From NCBI GenBank assembly GCA_033762255.1, contig JANRLT010000045.1, positions 1 to 39,791 on the forward strand: a DNA stretch of 39,791 nucleotides, in the 5' to 3' direction. The translations under genes were made by a program, and so were the position numbers. Positions 1 through 39,791 of the stretch are shown here, piece by piece. The stretch comes from Pirellulales bacterium. GTDB lineage: Bacteria > Planctomycetota > Planctomycetia > Pirellulales > JALHPA01. Position 1 is the stretch's first letter. The number at the start of each line of letters is the position of its first letter. Under the pieces are notes generated by a model that ran no database searches, was not told the DNA's origin, and was given only the letters and a program-made list of their open reading frames with translations.

Positions 1-186
1 AGCGGCGCGCTGGCGCCCTCCCCGCTCACTTTAACTCGATGCGAAAAATCCAAACCGTGGCCACGTTAACAGACGTTGACCTAGCCCCACTCCCCATAAA
101 CCACAACCCGACTTTGTTCTGTTTACGCTGAACCAGTACACTACTACGTTCTGTTTCAAGACCGACTACTTATTTTTGATGAATCT

Positions 187-621
187 ATGGAACTTAAAGG
201 GCATTCTCAAGTTGCATTTGGCAACCACACTTATTTACTACGACTAAACAATAAGCCAACAATGTTAGTTGTGAAGGCCGGTGAGAAATACGATTTGCAT
301 GAATTTGAACTCAGTAAAGATAGTATAATTACTCCTTTTATCTATAAGAGTAAGTTACTCGTAGAAGGGATTTTAGTACGATACAATAATGACTATTCAC
401 GCGTAATAATGGACGCTGGCAACGGCATGCTTATGTATGTTGACCAAGCTGGCAGCGTGCGCTTACTAGATTCGATTAAGAATATGGTCATAGATCAGGT
501 GGAAATTAACAAAGAGAACATTATTCTTCAAAATTCTACTAATGGAAATATTTATCTGTTTTATTGGGAAAAGAATACGTATAGCTATGCTGCTGTATAT
601 AAACCAAGTACGCCCGATTAG
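187..621 (+). CDS. Hypothetical protein, AT-rich orphan (144 aa)
   Basis: I do not recognise this protein. The reading frame is intact from ATG to TAG and encodes 144 residues without a signal peptide or membrane segment. The sequence alternates short hydrophobic strands with turns rich in Asn, Asp and Gly (for example around YNNDYSRV and MYVDQAGSVRLLD), which suggests an all-beta fold such as part of a propeller; that is inference only. Base composition is much more AT-rich than the polymerase gene downstream, suggesting acquired DNA. No good Shine-Dalgarno sequence precedes the ATG. A 9-base direct repeat (GTTCTGTTT) lies upstream at about 115 and 149. It could be a fragment of a larger gene. 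Confidence 0.5.
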   Translation: MELKGHSQVAFGNHTYLLRLNNKPTMLVVKAGEKYDLHEFELSKDSIITPFIYKSKLLVEGILVRYNNDYSRVIMDAGNGMLMYVDQAGSVRLLDSIKNMVIDQVEINKENIILQNSTNGNIYLFYWEKNTYSYAAVYKPSTPD

Positions 622-1233
622 CACCCACGAGGTAATCGCATGATGGAGTTCAGTTTGGTTTAGTGTTTGCATTCTGTTTTGGAAAGTCAGACTGGAGTAG
701 TCGCTAGCATTTCAATTTTCCCAAACGGAGTGCTAGCAATGGATGAGTCGCGAATTGGATCACGGCGTATTTTGTAAAACTTAACGATCCCTCAGCCAGA
801 TTGGTAAAAATCACAAGCTGCTAGACATGATCGTGTCCGTTCCGCAAACCACAGTGACTGAGTTGGCTTAGTGGTTTGCGTGCAAGAGTGCGGCAGTCGG
901 CTCGTGCGAGAGAGGTTCGGCGGCGTCTTCTTTCCTCCAGAAGCCGAGGAGGAATGTCTCCAACTCAGTAACCAGGATGTTACCCGCCGTGTCAGACATG
1001 CCCGAGCTCAACCTGGGGAGTTGACCTAGCTTTGCAACCACGCAGGTATTGTAACATTGCCAATTGCGGTTAAGCGCGCCTATTTATTCCCAGATTATTA
1101 GTTTTTGACAATCTGCTTCCAATTTGTTGACAAGAAGCCTTTGAGCGAAAAAAATCATCAAGTGTTAAGGCCTCCTGCCCAGGCCTGAACAAATTGGCCA
1201 GCCGATCACCGCCCCGGTCAGCGGGCTCTTTGC
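622..1233. other. Gene-free stretch after the first ORF
   Basis: I see no convincing gene here; the short frames lack start signals and recognisable content. It holds two inverted repeats: 7-base arms GCTAGCA/TGCTAGC at 703-709 and 731-737, and a stronger 10-base pair at 843-852 and 871-880 listed separately. Composition shifts from AT-rich to more balanced along the stretch. Confidence 0.5.
843..880. repeat. Perfect 10-bp inverted repeat
   Basis: CGCAAACCAC at 843-852 is exactly complementary to GTGGTTTGCG at 871-880, with an 18-base loop. No T-run follows on either strand, so it does not look like an intrinsic terminator. Its role is unknown. Confidence 0.5.
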
Positions 1234-1300
1234 TTGGTTTACCGGGTACCCCAGGAACTTGTTCCTGGACGGCGCAGCCGCAAGAAGTATATGCCCCACA
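1234..1300 (+). repeat. Repeat element A, divergent copy (forward)
   Basis: This contains the core of the A family: the near-palindrome CAGGAACTTGTTCCTG at about 1253-1268, then a GCGCAGC..AAGAAG stretch matching copies at 34791, 35874, 37055 and 37347. The right half has diverged or is missing. An inverted partial copy lies about 250 bases downstream. Confidence 0.6.
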
Positions 1301-1540
1301 TAGCTCAAGCATGTTCTGCAACTCCCGTCTTGGCAAGTTCTTACCCAATTTCTGTCGCGCCTAGGCATTCACCCGGCGAATCGTCACAAACCATCCTTTG
1401 CCATTTATGTTACTGTACTGGGGAACTAAACCGCAAGTCGATGCATTGGAAAACCAATCCCACGCGGCGGCCCTAAAACTTGTGGGCTCACGTAGCAGAA
1501 GACGGCTCCTGGAAGTCGCGGAAATGTTCGCTCAAGTGCT

Positions 1541-1583
1541 TCCCACCGCTGCGCGGCCCAGGAACAAGTTTCTGAGGTAGCCG
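1541..1583 (-). repeat. Repeat element A, partial copy (reverse)
   Basis: Read on the minus strand this gives GGCTACCTCAG, AACTTGTTCCTGGGCC and GCGCAGCGGTGGGAAG, the left end of the A family with few changes. With the forward copy at 1234 it brackets about 250 bases of non-coding DNA as an inverted pair. Confidence 0.6.
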
Positions 1584-1857
1584 TTTTGATCATGAGTGCT
1601 AATCGGGGGTATCCGGTCTTGACAAATGTACATTAATAGTGTAGAGTGGGTGGAAGATGCGGAATCCAGGATTTTGAATGCAGAAGTAGATTACCGCCAT
1701 TCTGAATTCATCATTCTAACTTCCGCATTTCCACATGCCCTCACCCCGTCCCTCTCCCGATCAGACGTTACCACAAATGGGAAGCCACTGTCGGGAGAGG
1801 GGGGAATTGCCAAGGCGGAATGATGAAAGAGTACCGCGCAGCGATAACGGATCATAG

Positions 1858-1877
1858 CCGTGGGTGTCAACCCACGG
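1858..1877. repeat. Short hairpin repeat (CCGTGGGT/ACCCACGG)
   Basis: CCGTGGGT at 1858-1865 pairs perfectly with ACCCACGG at 1870-1877 over the loop GTCA. A degenerate form of the same motif (CCAACCCACGGTG) occurs near 12660, so this appears to be a dispersed small repeat. Confidence 0.5.
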
Positions 1878-2217
1878 TTTTGGATAAGCCAAGCAACATG
1901 GAGCCGCGTAGCGGCGTATTCAATTAAGAATGAAGAATTAAAAATTAAGAATTGGGTGATCGTTTGCTTCTGGGCTAGAAAGATGCCGCTCCTTCGGAGC
2001 TGTGTATGTTTGCCAAAAACCACCCCACTAAAAACCAGCAACCACCGCGCTCCGCTGCGCGTCGCGGCTAAACAAAAACCAAATACCACTCCACCAGCCA
2101 CCAAAAACCAATGACCAGTCCCGCTCGGCGAGCGGGACCTACAGCGCCCCGGACCGCCGATGCCATCGGCGGCTTTGTGCGCGTCGCGGCTAAACGAGAG
2201 AGGGGTTATTTTGTGTA

Positions 2218-2246
2218 CCCCGGGTAGTCGCTGCGCTAACCCGGGG
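2218..2246. repeat. Hairpin repeat with CCCCGGGT/ACCCGGGG arms
   Basis: An 8-base perfect stem (2218-2225 with 2239-2246) encloses a loop containing CGCTGCGCT. The loop resembles that of the inner hairpin of the B elements (GACGCTGCGCTT), suggesting a related repeat class with different arms. Confidence 0.45.
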
Positions 2247-2291
2247 CTATGTGATGCAACCGCTTCGCGGTAGGAAAGCAAAAACCAAAAA

Positions 2292-2357
2292 CCAGCCACC
2301 AAAAGACTAAACTCCACACCTTCAACTACCAGTTCGGCAACGGAGTTGCCTCCTACA
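2292..2357 (+). repeat. Direct repeat E, copy 1
   Basis: About 66 bases nearly identical to 2464-2529, differing by about one base. It ends in GGCAACGGAGTTGCC, itself a 6-bp hairpin with loop GGA. It lies in a low-complexity tract rich in CCAAAAACC words and copies of GCGTCGCGGCTAA. Confidence 0.7.
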
Positions 2358-2463
2358 GATTGTTTTTTTCCGTGAACCTCGGCCTTTTCGCCGTTCCTCC
2401 GTGATAAATGAATTTTCCTGTCCAGCCGCTCCGCGCTCCGCTGCGCGTCGCGGCTAACCAAAA

Positions 2464-2529
2464 ACCAGCCACCAAAAACTAAACTCCACACCTTCAACTA
2501 CCAGTTCGGCAACGGAGTTGCCTCCTACA
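2464..2529 (+). repeat. Direct repeat E, copy 2, just upstream of the polymerase gene
   Basis: Second copy of the repeat at 2292-2357. It ends 42 bases before the chosen start of the Y-family polymerase gene, so it lies in the promoter and leader region of that gene. Confidence 0.7.
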
Positions 2530-2571
2530 TTTTTCCCCGCGTCCCCTCGCCTCGCACCTCTCGCCTCCCCC

Positions 2572-3822
2572 ATGCTCGGCTATCTCTTTATCGACATGAA
2601 CGCCTACTTTGCCAGCGTGGAACAGCACTTGCGGCCAGAGCTGCGCGGGCAGCCGGTGGGTGTAGTGCCGATGCTGGCCGACACCACCTGTTGTATTGCC
2701 GCCAGTTACGAGGCAAAAAAGTATGGGGTAAAGACCGGCACTGGCGTGGCCGAGGCTCGCCGTCTGTGTCCGCGGATTCGCTTGGTGGAGGCCCGGCCGG
2801 ATGTGTACGTGCGGTACCATCATCGGGTGGTGGCGGCGGTCGAATCTTGCCTGCATGTGGACGTGGTGATGTCGATCGACGAAATGATGTGCCGGCTGAT
2901 TGGCGAACATCGCCGCGAAGCGACCGCGCGCGATCTGGCCGCACGGATCAAGGCCGCGATTCGCCGCGACGCGGGAGAGTTTTTGCGCTGCTCGATTGGC
3001 ATTGCCCCCAACCGCATGTTGGCCAAAATGGCCGCCGATCTGCAAAAGCCCGATGGCCTAACCGTTATCCGGGCCGAGGAACTTCCCCAGCGGCTGTTTG
3101 GCCTGTCGCTGACCGATTTTCCCGGCGTGGGCGAACGGATGCAGGCCCGTCTACACCGCTACGGCGTGACCACGGTCGAGCAATTTTCCCAAATGACGGT
3201 CGACCAAATCAGCCGCGTGTGGGGGAGCAAGCTGCTCGGCCGCATGTGGTGGCACCGCCTGCGGGGAGATGACCTGCCCGACCCCCCCACGCAGCGGCGG
3301 TCGGTGGGGCATTCCCATGTGTTGCCGCCGGACATTCGGACGGATGCCGAGGGGCGGTCGGTGCTGATCTGCATGACGCATAAGGCGGCCGCACGGCTGC
3401 GGCGGATTGATTATTGGGCACAGTCGGTCAGCATTGATGTGTCGTACTGGGGGGGCGGGGGGACATGGCATGACCGGCGGCGGATCATGCCCGCGCGGGA
3501 CACGCATTCGCTGGTGGCGCACGTGGCGGAGATGTGGGACCGGCGTCCCGCGGGCCGCCCGCTGAAGGTGGGGGTGGTGCTGGGAGATTTATTGGCGGCG
3601 CAGTCGGCGACGCGGCCGCTGTTTGACGAAAATGTGGAGTTACAAAACGTATCGGACGCGATGGACAAAATCAACGAAAAGCTGGGGGACCACGCGATTT
3701 ACCTGGGAAGCATGCACGGCGCCGCGCCGCATGACCCGCTACGGATCGCGTTTACCCGCATTCCCGAAGCGCGGCGCATGTACGAACTGCGCGAGGCGCC
3801 GAAGCGCGCCTGGGGCAGATAA
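2572..3822 (+). CDS. Y-family DNA polymerase (DinB/ImuB-like)
   Basis: A translesion DNA polymerase of the Y family that copies past damaged template bases at low fidelity. The N-terminus carries the metal-binding motif FIDMNAYFASVEQ; the second catalytic motif appears as SIDEMM near residue 100, followed by CSIGIAPNRMLAKMAADLQKP, typical of the palm and fingers. A helix-hairpin-helix-like LTDFPGVGERMQARL follows near residue 185, then a little-finger domain. I start at the ATG at 2572 (MLGYLFIDMNAY); the longer frame adds only a low-complexity leader encoded by repeat DNA. Length is 416 residues. I see no clear C-terminal clamp-binding peptide. No SOS box is evident in the repeat-rich upstream region. 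DinB and the ImuB-like subfamily cannot be separated by eye, so no symbol is given. Confidence 0.88.
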   Translation: MLGYLFIDMNAYFASVEQHLRPELRGQPVGVVPMLADTTCCIAASYEAKKYGVKTGTGVAEARRLCPRIRLVEARPDVYVRYHHRVVAAVESCLHVDVVMSIDEMMCRLIGEHRREATARDLAARIKAAIRRDAGEFLRCSIGIAPNRMLAKMAADLQKPDGLTVIRAEELPQRLFGLSLTDFPGVGERMQARLHRYGVTTVEQFSQMTVDQISRVWGSKLLGRMWWHRLRGDDLPDPPTQRRSVGHSHVLPPDIRTDAEGRSVLICMTHKAAARLRRIDYWAQSVSIDVSYWGGGGTWHDRRRIMPARDTHSLVAHVAEMWDRRPAGRPLKVGVVLGDLLAAQSATRPLFDENVELQNVSDAMDKINEKLGDHAIYLGSMHGAAPHDPLRIAFTRIPEARRMYELREAPKRAWGR

Positions 3823-3841
3823 TCAGGAAGGAAAGGTCAGA

Positions 3842-5026
3842 TTACACCAACGGCGTTTTTCCCCTCGCGCCGGGGACTTCCTGGACGTAACGGGGCACGG
3901 CGTAGCCGGGCAGGGTGGCTTGCAACTCGCCCAGGATTTGCAGTCCCGTGCTGATTGGCACTTCAAAGTGCGCGCCCCCCGCCACACGGTCCAGTTGGTG
4001 CAGGTAATAGGGGAGCACGCCCAAGTCGAGGAGGCGCGCGGACAATTCCGCCTGGACGGCGGCGGAGTCATTGATGCCGCGTAAAAGCACGGCTTGATTA
4101 AGGGTGGGAATACCAGCCTGAACCAATCGTCGCAGCGCGGCGGCGGCGGAGCTGACCAACTCGGCCGGGTGGTTGGCATGGACAACCATGATAGGGCTTA
4201 GCCGGGTGCCGCGCAGCCAGCCCAGCAGTTCGTCCGTCACTCGCCGGGGGATCATGATGGGAAGGCGGGTGTGCACGCGCAGCCGTCGCAGGTGGGGAAT
4301 TGTTGCCAGTTGGGTTGCCAGTTCCCCCAGCAGTTCATCGCGCAGGATCAGGGGGTCGCCGCCGCTGAGGATAATTTCGCTAAGGGAGTTGTCCGCCGCC
4401 AGATGATCGAGCGCGGGCCGCCACTGCGCGAGGGAACGGGGAAGTTCCGCATAGGGAAAATGTCGGCGAAAGCAATAGCGGCAATGAACAGCGCATGCGC
4501 CAGTAAGGATCAGCAAGGCGCGGCCCGGGTATTTATGTAATAAACCGGGTGTCACGACGGCGGCCAGGTCCCCTACCGGATCGGGGCTGAATTGTGTTAT
4601 AATAGTTGTTTCGGCGGCAGTCGGCAAAACTTGCATAAGTAGCGGGTCGCGCGGATCGCCGGGTCGCATGCGGGCCAGAAAATCCCGCGGCACAAAGAGC
4701 GGAAAATCCCGGATGGCCGGGGCGGCGTGGGCCGCGATTTCCGCAGGCAAATCGAGGAGCCGGCACAGTTCGGCCGGATCGCGAATCGCGTCGCGCAGTT
4801 CCTGGTGCCAGGTGGTGTCCGTCTGGTCCAGTTGCGCGGTTTGGCGGGCGTCTTTGGCCGGGACTTGTGGGGGAGCGGTACCTGCCCCGGGGGCCACCGC
4901 CGGATGCGGTTTTCGCGTTTCGAGCGCGTGGGCAAATGTGGCGTGCGGCATCGGTTTTGATAAAGAATGGATAGTTCCCAAAAAATCGCCATTATCCAGG
5001 GATGGCAATTTTAACACTCCTAGCAT
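3842..5026 (-). CDS. epmB: EF-P beta-lysylation radical SAM protein, EpmB/KamA-like
   Basis: A radical SAM aminomutase of the lysine 2,3-aminomutase family. EpmB converts alpha-lysine to beta-lysine for attachment to elongation factor P. The Fe-S motif CxxxCxxC is present as CAVHCRYC (residues 178-185), followed by FRRHFPYAE and SGGDPLIL. The C-terminus GARGKTPLV supplies a lysine where the family binds PLP. I chose the ATG at 5026, because TTGGAGGAAAAGG sits just upstream, giving 394 residues; the longer open frame upstream runs antisense through efp and is a shadow. The gene is divergent from efp with 39 nt between starts, which supports EpmB over a catabolic KamA. The first 130 residues are longer than usual. 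No epmA (the ligase) lies in the window. Confidence 0.88.
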   Translation of the reverse strand: MLGVLKLPSLDNGDFLGTIHSLSKPMPHATFAHALETRKPHPAVAPGAGTAPPQVPAKDARQTAQLDQTDTTWHQELRDAIRDPAELCRLLDLPAEIAAHAAPAIRDFPLFVPRDFLARMRPGDPRDPLLMQVLPTAAETTIITQFSPDPVGDLAAVVTPGLLHKYPGRALLILTGACAVHCRYCFRRHFPYAELPRSLAQWRPALDHLAADNSLSEIILSGGDPLILRDELLGELATQLATIPHLRRLRVHTRLPIMIPRRVTDELLGWLRGTRLSPIMVVHANHPAELVSSAAAALRRLVQAGIPTLNQAVLLRGINDSAAVQAELSARLLDLGVLPYYLHQLDRVAGGAHFEVPISTGLQILGELQATLPGYAVPRYVQEVPGARGKTPLV

Positions 5027-5065
5027 ACCTTTTCCTCCAACTTCCACCAATGAGGTGCCTGACCC

Positions 5066-5632
5066 GTGGCTTACAATACGAGTGATTTTAAAAAGGGGAT
5101 CAAGATCCAAATTGATGGCGATCCGTATTTGATGCTGGAATGCAACTTTGTCAAACCAGGCAAAGGGCAGGCATTGTACAAGTGCAAGATGCGGAATCTG
5201 ATCAAGGGGACGGTGCTGGACCGGACTTATAAAAGCGGCGACAGCCTGGACGAGGCCGATGTGACGGAGATTGAGTCGCAGTTTTTGTACAAGCAGGGGG
5301 ATACGTTTGTCTTTATGGACAACACCAGCTTTGAACAGTACGAGCTGAATAGCGATTTGGTGGGAGAAACAGCGCAGTGGATCAAAGAAGGGACCCCCTG
5401 TTCCATGACGCTGTTTAACAACCGGCCGATCAGCGTGGAACCGCCCAACCACATGATTCTAAAAATCGAATATTGCGAACCGGCGGTTCGCGGCAATACG
5501 GCGACTAACTTGACCAAACCCGTCAAGCTGGAAACCGGGGCGGAGATTAGCTGTCCGGCGTTTGTCGAGACCGGCGAACTGATTCGTGTAGACACCCGCA
5601 CGGGGGAATATATTGAGCGGGTGAAAGAGTAG
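5066..5632 (+). CDS. efp: Elongation factor P
   Basis: EF-P binds stalled ribosomes between P and E sites and promotes peptide bond formation at polyproline stretches. The 188-residue length is normal, and all three beta domains are visible: the KOW-like N-terminus with PGKGQA, the central domain, and the C-terminal part ending TRTGEYIERVKE. The lysine in the PGKGQ loop (residue 33) is the site beta-lysylated by EpmA/EpmB in other bacteria. The start is GTG at 5066, with GAGGTG 8-9 bases upstream. The gene is divergent from the epmB-like gene, implying joint control of factor and modifier from a very short shared region. Confidence 0.95.
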   Translation: MAYNTSDFKKGIKIQIDGDPYLMLECNFVKPGKGQALYKCKMRNLIKGTVLDRTYKSGDSLDEADVTEIESQFLYKQGDTFVFMDNTSFEQYELNSDLVGETAQWIKEGTPCSMTLFNNRPISVEPPNHMILKIEYCEPAVRGNTATNLTKPVKLETGAEISCPAFVETGELIRVDTRTGEYIERVKE

Positions 5633-5663
5633 GGGAGAATAGTTTTAGAAAGGTGGTGGTAGC

Positions 5664-5912
5664 ATGGAATTTTCAACACAAATTCTTGATGGTGTGGTGC
5701 ACGGCAATACGATCACAGTCAGTCAGCCGCTGGGTTTAGCTGATGGCGAAGCGGTAAGAATTGTGGTTTCACCACTTAGGGATGCACAAGATCCCGCATT
5801 AGAGCAAAAGGTTCAAGAATGGGAGCAATCGGAGGACGCCCGGGAGCATGCGGAATTCGTAGCTTGGAATAGAAAGTTACGGCAATTAATGAGACCTCCA
5901 ATTACAGAATAA
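5664..5912 (+). CDS. Antitoxin-like protein (partner of a broken PIN toxin)
   Basis: An 82-residue protein with a small beta N-terminus (VVHGNTITVSQPLGLADGEAVRIVV) like the short antitoxins that precede VapC-type PIN toxins; the acidic helical C-terminus would be the toxin-binding part. The start is ATG at 5664 with AAGGTGG upstream. Its TAA stop overlaps the first codon of the downstream toxin frame, the usual tight coupling in toxin-antitoxin operons. Because the toxin frame is damaged (next entry), this may now be an orphan antitoxin that neutralises related toxins elsewhere, or a gene in decay. The family assignment rests on sequence pattern and context only. Confidence 0.65.
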   Translation: MEFSTQILDGVVHGNTITVSQPLGLADGEAVRIVVSPLRDAQDPALEQKVQEWEQSEDAREHAEFVAWNRKLRQLMRPPITE

Positions 5913-6309
5913 GTTTTATTATCGATTCCGATATTTGTTCATCTTATATACGCAAGCACCCTCGTGTGCTCTCGCGCATGATGATGTATTGGGGTGGACT
6001 CCACATTTCCGTTATCACACATGGCGAAATCATGAGTTGGGTATTACGAAAAAACACTACACCGCAACGTTTTTACAGGAAGTACAAGACTTATTTCAAG
6101 CGGTTACCATCTATCCCATTGACGAGACAATAAGTACACGATTTGCCACCACCCGCGTTAAACTTTTTGATTTGGGCCGCCCCGTGCCAAGCAGCGATTT
6201 GTGGATCGCCGCCACTGCTCTAGAGTATAATTTGACACTCGTAACCCATAATACCCGCGATTTTTATGGGATTCCCGATCTGAGATTAGTGGACTGGTTG
6301 CTTCCCTAA
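5909..6309 (+). pseudogene. VapC-like PIN-domain toxin, start codon lost and frameshifted
   Basis: Two frames together give a complete PIN ribonuclease. The frame beginning at 5909 reads SFIIDSDICSSYIRK, with the first catalytic Asp, then HISVITHGEIMSWVLRKN, the second PIN motif. From about 6073 the protein continues in the next frame as FLQEVQDLFQ, then PSSDLWIAATAL and LVTHNTRDFYGI, carrying the C-terminal acidic motifs. Two lesions separate it from a working gene: the expected ATG overlapping the antitoxin stop is ATA (5909-5911), and the T-run at 6070-6074 is one T short. An intact downstream frame (5935-6309) exists but lacks the N-terminal catalytic Asp in frame. A sequencing error could explain the T-run but not the start codon change. 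In the family, the toxin cleaves RNA such as tRNA. Confidence 0.75.
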
Positions 6310-6472
6310 CTTAACAACATCATTAATCAGATCATTAACGTCTATTTTACGATAAATTTTCTTTTAAACGAATTTTCGCTTGCTAGCAACGAAAGTCCCC
6401 GCGAGATTTGCTATATCGCCGAAGCAATTCTTAGAGCATAATACGTGGCCAAATTTTTTTCTCACCTTTAGC

Positions 6473-6536
6473 GCGTAAAGAGCACCCGCGCGTATGCGGC
6501 CTTTTACGCATGGGAGTGCGGACGGCAACGGGTGCT
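6473..6536 (+). promoter_or_regulatory. Interleaved inverted repeats before lpxB (possible pseudoknot leader)
   Basis: GCGTAAA at 6473-6479 pairs with TTTACGC at 6503-6509, and AGCACCCG at 6481-6488 pairs with CGGGTGCT at 6529-6536. The order arm A, arm B, A prime, B prime is that of an H-type pseudoknot, ending 14 bases before the lpxB ATG. The lpxB start lacks a strong Shine-Dalgarno sequence. Function is inferred; this could also be a degenerate repeat. Confidence 0.35.
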
Positions 6537-6550
6537 AGGCGATCTCACTT

Positions 6551-7852
6551 ATGAAAATATTTTTTTCCGTCGGCGAACCCAGCGGCGACCTGCACGGGGC
6601 AAATCTCATCCGCGAACTCCAGCGGCTGCGGCCCGATATACGCTGCGCGGGCTATGGCGGTCCCCGCATGGCGGAGGCCGGTTGCGAGTTGCATTTTGAA
6701 CTGACCAAACTGGCCGTCATGTGGTTTGCCCGCGTGTTGTGGAACTTGCTCACGTTTTTTCAACTGTGCCGGCGGGCGGATCGCTATTTTCAGACCGAGC
6801 GACCCGACGCGGTGGTGCTGATTGATTATCCCGGCTTTAACTGGTGGATCGCCCGGCGGGCCAAGCGGCACGGCATTCCCGTGTATTATTTTTCGCCGCC
6901 GCAAATCTGGGCCTGGGCCAGTTGGCGAATTGCCAAGATGCGGAAATACGTCGACCATGTGCTCAGCGGTTTGCCGTTTGAAGCGGCTTGGCTGGCGGAG
7001 CAGGGGGTGCGGGCCACCTTTGTCGGGCATCCCTACTTTGACGAAGTGCGCCGCCAGAAACTCGAACACGATTTTATTGATCAATTGCATCTGCAGGGTC
7101 AATGGGTAACGCTACTTCCCGGTTCGCGCAGCCAAGAAGTAGAGCTGAACTTGCCGATCATGCTGCGGGCGGCGGCGCTCATCCGCGCGCGGGTGCCGCG
7201 GGTCAACTTTGCCATCGCCGCGTTTACGGCGCGGCACGCCCAACTGGCGCGGCGGCTCCTGGCCGATGTCCCGTTAGATGTGGCGGTGTATGTGGGCAAG
7301 ACGCCGGAACTGATCGCGGTGGCGGACTGCTGCCTGGCGACTTCGGGATCGGTATCGCTGGAGCTTCTGCACCACAAAAAGCCGACGGTCATTGTGTACA
7401 TGATCAGCCGACTGGCGATGTGGGTGCAGCAATGGTTTGTGCGGGTGCGTTATATCACGCTGATCAATCTCTTGTTGGCCAAGGAGATATTTTTAGGCCA
7501 AAAAGAATATTCCGGAACATGGGGCCAGCAGGCGGGGCGCGGGGGGCGCGACAAACCGCCAGAAAAGGCGCTCTTTCCCGAATATTTGACCTGGCAGGAT
7601 AAATCGCCGCAGATCGCAGCGCATTTGATTCGTTGGTTGTTGGTCGAGGAGTACCACGATGGCGTCGCCGCAGAGTTGGGCAAGCTCAAGGCCAAAATCG
7701 CGCATGGAGGCGCTAGCCGCAACGCGGCGCAGATTATTATGGCAGAAGTGATCGACCGCGCGGCGCAACCGCTAGCGCCGCATTACCAACCGCAGCGGGA
7801 AACGGCGGAAATGACGCAAACAACGGAAACGGCACAGGGCAAGGCGGCGTAA
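6551..7852 (+). CDS. lpxB: Lipid-A-disaccharide synthase
   Basis: LpxB joins UDP-2,3-diacylglucosamine and lipid X into the disaccharide core of lipid A at the inner membrane. The protein opens with FFSVGEPSGDLHGA, the hallmark GEPSGD motif, and continues with the conserved VLIDYPGFNWW, YYFSPPQIWAW and FVGHPYFDE segments. The donor-binding half has LLPGSRSQEVELNLP and ATSGSVSLELLHHKKPTVI. Length is 433 residues, with an extra Gln/Thr-rich tail of about 30 residues beyond the usual end. The ATG at 6551 sits right before MKIFFSVGEP, matching family starts. It implies the organism makes lipid A and has an asymmetric outer membrane. No other lpx gene lies nearby, so it appears to be a single-gene unit. 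Confidence 0.93.
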   Translation: MKIFFSVGEPSGDLHGANLIRELQRLRPDIRCAGYGGPRMAEAGCELHFELTKLAVMWFARVLWNLLTFFQLCRRADRYFQTERPDAVVLIDYPGFNWWIARRAKRHGIPVYYFSPPQIWAWASWRIAKMRKYVDHVLSGLPFEAAWLAEQGVRATFVGHPYFDEVRRQKLEHDFIDQLHLQGQWVTLLPGSRSQEVELNLPIMLRAAALIRARVPRVNFAIAAFTARHAQLARRLLADVPLDVAVYVGKTPELIAVADCCLATSGSVSLELLHHKKPTVIVYMISRLAMWVQQWFVRVRYITLINLLLAKEIFLGQKEYSGTWGQQAGRGGRDKPPEKALFPEYLTWQDKSPQIAAHLIRWLLVEEYHDGVAAELGKLKAKIAHGGASRNAAQIIMAEVIDRAAQPLAPHYQPQRETAEMTQTTETAQGKAA

Positions 7853-7877
7853 GGTTGCATGCAGTTACCGAGAAGAC

Positions 7878-8320
7878 TCACCCTGGAATTTCCGGCTCCA
7901 CCAAATTCGCCAGTTGGGCCAGTGATTCTTGCCAGCCCAGGCAGCAGGCATCCGGCGGGATGACATCCGGCAGGCCCGCTTGGATGATGTGCAGTTCCGT
8001 TCCCATACCCACTGGTTTGAATGTGATAGTCACGCGCATTTCCCCGGGCAAATCGGGCGAGTCAAAGCGGTCGGTATACACTAACTTTTGGTAGGGAATC
8101 ATTTCCACGTAGGTTCCACCAAAGGAGTGGCTCTGGCCGCTGCCAAAGTTGGTAAAGGACATGCGGTATCCGCCCCCCCCCGCGCGTCGATCTCGTGGAC
8201 TTTTCCGGTAAAGCCCTACGGCGGCAACCATTTGGCCATGGCGTCCGGATCGATAAACGCCTTGTAAACCCGCGTTGCGGGGGCACGCAAGACACGCTGA
8301 AACTGTACGGTGTTGGGCAT
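7878..8320 (-). pseudogene. SRPBCC/AHSA1-family protein, nonsense and frameshift
   Basis: The minus strand from the ATG at 8320 reads MPNTVQFQRVLRAP and AFIDPDAMAKWLPP, the typical N-terminus of an AHSA1-type START-like protein, then hits TAG (8216-8218) where the family has a Tyr codon. Reading through gives GFTGKVHEIDAR, after which a run of nine G bases (8173-8181) is one base short and the frame moves. The rest of the protein then reads cleanly as GGGYRMSFTNFGSG to the stop at 7878, including LPGEMRVTITFKP and PDACCLGWQESLAQLANLVEPE. Two independent lesions make a true pseudogene likely. The intact family binds small hydrophobic ligands; it often neighbours DUF1801 genes, as here. Confidence 0.8.
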
Positions 8321-8396
8321 GAAGGTGTCTCTTGGGATAATAAGGGAGAACGATTTGGTCGAGGAATTGCGCCTATTTATGCATTATAAATTAATG

Positions 8397-8948
8397 TTAT
8401 GGCACCCATCCCGGCAACGCCGCCGCTTGGCGCACCCAGCGGGCCATTTGTTCCTCGTCCAAAACGTCTTTTTCATAAATGTCTAGCCAGCGCGCCTCCT
8501 GACTCTTGGGCGTGCCACCGGGAGGAATCGGATTCAATGACAGGCCCTTAAAGAACGTGACTTTGACGTACTTGGTCAATACATGAAAGGACAAAAACCA
8601 GCCCTGACCCTCAATGCCATAAAAGGGAGAATTCCAGCGCACGGCTTTCTTTACATGGGGCACATGCTTGACGATGAGCGCGTCCAGGCGGCGGCCCAGG
8701 TCGCTTTTCCAGCCGGGCATGGCCGCGATGTACGCCTGCACCGGCGCATCGCCGTCCCCTTTGGCGATCTGGGGGTTCCCGCCCGAGAGCAACACCACGC
8801 CGTTTTCGTTTGGTTGTAATTTGGCTGGCTGCGCGGGTTTGCCTGGCCTGGTGGATTTAGCCGGTTGGGCGTCGGAGCCGGATTTTGTTTTTGTGGCTTT
8901 GAAGGACGTGGATTTAGCCGCTTTGTGAATCGGCTTGCGTTTGTTCAT
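8397..8948 (-). CDS. DUF1801 domain protein
   Basis: A 183-residue protein with a basic, Lys/Pro/Ala-rich N-terminal tail of about 60 residues, followed by a DUF1801 (YdhG-like) domain: VQAYIAAMPGWKSDLGRRLDALI, then AVRWNSPFYGI, GWFLSFHVLTKYVKVTFFKG and a C-terminal RWLDIYEKDVLDEEQMARWVRQA. The family fold is known but its biochemical role is not settled. The basic tail could bind nucleic acid, which is inference. It lies upstream of the broken AHSA1-like gene on the same strand, with 76 bases between them; such pairs are commonly co-transcribed. The ATG at 8948 is the only plausible start; no clear ribosome site is seen. Confidence 0.8.
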   Translation of the reverse strand: MNKRKPIHKAAKSTSFKATKTKSGSDAQPAKSTRPGKPAQPAKLQPNENGVVLLSGGNPQIAKGDGDAPVQAYIAAMPGWKSDLGRRLDALIVKHVPHVKKAVRWNSPFYGIEGQGWFLSFHVLTKYVKVTFFKGLSLNPIPPGGTPKSQEARWLDIYEKDVLDEEQMARWVRQAAALPGWVP

Positions 8949-8977
8949 AAACTAGCTCGCTTGGGAAGGGAATATCT

Positions 8978-9070
8978 AGCCCGCTGCGTCAGCAAGGGAA
9001 TAATGAAACAATTGTATCCCTTGCTAACGCTGCGGGCTAAGGGGATTGTCCCTTGCTGACGCTGCGGGCT
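8978..9070. repeat. Three copies of a 22-base repeat, one inverted
   Basis: AGCCCGCTGCGTCAGCAAGG at 8978-8997 is the inverse of TCCCTTGCTAACGCTGCGGG at 9017-9036 and of TCCCTTGCTGACGCTGCGGG at 9049-9068. The first can pair with either of the others, giving alternative hairpins, and the last two form a direct repeat with a 32-base period. The array fills the gap between two minus-strand genes and could act as an RNA structure there. Confidence 0.7.
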
Positions 9071-9077
9071 GATGTTG

Positions 9078-9551
9078 TCAAACGGCATCAGAATACAGCC
9101 GATCCCCCGCGCGTTTCAAGCCTGCCTTTTGTGCGAGTTCTTGCAAGAACAAATTAGAATCCTGCGGCGAAATCATGACGGAGTTAAAAAACGACGGCCC
9201 ATACTGAATGTGCAGCCGGTCCAGGGATAATGCCGGGGAACTGAGGGGGTTCGAAGTGGGATTAACTGAGGATATTTTTTGCAGGGGAATTGTCCAGCGG
9301 CAAATACCACAGCGAATCACTAACTGGCTATCACTCAATCCATAACGCATGGGAAAAATCAAGCCCCAGTAAAGCAAACCCACGCCTAGCAGCATGCCCA
9401 GGCCAATCAACAGGCTGGTGGTATTCCCCTCCCACAGGGAAAGGATGCCGATGGACATTCCCGTGATCAATGGTAGTGCCAGGGCGGCAGCCACCCACCA
9501 ATCGATTTTGGACGGGAACCAGTTGATATTTTCACGTGACATGGCGGGCAC
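9078..9551 (-). CDS. Membrane protein with PH-like (bPH) domain
   Basis: A 157-residue protein with two hydrophobic segments (about residues 18-38, VAAALALPLITGMSIGILSL, and 45-68, TSLLIGLGMLLGVGLLYWGLIF). They are followed by a cytoplasmic beta-rich domain: YGLSDSQLVIRCGICRWTIPLQKISSVNPT and LSLDRLHIQYG. That pattern (strand, IPL-ISSV, then SLDRL-I-YG) is typical of bacterial PH-domain membrane proteins. Function is unknown for this family. The frame opens at GTG 9551, but an ATG four codons in (9542) is as likely; neither has a strong ribosome site. The gene stands alone between repeat arrays. Confidence 0.7.
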   Translation of the reverse strand: MPAMSRENINWFPSKIDWWVAAALALPLITGMSIGILSLWEGNTTSLLIGLGMLLGVGLLYWGLIFPMRYGLSDSQLVIRCGICRWTIPLQKISSVNPTSNPLSSPALSLDRLHIQYGPSFFNSVMISPQDSNLFLQELAQKAGLKRAGDRLYSDAV

Positions 9552-9874
9552 TCACTGCAAAATAAATTGTATTCAGAGTTGACATAATCAATCCTAACTT
9601 GTATTCGTTGGCAGTCACAGAATCTCGTCTATAAAACTCGCCAGGATTTGTCATGGGTGAATAATACCAATAATTGGAGGGAATATTACACGTGGGATTG
9701 CTTTTCCCGCTGTCTCGGCCGCATGCCGACCCGCCTAGGAACCACCTTAGTGCTCTTTTACGATTCGATTTCGGATGAACCGTCGGGCGTTATCCCACGG
9801 TTGGTGCCGCATAAACCGTAGTCTAGCGCCCAGCGGCAGACTTGCCTAACTCGAATCTTAACTTTGACACAGCA
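9552..9874. other. Intergenic region, remnants of dispersed repeats only
   Basis: No gene is evident. Around 9790-9836 the words CCCACGG and CTAGCGCCCAGCGGC match repeats seen at 1870 and 38682, suggesting a degraded copy of a dispersed repeat. Confidence 0.4.
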
Positions 9875-10633
9875 CTAGGTGGTGTCAGGAAACTCCGTAA
9901 AATCATGATACCCGCAAAGTTCTATCTGATCCTGGTGGTCCCGGGCCAGTCGCCGCAGAATTTCCAGGCTGGAGCGCCGTTGAACGTCGTCGTCGGCGCG
10001 TAGCTGGGCAAGGGCCGAAACAGGATGGTCCGCGATTGCTAGTTCTGCCCGCAAATAGTAGGCATCACCCACATGTAATAGCCAACGATCGCCGGTTCTT
10101 ATTGCAACTCCGCAATGGCCATGGGTGTGGCCAAACAGCGGAATTAACGCGCAACCCACGCCCAGGGCCAAGGGGAGGGGACGACATTCCACGCCAAACC
10201 AATGGCTGGGTAAAGATTGGTGGGCGAACCAACGTGGACCATGGTTAAATTGAGCGGGTGAATAACGGTCCTGAAGGGAGTTGATTTGAGTGAGTTCTTC
10301 CTGGGAAACATGCACTGTGGCGTCGGGAAAGTCGCTTAAGCCACCAGCATGATCCGGGTCGCCATGGGTGAGCACGATGTCCGCCACGGCTGACGATGGA
10401 AAGCCCAAACGCTCGATCTGGCGAATCGCCGTGAGTTCCTCATGAAACTGAAAGCCCGCCGCATCAATGGCTATTTGGCCGATACGTTCGCGTGGTTGGG
10501 CGATGTCCCGTAGGCCGATGCCGGCATCGATCAATGCCAGCCGGCCCTTCCGCTCTAGTAACAGGCAATGACAAGCCGCCCGAGGATGAGGGGGGGCATG
10601 GAGCAGACCGCAATTGAGGTGAAAGACCCGCAT
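9875..10633 (-). CDS. MBL-fold metallo-hydrolase
   Basis: A metallo-beta-lactamase-fold hydrolase of about 252 residues. The metal motif appears as THGDPDHAGG (family HxHxDH with Gly in place of the second His), with further ligands in PLFGHTHGHCG and LLHVGDAYY, and a final histidine in the LCGYHDF segment. The N-terminal LLLERKGRLALIDAGIG is the usual first strand pair. The replaced His resembles lactonase- and glyoxalase-like subgroups in which Asp takes over, but the substrate cannot be told. The ATG at 10633 is chosen (MRVFHLNCG); a TTG three codons earlier is possible. No cofactor-domain fusion is present. The neighbours do not suggest a pathway. Confidence 0.8.
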   Translation of the reverse strand: MRVFHLNCGLLHAPPHPRAACHCLLLERKGRLALIDAGIGLRDIAQPRERIGQIAIDAAGFQFHEELTAIRQIERLGFPSSAVADIVLTHGDPDHAGGLSDFPDATVHVSQEELTQINSLQDRYSPAQFNHGPRWFAHQSLPSHWFGVECRPLPLALGVGCALIPLFGHTHGHCGVAIRTGDRWLLHVGDAYYLRAELAIADHPVSALAQLRADDDVQRRSSLEILRRLARDHQDQIELCGYHDFTEFPDTT

Positions 10634-10743
10634 GGAATGCAAGGTAGAAAGTTTTTAGACTCACTCCAATTGACATATTTTAACAAAAAATGTGGATGGT
10701 ATCCCTTAGCTGTAGAGGAAATAAGTGATCTCGAGTTTTATGA

Positions 10744-11067
10744 TTATGCCAGACCGAGCCAATCCTTAACCACGGATTCCACAGCACAGAGTTGATCAGT
10801 GGGCAAAATGCCCAAACGACGGAGTAGCTTTATGGTTGGGATTGTAATGATATTTTGAGCATCAAATGCTCCTGCTTTTAAAAATCGAGTAAGCGTCTGT
10901 ACTTCAAATCGAGAGCCCCGAGTACTCGTCGTATGCGGAATAACAGTTGTTAAGACACGATCTTGTTGATCGTCGGCTGGAATACTAAGAACCAAACAAG
11001 GCCGTACTTTCGCGACCATACCCAGATCAATCAACCATACTTCACCTCTTAAGGGAATTATCCGCAT
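10744..11067 (-). CDS. MazF/PemK-type toxin, endoribonuclease
   Basis: A 107-residue protein of the MazF/PemK family, which cleaves mRNA at short motifs. It begins with the family signature PLRGEVWLIDLG, then KVRPCLVLSIP, where the Arg-Pro is typical, and VIPHTTSTRGSRFEV, with the conserved Thr of the active site region. It ends in a C-terminal helix IKLLRRLGILPTDQLCAVESVV. The ATG at 11067 has GAGGA about six bases upstream, inside the antitoxin gene, and the two frames overlap by 26 bases, so they are translationally coupled. Length and motifs are intact, unlike the PIN toxin at 5909. Confidence 0.85.
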   Translation of the reverse strand: MRIIPLRGEVWLIDLGMVAKVRPCLVLSIPADDQQDRVLTTVIPHTTSTRGSRFEVQTLTRFLKAGAFDAQNIITIPTIKLLRRLGILPTDQLCAVESVVKDWLGLA

Positions 11068-11248
11068 CCGATTCCTCCGCGTCGAGCGCTAGAAATAACT
11101 CTTCCGCTATCCCGGTTAATTGTTCTTCGGTTAACACTGTGTCGGGTAACTCGCCGCCGCGACGCAGCAGGTTGGCCAAGATGTCATGCTGTTCTTGTGG
11201 TTCCAACATATCAAATGTGGCCAATAATTGAGCGGCAATGTCGGACAT
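11042..11248 (-). CDS. Antitoxin of the MazF-type pair
   Basis: A 68-residue acidic protein directly upstream of and overlapping the MazF-like gene. The sequence is mostly helical, with LLATFDMLEPQEQHDILANLLRR followed by an acidic tail (TEEQLTGIAEELFLALDAEE) that would wrap the toxin. There is no AbrB/SpoVT fold, so it is not MazE in the strict sense; it belongs to one of the alternative antitoxin types paired with PemK-like toxins. I infer the role from position, size, charge and overlap. The start is ATG at 11248. Confidence 0.75.
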   Translation of the reverse strand: MSDIAAQLLATFDMLEPQEQHDILANLLRRGGELPDTVLTEEQLTGIAEELFLALDAEESDADNSLKR

Positions 11249-11378
11249 AGCTTAATTCCCGGATAATAATTAGCGATTGTAAACCATACATTCCATTTTA
11301 ACAATTTTAATCCCATTTCCAAAATTCGCAACAAGACGGTAAAAGTACACCCGCTTTCGCCACCCCAAAAACAAAAAA

Positions 11379-11404
11379 ACTCCGTCCGGTTACCCGGACG
11401 GAGT
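11379..11404 (-). terminator. Rho-independent terminator of the Cys-rich gene
   Basis: ACTCCGTCCGG (11379-11389) pairs perfectly with CCGGACGGAGT (11394-11404) over a 4-base loop. On the minus strand the stem is followed by a T-rich run (TTTTTTTGTTTTT, 11366-11378). It lies 36 bases after the stop of the minus-strand Cys-rich protein gene. Confidence 0.88.
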
Positions 11405-11439
11405 CTCAGTAGCTGACTAGACTTACTAGCAACCGCGTA

Positions 11440-12462
11440 CTAGCGGGTGCGGACCACGTTGCTGGCTTGCATCACGCGGCCGCCACGACGGTAGGCGGCT
11501 TGGGGATCAACCATCGGCGCGGGAGGCATCGGGGCGGCTTCGGGAGCGGCAGCCGGGGCCGGAGCGGCCACCGGGGCAGCCGCACAACCATTGCCACAAG
11601 CGGCGGTGCAACCATTGCCATTGGCACAAGGATCAGCCGTGCAGCCCGTGCCACAAGGATCACAAGCGGCGGGAGCGGCACAACCAGGATCGCAAGCGGC
11701 GGGAGCGGCACAGCCGGGATCGCAAGCGGTCGTGCAGGTGTTGCAAGGATCGCAGCTCTTCTTGCAGCAGCTTTTCTTGCAGCCACCGCAACCAAACAGG
11801 TGGCCGAACAGCCCGCAAGAGTGCTTCTTGCAGCAGCTTTTCTTGCAGCTAGGAGTTTCACAAGCGTTGCAAGCGGCGGGAGCGGCACAACCCGGATCGC
11901 AAGCGGCGGCACAGCCGGGATCGCAAGCGGCAGGAGCGGCACAACCAGGATCGCAAGCGGTCGTGCAGCCGTTGCCGCAACCATTACCGCAGGTATTGCA
12001 GCAGGACTTGCACTTGTGGCAATCAAACAAACCCTTCAAACCGCCGAACAGGTCATGGCTATGGCAAACCTTGACGCCCAGGTGGGGGCAGCCGCATTTG
12101 ACATGGCCGGGGCATTTCTTGCAGCAGCTGTTGCAGCTGTCGCAACCATTGTCACATCCCGTGCCACACGGAGCGGCACAGCCGGGGTCGGCCGCGGCAC
12201 AACCGGGATCACAAGCGCCCGTGGCGCAGGGATCGGCGGCGGCACAGCCGGGGTCACAAGCGCCGTTGGCACAACCGTTGCCACACGGTGCCGCACAGCC
12301 AGGATCACTGGTGCAGGCGGTCTTTTCACAACATTGGGGCTGCACAGCCGTGCAACCGCAGTCATTTAGGTTCATCATGCGTTCCAGAAGCTCAAATCCA
12401 TAGCTCTGGCTACACAGGCCCACGCTGACCACGAGCGCGCCAAAAAACTTTGTCCATTTCAT
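11440..12462 (-). CDS. Secreted Cys-rich repeat protein
   Basis: A 340-residue protein with a clear Sec signal peptide (MKWTKFFGALVVSVGLCSQS then YGFELL) and an extremely Cys-, Gly-, Ala- and Pro-rich body. The unit DPGCAA occurs nine times, mixed with CGNGC, CNSCCKKC and KKSCCKK blocks. A less repetitive core contains GLKGLFDCHKC and GLFGHLFGCGGC. The last 60 residues are Ala/Pro-rich, then YRRGGRVMQASNVVRTR. The start is ATG at 12462 with GAGGAG upstream; the terminator above closes it as a single-gene unit. Cys-rich proteinaceous walls have been reported for planctomycetes, so a disulfide-linked or metal-binding surface role is plausible but inferred. Long frames on the opposite strand are shadows of its repeats. 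Confidence 0.85.
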   Translation of the reverse strand: MKWTKFFGALVVSVGLCSQSYGFELLERMMNLNDCGCTAVQPQCCEKTACTSDPGCAAPCGNGCANGACDPGCAAADPCATGACDPGCAAADPGCAAPCGTGCDNGCDSCNSCCKKCPGHVKCGCPHLGVKVCHSHDLFGGLKGLFDCHKCKSCCNTCGNGCGNGCTTACDPGCAAPAACDPGCAAACDPGCAAPAACNACETPSCKKSCCKKHSCGLFGHLFGCGGCKKSCCKKSCDPCNTCTTACDPGCAAPAACDPGCAAPAACDPCGTGCTADPCANGNGCTAACGNGCAAAPVAAPAPAAAPEAAPMPPAPMVDPQAAYRRGGRVMQASNVVRTR

Positions 12463-12812
12463 CGAACAATGTCTCCTCAACTGGGGTTAAGCAAGCTCCA
12501 CCGGTGAACTCGTAGCGCCCGTACCATGGTTGGGAACGCGCCAATCTGCCAGGTTTTGGGGCGGAGAGCCGCGGGCCGTGCACGTGGACACAGCGTGTCA
12601 CAGCGCTTAGCCTTTGCCGCAATCCCTGCGATTGGTGAGATCTTCCAGGCGGGTGATGCCAACCCACGGTGTCTAGCGTCAGGCCCGTGCGAACCAATCC
12701 TTGGCTCGACTTAGCCATCCGGTTTCCTGACGCGCCCTAATCGTGCCTTCAGCACGCAATTTCCATCGGGACAGATGTCGGTATCGGCACTGTCAAAGAA
12801 AGCCCTTGAGCG

Positions 12813-12845
12813 GCCCGAAAGCATTTTCCGGAAATGCTTTAGGGC
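12813..12845. repeat. Strong hairpin without T-run
   Basis: GCCC plus AAAGCATTT (12813-12826) pair with AAATGCTTT plus GGGC (12832-12845), with one mismatch and a 5-base loop TCCGG. There is no T-run on either side, so it may be a regulatory structure or small RNA part rather than a terminator. Confidence 0.5.
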
Positions 12846-13325
12846 AACCATTGCACAAAGATTGCCGATTTGTAAAGCGCGCGAAAGTTTGCGGCCCCAC
12901 CCCTCTAGAATGATCCGCAGGACCGCTAGGGTTTGCCAGGGTTCCTCCGGCTTGGGCAAAACTGGCAAACCCTGACGGCTATTCGGACTGTAGCATTTGG
13001 CCAAAAACTGCCCTCTGTGGGGGGGCTGCGCGGATCGAGCCAAAAGCGTCTTTAAAGGTTTTTGGGCCGAGCAGTCCAAATGCAACTGTGTGAAACCGCC
13101 AACAGTTAAAAACCAGCTATTTGCCAGTAAATTGGCGTATCCGCGACGGTTTTGAGAGGGGTAGCCGGGGTTATCGCTTTTGTCTTTTGGTCACGTCCCG
13201 GTCACTTCCCCCACCCCGGACCAGATCGATCTTGCTTCCCGTTAGTACGTGGGATAGGATTCCAGGTGGCCCATTTTTTACTAATTGACGCCCCCTTACC
13301 GCCCGGATCAGCCGGTTTTGCCTTT

Positions 13326-13345
13326 CCCGGGAACACTCTCCCGGG
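13326..13345. repeat. CCCGGGA/TCCCGGG inverted repeat
   Basis: A perfect 7-bp stem with a 6-base loop (ACACTC), 160 bases upstream of the protease start. It could be an operator or part of the leader; no function can be assigned. Confidence 0.35.
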
Positions 13346-13504
13346 GTGATGCGTAGTACAGTTTAACACTGATATACGCCCATTTTGGTTCGTGGTGTCC
13401 GGGGTAGGTTGTCAAAATTCGGAACATTTTCCGCTCGACTTGTGGTCCGTGGCCAAGCCGTCTTCGGACCAAGCGGGTGAATTACTTTGAAGAGGGATTT
13501 TTGT

Positions 13505-15574
13505 ATGAATCACGGGTTGTGGAATCGAGTCTCAAAAGTTTTGCCCTGGGCTGGCGGAGCCGCGTGTGTGCTGGCTTTGGGTTGGGGGCAATTTGGTCCG
13601 CAACCGGTGGCGGCCGACCCGACGGCCCCCGGGGCCAATGATAAGTACATTGCCCGGGTGGTGGCTAAGTTTCTCAATGACGAGCATCTGACCAAGCACG
13701 CCGTCGATGACGAGATGTCCCAGCGCTGTTTCCAAAATTTTCTCCGGACATTGGATCCGCTGAAGCAATATTTTTTGCAGTCCGACGTGGATGAGTTCGC
13801 CGCCAAAAAAACCGATCTGGACGACATGATCCGCAAAGGGGATGTCAGTTTTGGCTTTGCCGTGTTCCAGCGCTTTTTGCAGCGCGTGGATGAGCGCGTG
13901 GCCTACGCGCAGCAATTGTTGGACCAGGACCATGACTTTACCCTGGAAGAAGAGTTGGTGACCGATGGCAAGTTATTGGATTTTGCCAAGGACACAAAGG
14001 AATTGGACGATCGGTGGCGGCGGCGGGTCAAGTACGACCTCTTGGTGCAAAAATCCGACAAAGTGGAGTCAGCCGAAGCGAAAAACAAGCTCAAGCGGCG
14101 TTATGCCAGCTTTGGCAAGCGGATGCACCAGCTAAACAACGACGATCTGGTGGAGATGTTCCTTTCGGCCATGACGACCGGTTTTGATCCGCACACCAAC
14201 TACATGTCGGCCAGCACGATCAAGTCCTTTACCATCGCCATGAGCCTTAAGTTAGAAGGGATCGGGGCCGCGCTCCAGTATGATGACGGCTATACCAAAA
14301 TCACCAACATTATTCCCGGCGGTCCCGCCGACAAGGATGGCCGACTGAAGGCCGATGACCGCGTGATTTCAGTCGCGCAGGATGAAGGAACCGAGTTTGT
14401 CGATGTGGTGGACATGAACTTGAACGATGTGGTCAAGATGATCCGCGGCAAGGCCGGAACCACCGTCCAGTTAAAGGTCCTTCCCGGCGGAGTGGGCGAG
14501 CCAAAAATCATTAAGCTAACCCGTGACAGCATCGAGCTGAAGGATAGCGAGGCCCGCAGCGAAATCATTGAAGAGGGCAAAAAGCCCAATGGCCAGCCCT
14601 TTAAGATTGGTGTGATTAACCTTCCCAGCTTTTATATGGATATGGAAGCCGCCCGCGCCGGCAACGAGGACTACAAAAGCACGACCCGCGACGTAAAGAA
14701 ATTGCTGGACGATTTTAACGCCAAGGGAGTCGATCTGGTCATTATGGACCTCCGCCAAAATGGGGGCGGTTCCTTGCCCGAGGCGATCAGCCTGACCGGT
14801 TTGTTCATCGACCAAGGCCCCGTGGTCCAGGTCAAGGACGCCGAGGGAAACATTCAACATTATGAGGATCAAGACCGTGGTAAGGCCTGGAATGGTCCCT
14901 TGGTCGTTTTGACTAGCAAATTCAGCGCTAGCGCCAGTGAAATTTTTGCCGGAGCCATCCAGGATTATGGCCGCGGATTGATCATTGGCGACAAAGCCAC
15001 CCATGGCAAAGGGACCGTGCAAAGCCTGATGGACCTGGGCCGGCGGTTTTTTCCCACGGCCAATGCCCCGGAATTTGGCTCGCTAAAAATTACCATGCAG
15101 CAGTTTTACCGCCCCAACGGCGACAGCACGCAAAATCGCGGGGTCCTGGCCGATGTGGAAATTCCCTCGATCACCTCGCATTTAGACGTGGGCGAGTCGG
15201 ATTTGGATTATGCGTTGGCCTTTGACCATGTCGAGCCGCTCCCATTCCGCAAGGAAAACCTGGTCGAACAAAGCATGATTGACGAATTGCGGGCTCTTTC
15301 CAAGGAACGGACCGAAAAGTCGGAGGATTTTCAAAAGGAGGCCAAAAAGATCGCCCGTTATGAATCGATTAAAAAGAGCAAGCGGGTCAATCTGAACGAG
15401 GCTAAATTTTTAGCCGAACGCGAGGAATTTAACAGTGAAAAGGAAGAAGAAAAGGAATTTGAAGAGCAAAACAAACCCAACAAGCCGGTCGTCAAGCGGG
15501 ATTACTACTTTAACGAAGCCTTGTCAGTGGCGTTGGACTATTTGCGGCTGAGCGATAAATTGGCCAGTAAATAG
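13505..15574 (+). CDS. prc: Tail-specific (carboxy-terminal) protease, Prc type, S41
   Basis: A periplasmic serine protease of family S41 that degrades or trims proteins from their C-termini. The N-terminus has an uncleaved-anchor or signal-like segment (VLPWAGGAACVLALGWGQFG). It is followed by the helical Prc N-terminal domain (DKYIARVVAKFLNDEHLTKH, FLRTLDPLKQYFL), a PDZ domain (IIPGGPADKDGRLKADDRVI) and the catalytic core: KFSASASEIFAGAIQDYGRG supplies the Ser, and THGKGTVQ the Lys general base. A charged C-terminal region with many Lys/Glu matches the long Prc form. Length is about 690 residues. I use the ATG at 13505, with AGAGGG upstream; an in-frame TTG lies six codons earlier. The Ser-to-Lys spacing appears one residue longer than in E. 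coli Prc. Confidence 0.92.
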   Translation: MNHGLWNRVSKVLPWAGGAACVLALGWGQFGPQPVAADPTAPGANDKYIARVVAKFLNDEHLTKHAVDDEMSQRCFQNFLRTLDPLKQYFLQSDVDEFAAKKTDLDDMIRKGDVSFGFAVFQRFLQRVDERVAYAQQLLDQDHDFTLEEELVTDGKLLDFAKDTKELDDRWRRRVKYDLLVQKSDKVESAEAKNKLKRRYASFGKRMHQLNNDDLVEMFLSAMTTGFDPHTNYMSASTIKSFTIAMSLKLEGIGAALQYDDGYTKITNIIPGGPADKDGRLKADDRVISVAQDEGTEFVDVVDMNLNDVVKMIRGKAGTTVQLKVLPGGVGEPKIIKLTRDSIELKDSEARSEIIEEGKKPNGQPFKIGVINLPSFYMDMEAARAGNEDYKSTTRDVKKLLDDFNAKGVDLVIMDLRQNGGGSLPEAISLTGLFIDQGPVVQVKDAEGNIQHYEDQDRGKAWNGPLVVLTSKFSASASEIFAGAIQDYGRGLIIGDKATHGKGTVQSLMDLGRRFFPTANAPEFGSLKITMQQFYRPNGDSTQNRGVLADVEIPSITSHLDVGESDLDYALAFDHVEPLPFRKENLVEQSMIDELRALSKERTEKSEDFQKEAKKIARYESIKKSKRVNLNEAKFLAEREEFNSEKEEEKEFEEQNKPNKPVVKRDYYFNEALSVALDYLRLSDKLASK

Positions 15575-15788
15575 CGGGCAGCGACCCCGGCCGCGAAATG
15601 GCGACCCTAAAATTGCGGCATTTTCCCTACCACCAAAAACCGCGAGAGACCTTTTCTTTCCGGGCTTTGCGTGGTAGTTTTTATTGGTAACGTCCCTGTT
15701 CCGTTTCCAGGTGAACCGCGTGGTTCGCCAAGCGGTCCAGGCGGACGGTTATTGGGCCACTTTTTTTCCACGGAAATTCCACCCCATC

Positions 15789-15887
15789 ATGGCTAAGCCC
15801 CATAAAACCCTGAAAAAAGCCAATCACGGCGCACGTCCGGCCAATAGCAAAGCCCGCAAGGCCAAGCGTAAGCATATTAAGACCTAA
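15789..15887 (+). CDS. Small basic protein, 32 residues
   Basis: A very short frame encoding MAKPHKTLKKANHGARPANS and then KARKAKRKHIKT. Thirteen of 32 residues are Lys, Arg or His. It has a clean ATG and TAA and its composition resembles short ribosome-associated or nucleic-acid-binding peptides; it does not match the Thx sequence as I know it. The gene sits 115 bases before the FabZ-like gene on the same strand. The frame can be extended upstream to 15684, but that part looks non-coding. I believe small basic proteins of this type are conserved in planctomycetes, but cannot verify it here. Confidence 0.6.
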   Translation: MAKPHKTLKKANHGARPANSKARKAKRKHIKT

Positions 15888-16002
15888 TACAATCCCGTGT
15901 AGGGGATTTGGCTATGTTGTCGGAGTGGGGGCGGGTACCGCGCCAAGCGTGAAGCGGCCGTCCCGGCGCGGGCGTTCTTTGTGAATTCGCGGGAGCCGGT
16001 GT

Positions 16003-16509
16003 TTGCCTACCAAGGATTTAATCGTCGATCCCAGTACCCTGAATTTGGATCACATCTTGTGTGATGTGACCGAAATTCGCCGGTACAATCTACAACGTTT
16101 CGAAATGGAACAGTTGACGGCGATCGTCTATCTCGACCGGGAGAAAAACATCGCCGTGGGTTATAAGGATATCACCCCAAATGAGTTTTGGGTGCGGGGG
16201 CATATGCCCCAATACGCGCTGATGCCCGGCGTGATCATGTGCGAGGCAGCCGCGCAGCTAGCCAGTTTTTATACCCAAAAGTACGATCTCTTGGGTGCGA
16301 AGGTTGTCGGGTTTGGCGGCCTGGACGAAGTCAGCTTTCGCGGGCCTGTGGTTCCCGGCGACCGACTGATCCTGGCGATCGAGCTATTGCGCTGTCGGCG
16401 CAACGCCATGCTCATCGCCCGCTTTCAGGGCTTTGTGCGGACCGCGCTGGTGTTGGAAGGAAAAATTAAAGGCATCCCCCTGCCCATTGAAAATCCCAAT
16501 TTTGGTTAA
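16003..16509 (+). CDS. FabZ-like 3-hydroxyacyl-ACP dehydratase
   Basis: A hot-dog-fold dehydratase of the FabZ/FabA family, which removes water from 3-hydroxyacyl-ACP in fatty acid elongation. The active site segment reads FWVRGHMPQYALMPGVIMCE AAAQ, with the catalytic His at residue 67 and Glu at 81. The consensus GHFPxxPxxPG is altered to GHMPQYALMPG. At 168 residues it is slightly longer than FabZ, with an N-terminal extension (LNLDHILCDVTEIRRYNLQR). The start is TTG at 16003, with GGGAG 7 bases upstream; no in-frame ATG precedes the conserved part. It might be a paralogue used in a specialised lipid or polyketide path rather than the main FabZ, so I give no symbol. Confidence 0.78.
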   Translation: MPTKDLIVDPSTLNLDHILCDVTEIRRYNLQRFEMEQLTAIVYLDREKNIAVGYKDITPNEFWVRGHMPQYALMPGVIMCEAAAQLASFYTQKYDLLGAKVVGFGGLDEVSFRGPVVPGDRLILAIELLRCRRNAMLIARFQGFVRTALVLEGKIKGIPLPIENPNFG

Positions 16510-16624
16510 GCGCCGCGGCCCGCCGTTGGCCTGTGGGGCCGCGGGTTCCCTCTCTGATGGCCCCCTGTTTTTGTAAAAACTCCGCCCCGGCGGGGAAATG
16601 AATGACAACCAGGGGTTTCCCATT

Positions 16625-17413
16625 ATGTTTCCCGTCGCCGATGAAAACTTTGCCCGTCGCGCGCCTTTGGTCACCTGGCTGATCATCGGCCTGAATGTTT
16701 TGGTGTACCTTCTTTGCCTGCGTTTATCGGAGCAGCAGCTTTTTGAATTGCACGCCCACCGGGGCTTTGTGCCCGCGCGGATCGAGCAATTGACCACGCG
16801 AAAACCGCTGGAGATTCCCGCGGGGGAAGTCCAGGTGCGGTTTGGAGCGGGATTTGTCCAGCATCTGCAGCCCGTCTATCTGCTGCGGGCCGATTCCCGC
16901 GAAATTTACACCTCCCTTATTACTAGCCAGTTTTTACATGGCGGTTTGCTGCATCTGCTGGGCAATATGTTGTTTCTGTATATCTTTGGCAATAATGTCG
17001 AAGACCGCCTGGGCCATACCGGCTTTCTTATTTTCTATATCTGTGGCGGAATTGTCGCCAGTGGATTTCATTGGGCGATACACTCCGACAGCCTTTTACC
17101 AACGATCGGGGCCAGCGGCGCGGTCGCCGCCGTGTTGGGAGCCTATTTTGTCACGTGGCCCCATGCCCGCGTCCATATTTTAGTCCCCATTTTTATCTTT
17201 CCCCTGTTTTTTGAGTTGCCCGCCTGGCTGGTTTTGGGCTTTTGGCTGGCGGGGCAGATCCTGGAAGGGATCAAAGTTTTAAACATCGATCTGGGAGGGG
17301 GAGTCGCCTGGTGGGCGCATATTGGGGGATTTATCTTTGGAGCCGGGGTGCTGGCCCTGTTAAATTCCCGACAGGCGGCCCGATCACCGGAGAAGATTGC
17401 GCCTCGTTGGTAA
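16625..17413 (+). CDS. Rhomboid-family intramembrane serine protease
   Basis: A multi-pass membrane serine protease that cuts single-pass substrates inside the bilayer. Motifs are HGGLLHLLGNMLFLYIFGNN (first His-Asn group), IGASGAVAAVLGAYF with the nucleophile Ser in GxSG (about residue 164), and WWAHIGGFIFGAG with the catalytic His (about residue 232). There are six or seven hydrophobic segments, and a soluble loop of about 60 residues between the first and second, common in planctomycete and cyanobacterial members. I chose the ATG at 16625 because CAGGGG lies 9-12 bases upstream; the ATG at 16598 has its purine run too close. The substrate is unknown. Confidence 0.88.
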   Translation: MFPVADENFARRAPLVTWLIIGLNVLVYLLCLRLSEQQLFELHAHRGFVPARIEQLTTRKPLEIPAGEVQVRFGAGFVQHLQPVYLLRADSREIYTSLITSQFLHGGLLHLLGNMLFLYIFGNNVEDRLGHTGFLIFYICGGIVASGFHWAIHSDSLLPTIGASGAVAAVLGAYFVTWPHARVHILVPIFIFPLFFELPAWLVLGFWLAGQILEGIKVLNIDLGGGVAWWAHIGGFIFGAGVLALLNSRQAARSPEKIAPRW

Positions 17414-17437
17414 TCACCGCTTTTTTGTGCGGTCAGC

Positions 17438-18250
17438 TTAGGTAATCACCCAGGTTTGCAGATCCAGCATGGGGACGCGACTAGATTGGTCAATTTTGGC
17501 CGCCAGGGCCAGATCACTTTCCAGGCCTATCCCCCGAAGGTTGCGGCCTCCCTGGGTATTTGCCAAAGTTTTTAACAGATGTTGGCGTTCGGTGTGGTTC
17601 AGCGTTTCCCGCTCGCTATGGGACAGGTCCAACCAGGCCCGACCCCGTGCCGCATTTGCTGGCCCAATTACCCCTTGCCAGGCCTCCAGCGCCAGCCAAG
17701 CCTGGTCATTAAGTGAATGATCATCCAGGCTCGTGAACATTCGCTGGCAGATGGCCCCGGCGCACAATACGTCTTCCCGGGTAATCCTTCCCCGTGTTCC
17801 CGCGCACAGCAAATGGATAGGGCGTTTTCCCTTGATCGCGGCCAGGCGATCGGCCACCGCCGTCAAATTGACAAAGCTCCCCACCAAGACCTCACTGGCC
17901 AAGCGGCAGGCGGACATCGCCAGCGTGCCATTGGTCGTGGTAAAGACCACGGTTTTATCCCTTACGCGCGTGGGGATATACTCCGCCGGAGAGTTCCCCA
18001 CGTCAAATCCAGCGATGGGAAGGCCTCCCCGTTCACCCCCTAAGAGCGCGGTCCCCGCGGGAAGGGTTGCGGCTGTTTTTTGGGCGTCGGCCACTTCGAG
18101 GCAGGGAATAACGCGGCTGGCGCCATTATCCAACGCGGCGGTGATCGTGGTGGAGGCCCGTAAAATATCCAAAACCACCACTGTCCCCGCGGCGAGTTCC
18201 TCCGCTGTGGTTAATTGAGGTAAAAAATGGACGCAGAGGGTGTTCAGCAT
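17438..18250 (-). CDS. comB: 2-phosphosulfolactate phosphatase family protein (ComB-like)
   Basis: A 270-residue ComB-family protein. ComB hydrolyses 2-phosphosulfolactate to sulfolactate in coenzyme M biosynthesis of methanogens; bacterial relatives are common and their role is less certain. Visible family features are the N-terminal VVLDILRASTTITAALDNGA, then LLGGERGGLPIAGFDVGNSP, VFTTTNGTLAM and the central LLCAGTRGRITREDVLCAGAI. The start is ATG at 18250 (MLNTLCVHFLP), where family similarity begins; the frame extends 44 codons upstream but that stretch is Ser/Thr/Asn-rich and lacks similarity. It is convergent with the rhomboid gene, with 24 bases between stops. No other coenzyme M gene is in the window. 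Confidence 0.85.
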   Translation of the reverse strand: MLNTLCVHFLPQLTTAEELAAGTVVVLDILRASTTITAALDNGASRVIPCLEVADAQKTAATLPAGTALLGGERGGLPIAGFDVGNSPAEYIPTRVRDKTVVFTTTNGTLAMSACRLASEVLVGSFVNLTAVADRLAAIKGKRPIHLLCAGTRGRITREDVLCAGAICQRMFTSLDDHSLNDQAWLALEAWQGVIGPANAARGRAWLDLSHSERETLNHTERQHLLKTLANTQGGRNLRGIGLESDLALAAKIDQSSRVPMLDLQTWVIT

Positions 18251-18613
18251 GGCACTTCGCGCGAGTTGTCCCGCGCGGTTGGAGGCGGGGTGATATGTAG
18301 GTCCATTCGTCGTGCTAGTGGCAGAAGTATTCCTGGTTGGCTGGTTTTTGATCATGCGGAGCCAAGAATTTTTTATCCACACCGGGGCGCCAGCTATGCT
18401 TTTCGTCTTTGAATATTTACAATGGACAGTTTAATTGTGACGTAACCACAAGCCTTAAAAGGGTTTGCGTGCTCCGTCCGGCGGGAGTTAACTCCTCGGG
18501 CCGGTTAAATCCAGCGGATTATCACAGTTAATCGAGCGTGAACTGTTGACCGTGTTAATAACATTTTTCTTAACGCCTGTGGATTGGTCAATGGTGGAAA
18601 TTTCAGGTGCAAT

Positions 18614-19345
18614 GTGACGCAAGTCGATAAATCCAACGCCCGCGTGCAAAGAATGTTTGGCGAGATCGCGCCGCGCTATGATCTGATGAATCACGTGCTG
18701 AGCGGTGGAATTGATATTTACTGGCGCTGGTTAACCGCTCGGCGGTTGAAGTATGATTTGAAGGATGTGCCGATTTTGGACCTCTGTACCGGCACGGGGG
18801 ATTTGGCGTTGACCCTGGCTAAACGGACGACCGCTCCGGTCATCGGCGCGGACTTTTGTCCTGAAATGTTGGATATCGCTCGCAAAAAAGCGGTTCAAGC
18901 CAAATTGCACGCTAGGGTTGCTTTTGTCGAGGCCGACGCCCAGCAGCTTCCGTTTGAGACGGACCACTTTCAATTGGTAACGGTCGCCTTTGGCCTGCGC
19001 AATGTATCCGACACCGACCAGGGTTTGCGCGAGATGACACGGGTCTGCCGTCCCGGCGGCCAAGTCGCGGTATTGGAATTCAGCACGCCCCGTTGGCAGC
19101 CGTTTAAGGCTTGCTACCAATGGTATTTTAAGAATGTCCTGCCCCGCGTGGGCCAGGCCCTTGCCCGAAATTCATCCGCCGCTTATGAGTATCTGCCCGC
19201 TAGCGTGGGGGAATTTCCCGCGTACCAGGCCCTTGTCAAGCGAATGGAAGCCGCGGGTCTGGCGAACGTCAAATTTTATCCCCTCACCCTGGGTGTGGCG
19301 ACGCTCTACGTGGGAGAAAAGGGGCCAATTGTGAATGATGAATGA
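18614..19345 (+). CDS. menG: Demethylmenaquinone/ubiquinone methyltransferase
   Basis: A SAM-dependent methyltransferase that adds the C-methyl group to demethylmenaquinone (MenG/UbiE family), the last step of quinone synthesis. The N-terminus VDKSNARVQRMFGEIAPRYD LMNHVLS is the family signature. The SAM site is ILDLCTGTGDLAL, followed by GADFCPEMLDIARKK, VEADAQQLPF, VAFGLRNVSD and VLEFSTPRWQP. The C-terminal part YEYLPASVGEFP completes the family pattern. I choose GTG at 18614, giving MTQVDKSNARV, as in relatives; an in-frame TTG at 18584 is possible. It is followed by ubiX on the same strand, consistent with a quinone gene pair. Menaquinone is the likely product, since no ubiquinone-specific hydroxylase is seen. 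Confidence 0.88.
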   Translation: MTQVDKSNARVQRMFGEIAPRYDLMNHVLSGGIDIYWRWLTARRLKYDLKDVPILDLCTGTGDLALTLAKRTTAPVIGADFCPEMLDIARKKAVQAKLHARVAFVEADAQQLPFETDHFQLVTVAFGLRNVSDTDQGLREMTRVCRPGGQVAVLEFSTPRWQPFKACYQWYFKNVLPRVGQALARNSSAAYEYLPASVGEFPAYQALVKRMEAAGLANVKFYPLTLGVATLYVGEKGPIVNDE

Positions 19346-19390
19346 AAAATACGGCAGTACTTACGCTTGAAACCAAACACCATGCTCTAA

Positions 19391-19440
19391 ACTCCACTAC
19401 TCCAGACTCCAGACTCCAGACTCCAGACTCTAAACTCCAG
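19391..19440 (+). repeat. 7-bp tandem repeat (ACTCCAG) abutting the ubiX start
   Basis: Four perfect ACTCCAG units at 19399-19426 are followed by ACTCTAA and another ACTCCAG ending at 19440, two bases from the ubiX ATG. A partial unit (ACTCCAC) precedes them. The array occupies the place of the ribosome binding site and has no purine-rich Shine-Dalgarno sequence. Confidence 0.8.
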
Positions 19441-19441
19441 C

Positions 19442-20149
19442 ATGCCCCCGATTGTTCTTGCCCTCACCGGAGCTAGTGGCGCGCCGTACGGTTTGCGTTT
19501 ACTGCAAGTATTATTGCAGGCCGGGCAAGAAGTTTACTTAACGATTAGCCCCAGCTTTGGCGAAGTGTTGCGTCAAGAATTGGGAATAGAGATAGATTTA
19601 AAGCGTTTTACTCCCCAACCGTTGTTAGCTGATTTACAACTGTGGCAAACGCATTTGGCGCAGCAGGGGGGGTGGAAATCCGCATTACCCGGCACTGGAG
19701 CTCCTCGTCTGGGTGAGTCGCTCCCCCCATTGCCTATCGATACAAGTCGGTTGCGTTATAGTCATTTTCAGGACTTGCTTAGTCCCATTGCCAGTGGCTC
19801 GGCATTGACGGCGGGAATGGTGGTTTGTCCTTGTTCGGGGAGCACATTAGGGGCTATCGCCCATTCCCAGGGGAGTAACCTGATTCATCGCGCGGCGGAA
19901 GTGCACCTAAAGGAACGGCGAAAGCTGATTTTGGTGCCTCGGGAAACGCCGCTCTCACTGCCGCAAATTGAAAATTGGCGGACCGCGACCTTGGCGGGGG
20001 CCGTGGTTCTGCCCGCCAGCCCCGGCTTTTACCATGAACCCACCGGCCTACTGGATTTGGTAGATTTTGTCGTGGCGCGCATTTGTGATCAGTTGGGTGT
20101 AGCGCACAAACTCATGCGTCGTTGGGGATCGGGGCAGGCAACGGAATAA
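19442..20149 (+). CDS. ubiX: Flavin prenyltransferase UbiX
   Basis: UbiX makes the prenylated flavin cofactor used by UbiD-type decarboxylases, here probably in menaquinone synthesis with menG. The N-terminus VLALTGASGAPYGLRLL is the flavin-binding signature. Later motifs are VVCPCSGSTLGAIAHSQGSN LIHRAAEV, then LKERRKLILVPRETPLSLPQ and the end segment ASPGFYHEPTGLLDLVDFVV. At 235 residues it is roughly 35 longer than E. coli UbiX; the extra residues form an insert (about residues 60-100, WQTHLAQQGGWKSALPGTGA and following) between the first strands and the SGS segment. No ubiD gene is present in the window. Confidence 0.9.
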   Translation: MPPIVLALTGASGAPYGLRLLQVLLQAGQEVYLTISPSFGEVLRQELGIEIDLKRFTPQPLLADLQLWQTHLAQQGGWKSALPGTGAPRLGESLPPLPIDTSRLRYSHFQDLLSPIASGSALTAGMVVCPCSGSTLGAIAHSQGSNLIHRAAEVHLKERRKLILVPRETPLSLPQIENWRTATLAGAVVLPASPGFYHEPTGLLDLVDFVVARICDQLGVAHKLMRRWGSGQATE

Positions 20150-20371
20150 ATTATGTAAAAATCATTGCTGCTAGCAGCTATCTTATGGGGCCAATTGCCA
20201 TCCGCCACGCTAGCTGAAGAATTGCAGGAAGACTGTTTTCCCTTCTATTAACCTATAAAATTGGCTCAAATTCGCGTTGACGTCGCGGGCGGAAACGCCG
20301 ATAATCCCCGCCACTTTTTTGACTGGCGGGCCGTATGACGGCTTGCGATTTTTTGCCCCCCTGGTGCTGGA

Positions 20372-21643
20372 TTGCCGCGTCAGCGAGTGGTATTCCCACG
20401 ACTTATCGCGCAGCTATTGGTGATTCTGTCCCTGTTGGGGGCAATCTCCGCCAGTCGCAATGTTTCGCTGCGCGCTGCTCCGGCATATTCGCGCTCCACG
20501 ACACAAGAATCCCCCGCTGCGCCGCGGGCTGGTTCGGTGACGCGGCCGTCCACCGCAGGTAAAGGAGTGGCAAATTCCGGCTTGCGTTGGCGGTCGACAG
20601 CAACCCCGCCGGTTATGTCAGAACCTTATGACGCGATGACGGAAGAGGCTGAAAACACGGAATTTACCCCCCGGACGGCTGCTGTCTTGGCCCAAACCGG
20701 CGAGACTACCGCAAACACTCCACTAGCGGAATTGCCCCCTCCTAACCCAAAATCAAACCCAGAAATTCCACGGGAAAAACCGCTTGTACGGGATTCGGGC
20801 GCTGCACCCCTACCACCCCCGCCAGTCCCGCAGTCGCCGTTTAATGGTTCCCTTCCCGGGGATAGCCCAGGAATGGAGCAACCCTGGGAAATGAGCGAGC
20901 CCCGTCCCCTGCCGGGGATTTCCGCGGAAGAGGCGAACGAGTTTCTTCCCGGGCCGCCGGACGGGAAGTCCCCTTGGGCCGAAGCTCCTCCGGTTGCCGA
21001 CGACCTCAACTGGCTTCCACGTGTTTTTCGGCAACGGGCCCAAGAACGTTACACGGGGCACGGAGAGCCCCTGGTCGCGGGATCGTGGCTAAATCGGCCG
21101 TATTACGTGGGTGGGTTTATCGGCGGGATCTCGGGAGAGACACTCATTGCCGACGAGGTGAATCTGGGGACTGGCTTTTTGGGCGGGTTTCGCCTGGGCT
21201 GGGATTATGACCATTATTGGGGCTTGGAAACGCGATTGGCCTTTAGCGAGCAGGGCATCGATTTTTTGGGGAGTCCCGGCAGCGATAATTTTACTAGTCA
21301 ACTGTTGTTATGGGATGGCAGCCTGGTGTATTACCCTTGGGGGGACGCGCGGTGGCGGCCGTATGTGGGCTTGGGGATTGGCATCGCTGACTTTGACTAT
21401 ACCGATGTCAGCGGCTTGCGCCGTAGCGAGGGAGTATTATCCACGCCAATCGGCGCGGGTCTAAAATACCGCCATAATCAATACTGGACGTGGCGTCTTG
21501 ATGTCACGGATAACATTATTTGGGGGGGGCAGGCCGGTTATGAAACGCAAAACCAACTCTCCTTGACCGCCGGGGTCGAATTGCGCTTTGGCGGCACGCG
21601 CAAAAGCTATTGGCCGTGGAACCCCAGCCGACGCTGGCGGTAG
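20372..21643 (+). CDS. Outer membrane beta-barrel protein with Pro-rich linker
   Basis: A 423-residue secreted protein. A signal peptide (about FPRLIAQLLVILSLLGAISAS) leads into some 180 residues of low-complexity Pro/Ala/Thr/Glu-rich linker, including PLPPPPVPQSPF. The C-terminal 190 residues look like a small beta-barrel: alternating aromatic and polar strands such as YYVGGFIGGISGE, FLGGFRLGWDYDHYWGLETR, LLWDGSLVYYPWG, RPYVGLGIGIADFDY and LSLTAGVELRFGG. This resembles OmpA-like or OmpW-like 8-strand barrels. The start is TTG at 20372; a GTG five codons later is also possible and would shorten the signal. The linker may span the periplasm or cell-wall layer (inference). Function is unknown. 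Confidence 0.75.
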   Translation: MPRQRVVFPRLIAQLLVILSLLGAISASRNVSLRAAPAYSRSTTQESPAAPRAGSVTRPSTAGKGVANSGLRWRSTATPPVMSEPYDAMTEEAENTEFTPRTAAVLAQTGETTANTPLAELPPPNPKSNPEIPREKPLVRDSGAAPLPPPPVPQSPFNGSLPGDSPGMEQPWEMSEPRPLPGISAEEANEFLPGPPDGKSPWAEAPPVADDLNWLPRVFRQRAQERYTGHGEPLVAGSWLNRPYYVGGFIGGISGETLIADEVNLGTGFLGGFRLGWDYDHYWGLETRLAFSEQGIDFLGSPGSDNFTSQLLLWDGSLVYYPWGDARWRPYVGLGIGIADFDYTDVSGLRRSEGVLSTPIGAGLKYRHNQYWTWRLDVTDNIIWGGQAGYETQNQLSLTAGVELRFGGTRKSYWPWNPSRRWR

Positions 21644-21874
21644 CCGCAAAAATTGCTACCGTCGCGCGCGGCGGTACCTGTAAAATGGTCTTGATGTTAT
21701 GGAAGTAACATTTTTGACCCTCTTCCGCTAAATCGGAAATGGTTGCTTTATCCCCGAATTCCTGGGATATTAGTCGCTTTGCTGGCCGTTTCTTATCACG
21801 GCCATTTTTAGCATCACGTTTTTCATATTCTTGAACTCTTTAACTTCTTGTACTTTTTTAAAACAGGGGTCGTC

Positions 21875-23356
21875 ATGATGCCCATGCTTACACGGTTGGC
21901 GTTCTGTACGTTGGGAGTGTTGCCCTGGATCATGGGCTGCGGGGGGCAATCCACGTCTCCTGCCGCGGCGCAAGCGACGATGAATGCCGGTAACGCACCC
22001 GCTGCCGCCGCTGGAAACGCAGCGACTCCTACCCCGGTACAGCCTCCCGGGCCGCCAAAACCGGCCCTCGCGCCAGGCAAGATCGTGCCCGCCCTGGAAT
22101 TGGCGAAGGTCTTGGACATGCGCAAGTTAAAATTTCACAAGGAAGCCACGGTCGGGCGACGACAAACGGGTTTAATTTACGCCCTCGTCCCGGGAGAACA
22201 AAAACCGATCAAGGAATACCTGACCCAGCAACTGGCGGAGCAAGGCTGGGTGCCTGGAACCGGTCCCAATGACAATCAAGTCTATGAAACCAGTTCCAAT
22301 ACGAATTTTGTAAAAGCAGGGGGATACTCCCTTAGTTGTTCAATTTCCGAGGGGGGTGAACCGGGCAAAACAGGCGTGATGTTGGTCTATTACGGCAATT
22401 ATGACGTGCGCAACCTGCCCCATCCCGCGGACTGGACAGAGCTGTATGGCAGTCAACACCAGGTCATGTGGGTCACTCCCCTCAATGTCGCCGATTCCCA
22501 CGCGGCGATGATGAAAAGCCTTGCCGCTGCTGGTTGGCAGAAATATGTCCGGCCTAACACCTCTGGAAATAACGATGCCGAGCGGCCCACCGTGACTCTG
22601 CGGAATCAAGGTTACACATTGACCTGTTCCACCAGCGCCGCCCCGGCTCAACAGGGAAAAATCGTCGTGCAAATTACCCTACAAACCCTTGGGAACGAAC
22701 TGCCCGCGCCAGCCGAGGCGACCGATGTGGAATACGATGATTCCGACTGGAAACTCTTTTGCAAGATTCCCGGCACCATCGCCAAAGTCAGCGAATACTA
22801 CGATCAGGCGATGATCGCCGCGGGCCACAAGCTGTTCACTCACGACGAAGAGCAAGAGGGGAAGCGAATTTTACGGTACAAGACCCCCCGCGAAGACATC
22901 ATTATGATCACGCTCGAGCAGCAGCCAGAAGGCATCGTGTCAGTCGATGCCCAGGGGTTCCCGATTGAGATCTTGCGCGAGTCAAAGGAAGAAGCGAAAA
23001 ATAGCGCTGGTCCCGCGGAAGCCGAAGAGCAGCCACCAAAGCCAATATTAGTAAGCCAAATTCCGCTCCCCAAGAAAATGGTGAACTTTCAATACTTAGC
23101 GGCGGAGAAACAGGTGTTGTTGAAATCCCAGGTTGATCTGGAAAAGACTGTCGCTGCCATTCGTGAAAGCATGGGCGAATCAGACTGGAAAGAATCAGCC
23201 GCTGCCCAGGTCAATACTCCCCAAAAGGTGCAAATGCAGTACACATTGGGAGAGTCCCGCGTGACGATTACGGTGACCAAGCCAACTCGCAAAGGATTTT
23301 TAACCGCAATTGAGGTGCAGACCGAGGGAATCGATTGGAGCGAATGGGAAAAATAG
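21875..23356 (+). CDS. Putative lipoprotein with internal repeats
   Basis: A 493-residue exported protein. The N-terminus MMPMLTRLAFCTLGVLPWIMGCGGQ carries a lipobox-like IMGC, so Cys would be lipidated. A short Ala/Pro-rich linker follows. The rest is built from repeated units of roughly 100 residues: each has a stretch like LxEQGWxxxTGPNDN or LAAAGWQKYVRPNTSGNND, then a GYxLxCSxSxxxxxGKxxVxxxxxGN segment, then LPxPADxxxLY or LPAPAEATDVEYDD. At least two, perhaps four, such units can be seen. I do not recognise the family. The ATG at 21875 is chosen for the AGGGG about 8 bases upstream. It is convergent with hisG, with 37 bases between stops. Confidence 0.72.
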   Translation: MMPMLTRLAFCTLGVLPWIMGCGGQSTSPAAAQATMNAGNAPAAAAGNAATPTPVQPPGPPKPALAPGKIVPALELAKVLDMRKLKFHKEATVGRRQTGLIYALVPGEQKPIKEYLTQQLAEQGWVPGTGPNDNQVYETSSNTNFVKAGGYSLSCSISEGGEPGKTGVMLVYYGNYDVRNLPHPADWTELYGSQHQVMWVTPLNVADSHAAMMKSLAAAGWQKYVRPNTSGNNDAERPTVTLRNQGYTLTCSTSAAPAQQGKIVVQITLQTLGNELPAPAEATDVEYDDSDWKLFCKIPGTIAKVSEYYDQAMIAAGHKLFTHDEEQEGKRILRYKTPREDIIMITLEQQPEGIVSVDAQGFPIEILRESKEEAKNSAGPAEAEEQPPKPILVSQIPLPKKMVNFQYLAAEKQVLLKSQVDLEKTVAAIRESMGESDWKESAAAQVNTPQKVQMQYTLGESRVTITVTKPTRKGFLTAIEVQTEGIDWSEWEK

Positions 23357-23393
23357 TGTGCGATGCGAATTGGGGCTAGGTTAATACCCTCAC

Positions 23394-24248
23394 TCACAAC
23401 CTGCAATTCGTAATTTGCGTCTCCAAAATTGCCGACGCGCCCAGTTGTTCCAGTTGTTCCATGATAGGGATGACTTCTTGCCGCCGGACCATCACCTTGA
23501 CCGCGCACCAAGCCGCGTCCTCGAGCGCGCTTACCGTGGGGGAGTTGAAACCCGGCGTGATCTTTTCCGCTTGGGCCAGCTTGGCCCGAGGCACGTTGTA
23601 TTCCAACAGGGAGTATGCCCGCGCGATGACGACCCCTTCGAGCCGCCGCACCACGCGGTCGGCCAATTCCGCGTGCCGCGCGGCGCGGTTCTGGATCAGA
23701 ATTGTCTCGTAGCTGCCAATTTCGTCCAAGATCCGCAGTTGATTGGCCGCCAGCGTGCTGCCGGTTTCGACCAGATCAACAATTCCGTCCGCCACGCCCA
23801 AGGCGATCATGATTTCGACAGACCCGGACAGATTGACCAGATGGGCCGAGGCGCCATGTTTGGCCAGATATTGCCTTGTGACATGGGGAAAGCTGGTGGC
23901 GATGCGCAGGCCGTTGAGTTCGGCGGCGGATTTGACCGGGCTGGATTCTGGCACGCAGACAGCCAGTCGGCAGGTCCCCACGCCGAGGGGGAGCCTGTGG
24001 ACGACATCGGCGGCGCTTTCCAGGATGAGGTCCCCCCCGGTGATGCCTAGGTCGATGGCTCCTTCAGCGCACAGGACGGGGATGTCGTCGGTGCGGAGGA
24101 AGGTGACATCGACGGGAAGTTCCTTCACCCGGGCAAAGAGCGTTCGCTCGCTGCGGCGAAAGCTGAGCCCCGCTTGTTTGAGGAGTTCCTCGGCCAATTC
24201 GGCCAACCGCCCCTTGCTAGGGACGCCGATGCGTAGATTGTGGGTCAT
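23394..24248 (-). CDS. hisG: ATP phosphoribosyltransferase (long form)
   Basis: HisG catalyses the first step of histidine synthesis, joining ATP and PRPP. The protein starts LRIGVPSKGRLAELAEELL, then VTFLRTDDIPVLCAEGAIDL GITGGDLI, followed by RIATSFPHVTRQYL, SGSVEIMIALGVADGIVDLVETGSTL with the PRPP-binding Glu-Thr-Gly-Ser-Thr, and a C-terminal ACT-like regulatory domain (SPTVSALEDAAWCAVKVMV). At 284 residues it is the long, histidine-inhibited form that works without HisZ. The AT-rich nuclease-like gene ends 15 bases upstream on the same strand, an unusual neighbour for hisG. No other his gene is in the window. Confidence 0.95.
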   Translation of the reverse strand: MTHNLRIGVPSKGRLAELAEELLKQAGLSFRRSERTLFARVKELPVDVTFLRTDDIPVLCAEGAIDLGITGGDLILESAADVVHRLPLGVGTCRLAVCVPESSPVKSAAELNGLRIATSFPHVTRQYLAKHGASAHLVNLSGSVEIMIALGVADGIVDLVETGSTLAANQLRILDEIGSYETILIQNRAARHAELADRVVRRLEGVVIARAYSLLEYNVPRAKLAQAEKITPGFNSPTVSALEDAAWCAVKVMVRRQEVIPIMEQLEQLGASAILETQITNCRL

Positions 24249-24263
24249 GGGGGAGATGGGAAT

Positions 24264-25100
24264 TTACGATTGATTGGAGTTGTTGTTAACTGGACCTTTG
24301 GTGATTTTATCTTTTTCTGAAGAGTCATCATTTTCCGCTGCATTTTTTTCTTCCTTGCTTCTAGCAATTGCTTTCAGCATTTTGTTGATTTTCTTTTTTG
24401 CTTCATCGGCTTTGTCACCTTCCATAACTTCACGCTTGATGACTTCGTTAATCAAGACCAACTGAATTTGCTCAATTTCAATGCGCACGTCAGGAGAGAT
24501 TTGCTTGAGCCCTTTGCGAATTGAATTTAATACTGGATTTGACAAAAGCATGTTTCCAATAAAGAAGCGACTAAGAGCTTGCTGTTGGGTATGGTAATCA
24601 CCGAGAAGTGATTTGACCCATGCTTCACGACACCACATAAATAAAATTTGCAAATCATCCTCTTGCTTGGTGTTTAGGCAGCAAAAATTTATGTCAATTA
24701 CAAGGTCTTTGTCGATGGGTTTAGAAAATGCGACCTTGTAAACCCTCCAGTGAATACCATTTGTTAAGATTACCCAGTCAACACCTTCGTTGGTTGCATA
24801 ATCTACAGCTTGCTTGACATGGCCATCTTTAAGTTCCAAGCCGATTGCCTTGACTTCAATCAAGCATTTCAATTCATTGTCTAGCTTGATTGCCAAATCG
24901 CAAAAAGTGCCTTTGATCGCATACTCAGAAGTAACCTCAGAGTACTTATCATAACCAAAAACTTCCGTAAGCATGTCCTTAACAATAGTTACTGTATCGG
25001 CCTCGCCCACATCACGGGACTTTGACTGGTCCAAGATTGGTTGGAACTTCTTGATCCCGGAGACAAGCCGATCCTGCACTTTTTTGGGAATGTTGGGCAT
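24264..25100 (-). CDS. Solitary HsdR N-terminal-like (PD-(D/E)XK) protein
   Basis: A 278-residue protein resembling the N-terminal nuclease domain of type I restriction subunit R (HSDR_N-type), without helicase domains. The catalytic residues of the PD-(D/E)XK fold are visible: Asp68 in GTFCDLAIKL, Glu82-x-Lys84 in CLIEVKAIG and the QxxxY motif at residues 97-101 (KQAVDYA), with GVDWVILTNGIHWRVYKV after it. The C-terminal third is helical and highly charged, ending in KEEKNAAENDDSSEKDK. The start is ATG at 25100 with GGAGG 8 bases upstream. Composition is far more AT-rich than the flanking genes, suggesting transfer. No hsdM or hsdS is nearby. It could be a stand-alone defence or DNA-repair nuclease; that is inference. 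Confidence 0.78.
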   Translation of the reverse strand: MPNIPKKVQDRLVSGIKKFQPILDQSKSRDVGEADTVTIVKDMLTEVFGYDKYSEVTSEYAIKGTFCDLAIKLDNELKCLIEVKAIGLELKDGHVKQAVDYATNEGVDWVILTNGIHWRVYKVAFSKPIDKDLVIDINFCCLNTKQEDDLQILFMWCREAWVKSLLGDYHTQQQALSRFFIGNMLLSNPVLNSIRKGLKQISPDVRIEIEQIQLVLINEVIKREVMEGDKADEAKKKINKMLKAIARSKEEKNAAENDDSSEKDKITKGPVNNNSNQS

Positions 25101-25300
25101 CTGCTAGCCTCCAAATGCTTAAATAGTGAGAATTGGAGTTTTTCGTCCATGTTTTTTTTAATCGAAAATAGATGCCTTAACTAGTAGACTTACAAGAATA
25201 ATTTTAAAAATGAAAATTTAATTTGTGGATGGTAATCGAAGTGTGGACTTACACCCATCAAACGCTAGACTGTTCCACGAAATTTATCTTGGTGCGATGA
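25101..25300. other. AT-rich intergenic region upstream of the HsdR-N-like gene
   Basis: No gene seen. The AT-rich composition of 24264-25100 continues to about 25260 and ends near repeat B1, suggesting that the acquired segment includes the promoter region and stops at or near the repeat. Confidence 0.4.
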
Positions 25301-25398
25301 TGAATCGGGCCGTTGGCCCTGCCAAATTGATGTTAACCATATACCTAAGGCGACGCTGCGCTTGCCCTAGGCTGGGATAGGTTGGGCCTTTGGCCCGC
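25301..25398 (+). repeat. Repeat element B, copy 1
   Basis: A 98-base element with three parts: an outer left arm TGAATCGGGCCGTTGGCCC, an inner hairpin CCTAAGGC..GCCCTAGG with loop GACGCTGCGCTT, and an outer right arm GGTTGGGCCTTTGGCCC. The left arm pairs with the right, so the element can fold into one long hairpin carrying an inner stem. Two further copies lie at 35681 and 37224, in the same orientation. Confidence 0.85.
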
Positions 25399-25557
25399 AA
25401 GTTATTATCACTTTTTGCGCAAAGAACTGCCATGTTTGGCCCACAAGCGAATAACGATGTTAGCCGTCCATCACTCGTATTGCAAACAAAAATCCTAAAG
25501 CAAACGCGATTTGCCCTCTGGTTTATTGAATGTTTAGTCTCGCGGAAATGTAATGTG

Positions 25558-26658
25558 TCAGCCCCCCGCCAACCGCGGCTCTTGCTGCGTAATACAGTGA
25601 AACGCCCCCAGGCCCCAGGCCAGTTCGCGGGCAAACAGGCCGAGCACCTCGCGCCCCGGAAACAGCGGACGCAGGATGTCCAGTGCCGCATGATCCGCCG
25701 GATCGCCAAATTGCGGGACTAGCACCGCGCCATTGGCGATATAAAAGTTGCAGTAACTGGCTGGCAGACGCTGCCCCTCATAATCCATGGCCCGTGGCAG
25801 GGGCAAGGGAATAATCGTCAACGGCTGGCCGTCCTGGTCGCTAAAACTTTTTAAGCGGCGCAGGTTATCTTGCAATGCGGCATAATTTTCGTCCGTCGGA
25901 TCTTCCTCCACCGCCGCCACCACGGTCGTGGGATTCACAAACCGCGCTAGCTCGTCAATGTGGCCGTCCGTGTCGTCACCCACGATTCCCGCGCCTAACC
26001 AAAGGATATTCGTGACATTCAGATAATCCGTCAGGTATTTCTCGACGCTGGCGCGGTCCAGGTGGGGGTTGCGGTTGGGATTGAGCAGGCATTGTTCCGT
26101 GGTGATGAGCGTGCCGCGGCCATTCACATCAATCGCCCCCCCCTCCAGAATAATTCCAGGGGTAAATTTGTTTCGGCCGGTCAGCGCGGCGATTTCGGTC
26201 GGCAAGAGGTCATCCAGCTCGTAGGGGGGGTATTTGCCCCCCCAAGCGTTATATCCCCAGTTAATCAGCGCGGGGGGCGCGCCCGGTTTTCCATTCAAAA
26301 AGATAGGCCCACTATCGCGCAGCCAGGCGTCGTCCGTGCGCACGTCATGGACGGTGACACGGCTTTGGTTTTGAAAGAGGCGGGATACCTCGGGAAAAAG
26401 CGATTCCCCCCCAGCCAAGATGTGGACCGGCTCGTGCCGCGCCAACGTTCGGACTAAATGAGCGTATAAGCGAGGTATGGGCGTAAAATTTCCCGGCCAA
26501 CTCGCTTCCTTGTGCGGCCAAGAAAGCCACGTCGCGGCGTGTGGTTCCCACTCGGCGGGCATTCGGTAACCCAGCGCGCGGGGAGTTTGCCCCGACCAAT
26601 TATCCTGTTGGGACGTGGTTTCGCTGGGGATCTCTGTGGCGGGGCGATCCAGGGCCAT
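25558..26658 (-). CDS. aguA: Agmatine deiminase (peptidyl-arginine deiminase family)
   Basis: Hydrolyses agmatine to N-carbamoylputrescine and ammonia in putrescine synthesis. The protein has the family's N-terminal RMPAEWEPHAATWLSWPHKE ASWPG, then TDDAWLRDSGPIFL with the substrate-binding Asp, NWGYNAWGGKYPPYELDD, ILEGGAIDVNGRGTLITTEQ CLLNPNRNP, DDTDGHIDELARF with the catalytic His, and the C-terminal GLGAFHCITQQEPR with the nucleophile Cys. At 366 residues it has normal length. The ATG at 26658 precedes a 30-residue polar extension before the conserved region. It is a single-gene unit; the partner N-carbamoylputrescine amidase (aguB) is not in the window, so the next step must be encoded elsewhere. 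Confidence 0.93.
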   Translation of the reverse strand: MALDRPATEIPSETTSQQDNWSGQTPRALGYRMPAEWEPHAATWLSWPHKEASWPGNFTPIPRLYAHLVRTLARHEPVHILAGGESLFPEVSRLFQNQSRVTVHDVRTDDAWLRDSGPIFLNGKPGAPPALINWGYNAWGGKYPPYELDDLLPTEIAALTGRNKFTPGIILEGGAIDVNGRGTLITTEQCLLNPNRNPHLDRASVEKYLTDYLNVTNILWLGAGIVGDDTDGHIDELARFVNPTTVVAAVEEDPTDENYAALQDNLRRLKSFSDQDGQPLTIIPLPLPRAMDYEGQRLPASYCNFYIANGAVLVPQFGDPADHAALDILRPLFPGREVLGLFARELAWGLGAFHCITQQEPRLAGG

Positions 26659-26937
26659 GCGGGCTGCCGGTCAAAGAGGCGTGAAGGGGTTGTATTTGGA
26701 TAGGAACTGCCCAGTGAGGTGGGTAGGCTCCCTTCCACTGTTATTGGCCTGATTGTCCGGCAAAACGCAAAAAAATTCAAGTGTCCCAGAGAGGAGGCTG
26801 GTTTTGTAGCGTAGGAAGAGCAGACTAGCTGATAATGAAGATAATTAATATATAACTGCACAGTCCTAATTGGAAATTTTTGTATGACAGCGCACAGTAT
26901 TTCTCCCTACTATACTACATAGATCATCTAATAAAAC

Positions 26938-26965
26938 CGCCCTGGCCGCGTGGGCGGCCAGGGCG
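26938..26965 (-). terminator. Rho-independent terminator of the sigma/kinase/coiled-coil operon
   Basis: CGCCCTGGCCGC (26938-26949) pairs perfectly with GCGGCCAGGGCG (26954-26965) over loop GTGG. On the minus strand the stem is followed by GGTTTTATTAG. It lies about 25 bases after the stop of the minus-strand coiled-coil gene. Confidence 0.85.
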
Positions 26966-26990
26966 TGAAGTTCCTGTACTCTTACCCACT

Positions 26991-28103
26991 CTAGCGCGTC
27001 GGGCCTTCTTCCTCCCCTGGCGCGGGGACGGTGGGATCTAACGGTAGCACCTCCACACGGCGAAACGCTGCGCTACTGGGCGCACCGGCGGGAAGGTCGT
27101 ACCCCTCTTCGCTACCCGAGAATCCACCCCCACCGGAGGAGTCAGCACCGCTGGGATGCACAGGGATCGGTGCGGACAGTCTCGGCAGTGGTCCGGGGAT
27201 AGTTGGGGGTGGCACTAGTGGAATGCCAGCGGGAGGAGCGGCATTGGGTGTGGAGGAAATCACATCTCCCAGGGGGCCAGTCCCTGGCAATGGACTACCC
27301 CCTCCGCCAAAAAAGCCCATTCCGTCCGCCTCGCGCAGAATGACCTTGTACTGCAAATCGACCGCCTCCTGGCTGGATTGCAGGCGTTTTTCCAGTTTGG
27401 CCTCTAGCTCTTGGACTTTTTTCTTTACCTCGTCCAGTTCCCGCACGCGGTACTGCATATCGGCCACAAAGTACTGTTCCAGCGCCTTGCGCAGATCTTG
27501 TTCCACTTGCTCGCGCTTGATTTCTGGCGAATGCAATTGCCCTTTCAGTTCCTGGATTTTCTGCATCAGTGCGCCGCGCTGGTCCGGAGGCTGTTGTAAC
27601 GACTTGATATAGTGAATAGGCCCCGATGAACTTTTATTAATAACTTCTGTGCGATAGACCATTAAAGGAATACGCCCCACATGCTTGAGTTTGCGAATTT
27701 CGTCGAGCGAATGCAGTTTATCCAGGGAAATCTGGGGTTGGTCGGCACTGCCGCTTTCTACGGTGCCAATCACCACGGTATCCCACCCCGTGACGATGTC
27801 TGAAGTGCGGTGACCAGGCCCGCCAGGACCAGCATCAGGCGATCCACCGGGACCGGTGACAGGTGATGGACCCACCCCCGTTACGCCCCCCGGTATGCCC
27901 GGTCCCCCTACTTCGGGGAGTATGGGACTACCCGCCCCTCCTGTTGTCGCTCCCGGAGGTGCGCCTGCTCCGGCAGACGTTGTCTCTCCGGTGGGATTTA
28001 GCGCGTTTGGGAACTGCTGGGCCAGTGCCGCGGTCAGGGCGACACTCATCAATGCCCCCCCAGCCAAAAGGTAAACCATACGTGAATTCATCAAAGCAGG
28101 CAT
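26991..28103 (-). CDS. Secreted coiled-coil protein of the sigma/kinase operon
   Basis: A 370-residue exported protein. The signal peptide (VYLLAGGALMSVALTAALAQ) is followed by about 80 residues of Gly/Pro-rich linker, then a folded stretch (SDIVTGWDTVVIGTVE to VYRTEVINKSSSG). Next comes a coiled coil at roughly 180-270 with heptads such as ELKGQLHSPEIKREQVEQDL and ELDEVKKKVQELEAKLEKRL, and a second Gly/Pro-rich tail. The ATG at 28103 is chosen: TTGGAG ends 6 bases upstream. It begins 45 bases after the kinase stop and ends at a terminator, so it is very likely the last gene of the same operon. Function unknown; an envelope role downstream of the kinase is inference. Confidence 0.75.
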   Translation of the reverse strand: MPALMNSRMVYLLAGGALMSVALTAALAQQFPNALNPTGETTSAGAGAPPGATTGGAGSPILPEVGGPGIPGGVTGVGPSPVTGPGGSPDAGPGGPGHRTSDIVTGWDTVVIGTVESGSADQPQISLDKLHSLDEIRKLKHVGRIPLMVYRTEVINKSSSGPIHYIKSLQQPPDQRGALMQKIQELKGQLHSPEIKREQVEQDLRKALEQYFVADMQYRVRELDEVKKKVQELEAKLEKRLQSSQEAVDLQYKVILREADGMGFFGGGGSPLPGTGPLGDVISSTPNAAPPAGIPLVPPPTIPGPLPRLSAPIPVHPSGADSSGGGGFSGSEEGYDLPAGAPSSAAFRRVEVLPLDPTVPAPGEEEGPTR

Positions 28104-28148
28104 AAACATCTCCAAGGAAAAAGAGTTGGCAAGCCGGGTCGAATAAAA

Positions 28149-29810
28149 TCATTCTTGTTCTAACTGCCGCAAGCGTGTTTGCAGTTCCACTGTCTCCAGG
28201 GGGGCAGTGTCGCACGGGATGGCTTCGCATGCCGCAGGTTCCGTGACTGTCTGCAACCGCGCGTTGATTTGTGCCAGTTCCGCGGCAAATTCCGCGTCCG
28301 CCTGTGGCGCTAGCAGCAGCCCCGCGGGATCATAATTTGGCAAGGAGGACAGTTTGGCGGTTTCTTGTAGCGGTTTGTTGCCGATGCGCACGTCAGGTTT
28401 CTCAGCGGAGGGTGTTGGATTTGCCCTGGTAGGCTGTGAGGCAATTTTTCTCATCGTGTCGGTATTGGCATTAACACCTTTATCCAGGCCGTTCCACCAC
28501 CATGCCGCCACTATCAACAGACAAGCCGCCAGCGCCGCGCTCCCCACCAGCGCGCGCTGCTGACGTCGCAGGTATTGCCGCGCGGCCCGTAACCAGGGAC
28601 GACGGGGATTTTGCGCGGACTCTAGTTGCGCGAGCAATCGACTTCGCGCTTCGACGGCGGAAGGAATTCTGCGCGCGGGGCGCTTTTCTAGTAGGTTGTC
28701 AATCAGGTCCGACAATTCATCCGGAATTTCGGGATTGATCTGCCACACCGGCCGCTGCCGGTCATGCACGATCCGGTGCAGCACCCCCATCGCCCGTTCC
28801 GCCCGAAAGGGGGGCCGGCCCGTTGCCATAAAGTAGAGCACTGCCCCCAGGCTAAAGAGATCCGTCCGTTGGTCGGTCGCGTCCCCGTTGGCTTGTTCGG
28901 GGGACATGTAATGCGGCGTCCCCGCCACGATCCCCGTATTGGTCAGGCTGGCGTCATCCACCGTCCGGGCCAGGCCAAAATCCGTCAGCAGCACCCGTTC
29001 GACCCCATTCTCTAGGAGGATGTTCGCGGGTTTGATATCGCGGTGGACCAGTCCTTGTTCATGCGCGGCGGCCAGTCCCGCCGCCGCCTGCGCGCCTATC
29101 CTTAAAATTTCTTTGACCGTCAGCGGTCCATTCCGCTCGACGCGGGCTTGCAAGGATTCTCCCGCGATAAACTGCATGACCAAAAACGGCACATCCCGCG
29201 TATTTTCCCTTGTGCGGGGGGCGGTCTCGACCGTGTGGATGGCCACGACATGCTCGTGCACAACCGCGGCGGCGGCTTTCGCCTCGCGCGCAAACCTGGC
29301 TCGCGCCGCCCCGCTGTGCGCCAAATGCCGGGCCAATACCTTGATCGCCACCGGGCGATGCAGTTCGGTGTCAAAGGCCTTGAGCACCACGCCCATGCCG
29401 CCGCTGCCGATGACTTTTTCGATTTCGTATCGACCAAGCCGACCCAGCATTTCGGGATGGCTGGGGGGGCTGAGAAACTCCAGCGTGGGTGTGGATTCAC
29501 TCTCCGCCGGTTCATCCGCAAATATCGGCCGATCACCCGTGGGCCACAAATATACGTGGCTGCTCGAGGGATCGCCGCCAGGGACACTAACGTTTCCCAC
29601 GTTAAGCTGCGTGATGTCCGTTCCGCTGAGCATTTCCCGCACGAGGGGCATAAATTCCGCCGAACCGGTTAATTGATCCAGCCGTTCCTGGCAGAGGGGG
29701 CAGTCTTCGACATGCGCGGCGGCCTGTTGAAAGTCAGGGCTGGATTCAGCGCCATGCACTAGCAATTCCAGAGCGCGGTCGTCGGCATGGGGAGCAAGAT
29801 GGATGGTCAT
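28149..29810 (-). CDS. Ser/Thr protein kinase with anti-sigma-like zinc motif
   Basis: A Hanks-type kinase of about 553 residues. A cytoplasmic N-terminus carries HVEDCPLC, an Hx3Cx2C motif as in zinc-binding anti-sigma domains (near residue 33). The kinase domain follows: IGSGGMGVVLKAFD (P-loop), VAIKVL (catalytic Lys), VHRDIKPANILL, TDFGLARTVDD, GTPHYMSPEQANG and TDLFSLGAVLYFMATGRPPF. After RRIPSAVEARSRLLAQLE come one transmembrane helix (ALVGSAALAACLLIVAAWWW) and an exported tail of about 100 residues with no PASTA repeats. I choose the ATG at 29810, with GAGG 5 bases upstream, 7 bases after the sigma factor stop; an ATG at 29828 would overlap that gene by 11 bases. Such sigma-kinase pairs are known in planctomycetes. 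Confidence 0.9.
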   Translation of the reverse strand: MTIHLAPHADDRALELLVHGAESSPDFQQAAAHVEDCPLCQERLDQLTGSAEFMPLVREMLSGTDITQLNVGNVSVPGGDPSSSHVYLWPTGDRPIFADEPAESESTPTLEFLSPPSHPEMLGRLGRYEIEKVIGSGGMGVVLKAFDTELHRPVAIKVLARHLAHSGAARARFAREAKAAAAVVHEHVVAIHTVETAPRTRENTRDVPFLVMQFIAGESLQARVERNGPLTVKEILRIGAQAAAGLAAAHEQGLVHRDIKPANILLENGVERVLLTDFGLARTVDDASLTNTGIVAGTPHYMSPEQANGDATDQRTDLFSLGAVLYFMATGRPPFRAERAMGVLHRIVHDRQRPVWQINPEIPDELSDLIDNLLEKRPARRIPSAVEARSRLLAQLESAQNPRRPWLRAARQYLRRQQRALVGSAALAACLLIVAAWWWNGLDKGVNANTDTMRKIASQPTRANPTPSAEKPDVRIGNKPLQETAKLSSLPNYDPAGLLLAPQADAEFAAELAQINARLQTVTEPAACEAIPCDTAPLETVELQTRLRQLEQE

Positions 29811-29817
29811 GGCTGCC

Positions 29818-30426
29818 TCAATGGTCATGGGGGATGGTGGTATTGGCTACAAGTTCGCGTAAGCGGCCCAGGACACGGCAACGGGCGATGTGGACAGCGC
29901 CCGTGGTCATGTCTAGTTCTGCGGCGGCCGCGGCGCAGGTCAGGTTGTCGAGGCTGGTCAGGGCAAAGGCCCGCCAAGTCTTTTCGTGAACTTGGTGGCG
30001 GACTTTATCGGCGGCCCAGGCAAAGATTTGGCGTTGAAGTTCCTGGTCGAGATCGGTGGAAAGGTTGCTTTCGGGCGCGGGCTGATTATCAAACAGGGGA
30101 GTTAAATCGCTCCCTCCCGCGCTCCAGGGGCGGTATTTGCGGCGGGTCAGGACCTTGAGCAATTGATTACGGGCGATGGTAAACAGCCAATCACGAAAGC
30201 GGCCGCGTTCTTTGGCGGGATCCCACCGACCAATCGAGCGTGAGACCGCCAGGAAAACATCTTGGACCAGATCGCGGGTGTCGGCTTCTTGCAGACCGCG
30301 ACCGCGGGCCAAGCGGCAGATGAGTGGTTCATAAATTTCGGCAAACTCCCGCCAGGCCGCATGATCGGCGGTGTCGGGCAACCGCAGAATCAAGCTGGCA
30401 CGGGTATCGGGGGCGGGCGTGGTCAC
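29818..30426 (-). CDS. ECF-type RNA polymerase sigma factor
   Basis: A sigma-70 family factor of the extracytoplasmic type. Region 2 reads WREFAEIYEPLICRLARGRG and DTRDLVQDVFLAVSRSIGRWD PAK, with FRDWLFTIARNQLL following; region 4 is the C-terminal helix-turn-helix LTCAAAAAELDMTTGAVHIA RCRVLGRLRELV. It is the first gene of an operon with the Ser/Thr kinase and the coiled-coil protein. I start at GTG 30426 (MTTPAPDTRASLILRLPD), where similarity to related factors begins; the frame is open to a GTG at 30528, but the extra residues look non-coding. There is no classic anti-sigma gene next to it; the kinase's zinc motif may serve that role (inference). Confidence 0.88.
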   Translation of the reverse strand: MTTPAPDTRASLILRLPDTADHAAWREFAEIYEPLICRLARGRGLQEADTRDLVQDVFLAVSRSIGRWDPAKERGRFRDWLFTIARNQLLKVLTRRKYRPWSAGGSDLTPLFDNQPAPESNLSTDLDQELQRQIFAWAADKVRHQVHEKTWRAFALTSLDNLTCAAAAAELDMTTGAVHIARCRVLGRLRELVANTTIPHDH

Positions 30427-30646
30427 GGGGGGAGTTTGGAGGAGTGGCGTAGTGGAAGAGTTGCGCGAAATGGCAGGGAGACAGCTTGGCCCTATTGTAA
30501 ACAGCCGCGCGGGGGCGGTGGCTTTCACGGGGTGTGGGGGGTGGTGATAGGAACGATGTACAAAAAAATCGCATTCTTTTTTATTTGTCTTGAATTATTC
30601 ACCGTAACAATTAACTTTGCTCCCCCCCGCCCCCCCGCCCACGCGC

Positions 30647-30676
30647 TTGAATTTGTGCCAACGGATGTGGTATTCT
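30647..30676 (+). promoter_or_regulatory. Candidate sigma-70-type promoter upstream of carB
   Basis: TTGAAT at 30647-30652 and TATTCT at 30671-30676 are separated by 18 bases and lie 90 bases before the carB start. The match is moderate and the surrounding tract is C-rich, so this is a candidate only. Confidence 0.3.
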
Positions 30677-30765
30677 CGGAAGATTTAACACTCCCGCACA
30701 AATTGGGCGTGTTTGTCGCAACTTGTTACTGCTATTAATTTTACGGCTATTCCCCAGGATTTCAC

Positions 30766-33700
30766 GTGCCCAAGCGTACCGACATCCACAAGATTTTAAT
30801 CATTGGTTCCGGCCCGATTATCATTGGCCAGGCCTGCGAATTTGACTATTCCGGGACGCAGGCGTGCAAGGCCCTGCGCGAGGAAGGGTACGAGGTCGTC
30901 CTGGTCAATAGCAACCCCGCCACCATCATGACCGACCCCGGCACGGCGGACCGCACTTTTATTGAGCCGCTCACCTGGGAAATCGTGGAAAAAGTCATCG
31001 CCGCCGAACGCCCTGACGCCCTATTGCCCACGCTGGGTGGCCAAACCGGACTCAATCTGGCCATGTCCCTGGAAAAAAAGGGAATCCTGGCGAAATACAA
31101 CGTCGAAATGATCGGCGCGCGGGCGGATGTCATTCAAAAAGCCGAAGGCCGCCAGGAATTTAAAGAGGCCATGGAAAAAATCGGCCTCGATGTCTGCCGC
31201 GGCCGCACGGTTAAAAATATCACCGACGCCCGCGCAGCCCTGGCCGAAATTGGCCTCCCCTGCGTCATCCGGCCCAGCTTTACCCTGGGAGGCAGCGGCG
31301 GTGGCTTTGCCTACAACCACGAAGAGTTCGAAACCATCGTCCAGCGCGGGCTCGATCTTTCTCCCGTGACCGAAGTCCTGATCGAGGAATCCATCCTCGG
31401 CTGGAAAGAATACGAAATGGAGGTCATGCGCGACGCCGATGATAACGTTGTCATCATCTGCGCCATCGAAAATTTTGACCCGATGGGCGTGCACACCGGC
31501 GACAGCATCACCGTGGCACCGGCGCAGACTTTGACGGACAAGGAATACCAGCGGATGCGCGACGCCAGTTTGGCCGTCATCCGCGAGATTGGCGTGGAAA
31601 CGGGGGGCTCGAATATTCAGTTTGCCATCGATCCGCGCACCGGGCGGATGATTGTCATCGAAATGAACCCCCGCGTCAGCCGCAGCAGCGCGCTGGCCAG
31701 CAAGGCCACCGGCTTTCCCATTGCCAAAATCGCCGCCAAATTGGCCGTCGGTTATCGGCTGCACGAACTAGCCAACGATATCACCCGCGAGACCAAGGCC
31801 TGCTTTGAACCGACCATTGATTACGTCGTGACAAAGATTCCGCGCTTCGCCTTTGAAAAATTTCCCGAGGCCGATCCCCGCCTGACCACCCAGATGAAAA
31901 GCGTGGGCGAGACGATGGCGATTGGCCGCACGTTTAAGGAATCATTTCAAAAAGCACTGCGTGGGCTAGAGGTCGGCAGTTTTGGCTTTGGCAGCGATAA
32001 TAAGGACCTGTGGGGTACGCCGCTACAGCCCAGTTTGGATGACATCCGGGCAAAAATCGCGGTGCCGGGGGCGGACCGGGTGTGGCACTTGCGTTACGCG
32101 TTCAAAGCGGGTTTATCGGTGGAGGAAATCCACGAGATCACCCATATTGACCCGTGGTTTTTGGACGAATTGCAGCAAATTGTAGAGCTGGAAACAGAGT
32201 TGCGCGCGGTGGCGAATCTGGCCAGTTGCCCCACGGAACTCTTGCGGCGGGCCAAACGGTTTGGTTTTTCGGACCGGCAGCTTGCGCATATTTGGAATAC
32301 AACGGATATGCAAGTGCGCGAGGAGCGCAAGCGGCGGGGGATCATCGCCACGTTTAAGTCGGTCGATACGTGCGCGGCGGAGTTCGAGGCTTACACGCCG
32401 TATTATTATTCCACCTACGAGACCGAGGATGAAACCCCGGCTAAACAGCCTGGAACCAAGCGGATCATGATCCTCGGCGGCGGGCCCAACCGCATTGGCC
32501 AGGGGATCGAGTTTGATTATTGCTGCTGCCATGCCAGCTTTGCCCTGGCGGAACTGGGGATCGAATCGATCATGGTCAACAGCAACCCCGAGACCGTCAG
32601 CACCGATTATGACACGAGCGACATTTTGTTCTTTGAGCCCCTCACGACCGAGGACGTGCTCAACATTTGCGACCGGATGCAGCCAGACGGGGTGATTGTG
32701 CAGTTTGGCGGGCAGACGCCGCTCAACCTGGCCCGCGCGCTCTGGACGGCGGGCGTGCCGATCATCGGCACCAGCGTGGACACGATCGAGAACGCCGAAG
32801 ACCGCGAAAAATTTGCCCAACTGCTGGAGCGGCTGAATTTGCGGCAACCCCCCAATGGCATTGCCCGGACGATGGATCAGGCCCGCGCGGAAGCGGCCAA
32901 AGTCGGTTTTCCCTGTTTGGTGCGGCCCAGCTTTGTGCTCGGGGGCAGGGCGATGGAAATTTGTTACGACACGGCGCAGTTTGAGCGTTACGTGACCGAG
33001 GCATTCCTGGTCAGCCAGGGGCAGCCGGTGCTGATTGATAAGTTTTTGGAAGACGCGATCGAGGTCGATGTCGACGCGATTGGCGATGGGCAGGACGTCA
33101 TCGTCGCGGGGATCATGGAGCACATTGAAGAAGCGGGGGTGCATTCCGGCGACTCGGCCTGCGCGATCCCGCCGTACAGCCTGTCGGGGCCGACAATCCA
33201 GGAAATCCGCCAGGCCACCATTGCCCTGGCCAAACACATGCGCGTCATTGGGCTAATGAACGTGCAGTACGCGCTGAAGCGCGAGGATGACCGACTGGTC
33301 CTGTACGTATTGGAGGTGAATCCCCGCGCTAGCCGCACGGCGCCGTTTGTGGCCAAGGCCACCGGACTGCCGATTGCCAAGGTTGCGGCCAAGGTCATGG
33401 CGGGCCAGTCACTCGCCGCGCAGGGAATCACCAGCGACCCCATCCCCACGCATGTCAGCGTAAAAGAAAGCGTCTTTCCCTTTGTGAAATTTTCCGGCGT
33501 GGATATTATCCTGGGTCCGGAAATGAAAAGCACCGGCGAAGTCATGGGGACGAGCGAGCGGTTTTCGATCGCCTTTGCCAAGGCGCAATTGGCCGCGGGG
33601 ACAGTGCTGCCGACCTCCGGGACGATTTTTTTATCCATGCACACGCCAGCGGCCAAAGCGGCGATCGTCCCCTTGGCGGCGCGGCTGGTCAAACTGGGCT

Positions 33701-34047
33701 ATCAACTGGTCGCCACGGTGGGAACCGCGCTCAGCCTGGAAAAAGAGGGGATCCCCGTCGAACGGCTCAAGAAACTGCAAGAAGGGCATCCCAACCTGCT
33801 GGATTACATTATCGACAGCCGCGTGCAGCTCATTATCAACACCCCAGGGGGAAAAGGGGCCCGCACGGACGAGGGGCGGATCCGAGCGGCGGCGGTCAGC
33901 CACGGCGTCCCGTGTATCACGACGCTCCCCGCCGCCGAGGCCGCGGTCCGCGCGATCGAGGCCCTGCGCGAAGAGTCCATGGAGGTGCAGGCGATTCAGG
34001 ACCGACTGCGGGAAGTGCTGGAGTTGGCAGCGGCCGGAACGCGCTAG
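30766..34047 (+). CDS. carB: Carbamoyl-phosphate synthase large subunit
   Basis: CarB makes carbamoyl phosphate from bicarbonate, ammonia (from CarA) and two ATP, for pyrimidine and arginine synthesis. At 1093 residues both ATP-grasp halves are complete: the first with [37 protein letters not shown] and [19 protein letters not shown]; the second with [34 protein letters not shown] and [19 protein letters not shown]. The C-terminal MGS-like allosteric domain begins near [20 protein letters not shown] and includes [19 protein letters not shown]. The start is GTG at 30766 with AGGA 7 bases upstream. It is divergent from the sigma operon. carA is not next to it, a common arrangement outside enterobacteria. 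Confidence 0.97.
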
Positions 34048-34107
34048 CGTATGGTAGGCCGCGACGCGTAGCGGGGTTCTTGCATTCTATTACACGATAG
34101 TAGTTCA

Positions 34108-34737
34108 ATGGCGAATTCAGCAATTCCAACGCAATTCACTGCTAAAACATGGATATATAGCATTCAGCTAATCGTGTTTGGCGGGCTTGCTGCTTTTTGC
34201 TTTTTGTTTGGACCGTTGTTTTTATTCGGTTATCTAAAACGAGCAGATGGAAAATCTGCCTTCGAAGCTGGGATTGCACTCTCAGTCATGTCACTGCCGT
34301 TTCTGTTGGTTGCGGCACTCGCAGCTTTTAATCTCTTGGCACGTCGACGTCCACTTATCCGGATTTGTCAGGAAGGCATTGAAATCAATCTGATTGGTTC
34401 ATCGTCGTTAGATAACGTGCCGTACCTTCCGGGGTTGGTTCGCGTGTTATGGCTGGTCTTTTCACTGCAAGGTTTTCGCCAGCAATTGCTGATTTCACTA
34501 TGGGAATCACTGCACCAATCCAAGGTATCTGGCCCGCCTATGGCACGAACCTTGACACTAATTGGCGCATTTTATCGACAGGGTCTTTCCGGGCCTAATC
34601 AACAAACTCCCGTTGCCACGAGAATCACATTTCCGGAAGTCGCATTTGCAAGGCCACTGCATGAAGTTGCTTCGGCACTCCGTGCTTATTGTCAAAACTC
34701 AGAATTGAGAAGCAATCTTCCGCATTTAAGTCGTTAG
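34108..34737 (+). CDS. Hypothetical membrane protein, two N-terminal TM helices
   Basis: I do not recognise this 209-residue protein. Two strong hydrophobic helices are visible near residues 17-42 (IYSIQLIVFGGLAAFCFLFG onward) and 54-76 (GIALSVMSLPFLLVAALAAF). They are followed by a soluble part whose first strands, RPLIRICQEGIEINLIGSSS LDNVPYLPG, recall the start of a PH-like domain but without a clear match. The C-terminus is polar with a short helix (HEVASALRAYCQNSELR). Composition is more AT-rich than carB. No clear ribosome site precedes the ATG, which lies 60 bases after carB. It could be a recent insertion downstream of carB. Confidence 0.6.
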   Translation: MANSAIPTQFTAKTWIYSIQLIVFGGLAAFCFLFGPLFLFGYLKRADGKSAFEAGIALSVMSLPFLLVAALAAFNLLARRRPLIRICQEGIEINLIGSSSLDNVPYLPGLVRVLWLVFSLQGFRQQLLISLWESLHQSKVSGPPMARTLTLIGAFYRQGLSGPNQQTPVATRITFPEVAFARPLHEVASALRAYCQNSELRSNLPHLSR

Positions 34738-34790
34738 AGATTGCAGTTAATTACAATTGCCGGGTACTCCTGATTAGCGTTTAGCCTCGG

Positions 34791-34897
34791 TTATTGACTG
34801 GCTACCTCAGGAACTTGTTCCTGGGGCGCGCAGCGGTAAGAATCGTACTTGCAAATACTTCCGCTCAACTATGGGGCTGCTTGTGCTGCGCACACCG
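34791..34897 (+). repeat. Repeat element A, copy 2 (right end truncated)
   Basis: Begins TTATTGACTGGCTACCTCAG, then the palindrome-like CAGGAACTTGTTCCTG, CGCAGCGGTAAGAA and GGGGCTGCTTGTGCTGCGCA. It stops at CACACCG without the GGAACAAGTTCC right arm seen in copies 3 and 5. Confidence 0.8.
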
Positions 34898-35070
34898 CAT
34901 TAAGTGTCGATACTACCCGCTGGCCAAGTTGGTGGGTTGTTCGTGGGGGTGCCAACAAATGGCTTTCAGCAAGAACGGTGCAAAATTAAAATAAAAATAG
35001 TAAAAACGACAGTGTTAACCGCGCCAGCTCGACCCTTACACCAATACCAAAGATTAGGGGGCATATTCTT

Positions 35071-35637
35071 ATGCGTGACCAAGTACTTCAAGCCTTCCAG
35101 GTATTAGAAGGCGCAACTACATGGTCGGACGTACTCGAAGCATGTCGACAGCTCTTCATGCACTCGGATGAATACCACCATGCGGGGCAAAATCCATTTG
35201 TTCCTGCCGAAGTCGATGCGGTTGGCAAGGCAATATTAGAATACATAGAGAATCCTGACTACCCAGTGCTCCGTGAAATCGTATTCCAGGTTCCCCGGCC
35301 ACTAGAGGGAAGTTCTATTGAAATCAATGAATATGCATCCATATTTTCCGATGATATGCTGTATCAGAACGGTTCAATCGAGTTCGCATCGCTTGATCTT
35401 GAATACCTGCGGAGTCGTCTGAAAATCTATCTCGTAGGAATTCTTTTTCGGTATCAGTTCTGCATCTCCGAGGATCGCGCGGCATTTCCAGTTTCTAAGA
35501 TTCTCGACTATATGGATGGCGTAAAAGTACTGTTTTCGCAAGAGCAAAGGGATGCTGAGCTACACGACGCACTTTGGACGACGCTTAAAGCACTTGATTC
35601 TCTTGAGCCGCATCACAGAATAGAGGAAGAGGCGTGA
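35071..35637 (+). CDS. Hypothetical cytosolic protein (188 aa), between repeats
   Basis: I do not recognise this protein. The 188-residue frame is intact, acidic, without signal peptide or membrane helices. It is mostly helical: VLQAFQVLEGATTWSDVLEA, VDAVGKAILEYIENPDYPVL, LDLEYLRSRLKIYLVGILFR and AELHDALWTTLKALDSLEPH. The start is ATG at 35071 with AGGGGG 10-13 bases upstream, a good signal. It lies alone between an A repeat (34791-34897) and a B repeat (35681-35777), and is more AT-rich than the housekeeping genes. The helical pattern resembles small immunity or regulatory proteins, but that cannot be assigned from the sequence. Confidence 0.6.
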   Translation: MRDQVLQAFQVLEGATTWSDVLEACRQLFMHSDEYHHAGQNPFVPAEVDAVGKAILEYIENPDYPVLREIVFQVPRPLEGSSIEINEYASIFSDDMLYQNGSIEFASLDLEYLRSRLKIYLVGILFRYQFCISEDRAAFPVSKILDYMDGVKVLFSQEQRDAELHDALWTTLKALDSLEPHHRIEEEA

Positions 35638-35680
35638 AGGGTGCCGCGAGTTAATGAATAGGTTTCAATCTTTTGTAATA

Positions 35681-35777
35681 TGAATCGGGCCGTTGGCCCA
35701 ACATTTTTTTATTTCCCTATAACCTAGGGCGACGCTGCGCTTGCCCTAGGCTGGGATCGGTTGGGCCTGTGGCCCAC
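35681..35777 (+). repeat. Repeat element B, copy 2
   Basis: The most symmetrical copy. Inner arms CCTAGGGC and GCCCTAGG are perfectly complementary around the loop GACGCTGCGCTT. The outer arms GGGCCGTTGGCCCAAC (from 35688) and GTTGGGCCTGTGGCCC (to 35775) pair over most of their length. The words GCCCAAC and GTTGGGC bound a 71-base core. Confidence 0.88.
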
Positions 35778-35873
35778 ACAGCGTCAAGCGTGTTTACCCA
35801 GCAAAGAGTCAAATGCTTCTGGCCCATCCATTTTTCATTTCTGAGCCTTGAGTGAAAGCGAGTATAGCCCAAA

Positions 35874-36025
35874 TTATTGACTGGCTACCTCAGGAACTTG
35901 TTCCTGGGCCGCACAGCGGTAAGAAGCATACTTGCAAAGATTTCCACTCAACTGTGGGGCTGCTTGTGCTGCGCAGACCGGAACAAGTTCTCGGGTCACC
36001 CGCGTGCCCTAGGTGGTACCGCGCC
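35874..36025 (+). repeat. Repeat element A, copy 3 (full length)
   Basis: Begins TTATTGACTGGCTACCTCAG, with the left motif CAGGAACTTGTTCCTG (35891-35906) and its inverse GGAACAAGTTC (35980-35990), then CGTGCCCTAGGTGG and GCGC. The left and right motifs are reverse complements of each other, so the element is bounded by inverted repeats. It ends some 20 bases before the stop of the PEP-CTERM gene on the other strand. Confidence 0.85.
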
Positions 36026-36046
36026 TTCGTAATTTTTCTAACAAAG

Positions 36047-36853
36047 TCAATTTGGGCTTCGTCGCCGTGTTAATATCCATATGGCACTGACGACGGTGAT
36101 GCCCGCAAATACCAAACCGCTCGGCTCTGGCACAGCCATGTCTTCGATCCGCACATAATCGACGTTGAGTGTTCCCAGATGAGATGGTCCACCGGCGCCA
36201 TTGAAGGCATAGTACCTGAAGCCTAACGATATGCTAGTTACCGGGTTTGTGGCGACTCCCGTGTAAAATCGACTCCCGTCCCAATCTGCTTTGACCAAGT
36301 TGTTCGACCGATCAAGATCCACGCTCGCCGTGTCGGCAAGCGGCGCGGACCCCATCCCCGTGTCTGTGAAGGTGTTCCCAAAACCCACGTATCGGCTGCC
36401 CGAAAACACAACCCAGCCGTCGGACATGATTGCCCGTCCCACGGTGTCGCCGTTGCTGTCGAATAGACGCAGCTCAACCGATTGCATCGCACGTACGCTA
36501 TTGCTGCCCCCTGGAACTATTGAATCCCAAGAAAAGTCAAAGTCGATATGAAAGTCCGAGACTGGCGGGATGTTACGGCTAAGCGTAACAGTCGCAATTG
36601 GTCCGCCGTTACCCGAGTTGATCACCGTGGGGGCAATATCAGTGACAGAGAGTGTTGTTCCGCTTTCTGAATAAGTCCAACCCGTCGCATTGGTAAGCGT
36701 CACGTTCCAAGCAGGGTCAAGAACACCATCATTAAAGTGATCTTCTAGCACCGTTGCCGCACCAGCGGGCAAAGTTATGATTGAGAAAATTGTGAGAGTT
36801 GCAGTAACAAGAAGCATGATACGGCAACCCAACGAGCGAAAAACAAGATTCAT
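36047..36853 (-). CDS. PEP-CTERM-sorted exported protein
   Basis: A 268-residue exported protein. An N-terminal signal (CRIMLLVTATLTIFSIITLPAG) is followed by a beta-rich domain of about 200 residues (VLEDHFNDGVLDPAWNVTL, then FHIDFDFSWDS and SVDLDRSNNLVKADWDGSRF) resembling a lectin or laminin-G-like jelly roll. The C-terminus VPEPSGLVFAGITVVSA plus IWILTRRRSPN is a PEP-CTERM sorting signal: VPEP, a hydrophobic helix and a basic end. These are processed by an exosortase and usually surface-attached or secreted with exopolysaccharide. No exosortase gene is in the window. The start is ATG at 36853 with GGGGAG about 11 bases upstream. Repeats A and B flank it on both sides. Confidence 0.85.
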   Translation of the reverse strand: MNLVFRSLGCRIMLLVTATLTIFSIITLPAGAATVLEDHFNDGVLDPAWNVTLTNATGWTYSESGTTLSVTDIAPTVINSGNGGPIATVTLSRNIPPVSDFHIDFDFSWDSIVPGGSNSVRAMQSVELRLFDSNGDTVGRAIMSDGWVVFSGSRYVGFGNTFTDTGMGSAPLADTASVDLDRSNNLVKADWDGSRFYTGVATNPVTSISLGFRYYAFNGAGGPSHLGTLNVDYVRIEDMAVPEPSGLVFAGITVVSAIWILTRRRSPN

Positions 36854-37054
36854 GAGCAGTTCTCCCCAATTTAAGATAGAAAAGTTAAATGCTGTGTAAA
36901 TTTCATAATTCATTCTAACGCTTTTGATTGCCTGGTGCAAAAGTAATGCTTGTATATGTTTGTAATGGCCTTGAAGATGCAGCTTATTAGCGTGTAAGTA
37001 GAGCGTTGCGGTGTGCCTTTTCGCACACTGCAAGTGGCCAGTGGGTAGCTTAAG

Positions 37055-37175
37055 TTATTGACTGGTTACCTCAGGAACTTGTTGCTGGCGCAGCGATAAG
37101 AAACAAACTTGAAATTCGTTTCGCTTTACTCAGTGGGCTGCATGTGCTGCGCAGGCCGGAAAAAGTTCCTGTGCC
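37055..37175 (+). repeat. Repeat element A, copy 4 (diverged)
   Basis: Has TTATTGACTGGTTACCTCAG, the left motif CAGGAACTTGTTGCTG with one change, the shared GGGCTGCATGTGCTGCGCAG and a mutated right motif GGAAAAAGTTCC. The middle has diverged more than in copies 3 and 5. Confidence 0.75.
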
Positions 37176-37223
37176 ATCCGTAGGATATCCATGAATGAAA
37201 AAATCTTTTTGGATACACCTGTA

Positions 37224-37320
37224 TGAATCGGGCCGTTGGTCCTACCTATTGAGTTTTACCATTAACCTAAGGCGACGCTGCGCTTGCCCTAGGCTGGGAT
37301 AGGTTGGGCCTGTGGCCCGC
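37224..37320 (+). repeat. Repeat element B, copy 3
   Basis: Same layout as copies 1 and 2: TGAATCGGGCCGTTGG, inner arms CCTAAGGC and GCCCTAGG around GACGCTGCGCTT, then GGTTGGGCCTGTGGCCC. The left outer arm differs (GGTCCTACC) but still pairs with the right arm, using one G-T wobble and one mismatch. Confidence 0.85.
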
Positions 37321-37346
37321 ATAAAATTTAAAACGGCTAGCCTAGT

Positions 37347-37506
37347 TTATTGACTGGCTACCTCAGGAACTTGTTCCTGGGCCGCACAGCGGTAAGAAGC
37401 ATACTTGCAAAGATTTCCGCTCAACTATGGGGCTGCTTATGCTGCGCACACCGGAACAAGTTCCCGGTGCAACCCGCGGAACCCGCGTCCTAGGTGGGAC
37501 TGCGCA
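37347..37506 (+). repeat. Repeat element A, copy 5 (full length)
   Basis: Nearly identical to copy 3 for its first 110 bases, with the same left motif CAGGAACTTGTTCCTG and right motif CCGGAACAAGTTCCCGG, then CCCGCGTCCTAGGTGGGAC. It follows B copy 3 after 26 bases, so B and A alternate here. Confidence 0.85.
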
Positions 37507-37562
37507 GAAGCTGCATTTTTGATAGGGGAAAGCCGGATAGCGGCTGGTCCCACCCTACGAAC

Positions 37563-37605
37563 TTCTTGTGCTGCCCACACCGGAACAAGTTCCCGGTGCT
37601 ATCCC
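37563..37605 (+). repeat. Repeat element A, right-end fragment
   Basis: TTCTTGTGCTGCCCACACCG and GGAACAAGTTCCCGGTGC match only the right end of copy 5, about 110 bases after its own right end. It appears to be a partial duplication. The segment between, around 37548-37560, contains GTCCCACCCTA, the inverse of the CTAGGTGGGAC end of copy 5. Confidence 0.7.
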
Positions 37606-37704
37606 CTCCCGCTTTTTTGTTGACGCCCAGACTAGCCTGCTGTATGTTACAAAGGCTTTTCCCACAGCCCATTTTCACGGCAGCACACATTCCCCACCAC
37701 GCCC

Positions 37705-38607
37705 ATGCCCCCCTGGCTAGTTTGGACAATCCTCGCGCTGGTTTCCTGGGGCATTTGGGCCGCGTTGTCCAAGGCCCTGGGGGACGCCGTCACGCCGCGG
37801 CAATGCCAAGCGTATTCCACACTGGGTATTTTGCCGATCCTTGGCGGCTTGGGCTTTTCTGAGCAGGTAAAGATTGAAGCGGATCTGGCCTGGAGCATTT
37901 GGTATGCTTTTTTTGGCGGGTTGATCACGTGCGCGGGGAATCTGTTTTATTATGCGGCGCTGGCGCGGGGAAGCAAGGTGGCGACCGCGGTGTCGCTGAC
38001 CGCCCTCTATCCGGTCGTGACGGTGCTCTTGGCGGTGACCGTGTTGAACGAGCGATTAAACAGTGTGCAAGTCATTGGATTGTTCCTGTCGCTGGGGGCG
38101 ATTTGGTTAATTAATATTGCCGGCGAAGGAAGCGTCCTCTCGAGTGTGAACTTTTTGGCGTTATTACCGATTGTACTCTGGGGCTGGTCGGGCTTTATGG
38201 AAAAAGTCGCCACGCTGACCCTGACCGGCGAGACCGCGGCCATGTTTTACCTGGGGGCGTTTCTGCCCGTGGGCCTGTACTTTGCCCTGACCGAACCATG
38301 GCCGCGCGGGCTGACAGTGAACCAATGGCTGATTCTGCTGGCGGTGGGATTTTTACTGGCGTTTGGGAATTACGCGGTGCTGATGGCGTTTGCCTACCAG
38401 GGTAAAGCGGCGGTTATTGCCCCGATTACCAGCCTTTATCCCATGATTAGCATTCCCTTGGCGGTGTTGTTTTTTCGCGAGTGGATCGGCCCACGCGAAG
38501 GAGTGGGAATCACGCTGGCATTACTGGCGGTGCTGGCGCTGACGTGGGAATTTCCCCAGGAGGTAAATACCGCGCGGCATGATGTTGTTTTAGCCGTAGG
38601 ACGCTAG
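37705..38607 (+). CDS. EamA/DMT-family transporter
   Basis: A 300-residue inner-membrane protein of the drug/metabolite transporter superfamily. Ten hydrophobic helices are visible as two EamA halves. The first starts WLVWTILALVSWGIWAALSK and includes NLFYYAALARGSKVATAVSL and LYPVVTVLLAVTVLNERLNS VQVIG. The second starts LLPIVLWGWSGFMEKVATL and includes LMAFAYQGKAAVIAPITSLY and ISIPLAVLFFREWIGPREGV GI. Substrates of this family range from amino acids to sugars and cannot be told here. The ATG at 37705 starts a typical EamA N-terminus; there is no clear ribosome site in the C-rich leader, which borders the repeat array. Likely a single-gene unit. Confidence 0.88.
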   Translation: MPPWLVWTILALVSWGIWAALSKALGDAVTPRQCQAYSTLGILPILGGLGFSEQVKIEADLAWSIWYAFFGGLITCAGNLFYYAALARGSKVATAVSLTALYPVVTVLLAVTVLNERLNSVQVIGLFLSLGAIWLINIAGEGSVLSSVNFLALLPIVLWGWSGFMEKVATLTLTGETAAMFYLGAFLPVGLYFALTEPWPRGLTVNQWLILLAVGFLLAFGNYAVLMAFAYQGKAAVIAPITSLYPMISIPLAVLFFREWIGPREGVGITLALLAVLALTWEFPQEVNTARHDVVLAVGR

Positions 38608-38616
38608 CCAGCGGTT

Positions 38617-38699
38617 ACAGCGGCAGAAACCATGGGCGAGTGCCCAGCGGCTGATAGACCCACAGCGGCAGAAACCATGGGCTAGCGCCCAGCGGCTGA
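38617..38699 (+). repeat. Tandem 45-base repeat, two units
   Basis: ACAGCGGCAGAAACCATGGG starts at 38617 and again at 38662; each unit ends GCCCAGCGGCTGA. Within each, CAGCGGC and the trailing CAGCGGCTG are direct, and the CCATGGG..GCCCA words can pair. The same CTAGCGCCCAGCGGC words occur near 9822. The array lies between two genes and just before the methyltransferase leader. Confidence 0.75.
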
Positions 38700-38746
38700 C
38701 CTATACATCAAGACTATTAAATCATTCATTTTTACTAAGGTGTCGC

Positions 38747-39730
38747 ATGAGTCTGTCGATTGTGGATCGTATAAAATCCGGCGTTGTCCTGGGGGATGGC
38801 GGTTACCTCATCGAACTGGAACGCCGCGGCTATGTGGATAGCGGCTCCGGTCGCGAGCGCGTGGGGACGGGGCGCGGCAGCGGACAATTCACGCCAGAAG
38901 TCGCCATCGAAAACCCCGACGCCCTGCGCGAACTGCACCGCGAGTTTCTTTTGGCCGGTTCACAGGTGCTGCAGGCCCTGACGTTTTTTGGGACGCGGGA
39001 AAAGCTCAATCGCGCGGGGTACGGGGGCGAGACCGAAAAGATCAACGCCACGGCGGTCAAGTTGGCCAAGGAAGTCGCGGGAGAGCAAGCGCTCGTTGCG
39101 GGAAGCGTCTCGCGCACGCAATTGACCGAGCGCGAGGGGATGGCCTCGCTCGATAAATCACGCGAGCATATCGCCGAACAGATTCGTTTGCTGAAGGACG
39201 CGGGGGTGGACTTTTTGATCTTGGAAACATTCTTTCACCTGGCGGAAATGCGCGTCGCGCTCGAGTGCGCCGCTGCCGCAGGATTACCCGCCGTCGCCAC
39301 GATGAGCTTTCGCCCACTGATTAGCAAATGCAGCGATGACCACACGCCGGCGGAATGCGCCCGCGTGATGGCCGACCTGGGAGCGATAGCCGTGGGTGCC
39401 AATTGCGAACAGGACCCGCGGCGGATGCTGCCGCTATTGCGCGAGATGCGTGCCGCGACCACGGTACCCTTGGCCGCGCAACCGGCGGCATTTCATACGA
39501 CCGAGGAATGCCATTCCTTCACGCGCTTGCCCGCGTTTCCCGACGATCTGGAAACGATTCAAGTCTCGCGCAAGGAATTTTTAGAATTTGGCAAAGTCGC
39601 GGCGGCGGAGGGGATCGGTTTTGTCGGCGGCTGCTGCGGCTGCAACGCGGCCTATATCAAGGCCCTGGCCACGGGCCTGGCAGCCAGCGAAGTGCAAGCG
39701 ACCAAGCTGACGGATTCCGTGGGGAAATAA
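38747..39730 (+). CDS. Homocysteine S-methyltransferase family protein (BHMT-like)
   Basis: A zinc-dependent methyltransferase of the homocysteine S-methyltransferase / betaine-homocysteine methyltransferase family, which makes methionine from homocysteine. Zinc ligands are in GANCEQDP (GxNC) and the C-terminal FVGGCCGCNAAYIKAL (GGCCG). The N-terminus VLGDGGYLIELERRGYVDSG is the family's first strand. Other segments are LTFFGTREKLNRAGYG and FLILETFFHLAEMRVALECA. At 327 residues it is shorter than mammalian BHMT and similar to bacterial single-domain forms. The ATG at 38747 fits family starts; AAGG lies about 8 bases upstream. The methyl donor (betaine, S-methylmethionine or other) cannot be decided from sequence alone. 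About 60 non-coding bases remain to the window end. Confidence 0.88.
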   Translation: MSLSIVDRIKSGVVLGDGGYLIELERRGYVDSGSGRERVGTGRGSGQFTPEVAIENPDALRELHREFLLAGSQVLQALTFFGTREKLNRAGYGGETEKINATAVKLAKEVAGEQALVAGSVSRTQLTEREGMASLDKSREHIAEQIRLLKDAGVDFLILETFFHLAEMRVALECAAAAGLPAVATMSFRPLISKCSDDHTPAECARVMADLGAIAVGANCEQDPRRMLPLLREMRAATTVPLAAQPAAFHTTEECHSFTRLPAFPDDLETIQVSRKEFLEFGKVAAAEGIGFVGGCCGCNAAYIKALATGLAASEVQATKLTDSVGK

Positions 39731-39791
39731 CACGACAATAACCATGCAGACACACGTATACCCCACGCCCACGGAGGCCAACAACGCGGCG

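Follow-up and report, generated by a model that had tools for sequence, protein, structure and literature searches.

Two dispersed repeat families with cognate HUH transposase genes lie side by side in a Pirellulales genome

Results

The window analysed here is a stretch of 39,791 nucleotides on contig 45 of a draft Pirellulales genome of 5.47 Mb in 72 contigs. Towards its right end a repeat stretch extends from a long ORF ending at 34047 to an EamA transporter gene, and between these borders the plus strand carries four full A elements, two B elements and one A fragment. An A element is about 137 nt long and consists of two inverted REPs around a linker of about 45 nt, and a B element is about 98 nt long and has three hairpins. 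In the following list the ORFs are crude calls, the identities of A2 to A4 refer to A5, and the bit scores are those of R1, our covariance model for B-like elements.

1238..1291, plus strand: single A REP (left half), 98% identity to the REP flanking the RAYT gene
1491..1582, minus strand: partial A element
1831..1919, plus strand: B-like three-hairpin element of another sequence type, 49.0 bits
25300..25399, plus strand: B1, three-hairpin element, 57.7 bits, outside 34791-37605
34108..34737, plus strand: 209-aa ORF upstream of A2, no family match
34784..34920, plus strand: A2, full A element (REPIN), right REP degenerate, 87% identity
35071..35637, plus strand: 188-aa ORF between A2 and B2, no family match
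35679..35778, plus strand: B2, three-hairpin element with two attC-like words, 58.7 bits (scored by R1 on the opposite strand)
35867..36002, plus strand: A3, full A element (REPIN), 92% identity
36047..36853 (from its ATG), minus strand: 268-aa ORF between A3 and A4, sub-threshold PEP-CTERM match
37048..37180, plus strand: A4, full A element, left REP with a 4-nt deletion, 76% identity
37222..37321, plus strand: B3, three-hairpin element, 51.3 bits
37340..37476, plus strand: A5, full A element (REPIN), the reference for A2 to A4
37562..37604, plus strand: A fragment, right REP alone (right half)
37705-38607: EamA transporter gene, right border of the repeat stretch

An earlier note on this DNA had given the order as A2, 188-aa gene, B2, A3, PEP-CTERM gene, A4, B3, A5 and A fragment, with all full A and B copies pointing the same way, and the coordinates bear out both the order and the shared orientation. 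The proposed PEP-CTERM gene is present as the minus-strand ORF of 268 aa, but its match to PF07589 (12.6 bits) stayed below the cut-off of 20.7, so the family assignment is sub-threshold. Neighbouring ORFs gave no match to defence families. The single-sequence structure prediction for the 188-aa ORF had a mean pLDDT of 41 and was unusable. The B-like element at 1831..1919 has two cognate TnpA genes, L068 on contig 25 and the decayed L073 on contig 42.

Across the 5.47 Mb of the genome, the B core GCGACGCTGCGCTTGCC was found with at most one mismatch at 106 sites (55 forward, 51 reverse) compared to none with the reversed control, and the A core GGAACTTGTTCC was found exactly at 60 sites compared to one. 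Both counts are far above chance. A and B are two dispersed, genome-wide repeat families that lie side by side in the window. The A copies were strongly clustered (21 close pairs, with 2.1 expected), and the clustering of B was not significant (9 close pairs, with 5.2 expected). Within contigs, B orientation was unbiased, being concordant in 63 of 117 pairs (p = 0.21); a lagging-strand bias of B, as read from this concordance, gave no signal and was dropped. The consensus of the sequences flanking B, inspected for a target-site preference, was weak. A composite B-A unit was also rejected, as pairs of B and A less than 1.5 kb apart were nearly confined to the window and the 86% identity between B2 and B3 is ordinary.

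Ten matches to Y1 transposases were found in the genome. The gene on contig 35 (L070) encodes a predicted protein of 173 aa with DHVH and YMHQNP motifs (HUH and Y---NP), which scored 106.8 bits against the NCBI RAYT model NF047646 (cut-off 80) and had E. coli TnpA-REP (4er8) as its sole match in the PDB search. Two A REPs lie on its upstream side and one, in inverted orientation, on its downstream side, with 98% identity (E 1.6e-17). The closest relatives of this RAYT-A were found in named planctomycete records, on which we base the placement of the genome in the Pirellulales, and most of the close planctomycete relatives have flanking REPs of the same layout (GGGTRGC head, variable hairpin, small hairpin, AAGARG tail) with different stem sequences. 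The head is GGGTAGC or GGGTGGC in the relatives and mostly GGGTACC in the left REPs of this genome. We assign A to the ordinary REPIN families, with its predicted cognate RAYT on contig 35. Published REPIN-RAYT systems (PMC2817692, PMC3116915, PMC3733652) share with A the inverted REP doublets, a single-copy RAYT between inverted cognate REPs, the many intergenic copies, the local clusters and, in the relatives of A, the GTRG head; A differs from them in the GTAC head of most copies here and in having two hairpins per REP. The inverted REP-RAYT arrangement has been published already (PMC2817692, PMC3116915), and REPs were reported earlier from the planctomycete R. baltica (PMC3733652). A is nothing categorically new compared to published REP-RAYT.

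Since A clusters likewise on contigs C7, C21, C46, C53 and C39, the run of A copies in the window is a local build-up. Such clusters could be the product of segmental duplication or gene conversion alone, with a RAYT that has no present role. Adjacent A copies are frequently nearest relatives in sequence, the similarity reaches well beyond A in the C21 pair (327 nt) and the C42 pair (257 nt), and RAYT-A is present in the genome as one intact copy and one fragment, all of which agrees with this explanation. However, in the C7, C46 and C53 clusters the similarity ends near the element borders (145-159 nt) and the DNA next to them is different, in keeping with movement of the A element itself, and we consider duplication or conversion alone unlikely.

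The earlier note had weighed two readings of the locus equally, a gene-cassette array of the integron type and REP-like or MITE-like repeats. The latter is supported and can be made specific, as copies of each family flank a cognate HUH transposase gene, while the cassette reading is not supported. An integrase-less cassette array (CALIN), in which the genes would be exchangeable cassettes recombining at the repeats, is in line with the single genes between same-strand repeats, with the two bounding words reported for B2, which are indeed there (GCCCAAC at 35696-35702 and GTTGGGC at 35760-35766, together spanning 71 bases), and with a 51-residue integron-integrase remnant, which lies on contig 47 and not on the window's contig 45. 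However, both words occur in one of 34 aligned B copies, so that they do not characterise B, and a simple attC scan of the window gave 0 sites. The shared orientation loses its value as a cassette signal in view of the 55:51 ratio of B in the genome and of the agreement between neighbouring A copies in about 14 of 21 pairs (counted from positions). With more than 100 B sites and about 60 A-core sites in both orientations, the dispersal is close to the pattern that the note itself had named as speaking against cassettes. The note had also proposed a search for two kinds of enzyme. No integron integrase in the genome passed the TIGR02249 cut-off, and the two full-length partial integrase matches scored best with XerC/D models; cognate HUH transposase genes were found, namely the RAYT on contig 35 for A and a TnpA on contig 54 for B. 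The likeness to integron attC cassettes is a superficial one of single genes between structured repeats, and a cassette array was rejected on the dispersal and on the lack of attC sites and of an intact integrase. It fails because A and B are dispersed repeat families tied to HUH transposases, and we regard a CALIN as extremely improbable.

The three hairpins of B are a short end hairpin, a long central palindrome and a second short end hairpin. The end hairpins are of the form GGGCC..GGCCC and the central palindrome is CCTAGGGC..GCCCTAGG with a variable linker. In an alignment of 25 flanking B-like elements from 12 genomes of the order Pirellulales, 14 of the 18 hairpin base pairs had changed on both sides with the pairing kept, and the covariation score, measured on elements flanking one transposase group, was 0.409 compared to 0.123 ± 0.015 for shuffles and at most 0.191 for slid controls. 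The bases before the central hairpin read NNAG in nearly all B-like elements (GTAG, CTAG, ATAG, CCAG), and it is plausible, by analogy, that NNAG is a candidate guide tetranucleotide. In this genome the B copies are mostly single. What is dispersed in several other genomes is a pair of inverted elements, separated by 9-29 nt of unrelated spacer, and this pair equals the layout around the gene with the gene removed.

The Y1 gene on contig 54 (L067, 150 aa) is flanked by full, inverted B copies. Its predicted product, referred to as TnpA-B, scored 66.6 bits against the IS200-like model (cut-off 55), matched the ISHp608 transposase in the PDB and carries the motifs DHVH, WQ and YIDNQAIHH. TnpA-Y1 subclass 1.2 has been defined by a median length of 148 aa, DH[IV]H, WQ and YIKNQKEHH (Y---Q--HH) (PMC6006769, table 1), and its copies are few and divergent in each genome, with a mean identity of 36.2% (PMC6006769). 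Three genes of the subclass-1.2 type are present in this genome, at 37-39% identity to TnpA-B. The predicted TnpA-B belongs to this type, as judged by motif, size and copy pattern rather than by a tree.

R1 matches were found on both sides of the gene at 18 of 21 subclass-1.2-type loci in the order, which are partly training data of R1, and at 21 of 28 loci elsewhere in the phylum, none of which was used in training. Of 40 loci found with other Y1 queries, 39 had no R1 match, and the remaining one (L073) holds a decayed TnpA-B-type gene. B-like elements were present in all 19 genomes with a strong TnpA match (E <= 1e-15) compared to 5 of 20 without (39 genomes; Fisher p 7.7e-7, a value that ignores shared ancestry), and their number was at least 111 in two genomes. 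The similarity between left and right elements was 0.48 for the same gene compared to 0.13 between genes, and element similarity tracked TnpA protein similarity (Mantel r 0.38, 0/5000). As far as sequence comparison goes, the tie between B-like elements and predicted subclass-1.2-type genes is general.

Five genomes carry B-like elements and have no strong TnpA match, for which loss, incompleteness or another enzyme are options. Empty-site comparison in the same-genus pairs G015/G031 and G019/G035 yielded little shared sequence or ambiguous alignment.

The repeats might once have been mobile and now be domesticated as regulatory elements of RNA or DNA, such as terminators, mRNA stabilisers or protein binding sites, a role that would keep the hairpins. 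Roles of this kind have been described for REPs elsewhere (references in PMC3733652 and PMC6006769). The strong conserved hairpins with compensatory changes agree with this possibility, as does the mostly intergenic location of the copies, with 27 of 32 B copies located in no predicted ORF and a coding share of 79% in these loci. However, the Rfam search of the window gave no match, and B copies had no clearly preferred direction with respect to adjacent genes (18 co-directional, 5 convergent, 4 divergent). Moreover, the covariation comes from elements that flank one transposase group, and the presence of the elements follows that transposase. A domesticated regulatory role thus appears quite improbable to us.

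Discussion

It is very likely that A and B are independent families of non-autonomous single-stranded DNA elements, each cognate to one HUH (Y1) transposase encoded elsewhere in the genome, and that their alternation in the window is a matter of co-accumulation. Two observations speak against this reading, the GGGTACC in most A copies of this genome where REPs typically have a GTRG head, and the five genomes with B-like elements but no strong TnpA match. Dispersal, flanking of the cognate genes and conserved hairpins are seen directly, and the mobility of A and B is inferred by analogy with other Y1 enzymes. Work on IS608, ISDra2 and E. coli TnpA-REP serves as the model for the enzyme mechanism (PMC6006769, PMC8266576). 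By this analogy, the HUH enzyme would bind hairpins where they are exposed in single-stranded DNA, replication forks being the probable place, and, with a short tetranucleotide as guide, would cut beside the hairpin by way of a 5'-phosphotyrosine link, after which the element would be pasted at a new site. Copies would persist in intergenic and accessory DNA. In the window, the A/B alternation would result from co-accumulation next to a few accessory genes, along with A copies duplicated locally, and the genes between the repeats would not be moved by them.

The 2018 survey described subclass 1.2 as having a low copy number, no IS properties and no REP, with hosts mainly among Cyanobacteria and Bacteroidetes (PMC6006769). 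TnpA-B shares with it the 150-aa length, DHVH, WQ, YIDNQAIHH and the few divergent copies. However, where the survey has 'no' for REP, the Planctomycetota genes studied here are flanked by dispersed cognate three-hairpin elements. Class 3 of TnpA-Y1 also has Planctomycetes hosts and atypical, sometimes numerous flanking structures (about 600 in Solibacter), but its NHVH, W[TA] and YV[VI][AENY]EQ motifs, its length of 178 aa and its CnGA foot do not fit TnpA-B (Quentin 2018, PMC6006769). IS200/IS605 elements and their MITEs have in common with B the IS200-type TnpA and the end hairpins. B differs from them in that there are no near-identical tnpA copies amplified with the ends, TnpA-B being present as one copy with its next relatives at 37-39% identity, and in that it has three hairpins and not two subterminal ones, with inverted copies of the whole element flanking the gene. 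Similarly, the TIRYT/TIRtron (Di Nocera 2013, PMC3733652) has a Y1 gene between inverted repeats that are not GTAG REPs, some of them dispersed, whereas TIRYT proteins are long, have Y---NP and were later equated with subclass 2.1 (Quentin 2018, PMC6006769), in contrast to the Y---Q--HH of TnpA-B; this separation is by protein class. GTRG REPs have the GTRG head and a single hairpin in inverted doublets, while B has three hairpins and is mostly single in this genome. Judged against the open-licence literature, B is a new variety within the REP/HUH-transposase kind.

Subclass-1.2 TnpAs probably form a REPtron-like system of their own, in which each protein acts on dispersed three-hairpin elements, arranged in several genomes as the closely spaced inverted pairs. 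The system would extend over Planctomycetota and possibly over every lineage that has the subclass, and its architecture would stand next to those of IS200 ends and GTRG REPs. For the window, a false integron lead is removed. Part of the intergenic repeats in planctomycete genomes consists of B-like elements, which might without this knowledge be misread as cassette arrays or RNA elements, and they give subclass-1.2 TnpA, which had no reported substrate till now, a candidate substrate for an in vitro test.

Repeats in the window and their cognate genes

At least five different Y1 genes (HUH tyrosine transposase genes) of this Pirellulales genome have cognate repeats in the window. The following repeats were located there.

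Repeats in the window
1831-1919, plus strand: three-hairpin element of a sequence type other than B, matching TnpA-gene flanks
2332-2362 and 2504-2533: short palindromes that carry a GTAG tag, TGTAGGAGGCRACTCCGTTGCCGAA
8978-9072: hairpin repeats, CCCTTGCTAACGCTGCGGGCT
11575-12306: dense degenerate direct repeats, GCGGCACAACCNGGATCGCAAGCG, with a spacing that is often 30 nt

The three-hairpin element matches the flanks of a second TnpA gene of the subclass-1.2 type, found on contig 25 (locus L068), and also those of a decayed gene of this type on contig 42 (L073). Contig 17 carries a further Y1 gene (L069), whose inverted flanks match the palindromes TGTAGGAGGCRACTCCGTTGCCGAA. The hairpin repeats CCCTTGCTAACGCTGCGGGCT correspond in the same way to the sequences that flank the Y1 gene L072 on contig 60. 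The direct repeats GCGGCACAACCNGGATCGCAAGCG are located inside a minus-strand ORF of 346 amino acids (11440-12480), the product of which is perhaps a repeat-rich low-complexity protein.

Related loci on other contigs

Features outside the window
Contig 47, 23546-23698 (loci L139 and L243): 51-residue N-terminal integron-integrase remnant
Contig 20, 68903-69085: fragment from the C-terminus of another RAYT-A (30 residues compared, 80% identical)
Contig 21, about 333.5-334.9 kb (locus L084, 3524-4924): two A copies with enclosed ORFs

With respect to the integron question, the remnant on contig 47 was matched by integron-integrase models only. It lies a short way upstream of the Y1 gene at 23939-24415, and a simple scan detected no attC-like sites in the surrounding 16 kb.

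An A REP adjoins the RAYT-A fragment on contig 20, and together they are a second, decayed copy of the A system. Between the two A copies on contig 21 lie small ORFs and a 466-aa ORF in which a pretoxin HINT domain is recognised (PT-HINT, 52.6 bits), so accessory loci of this type may be preferred sites for clusters of A.
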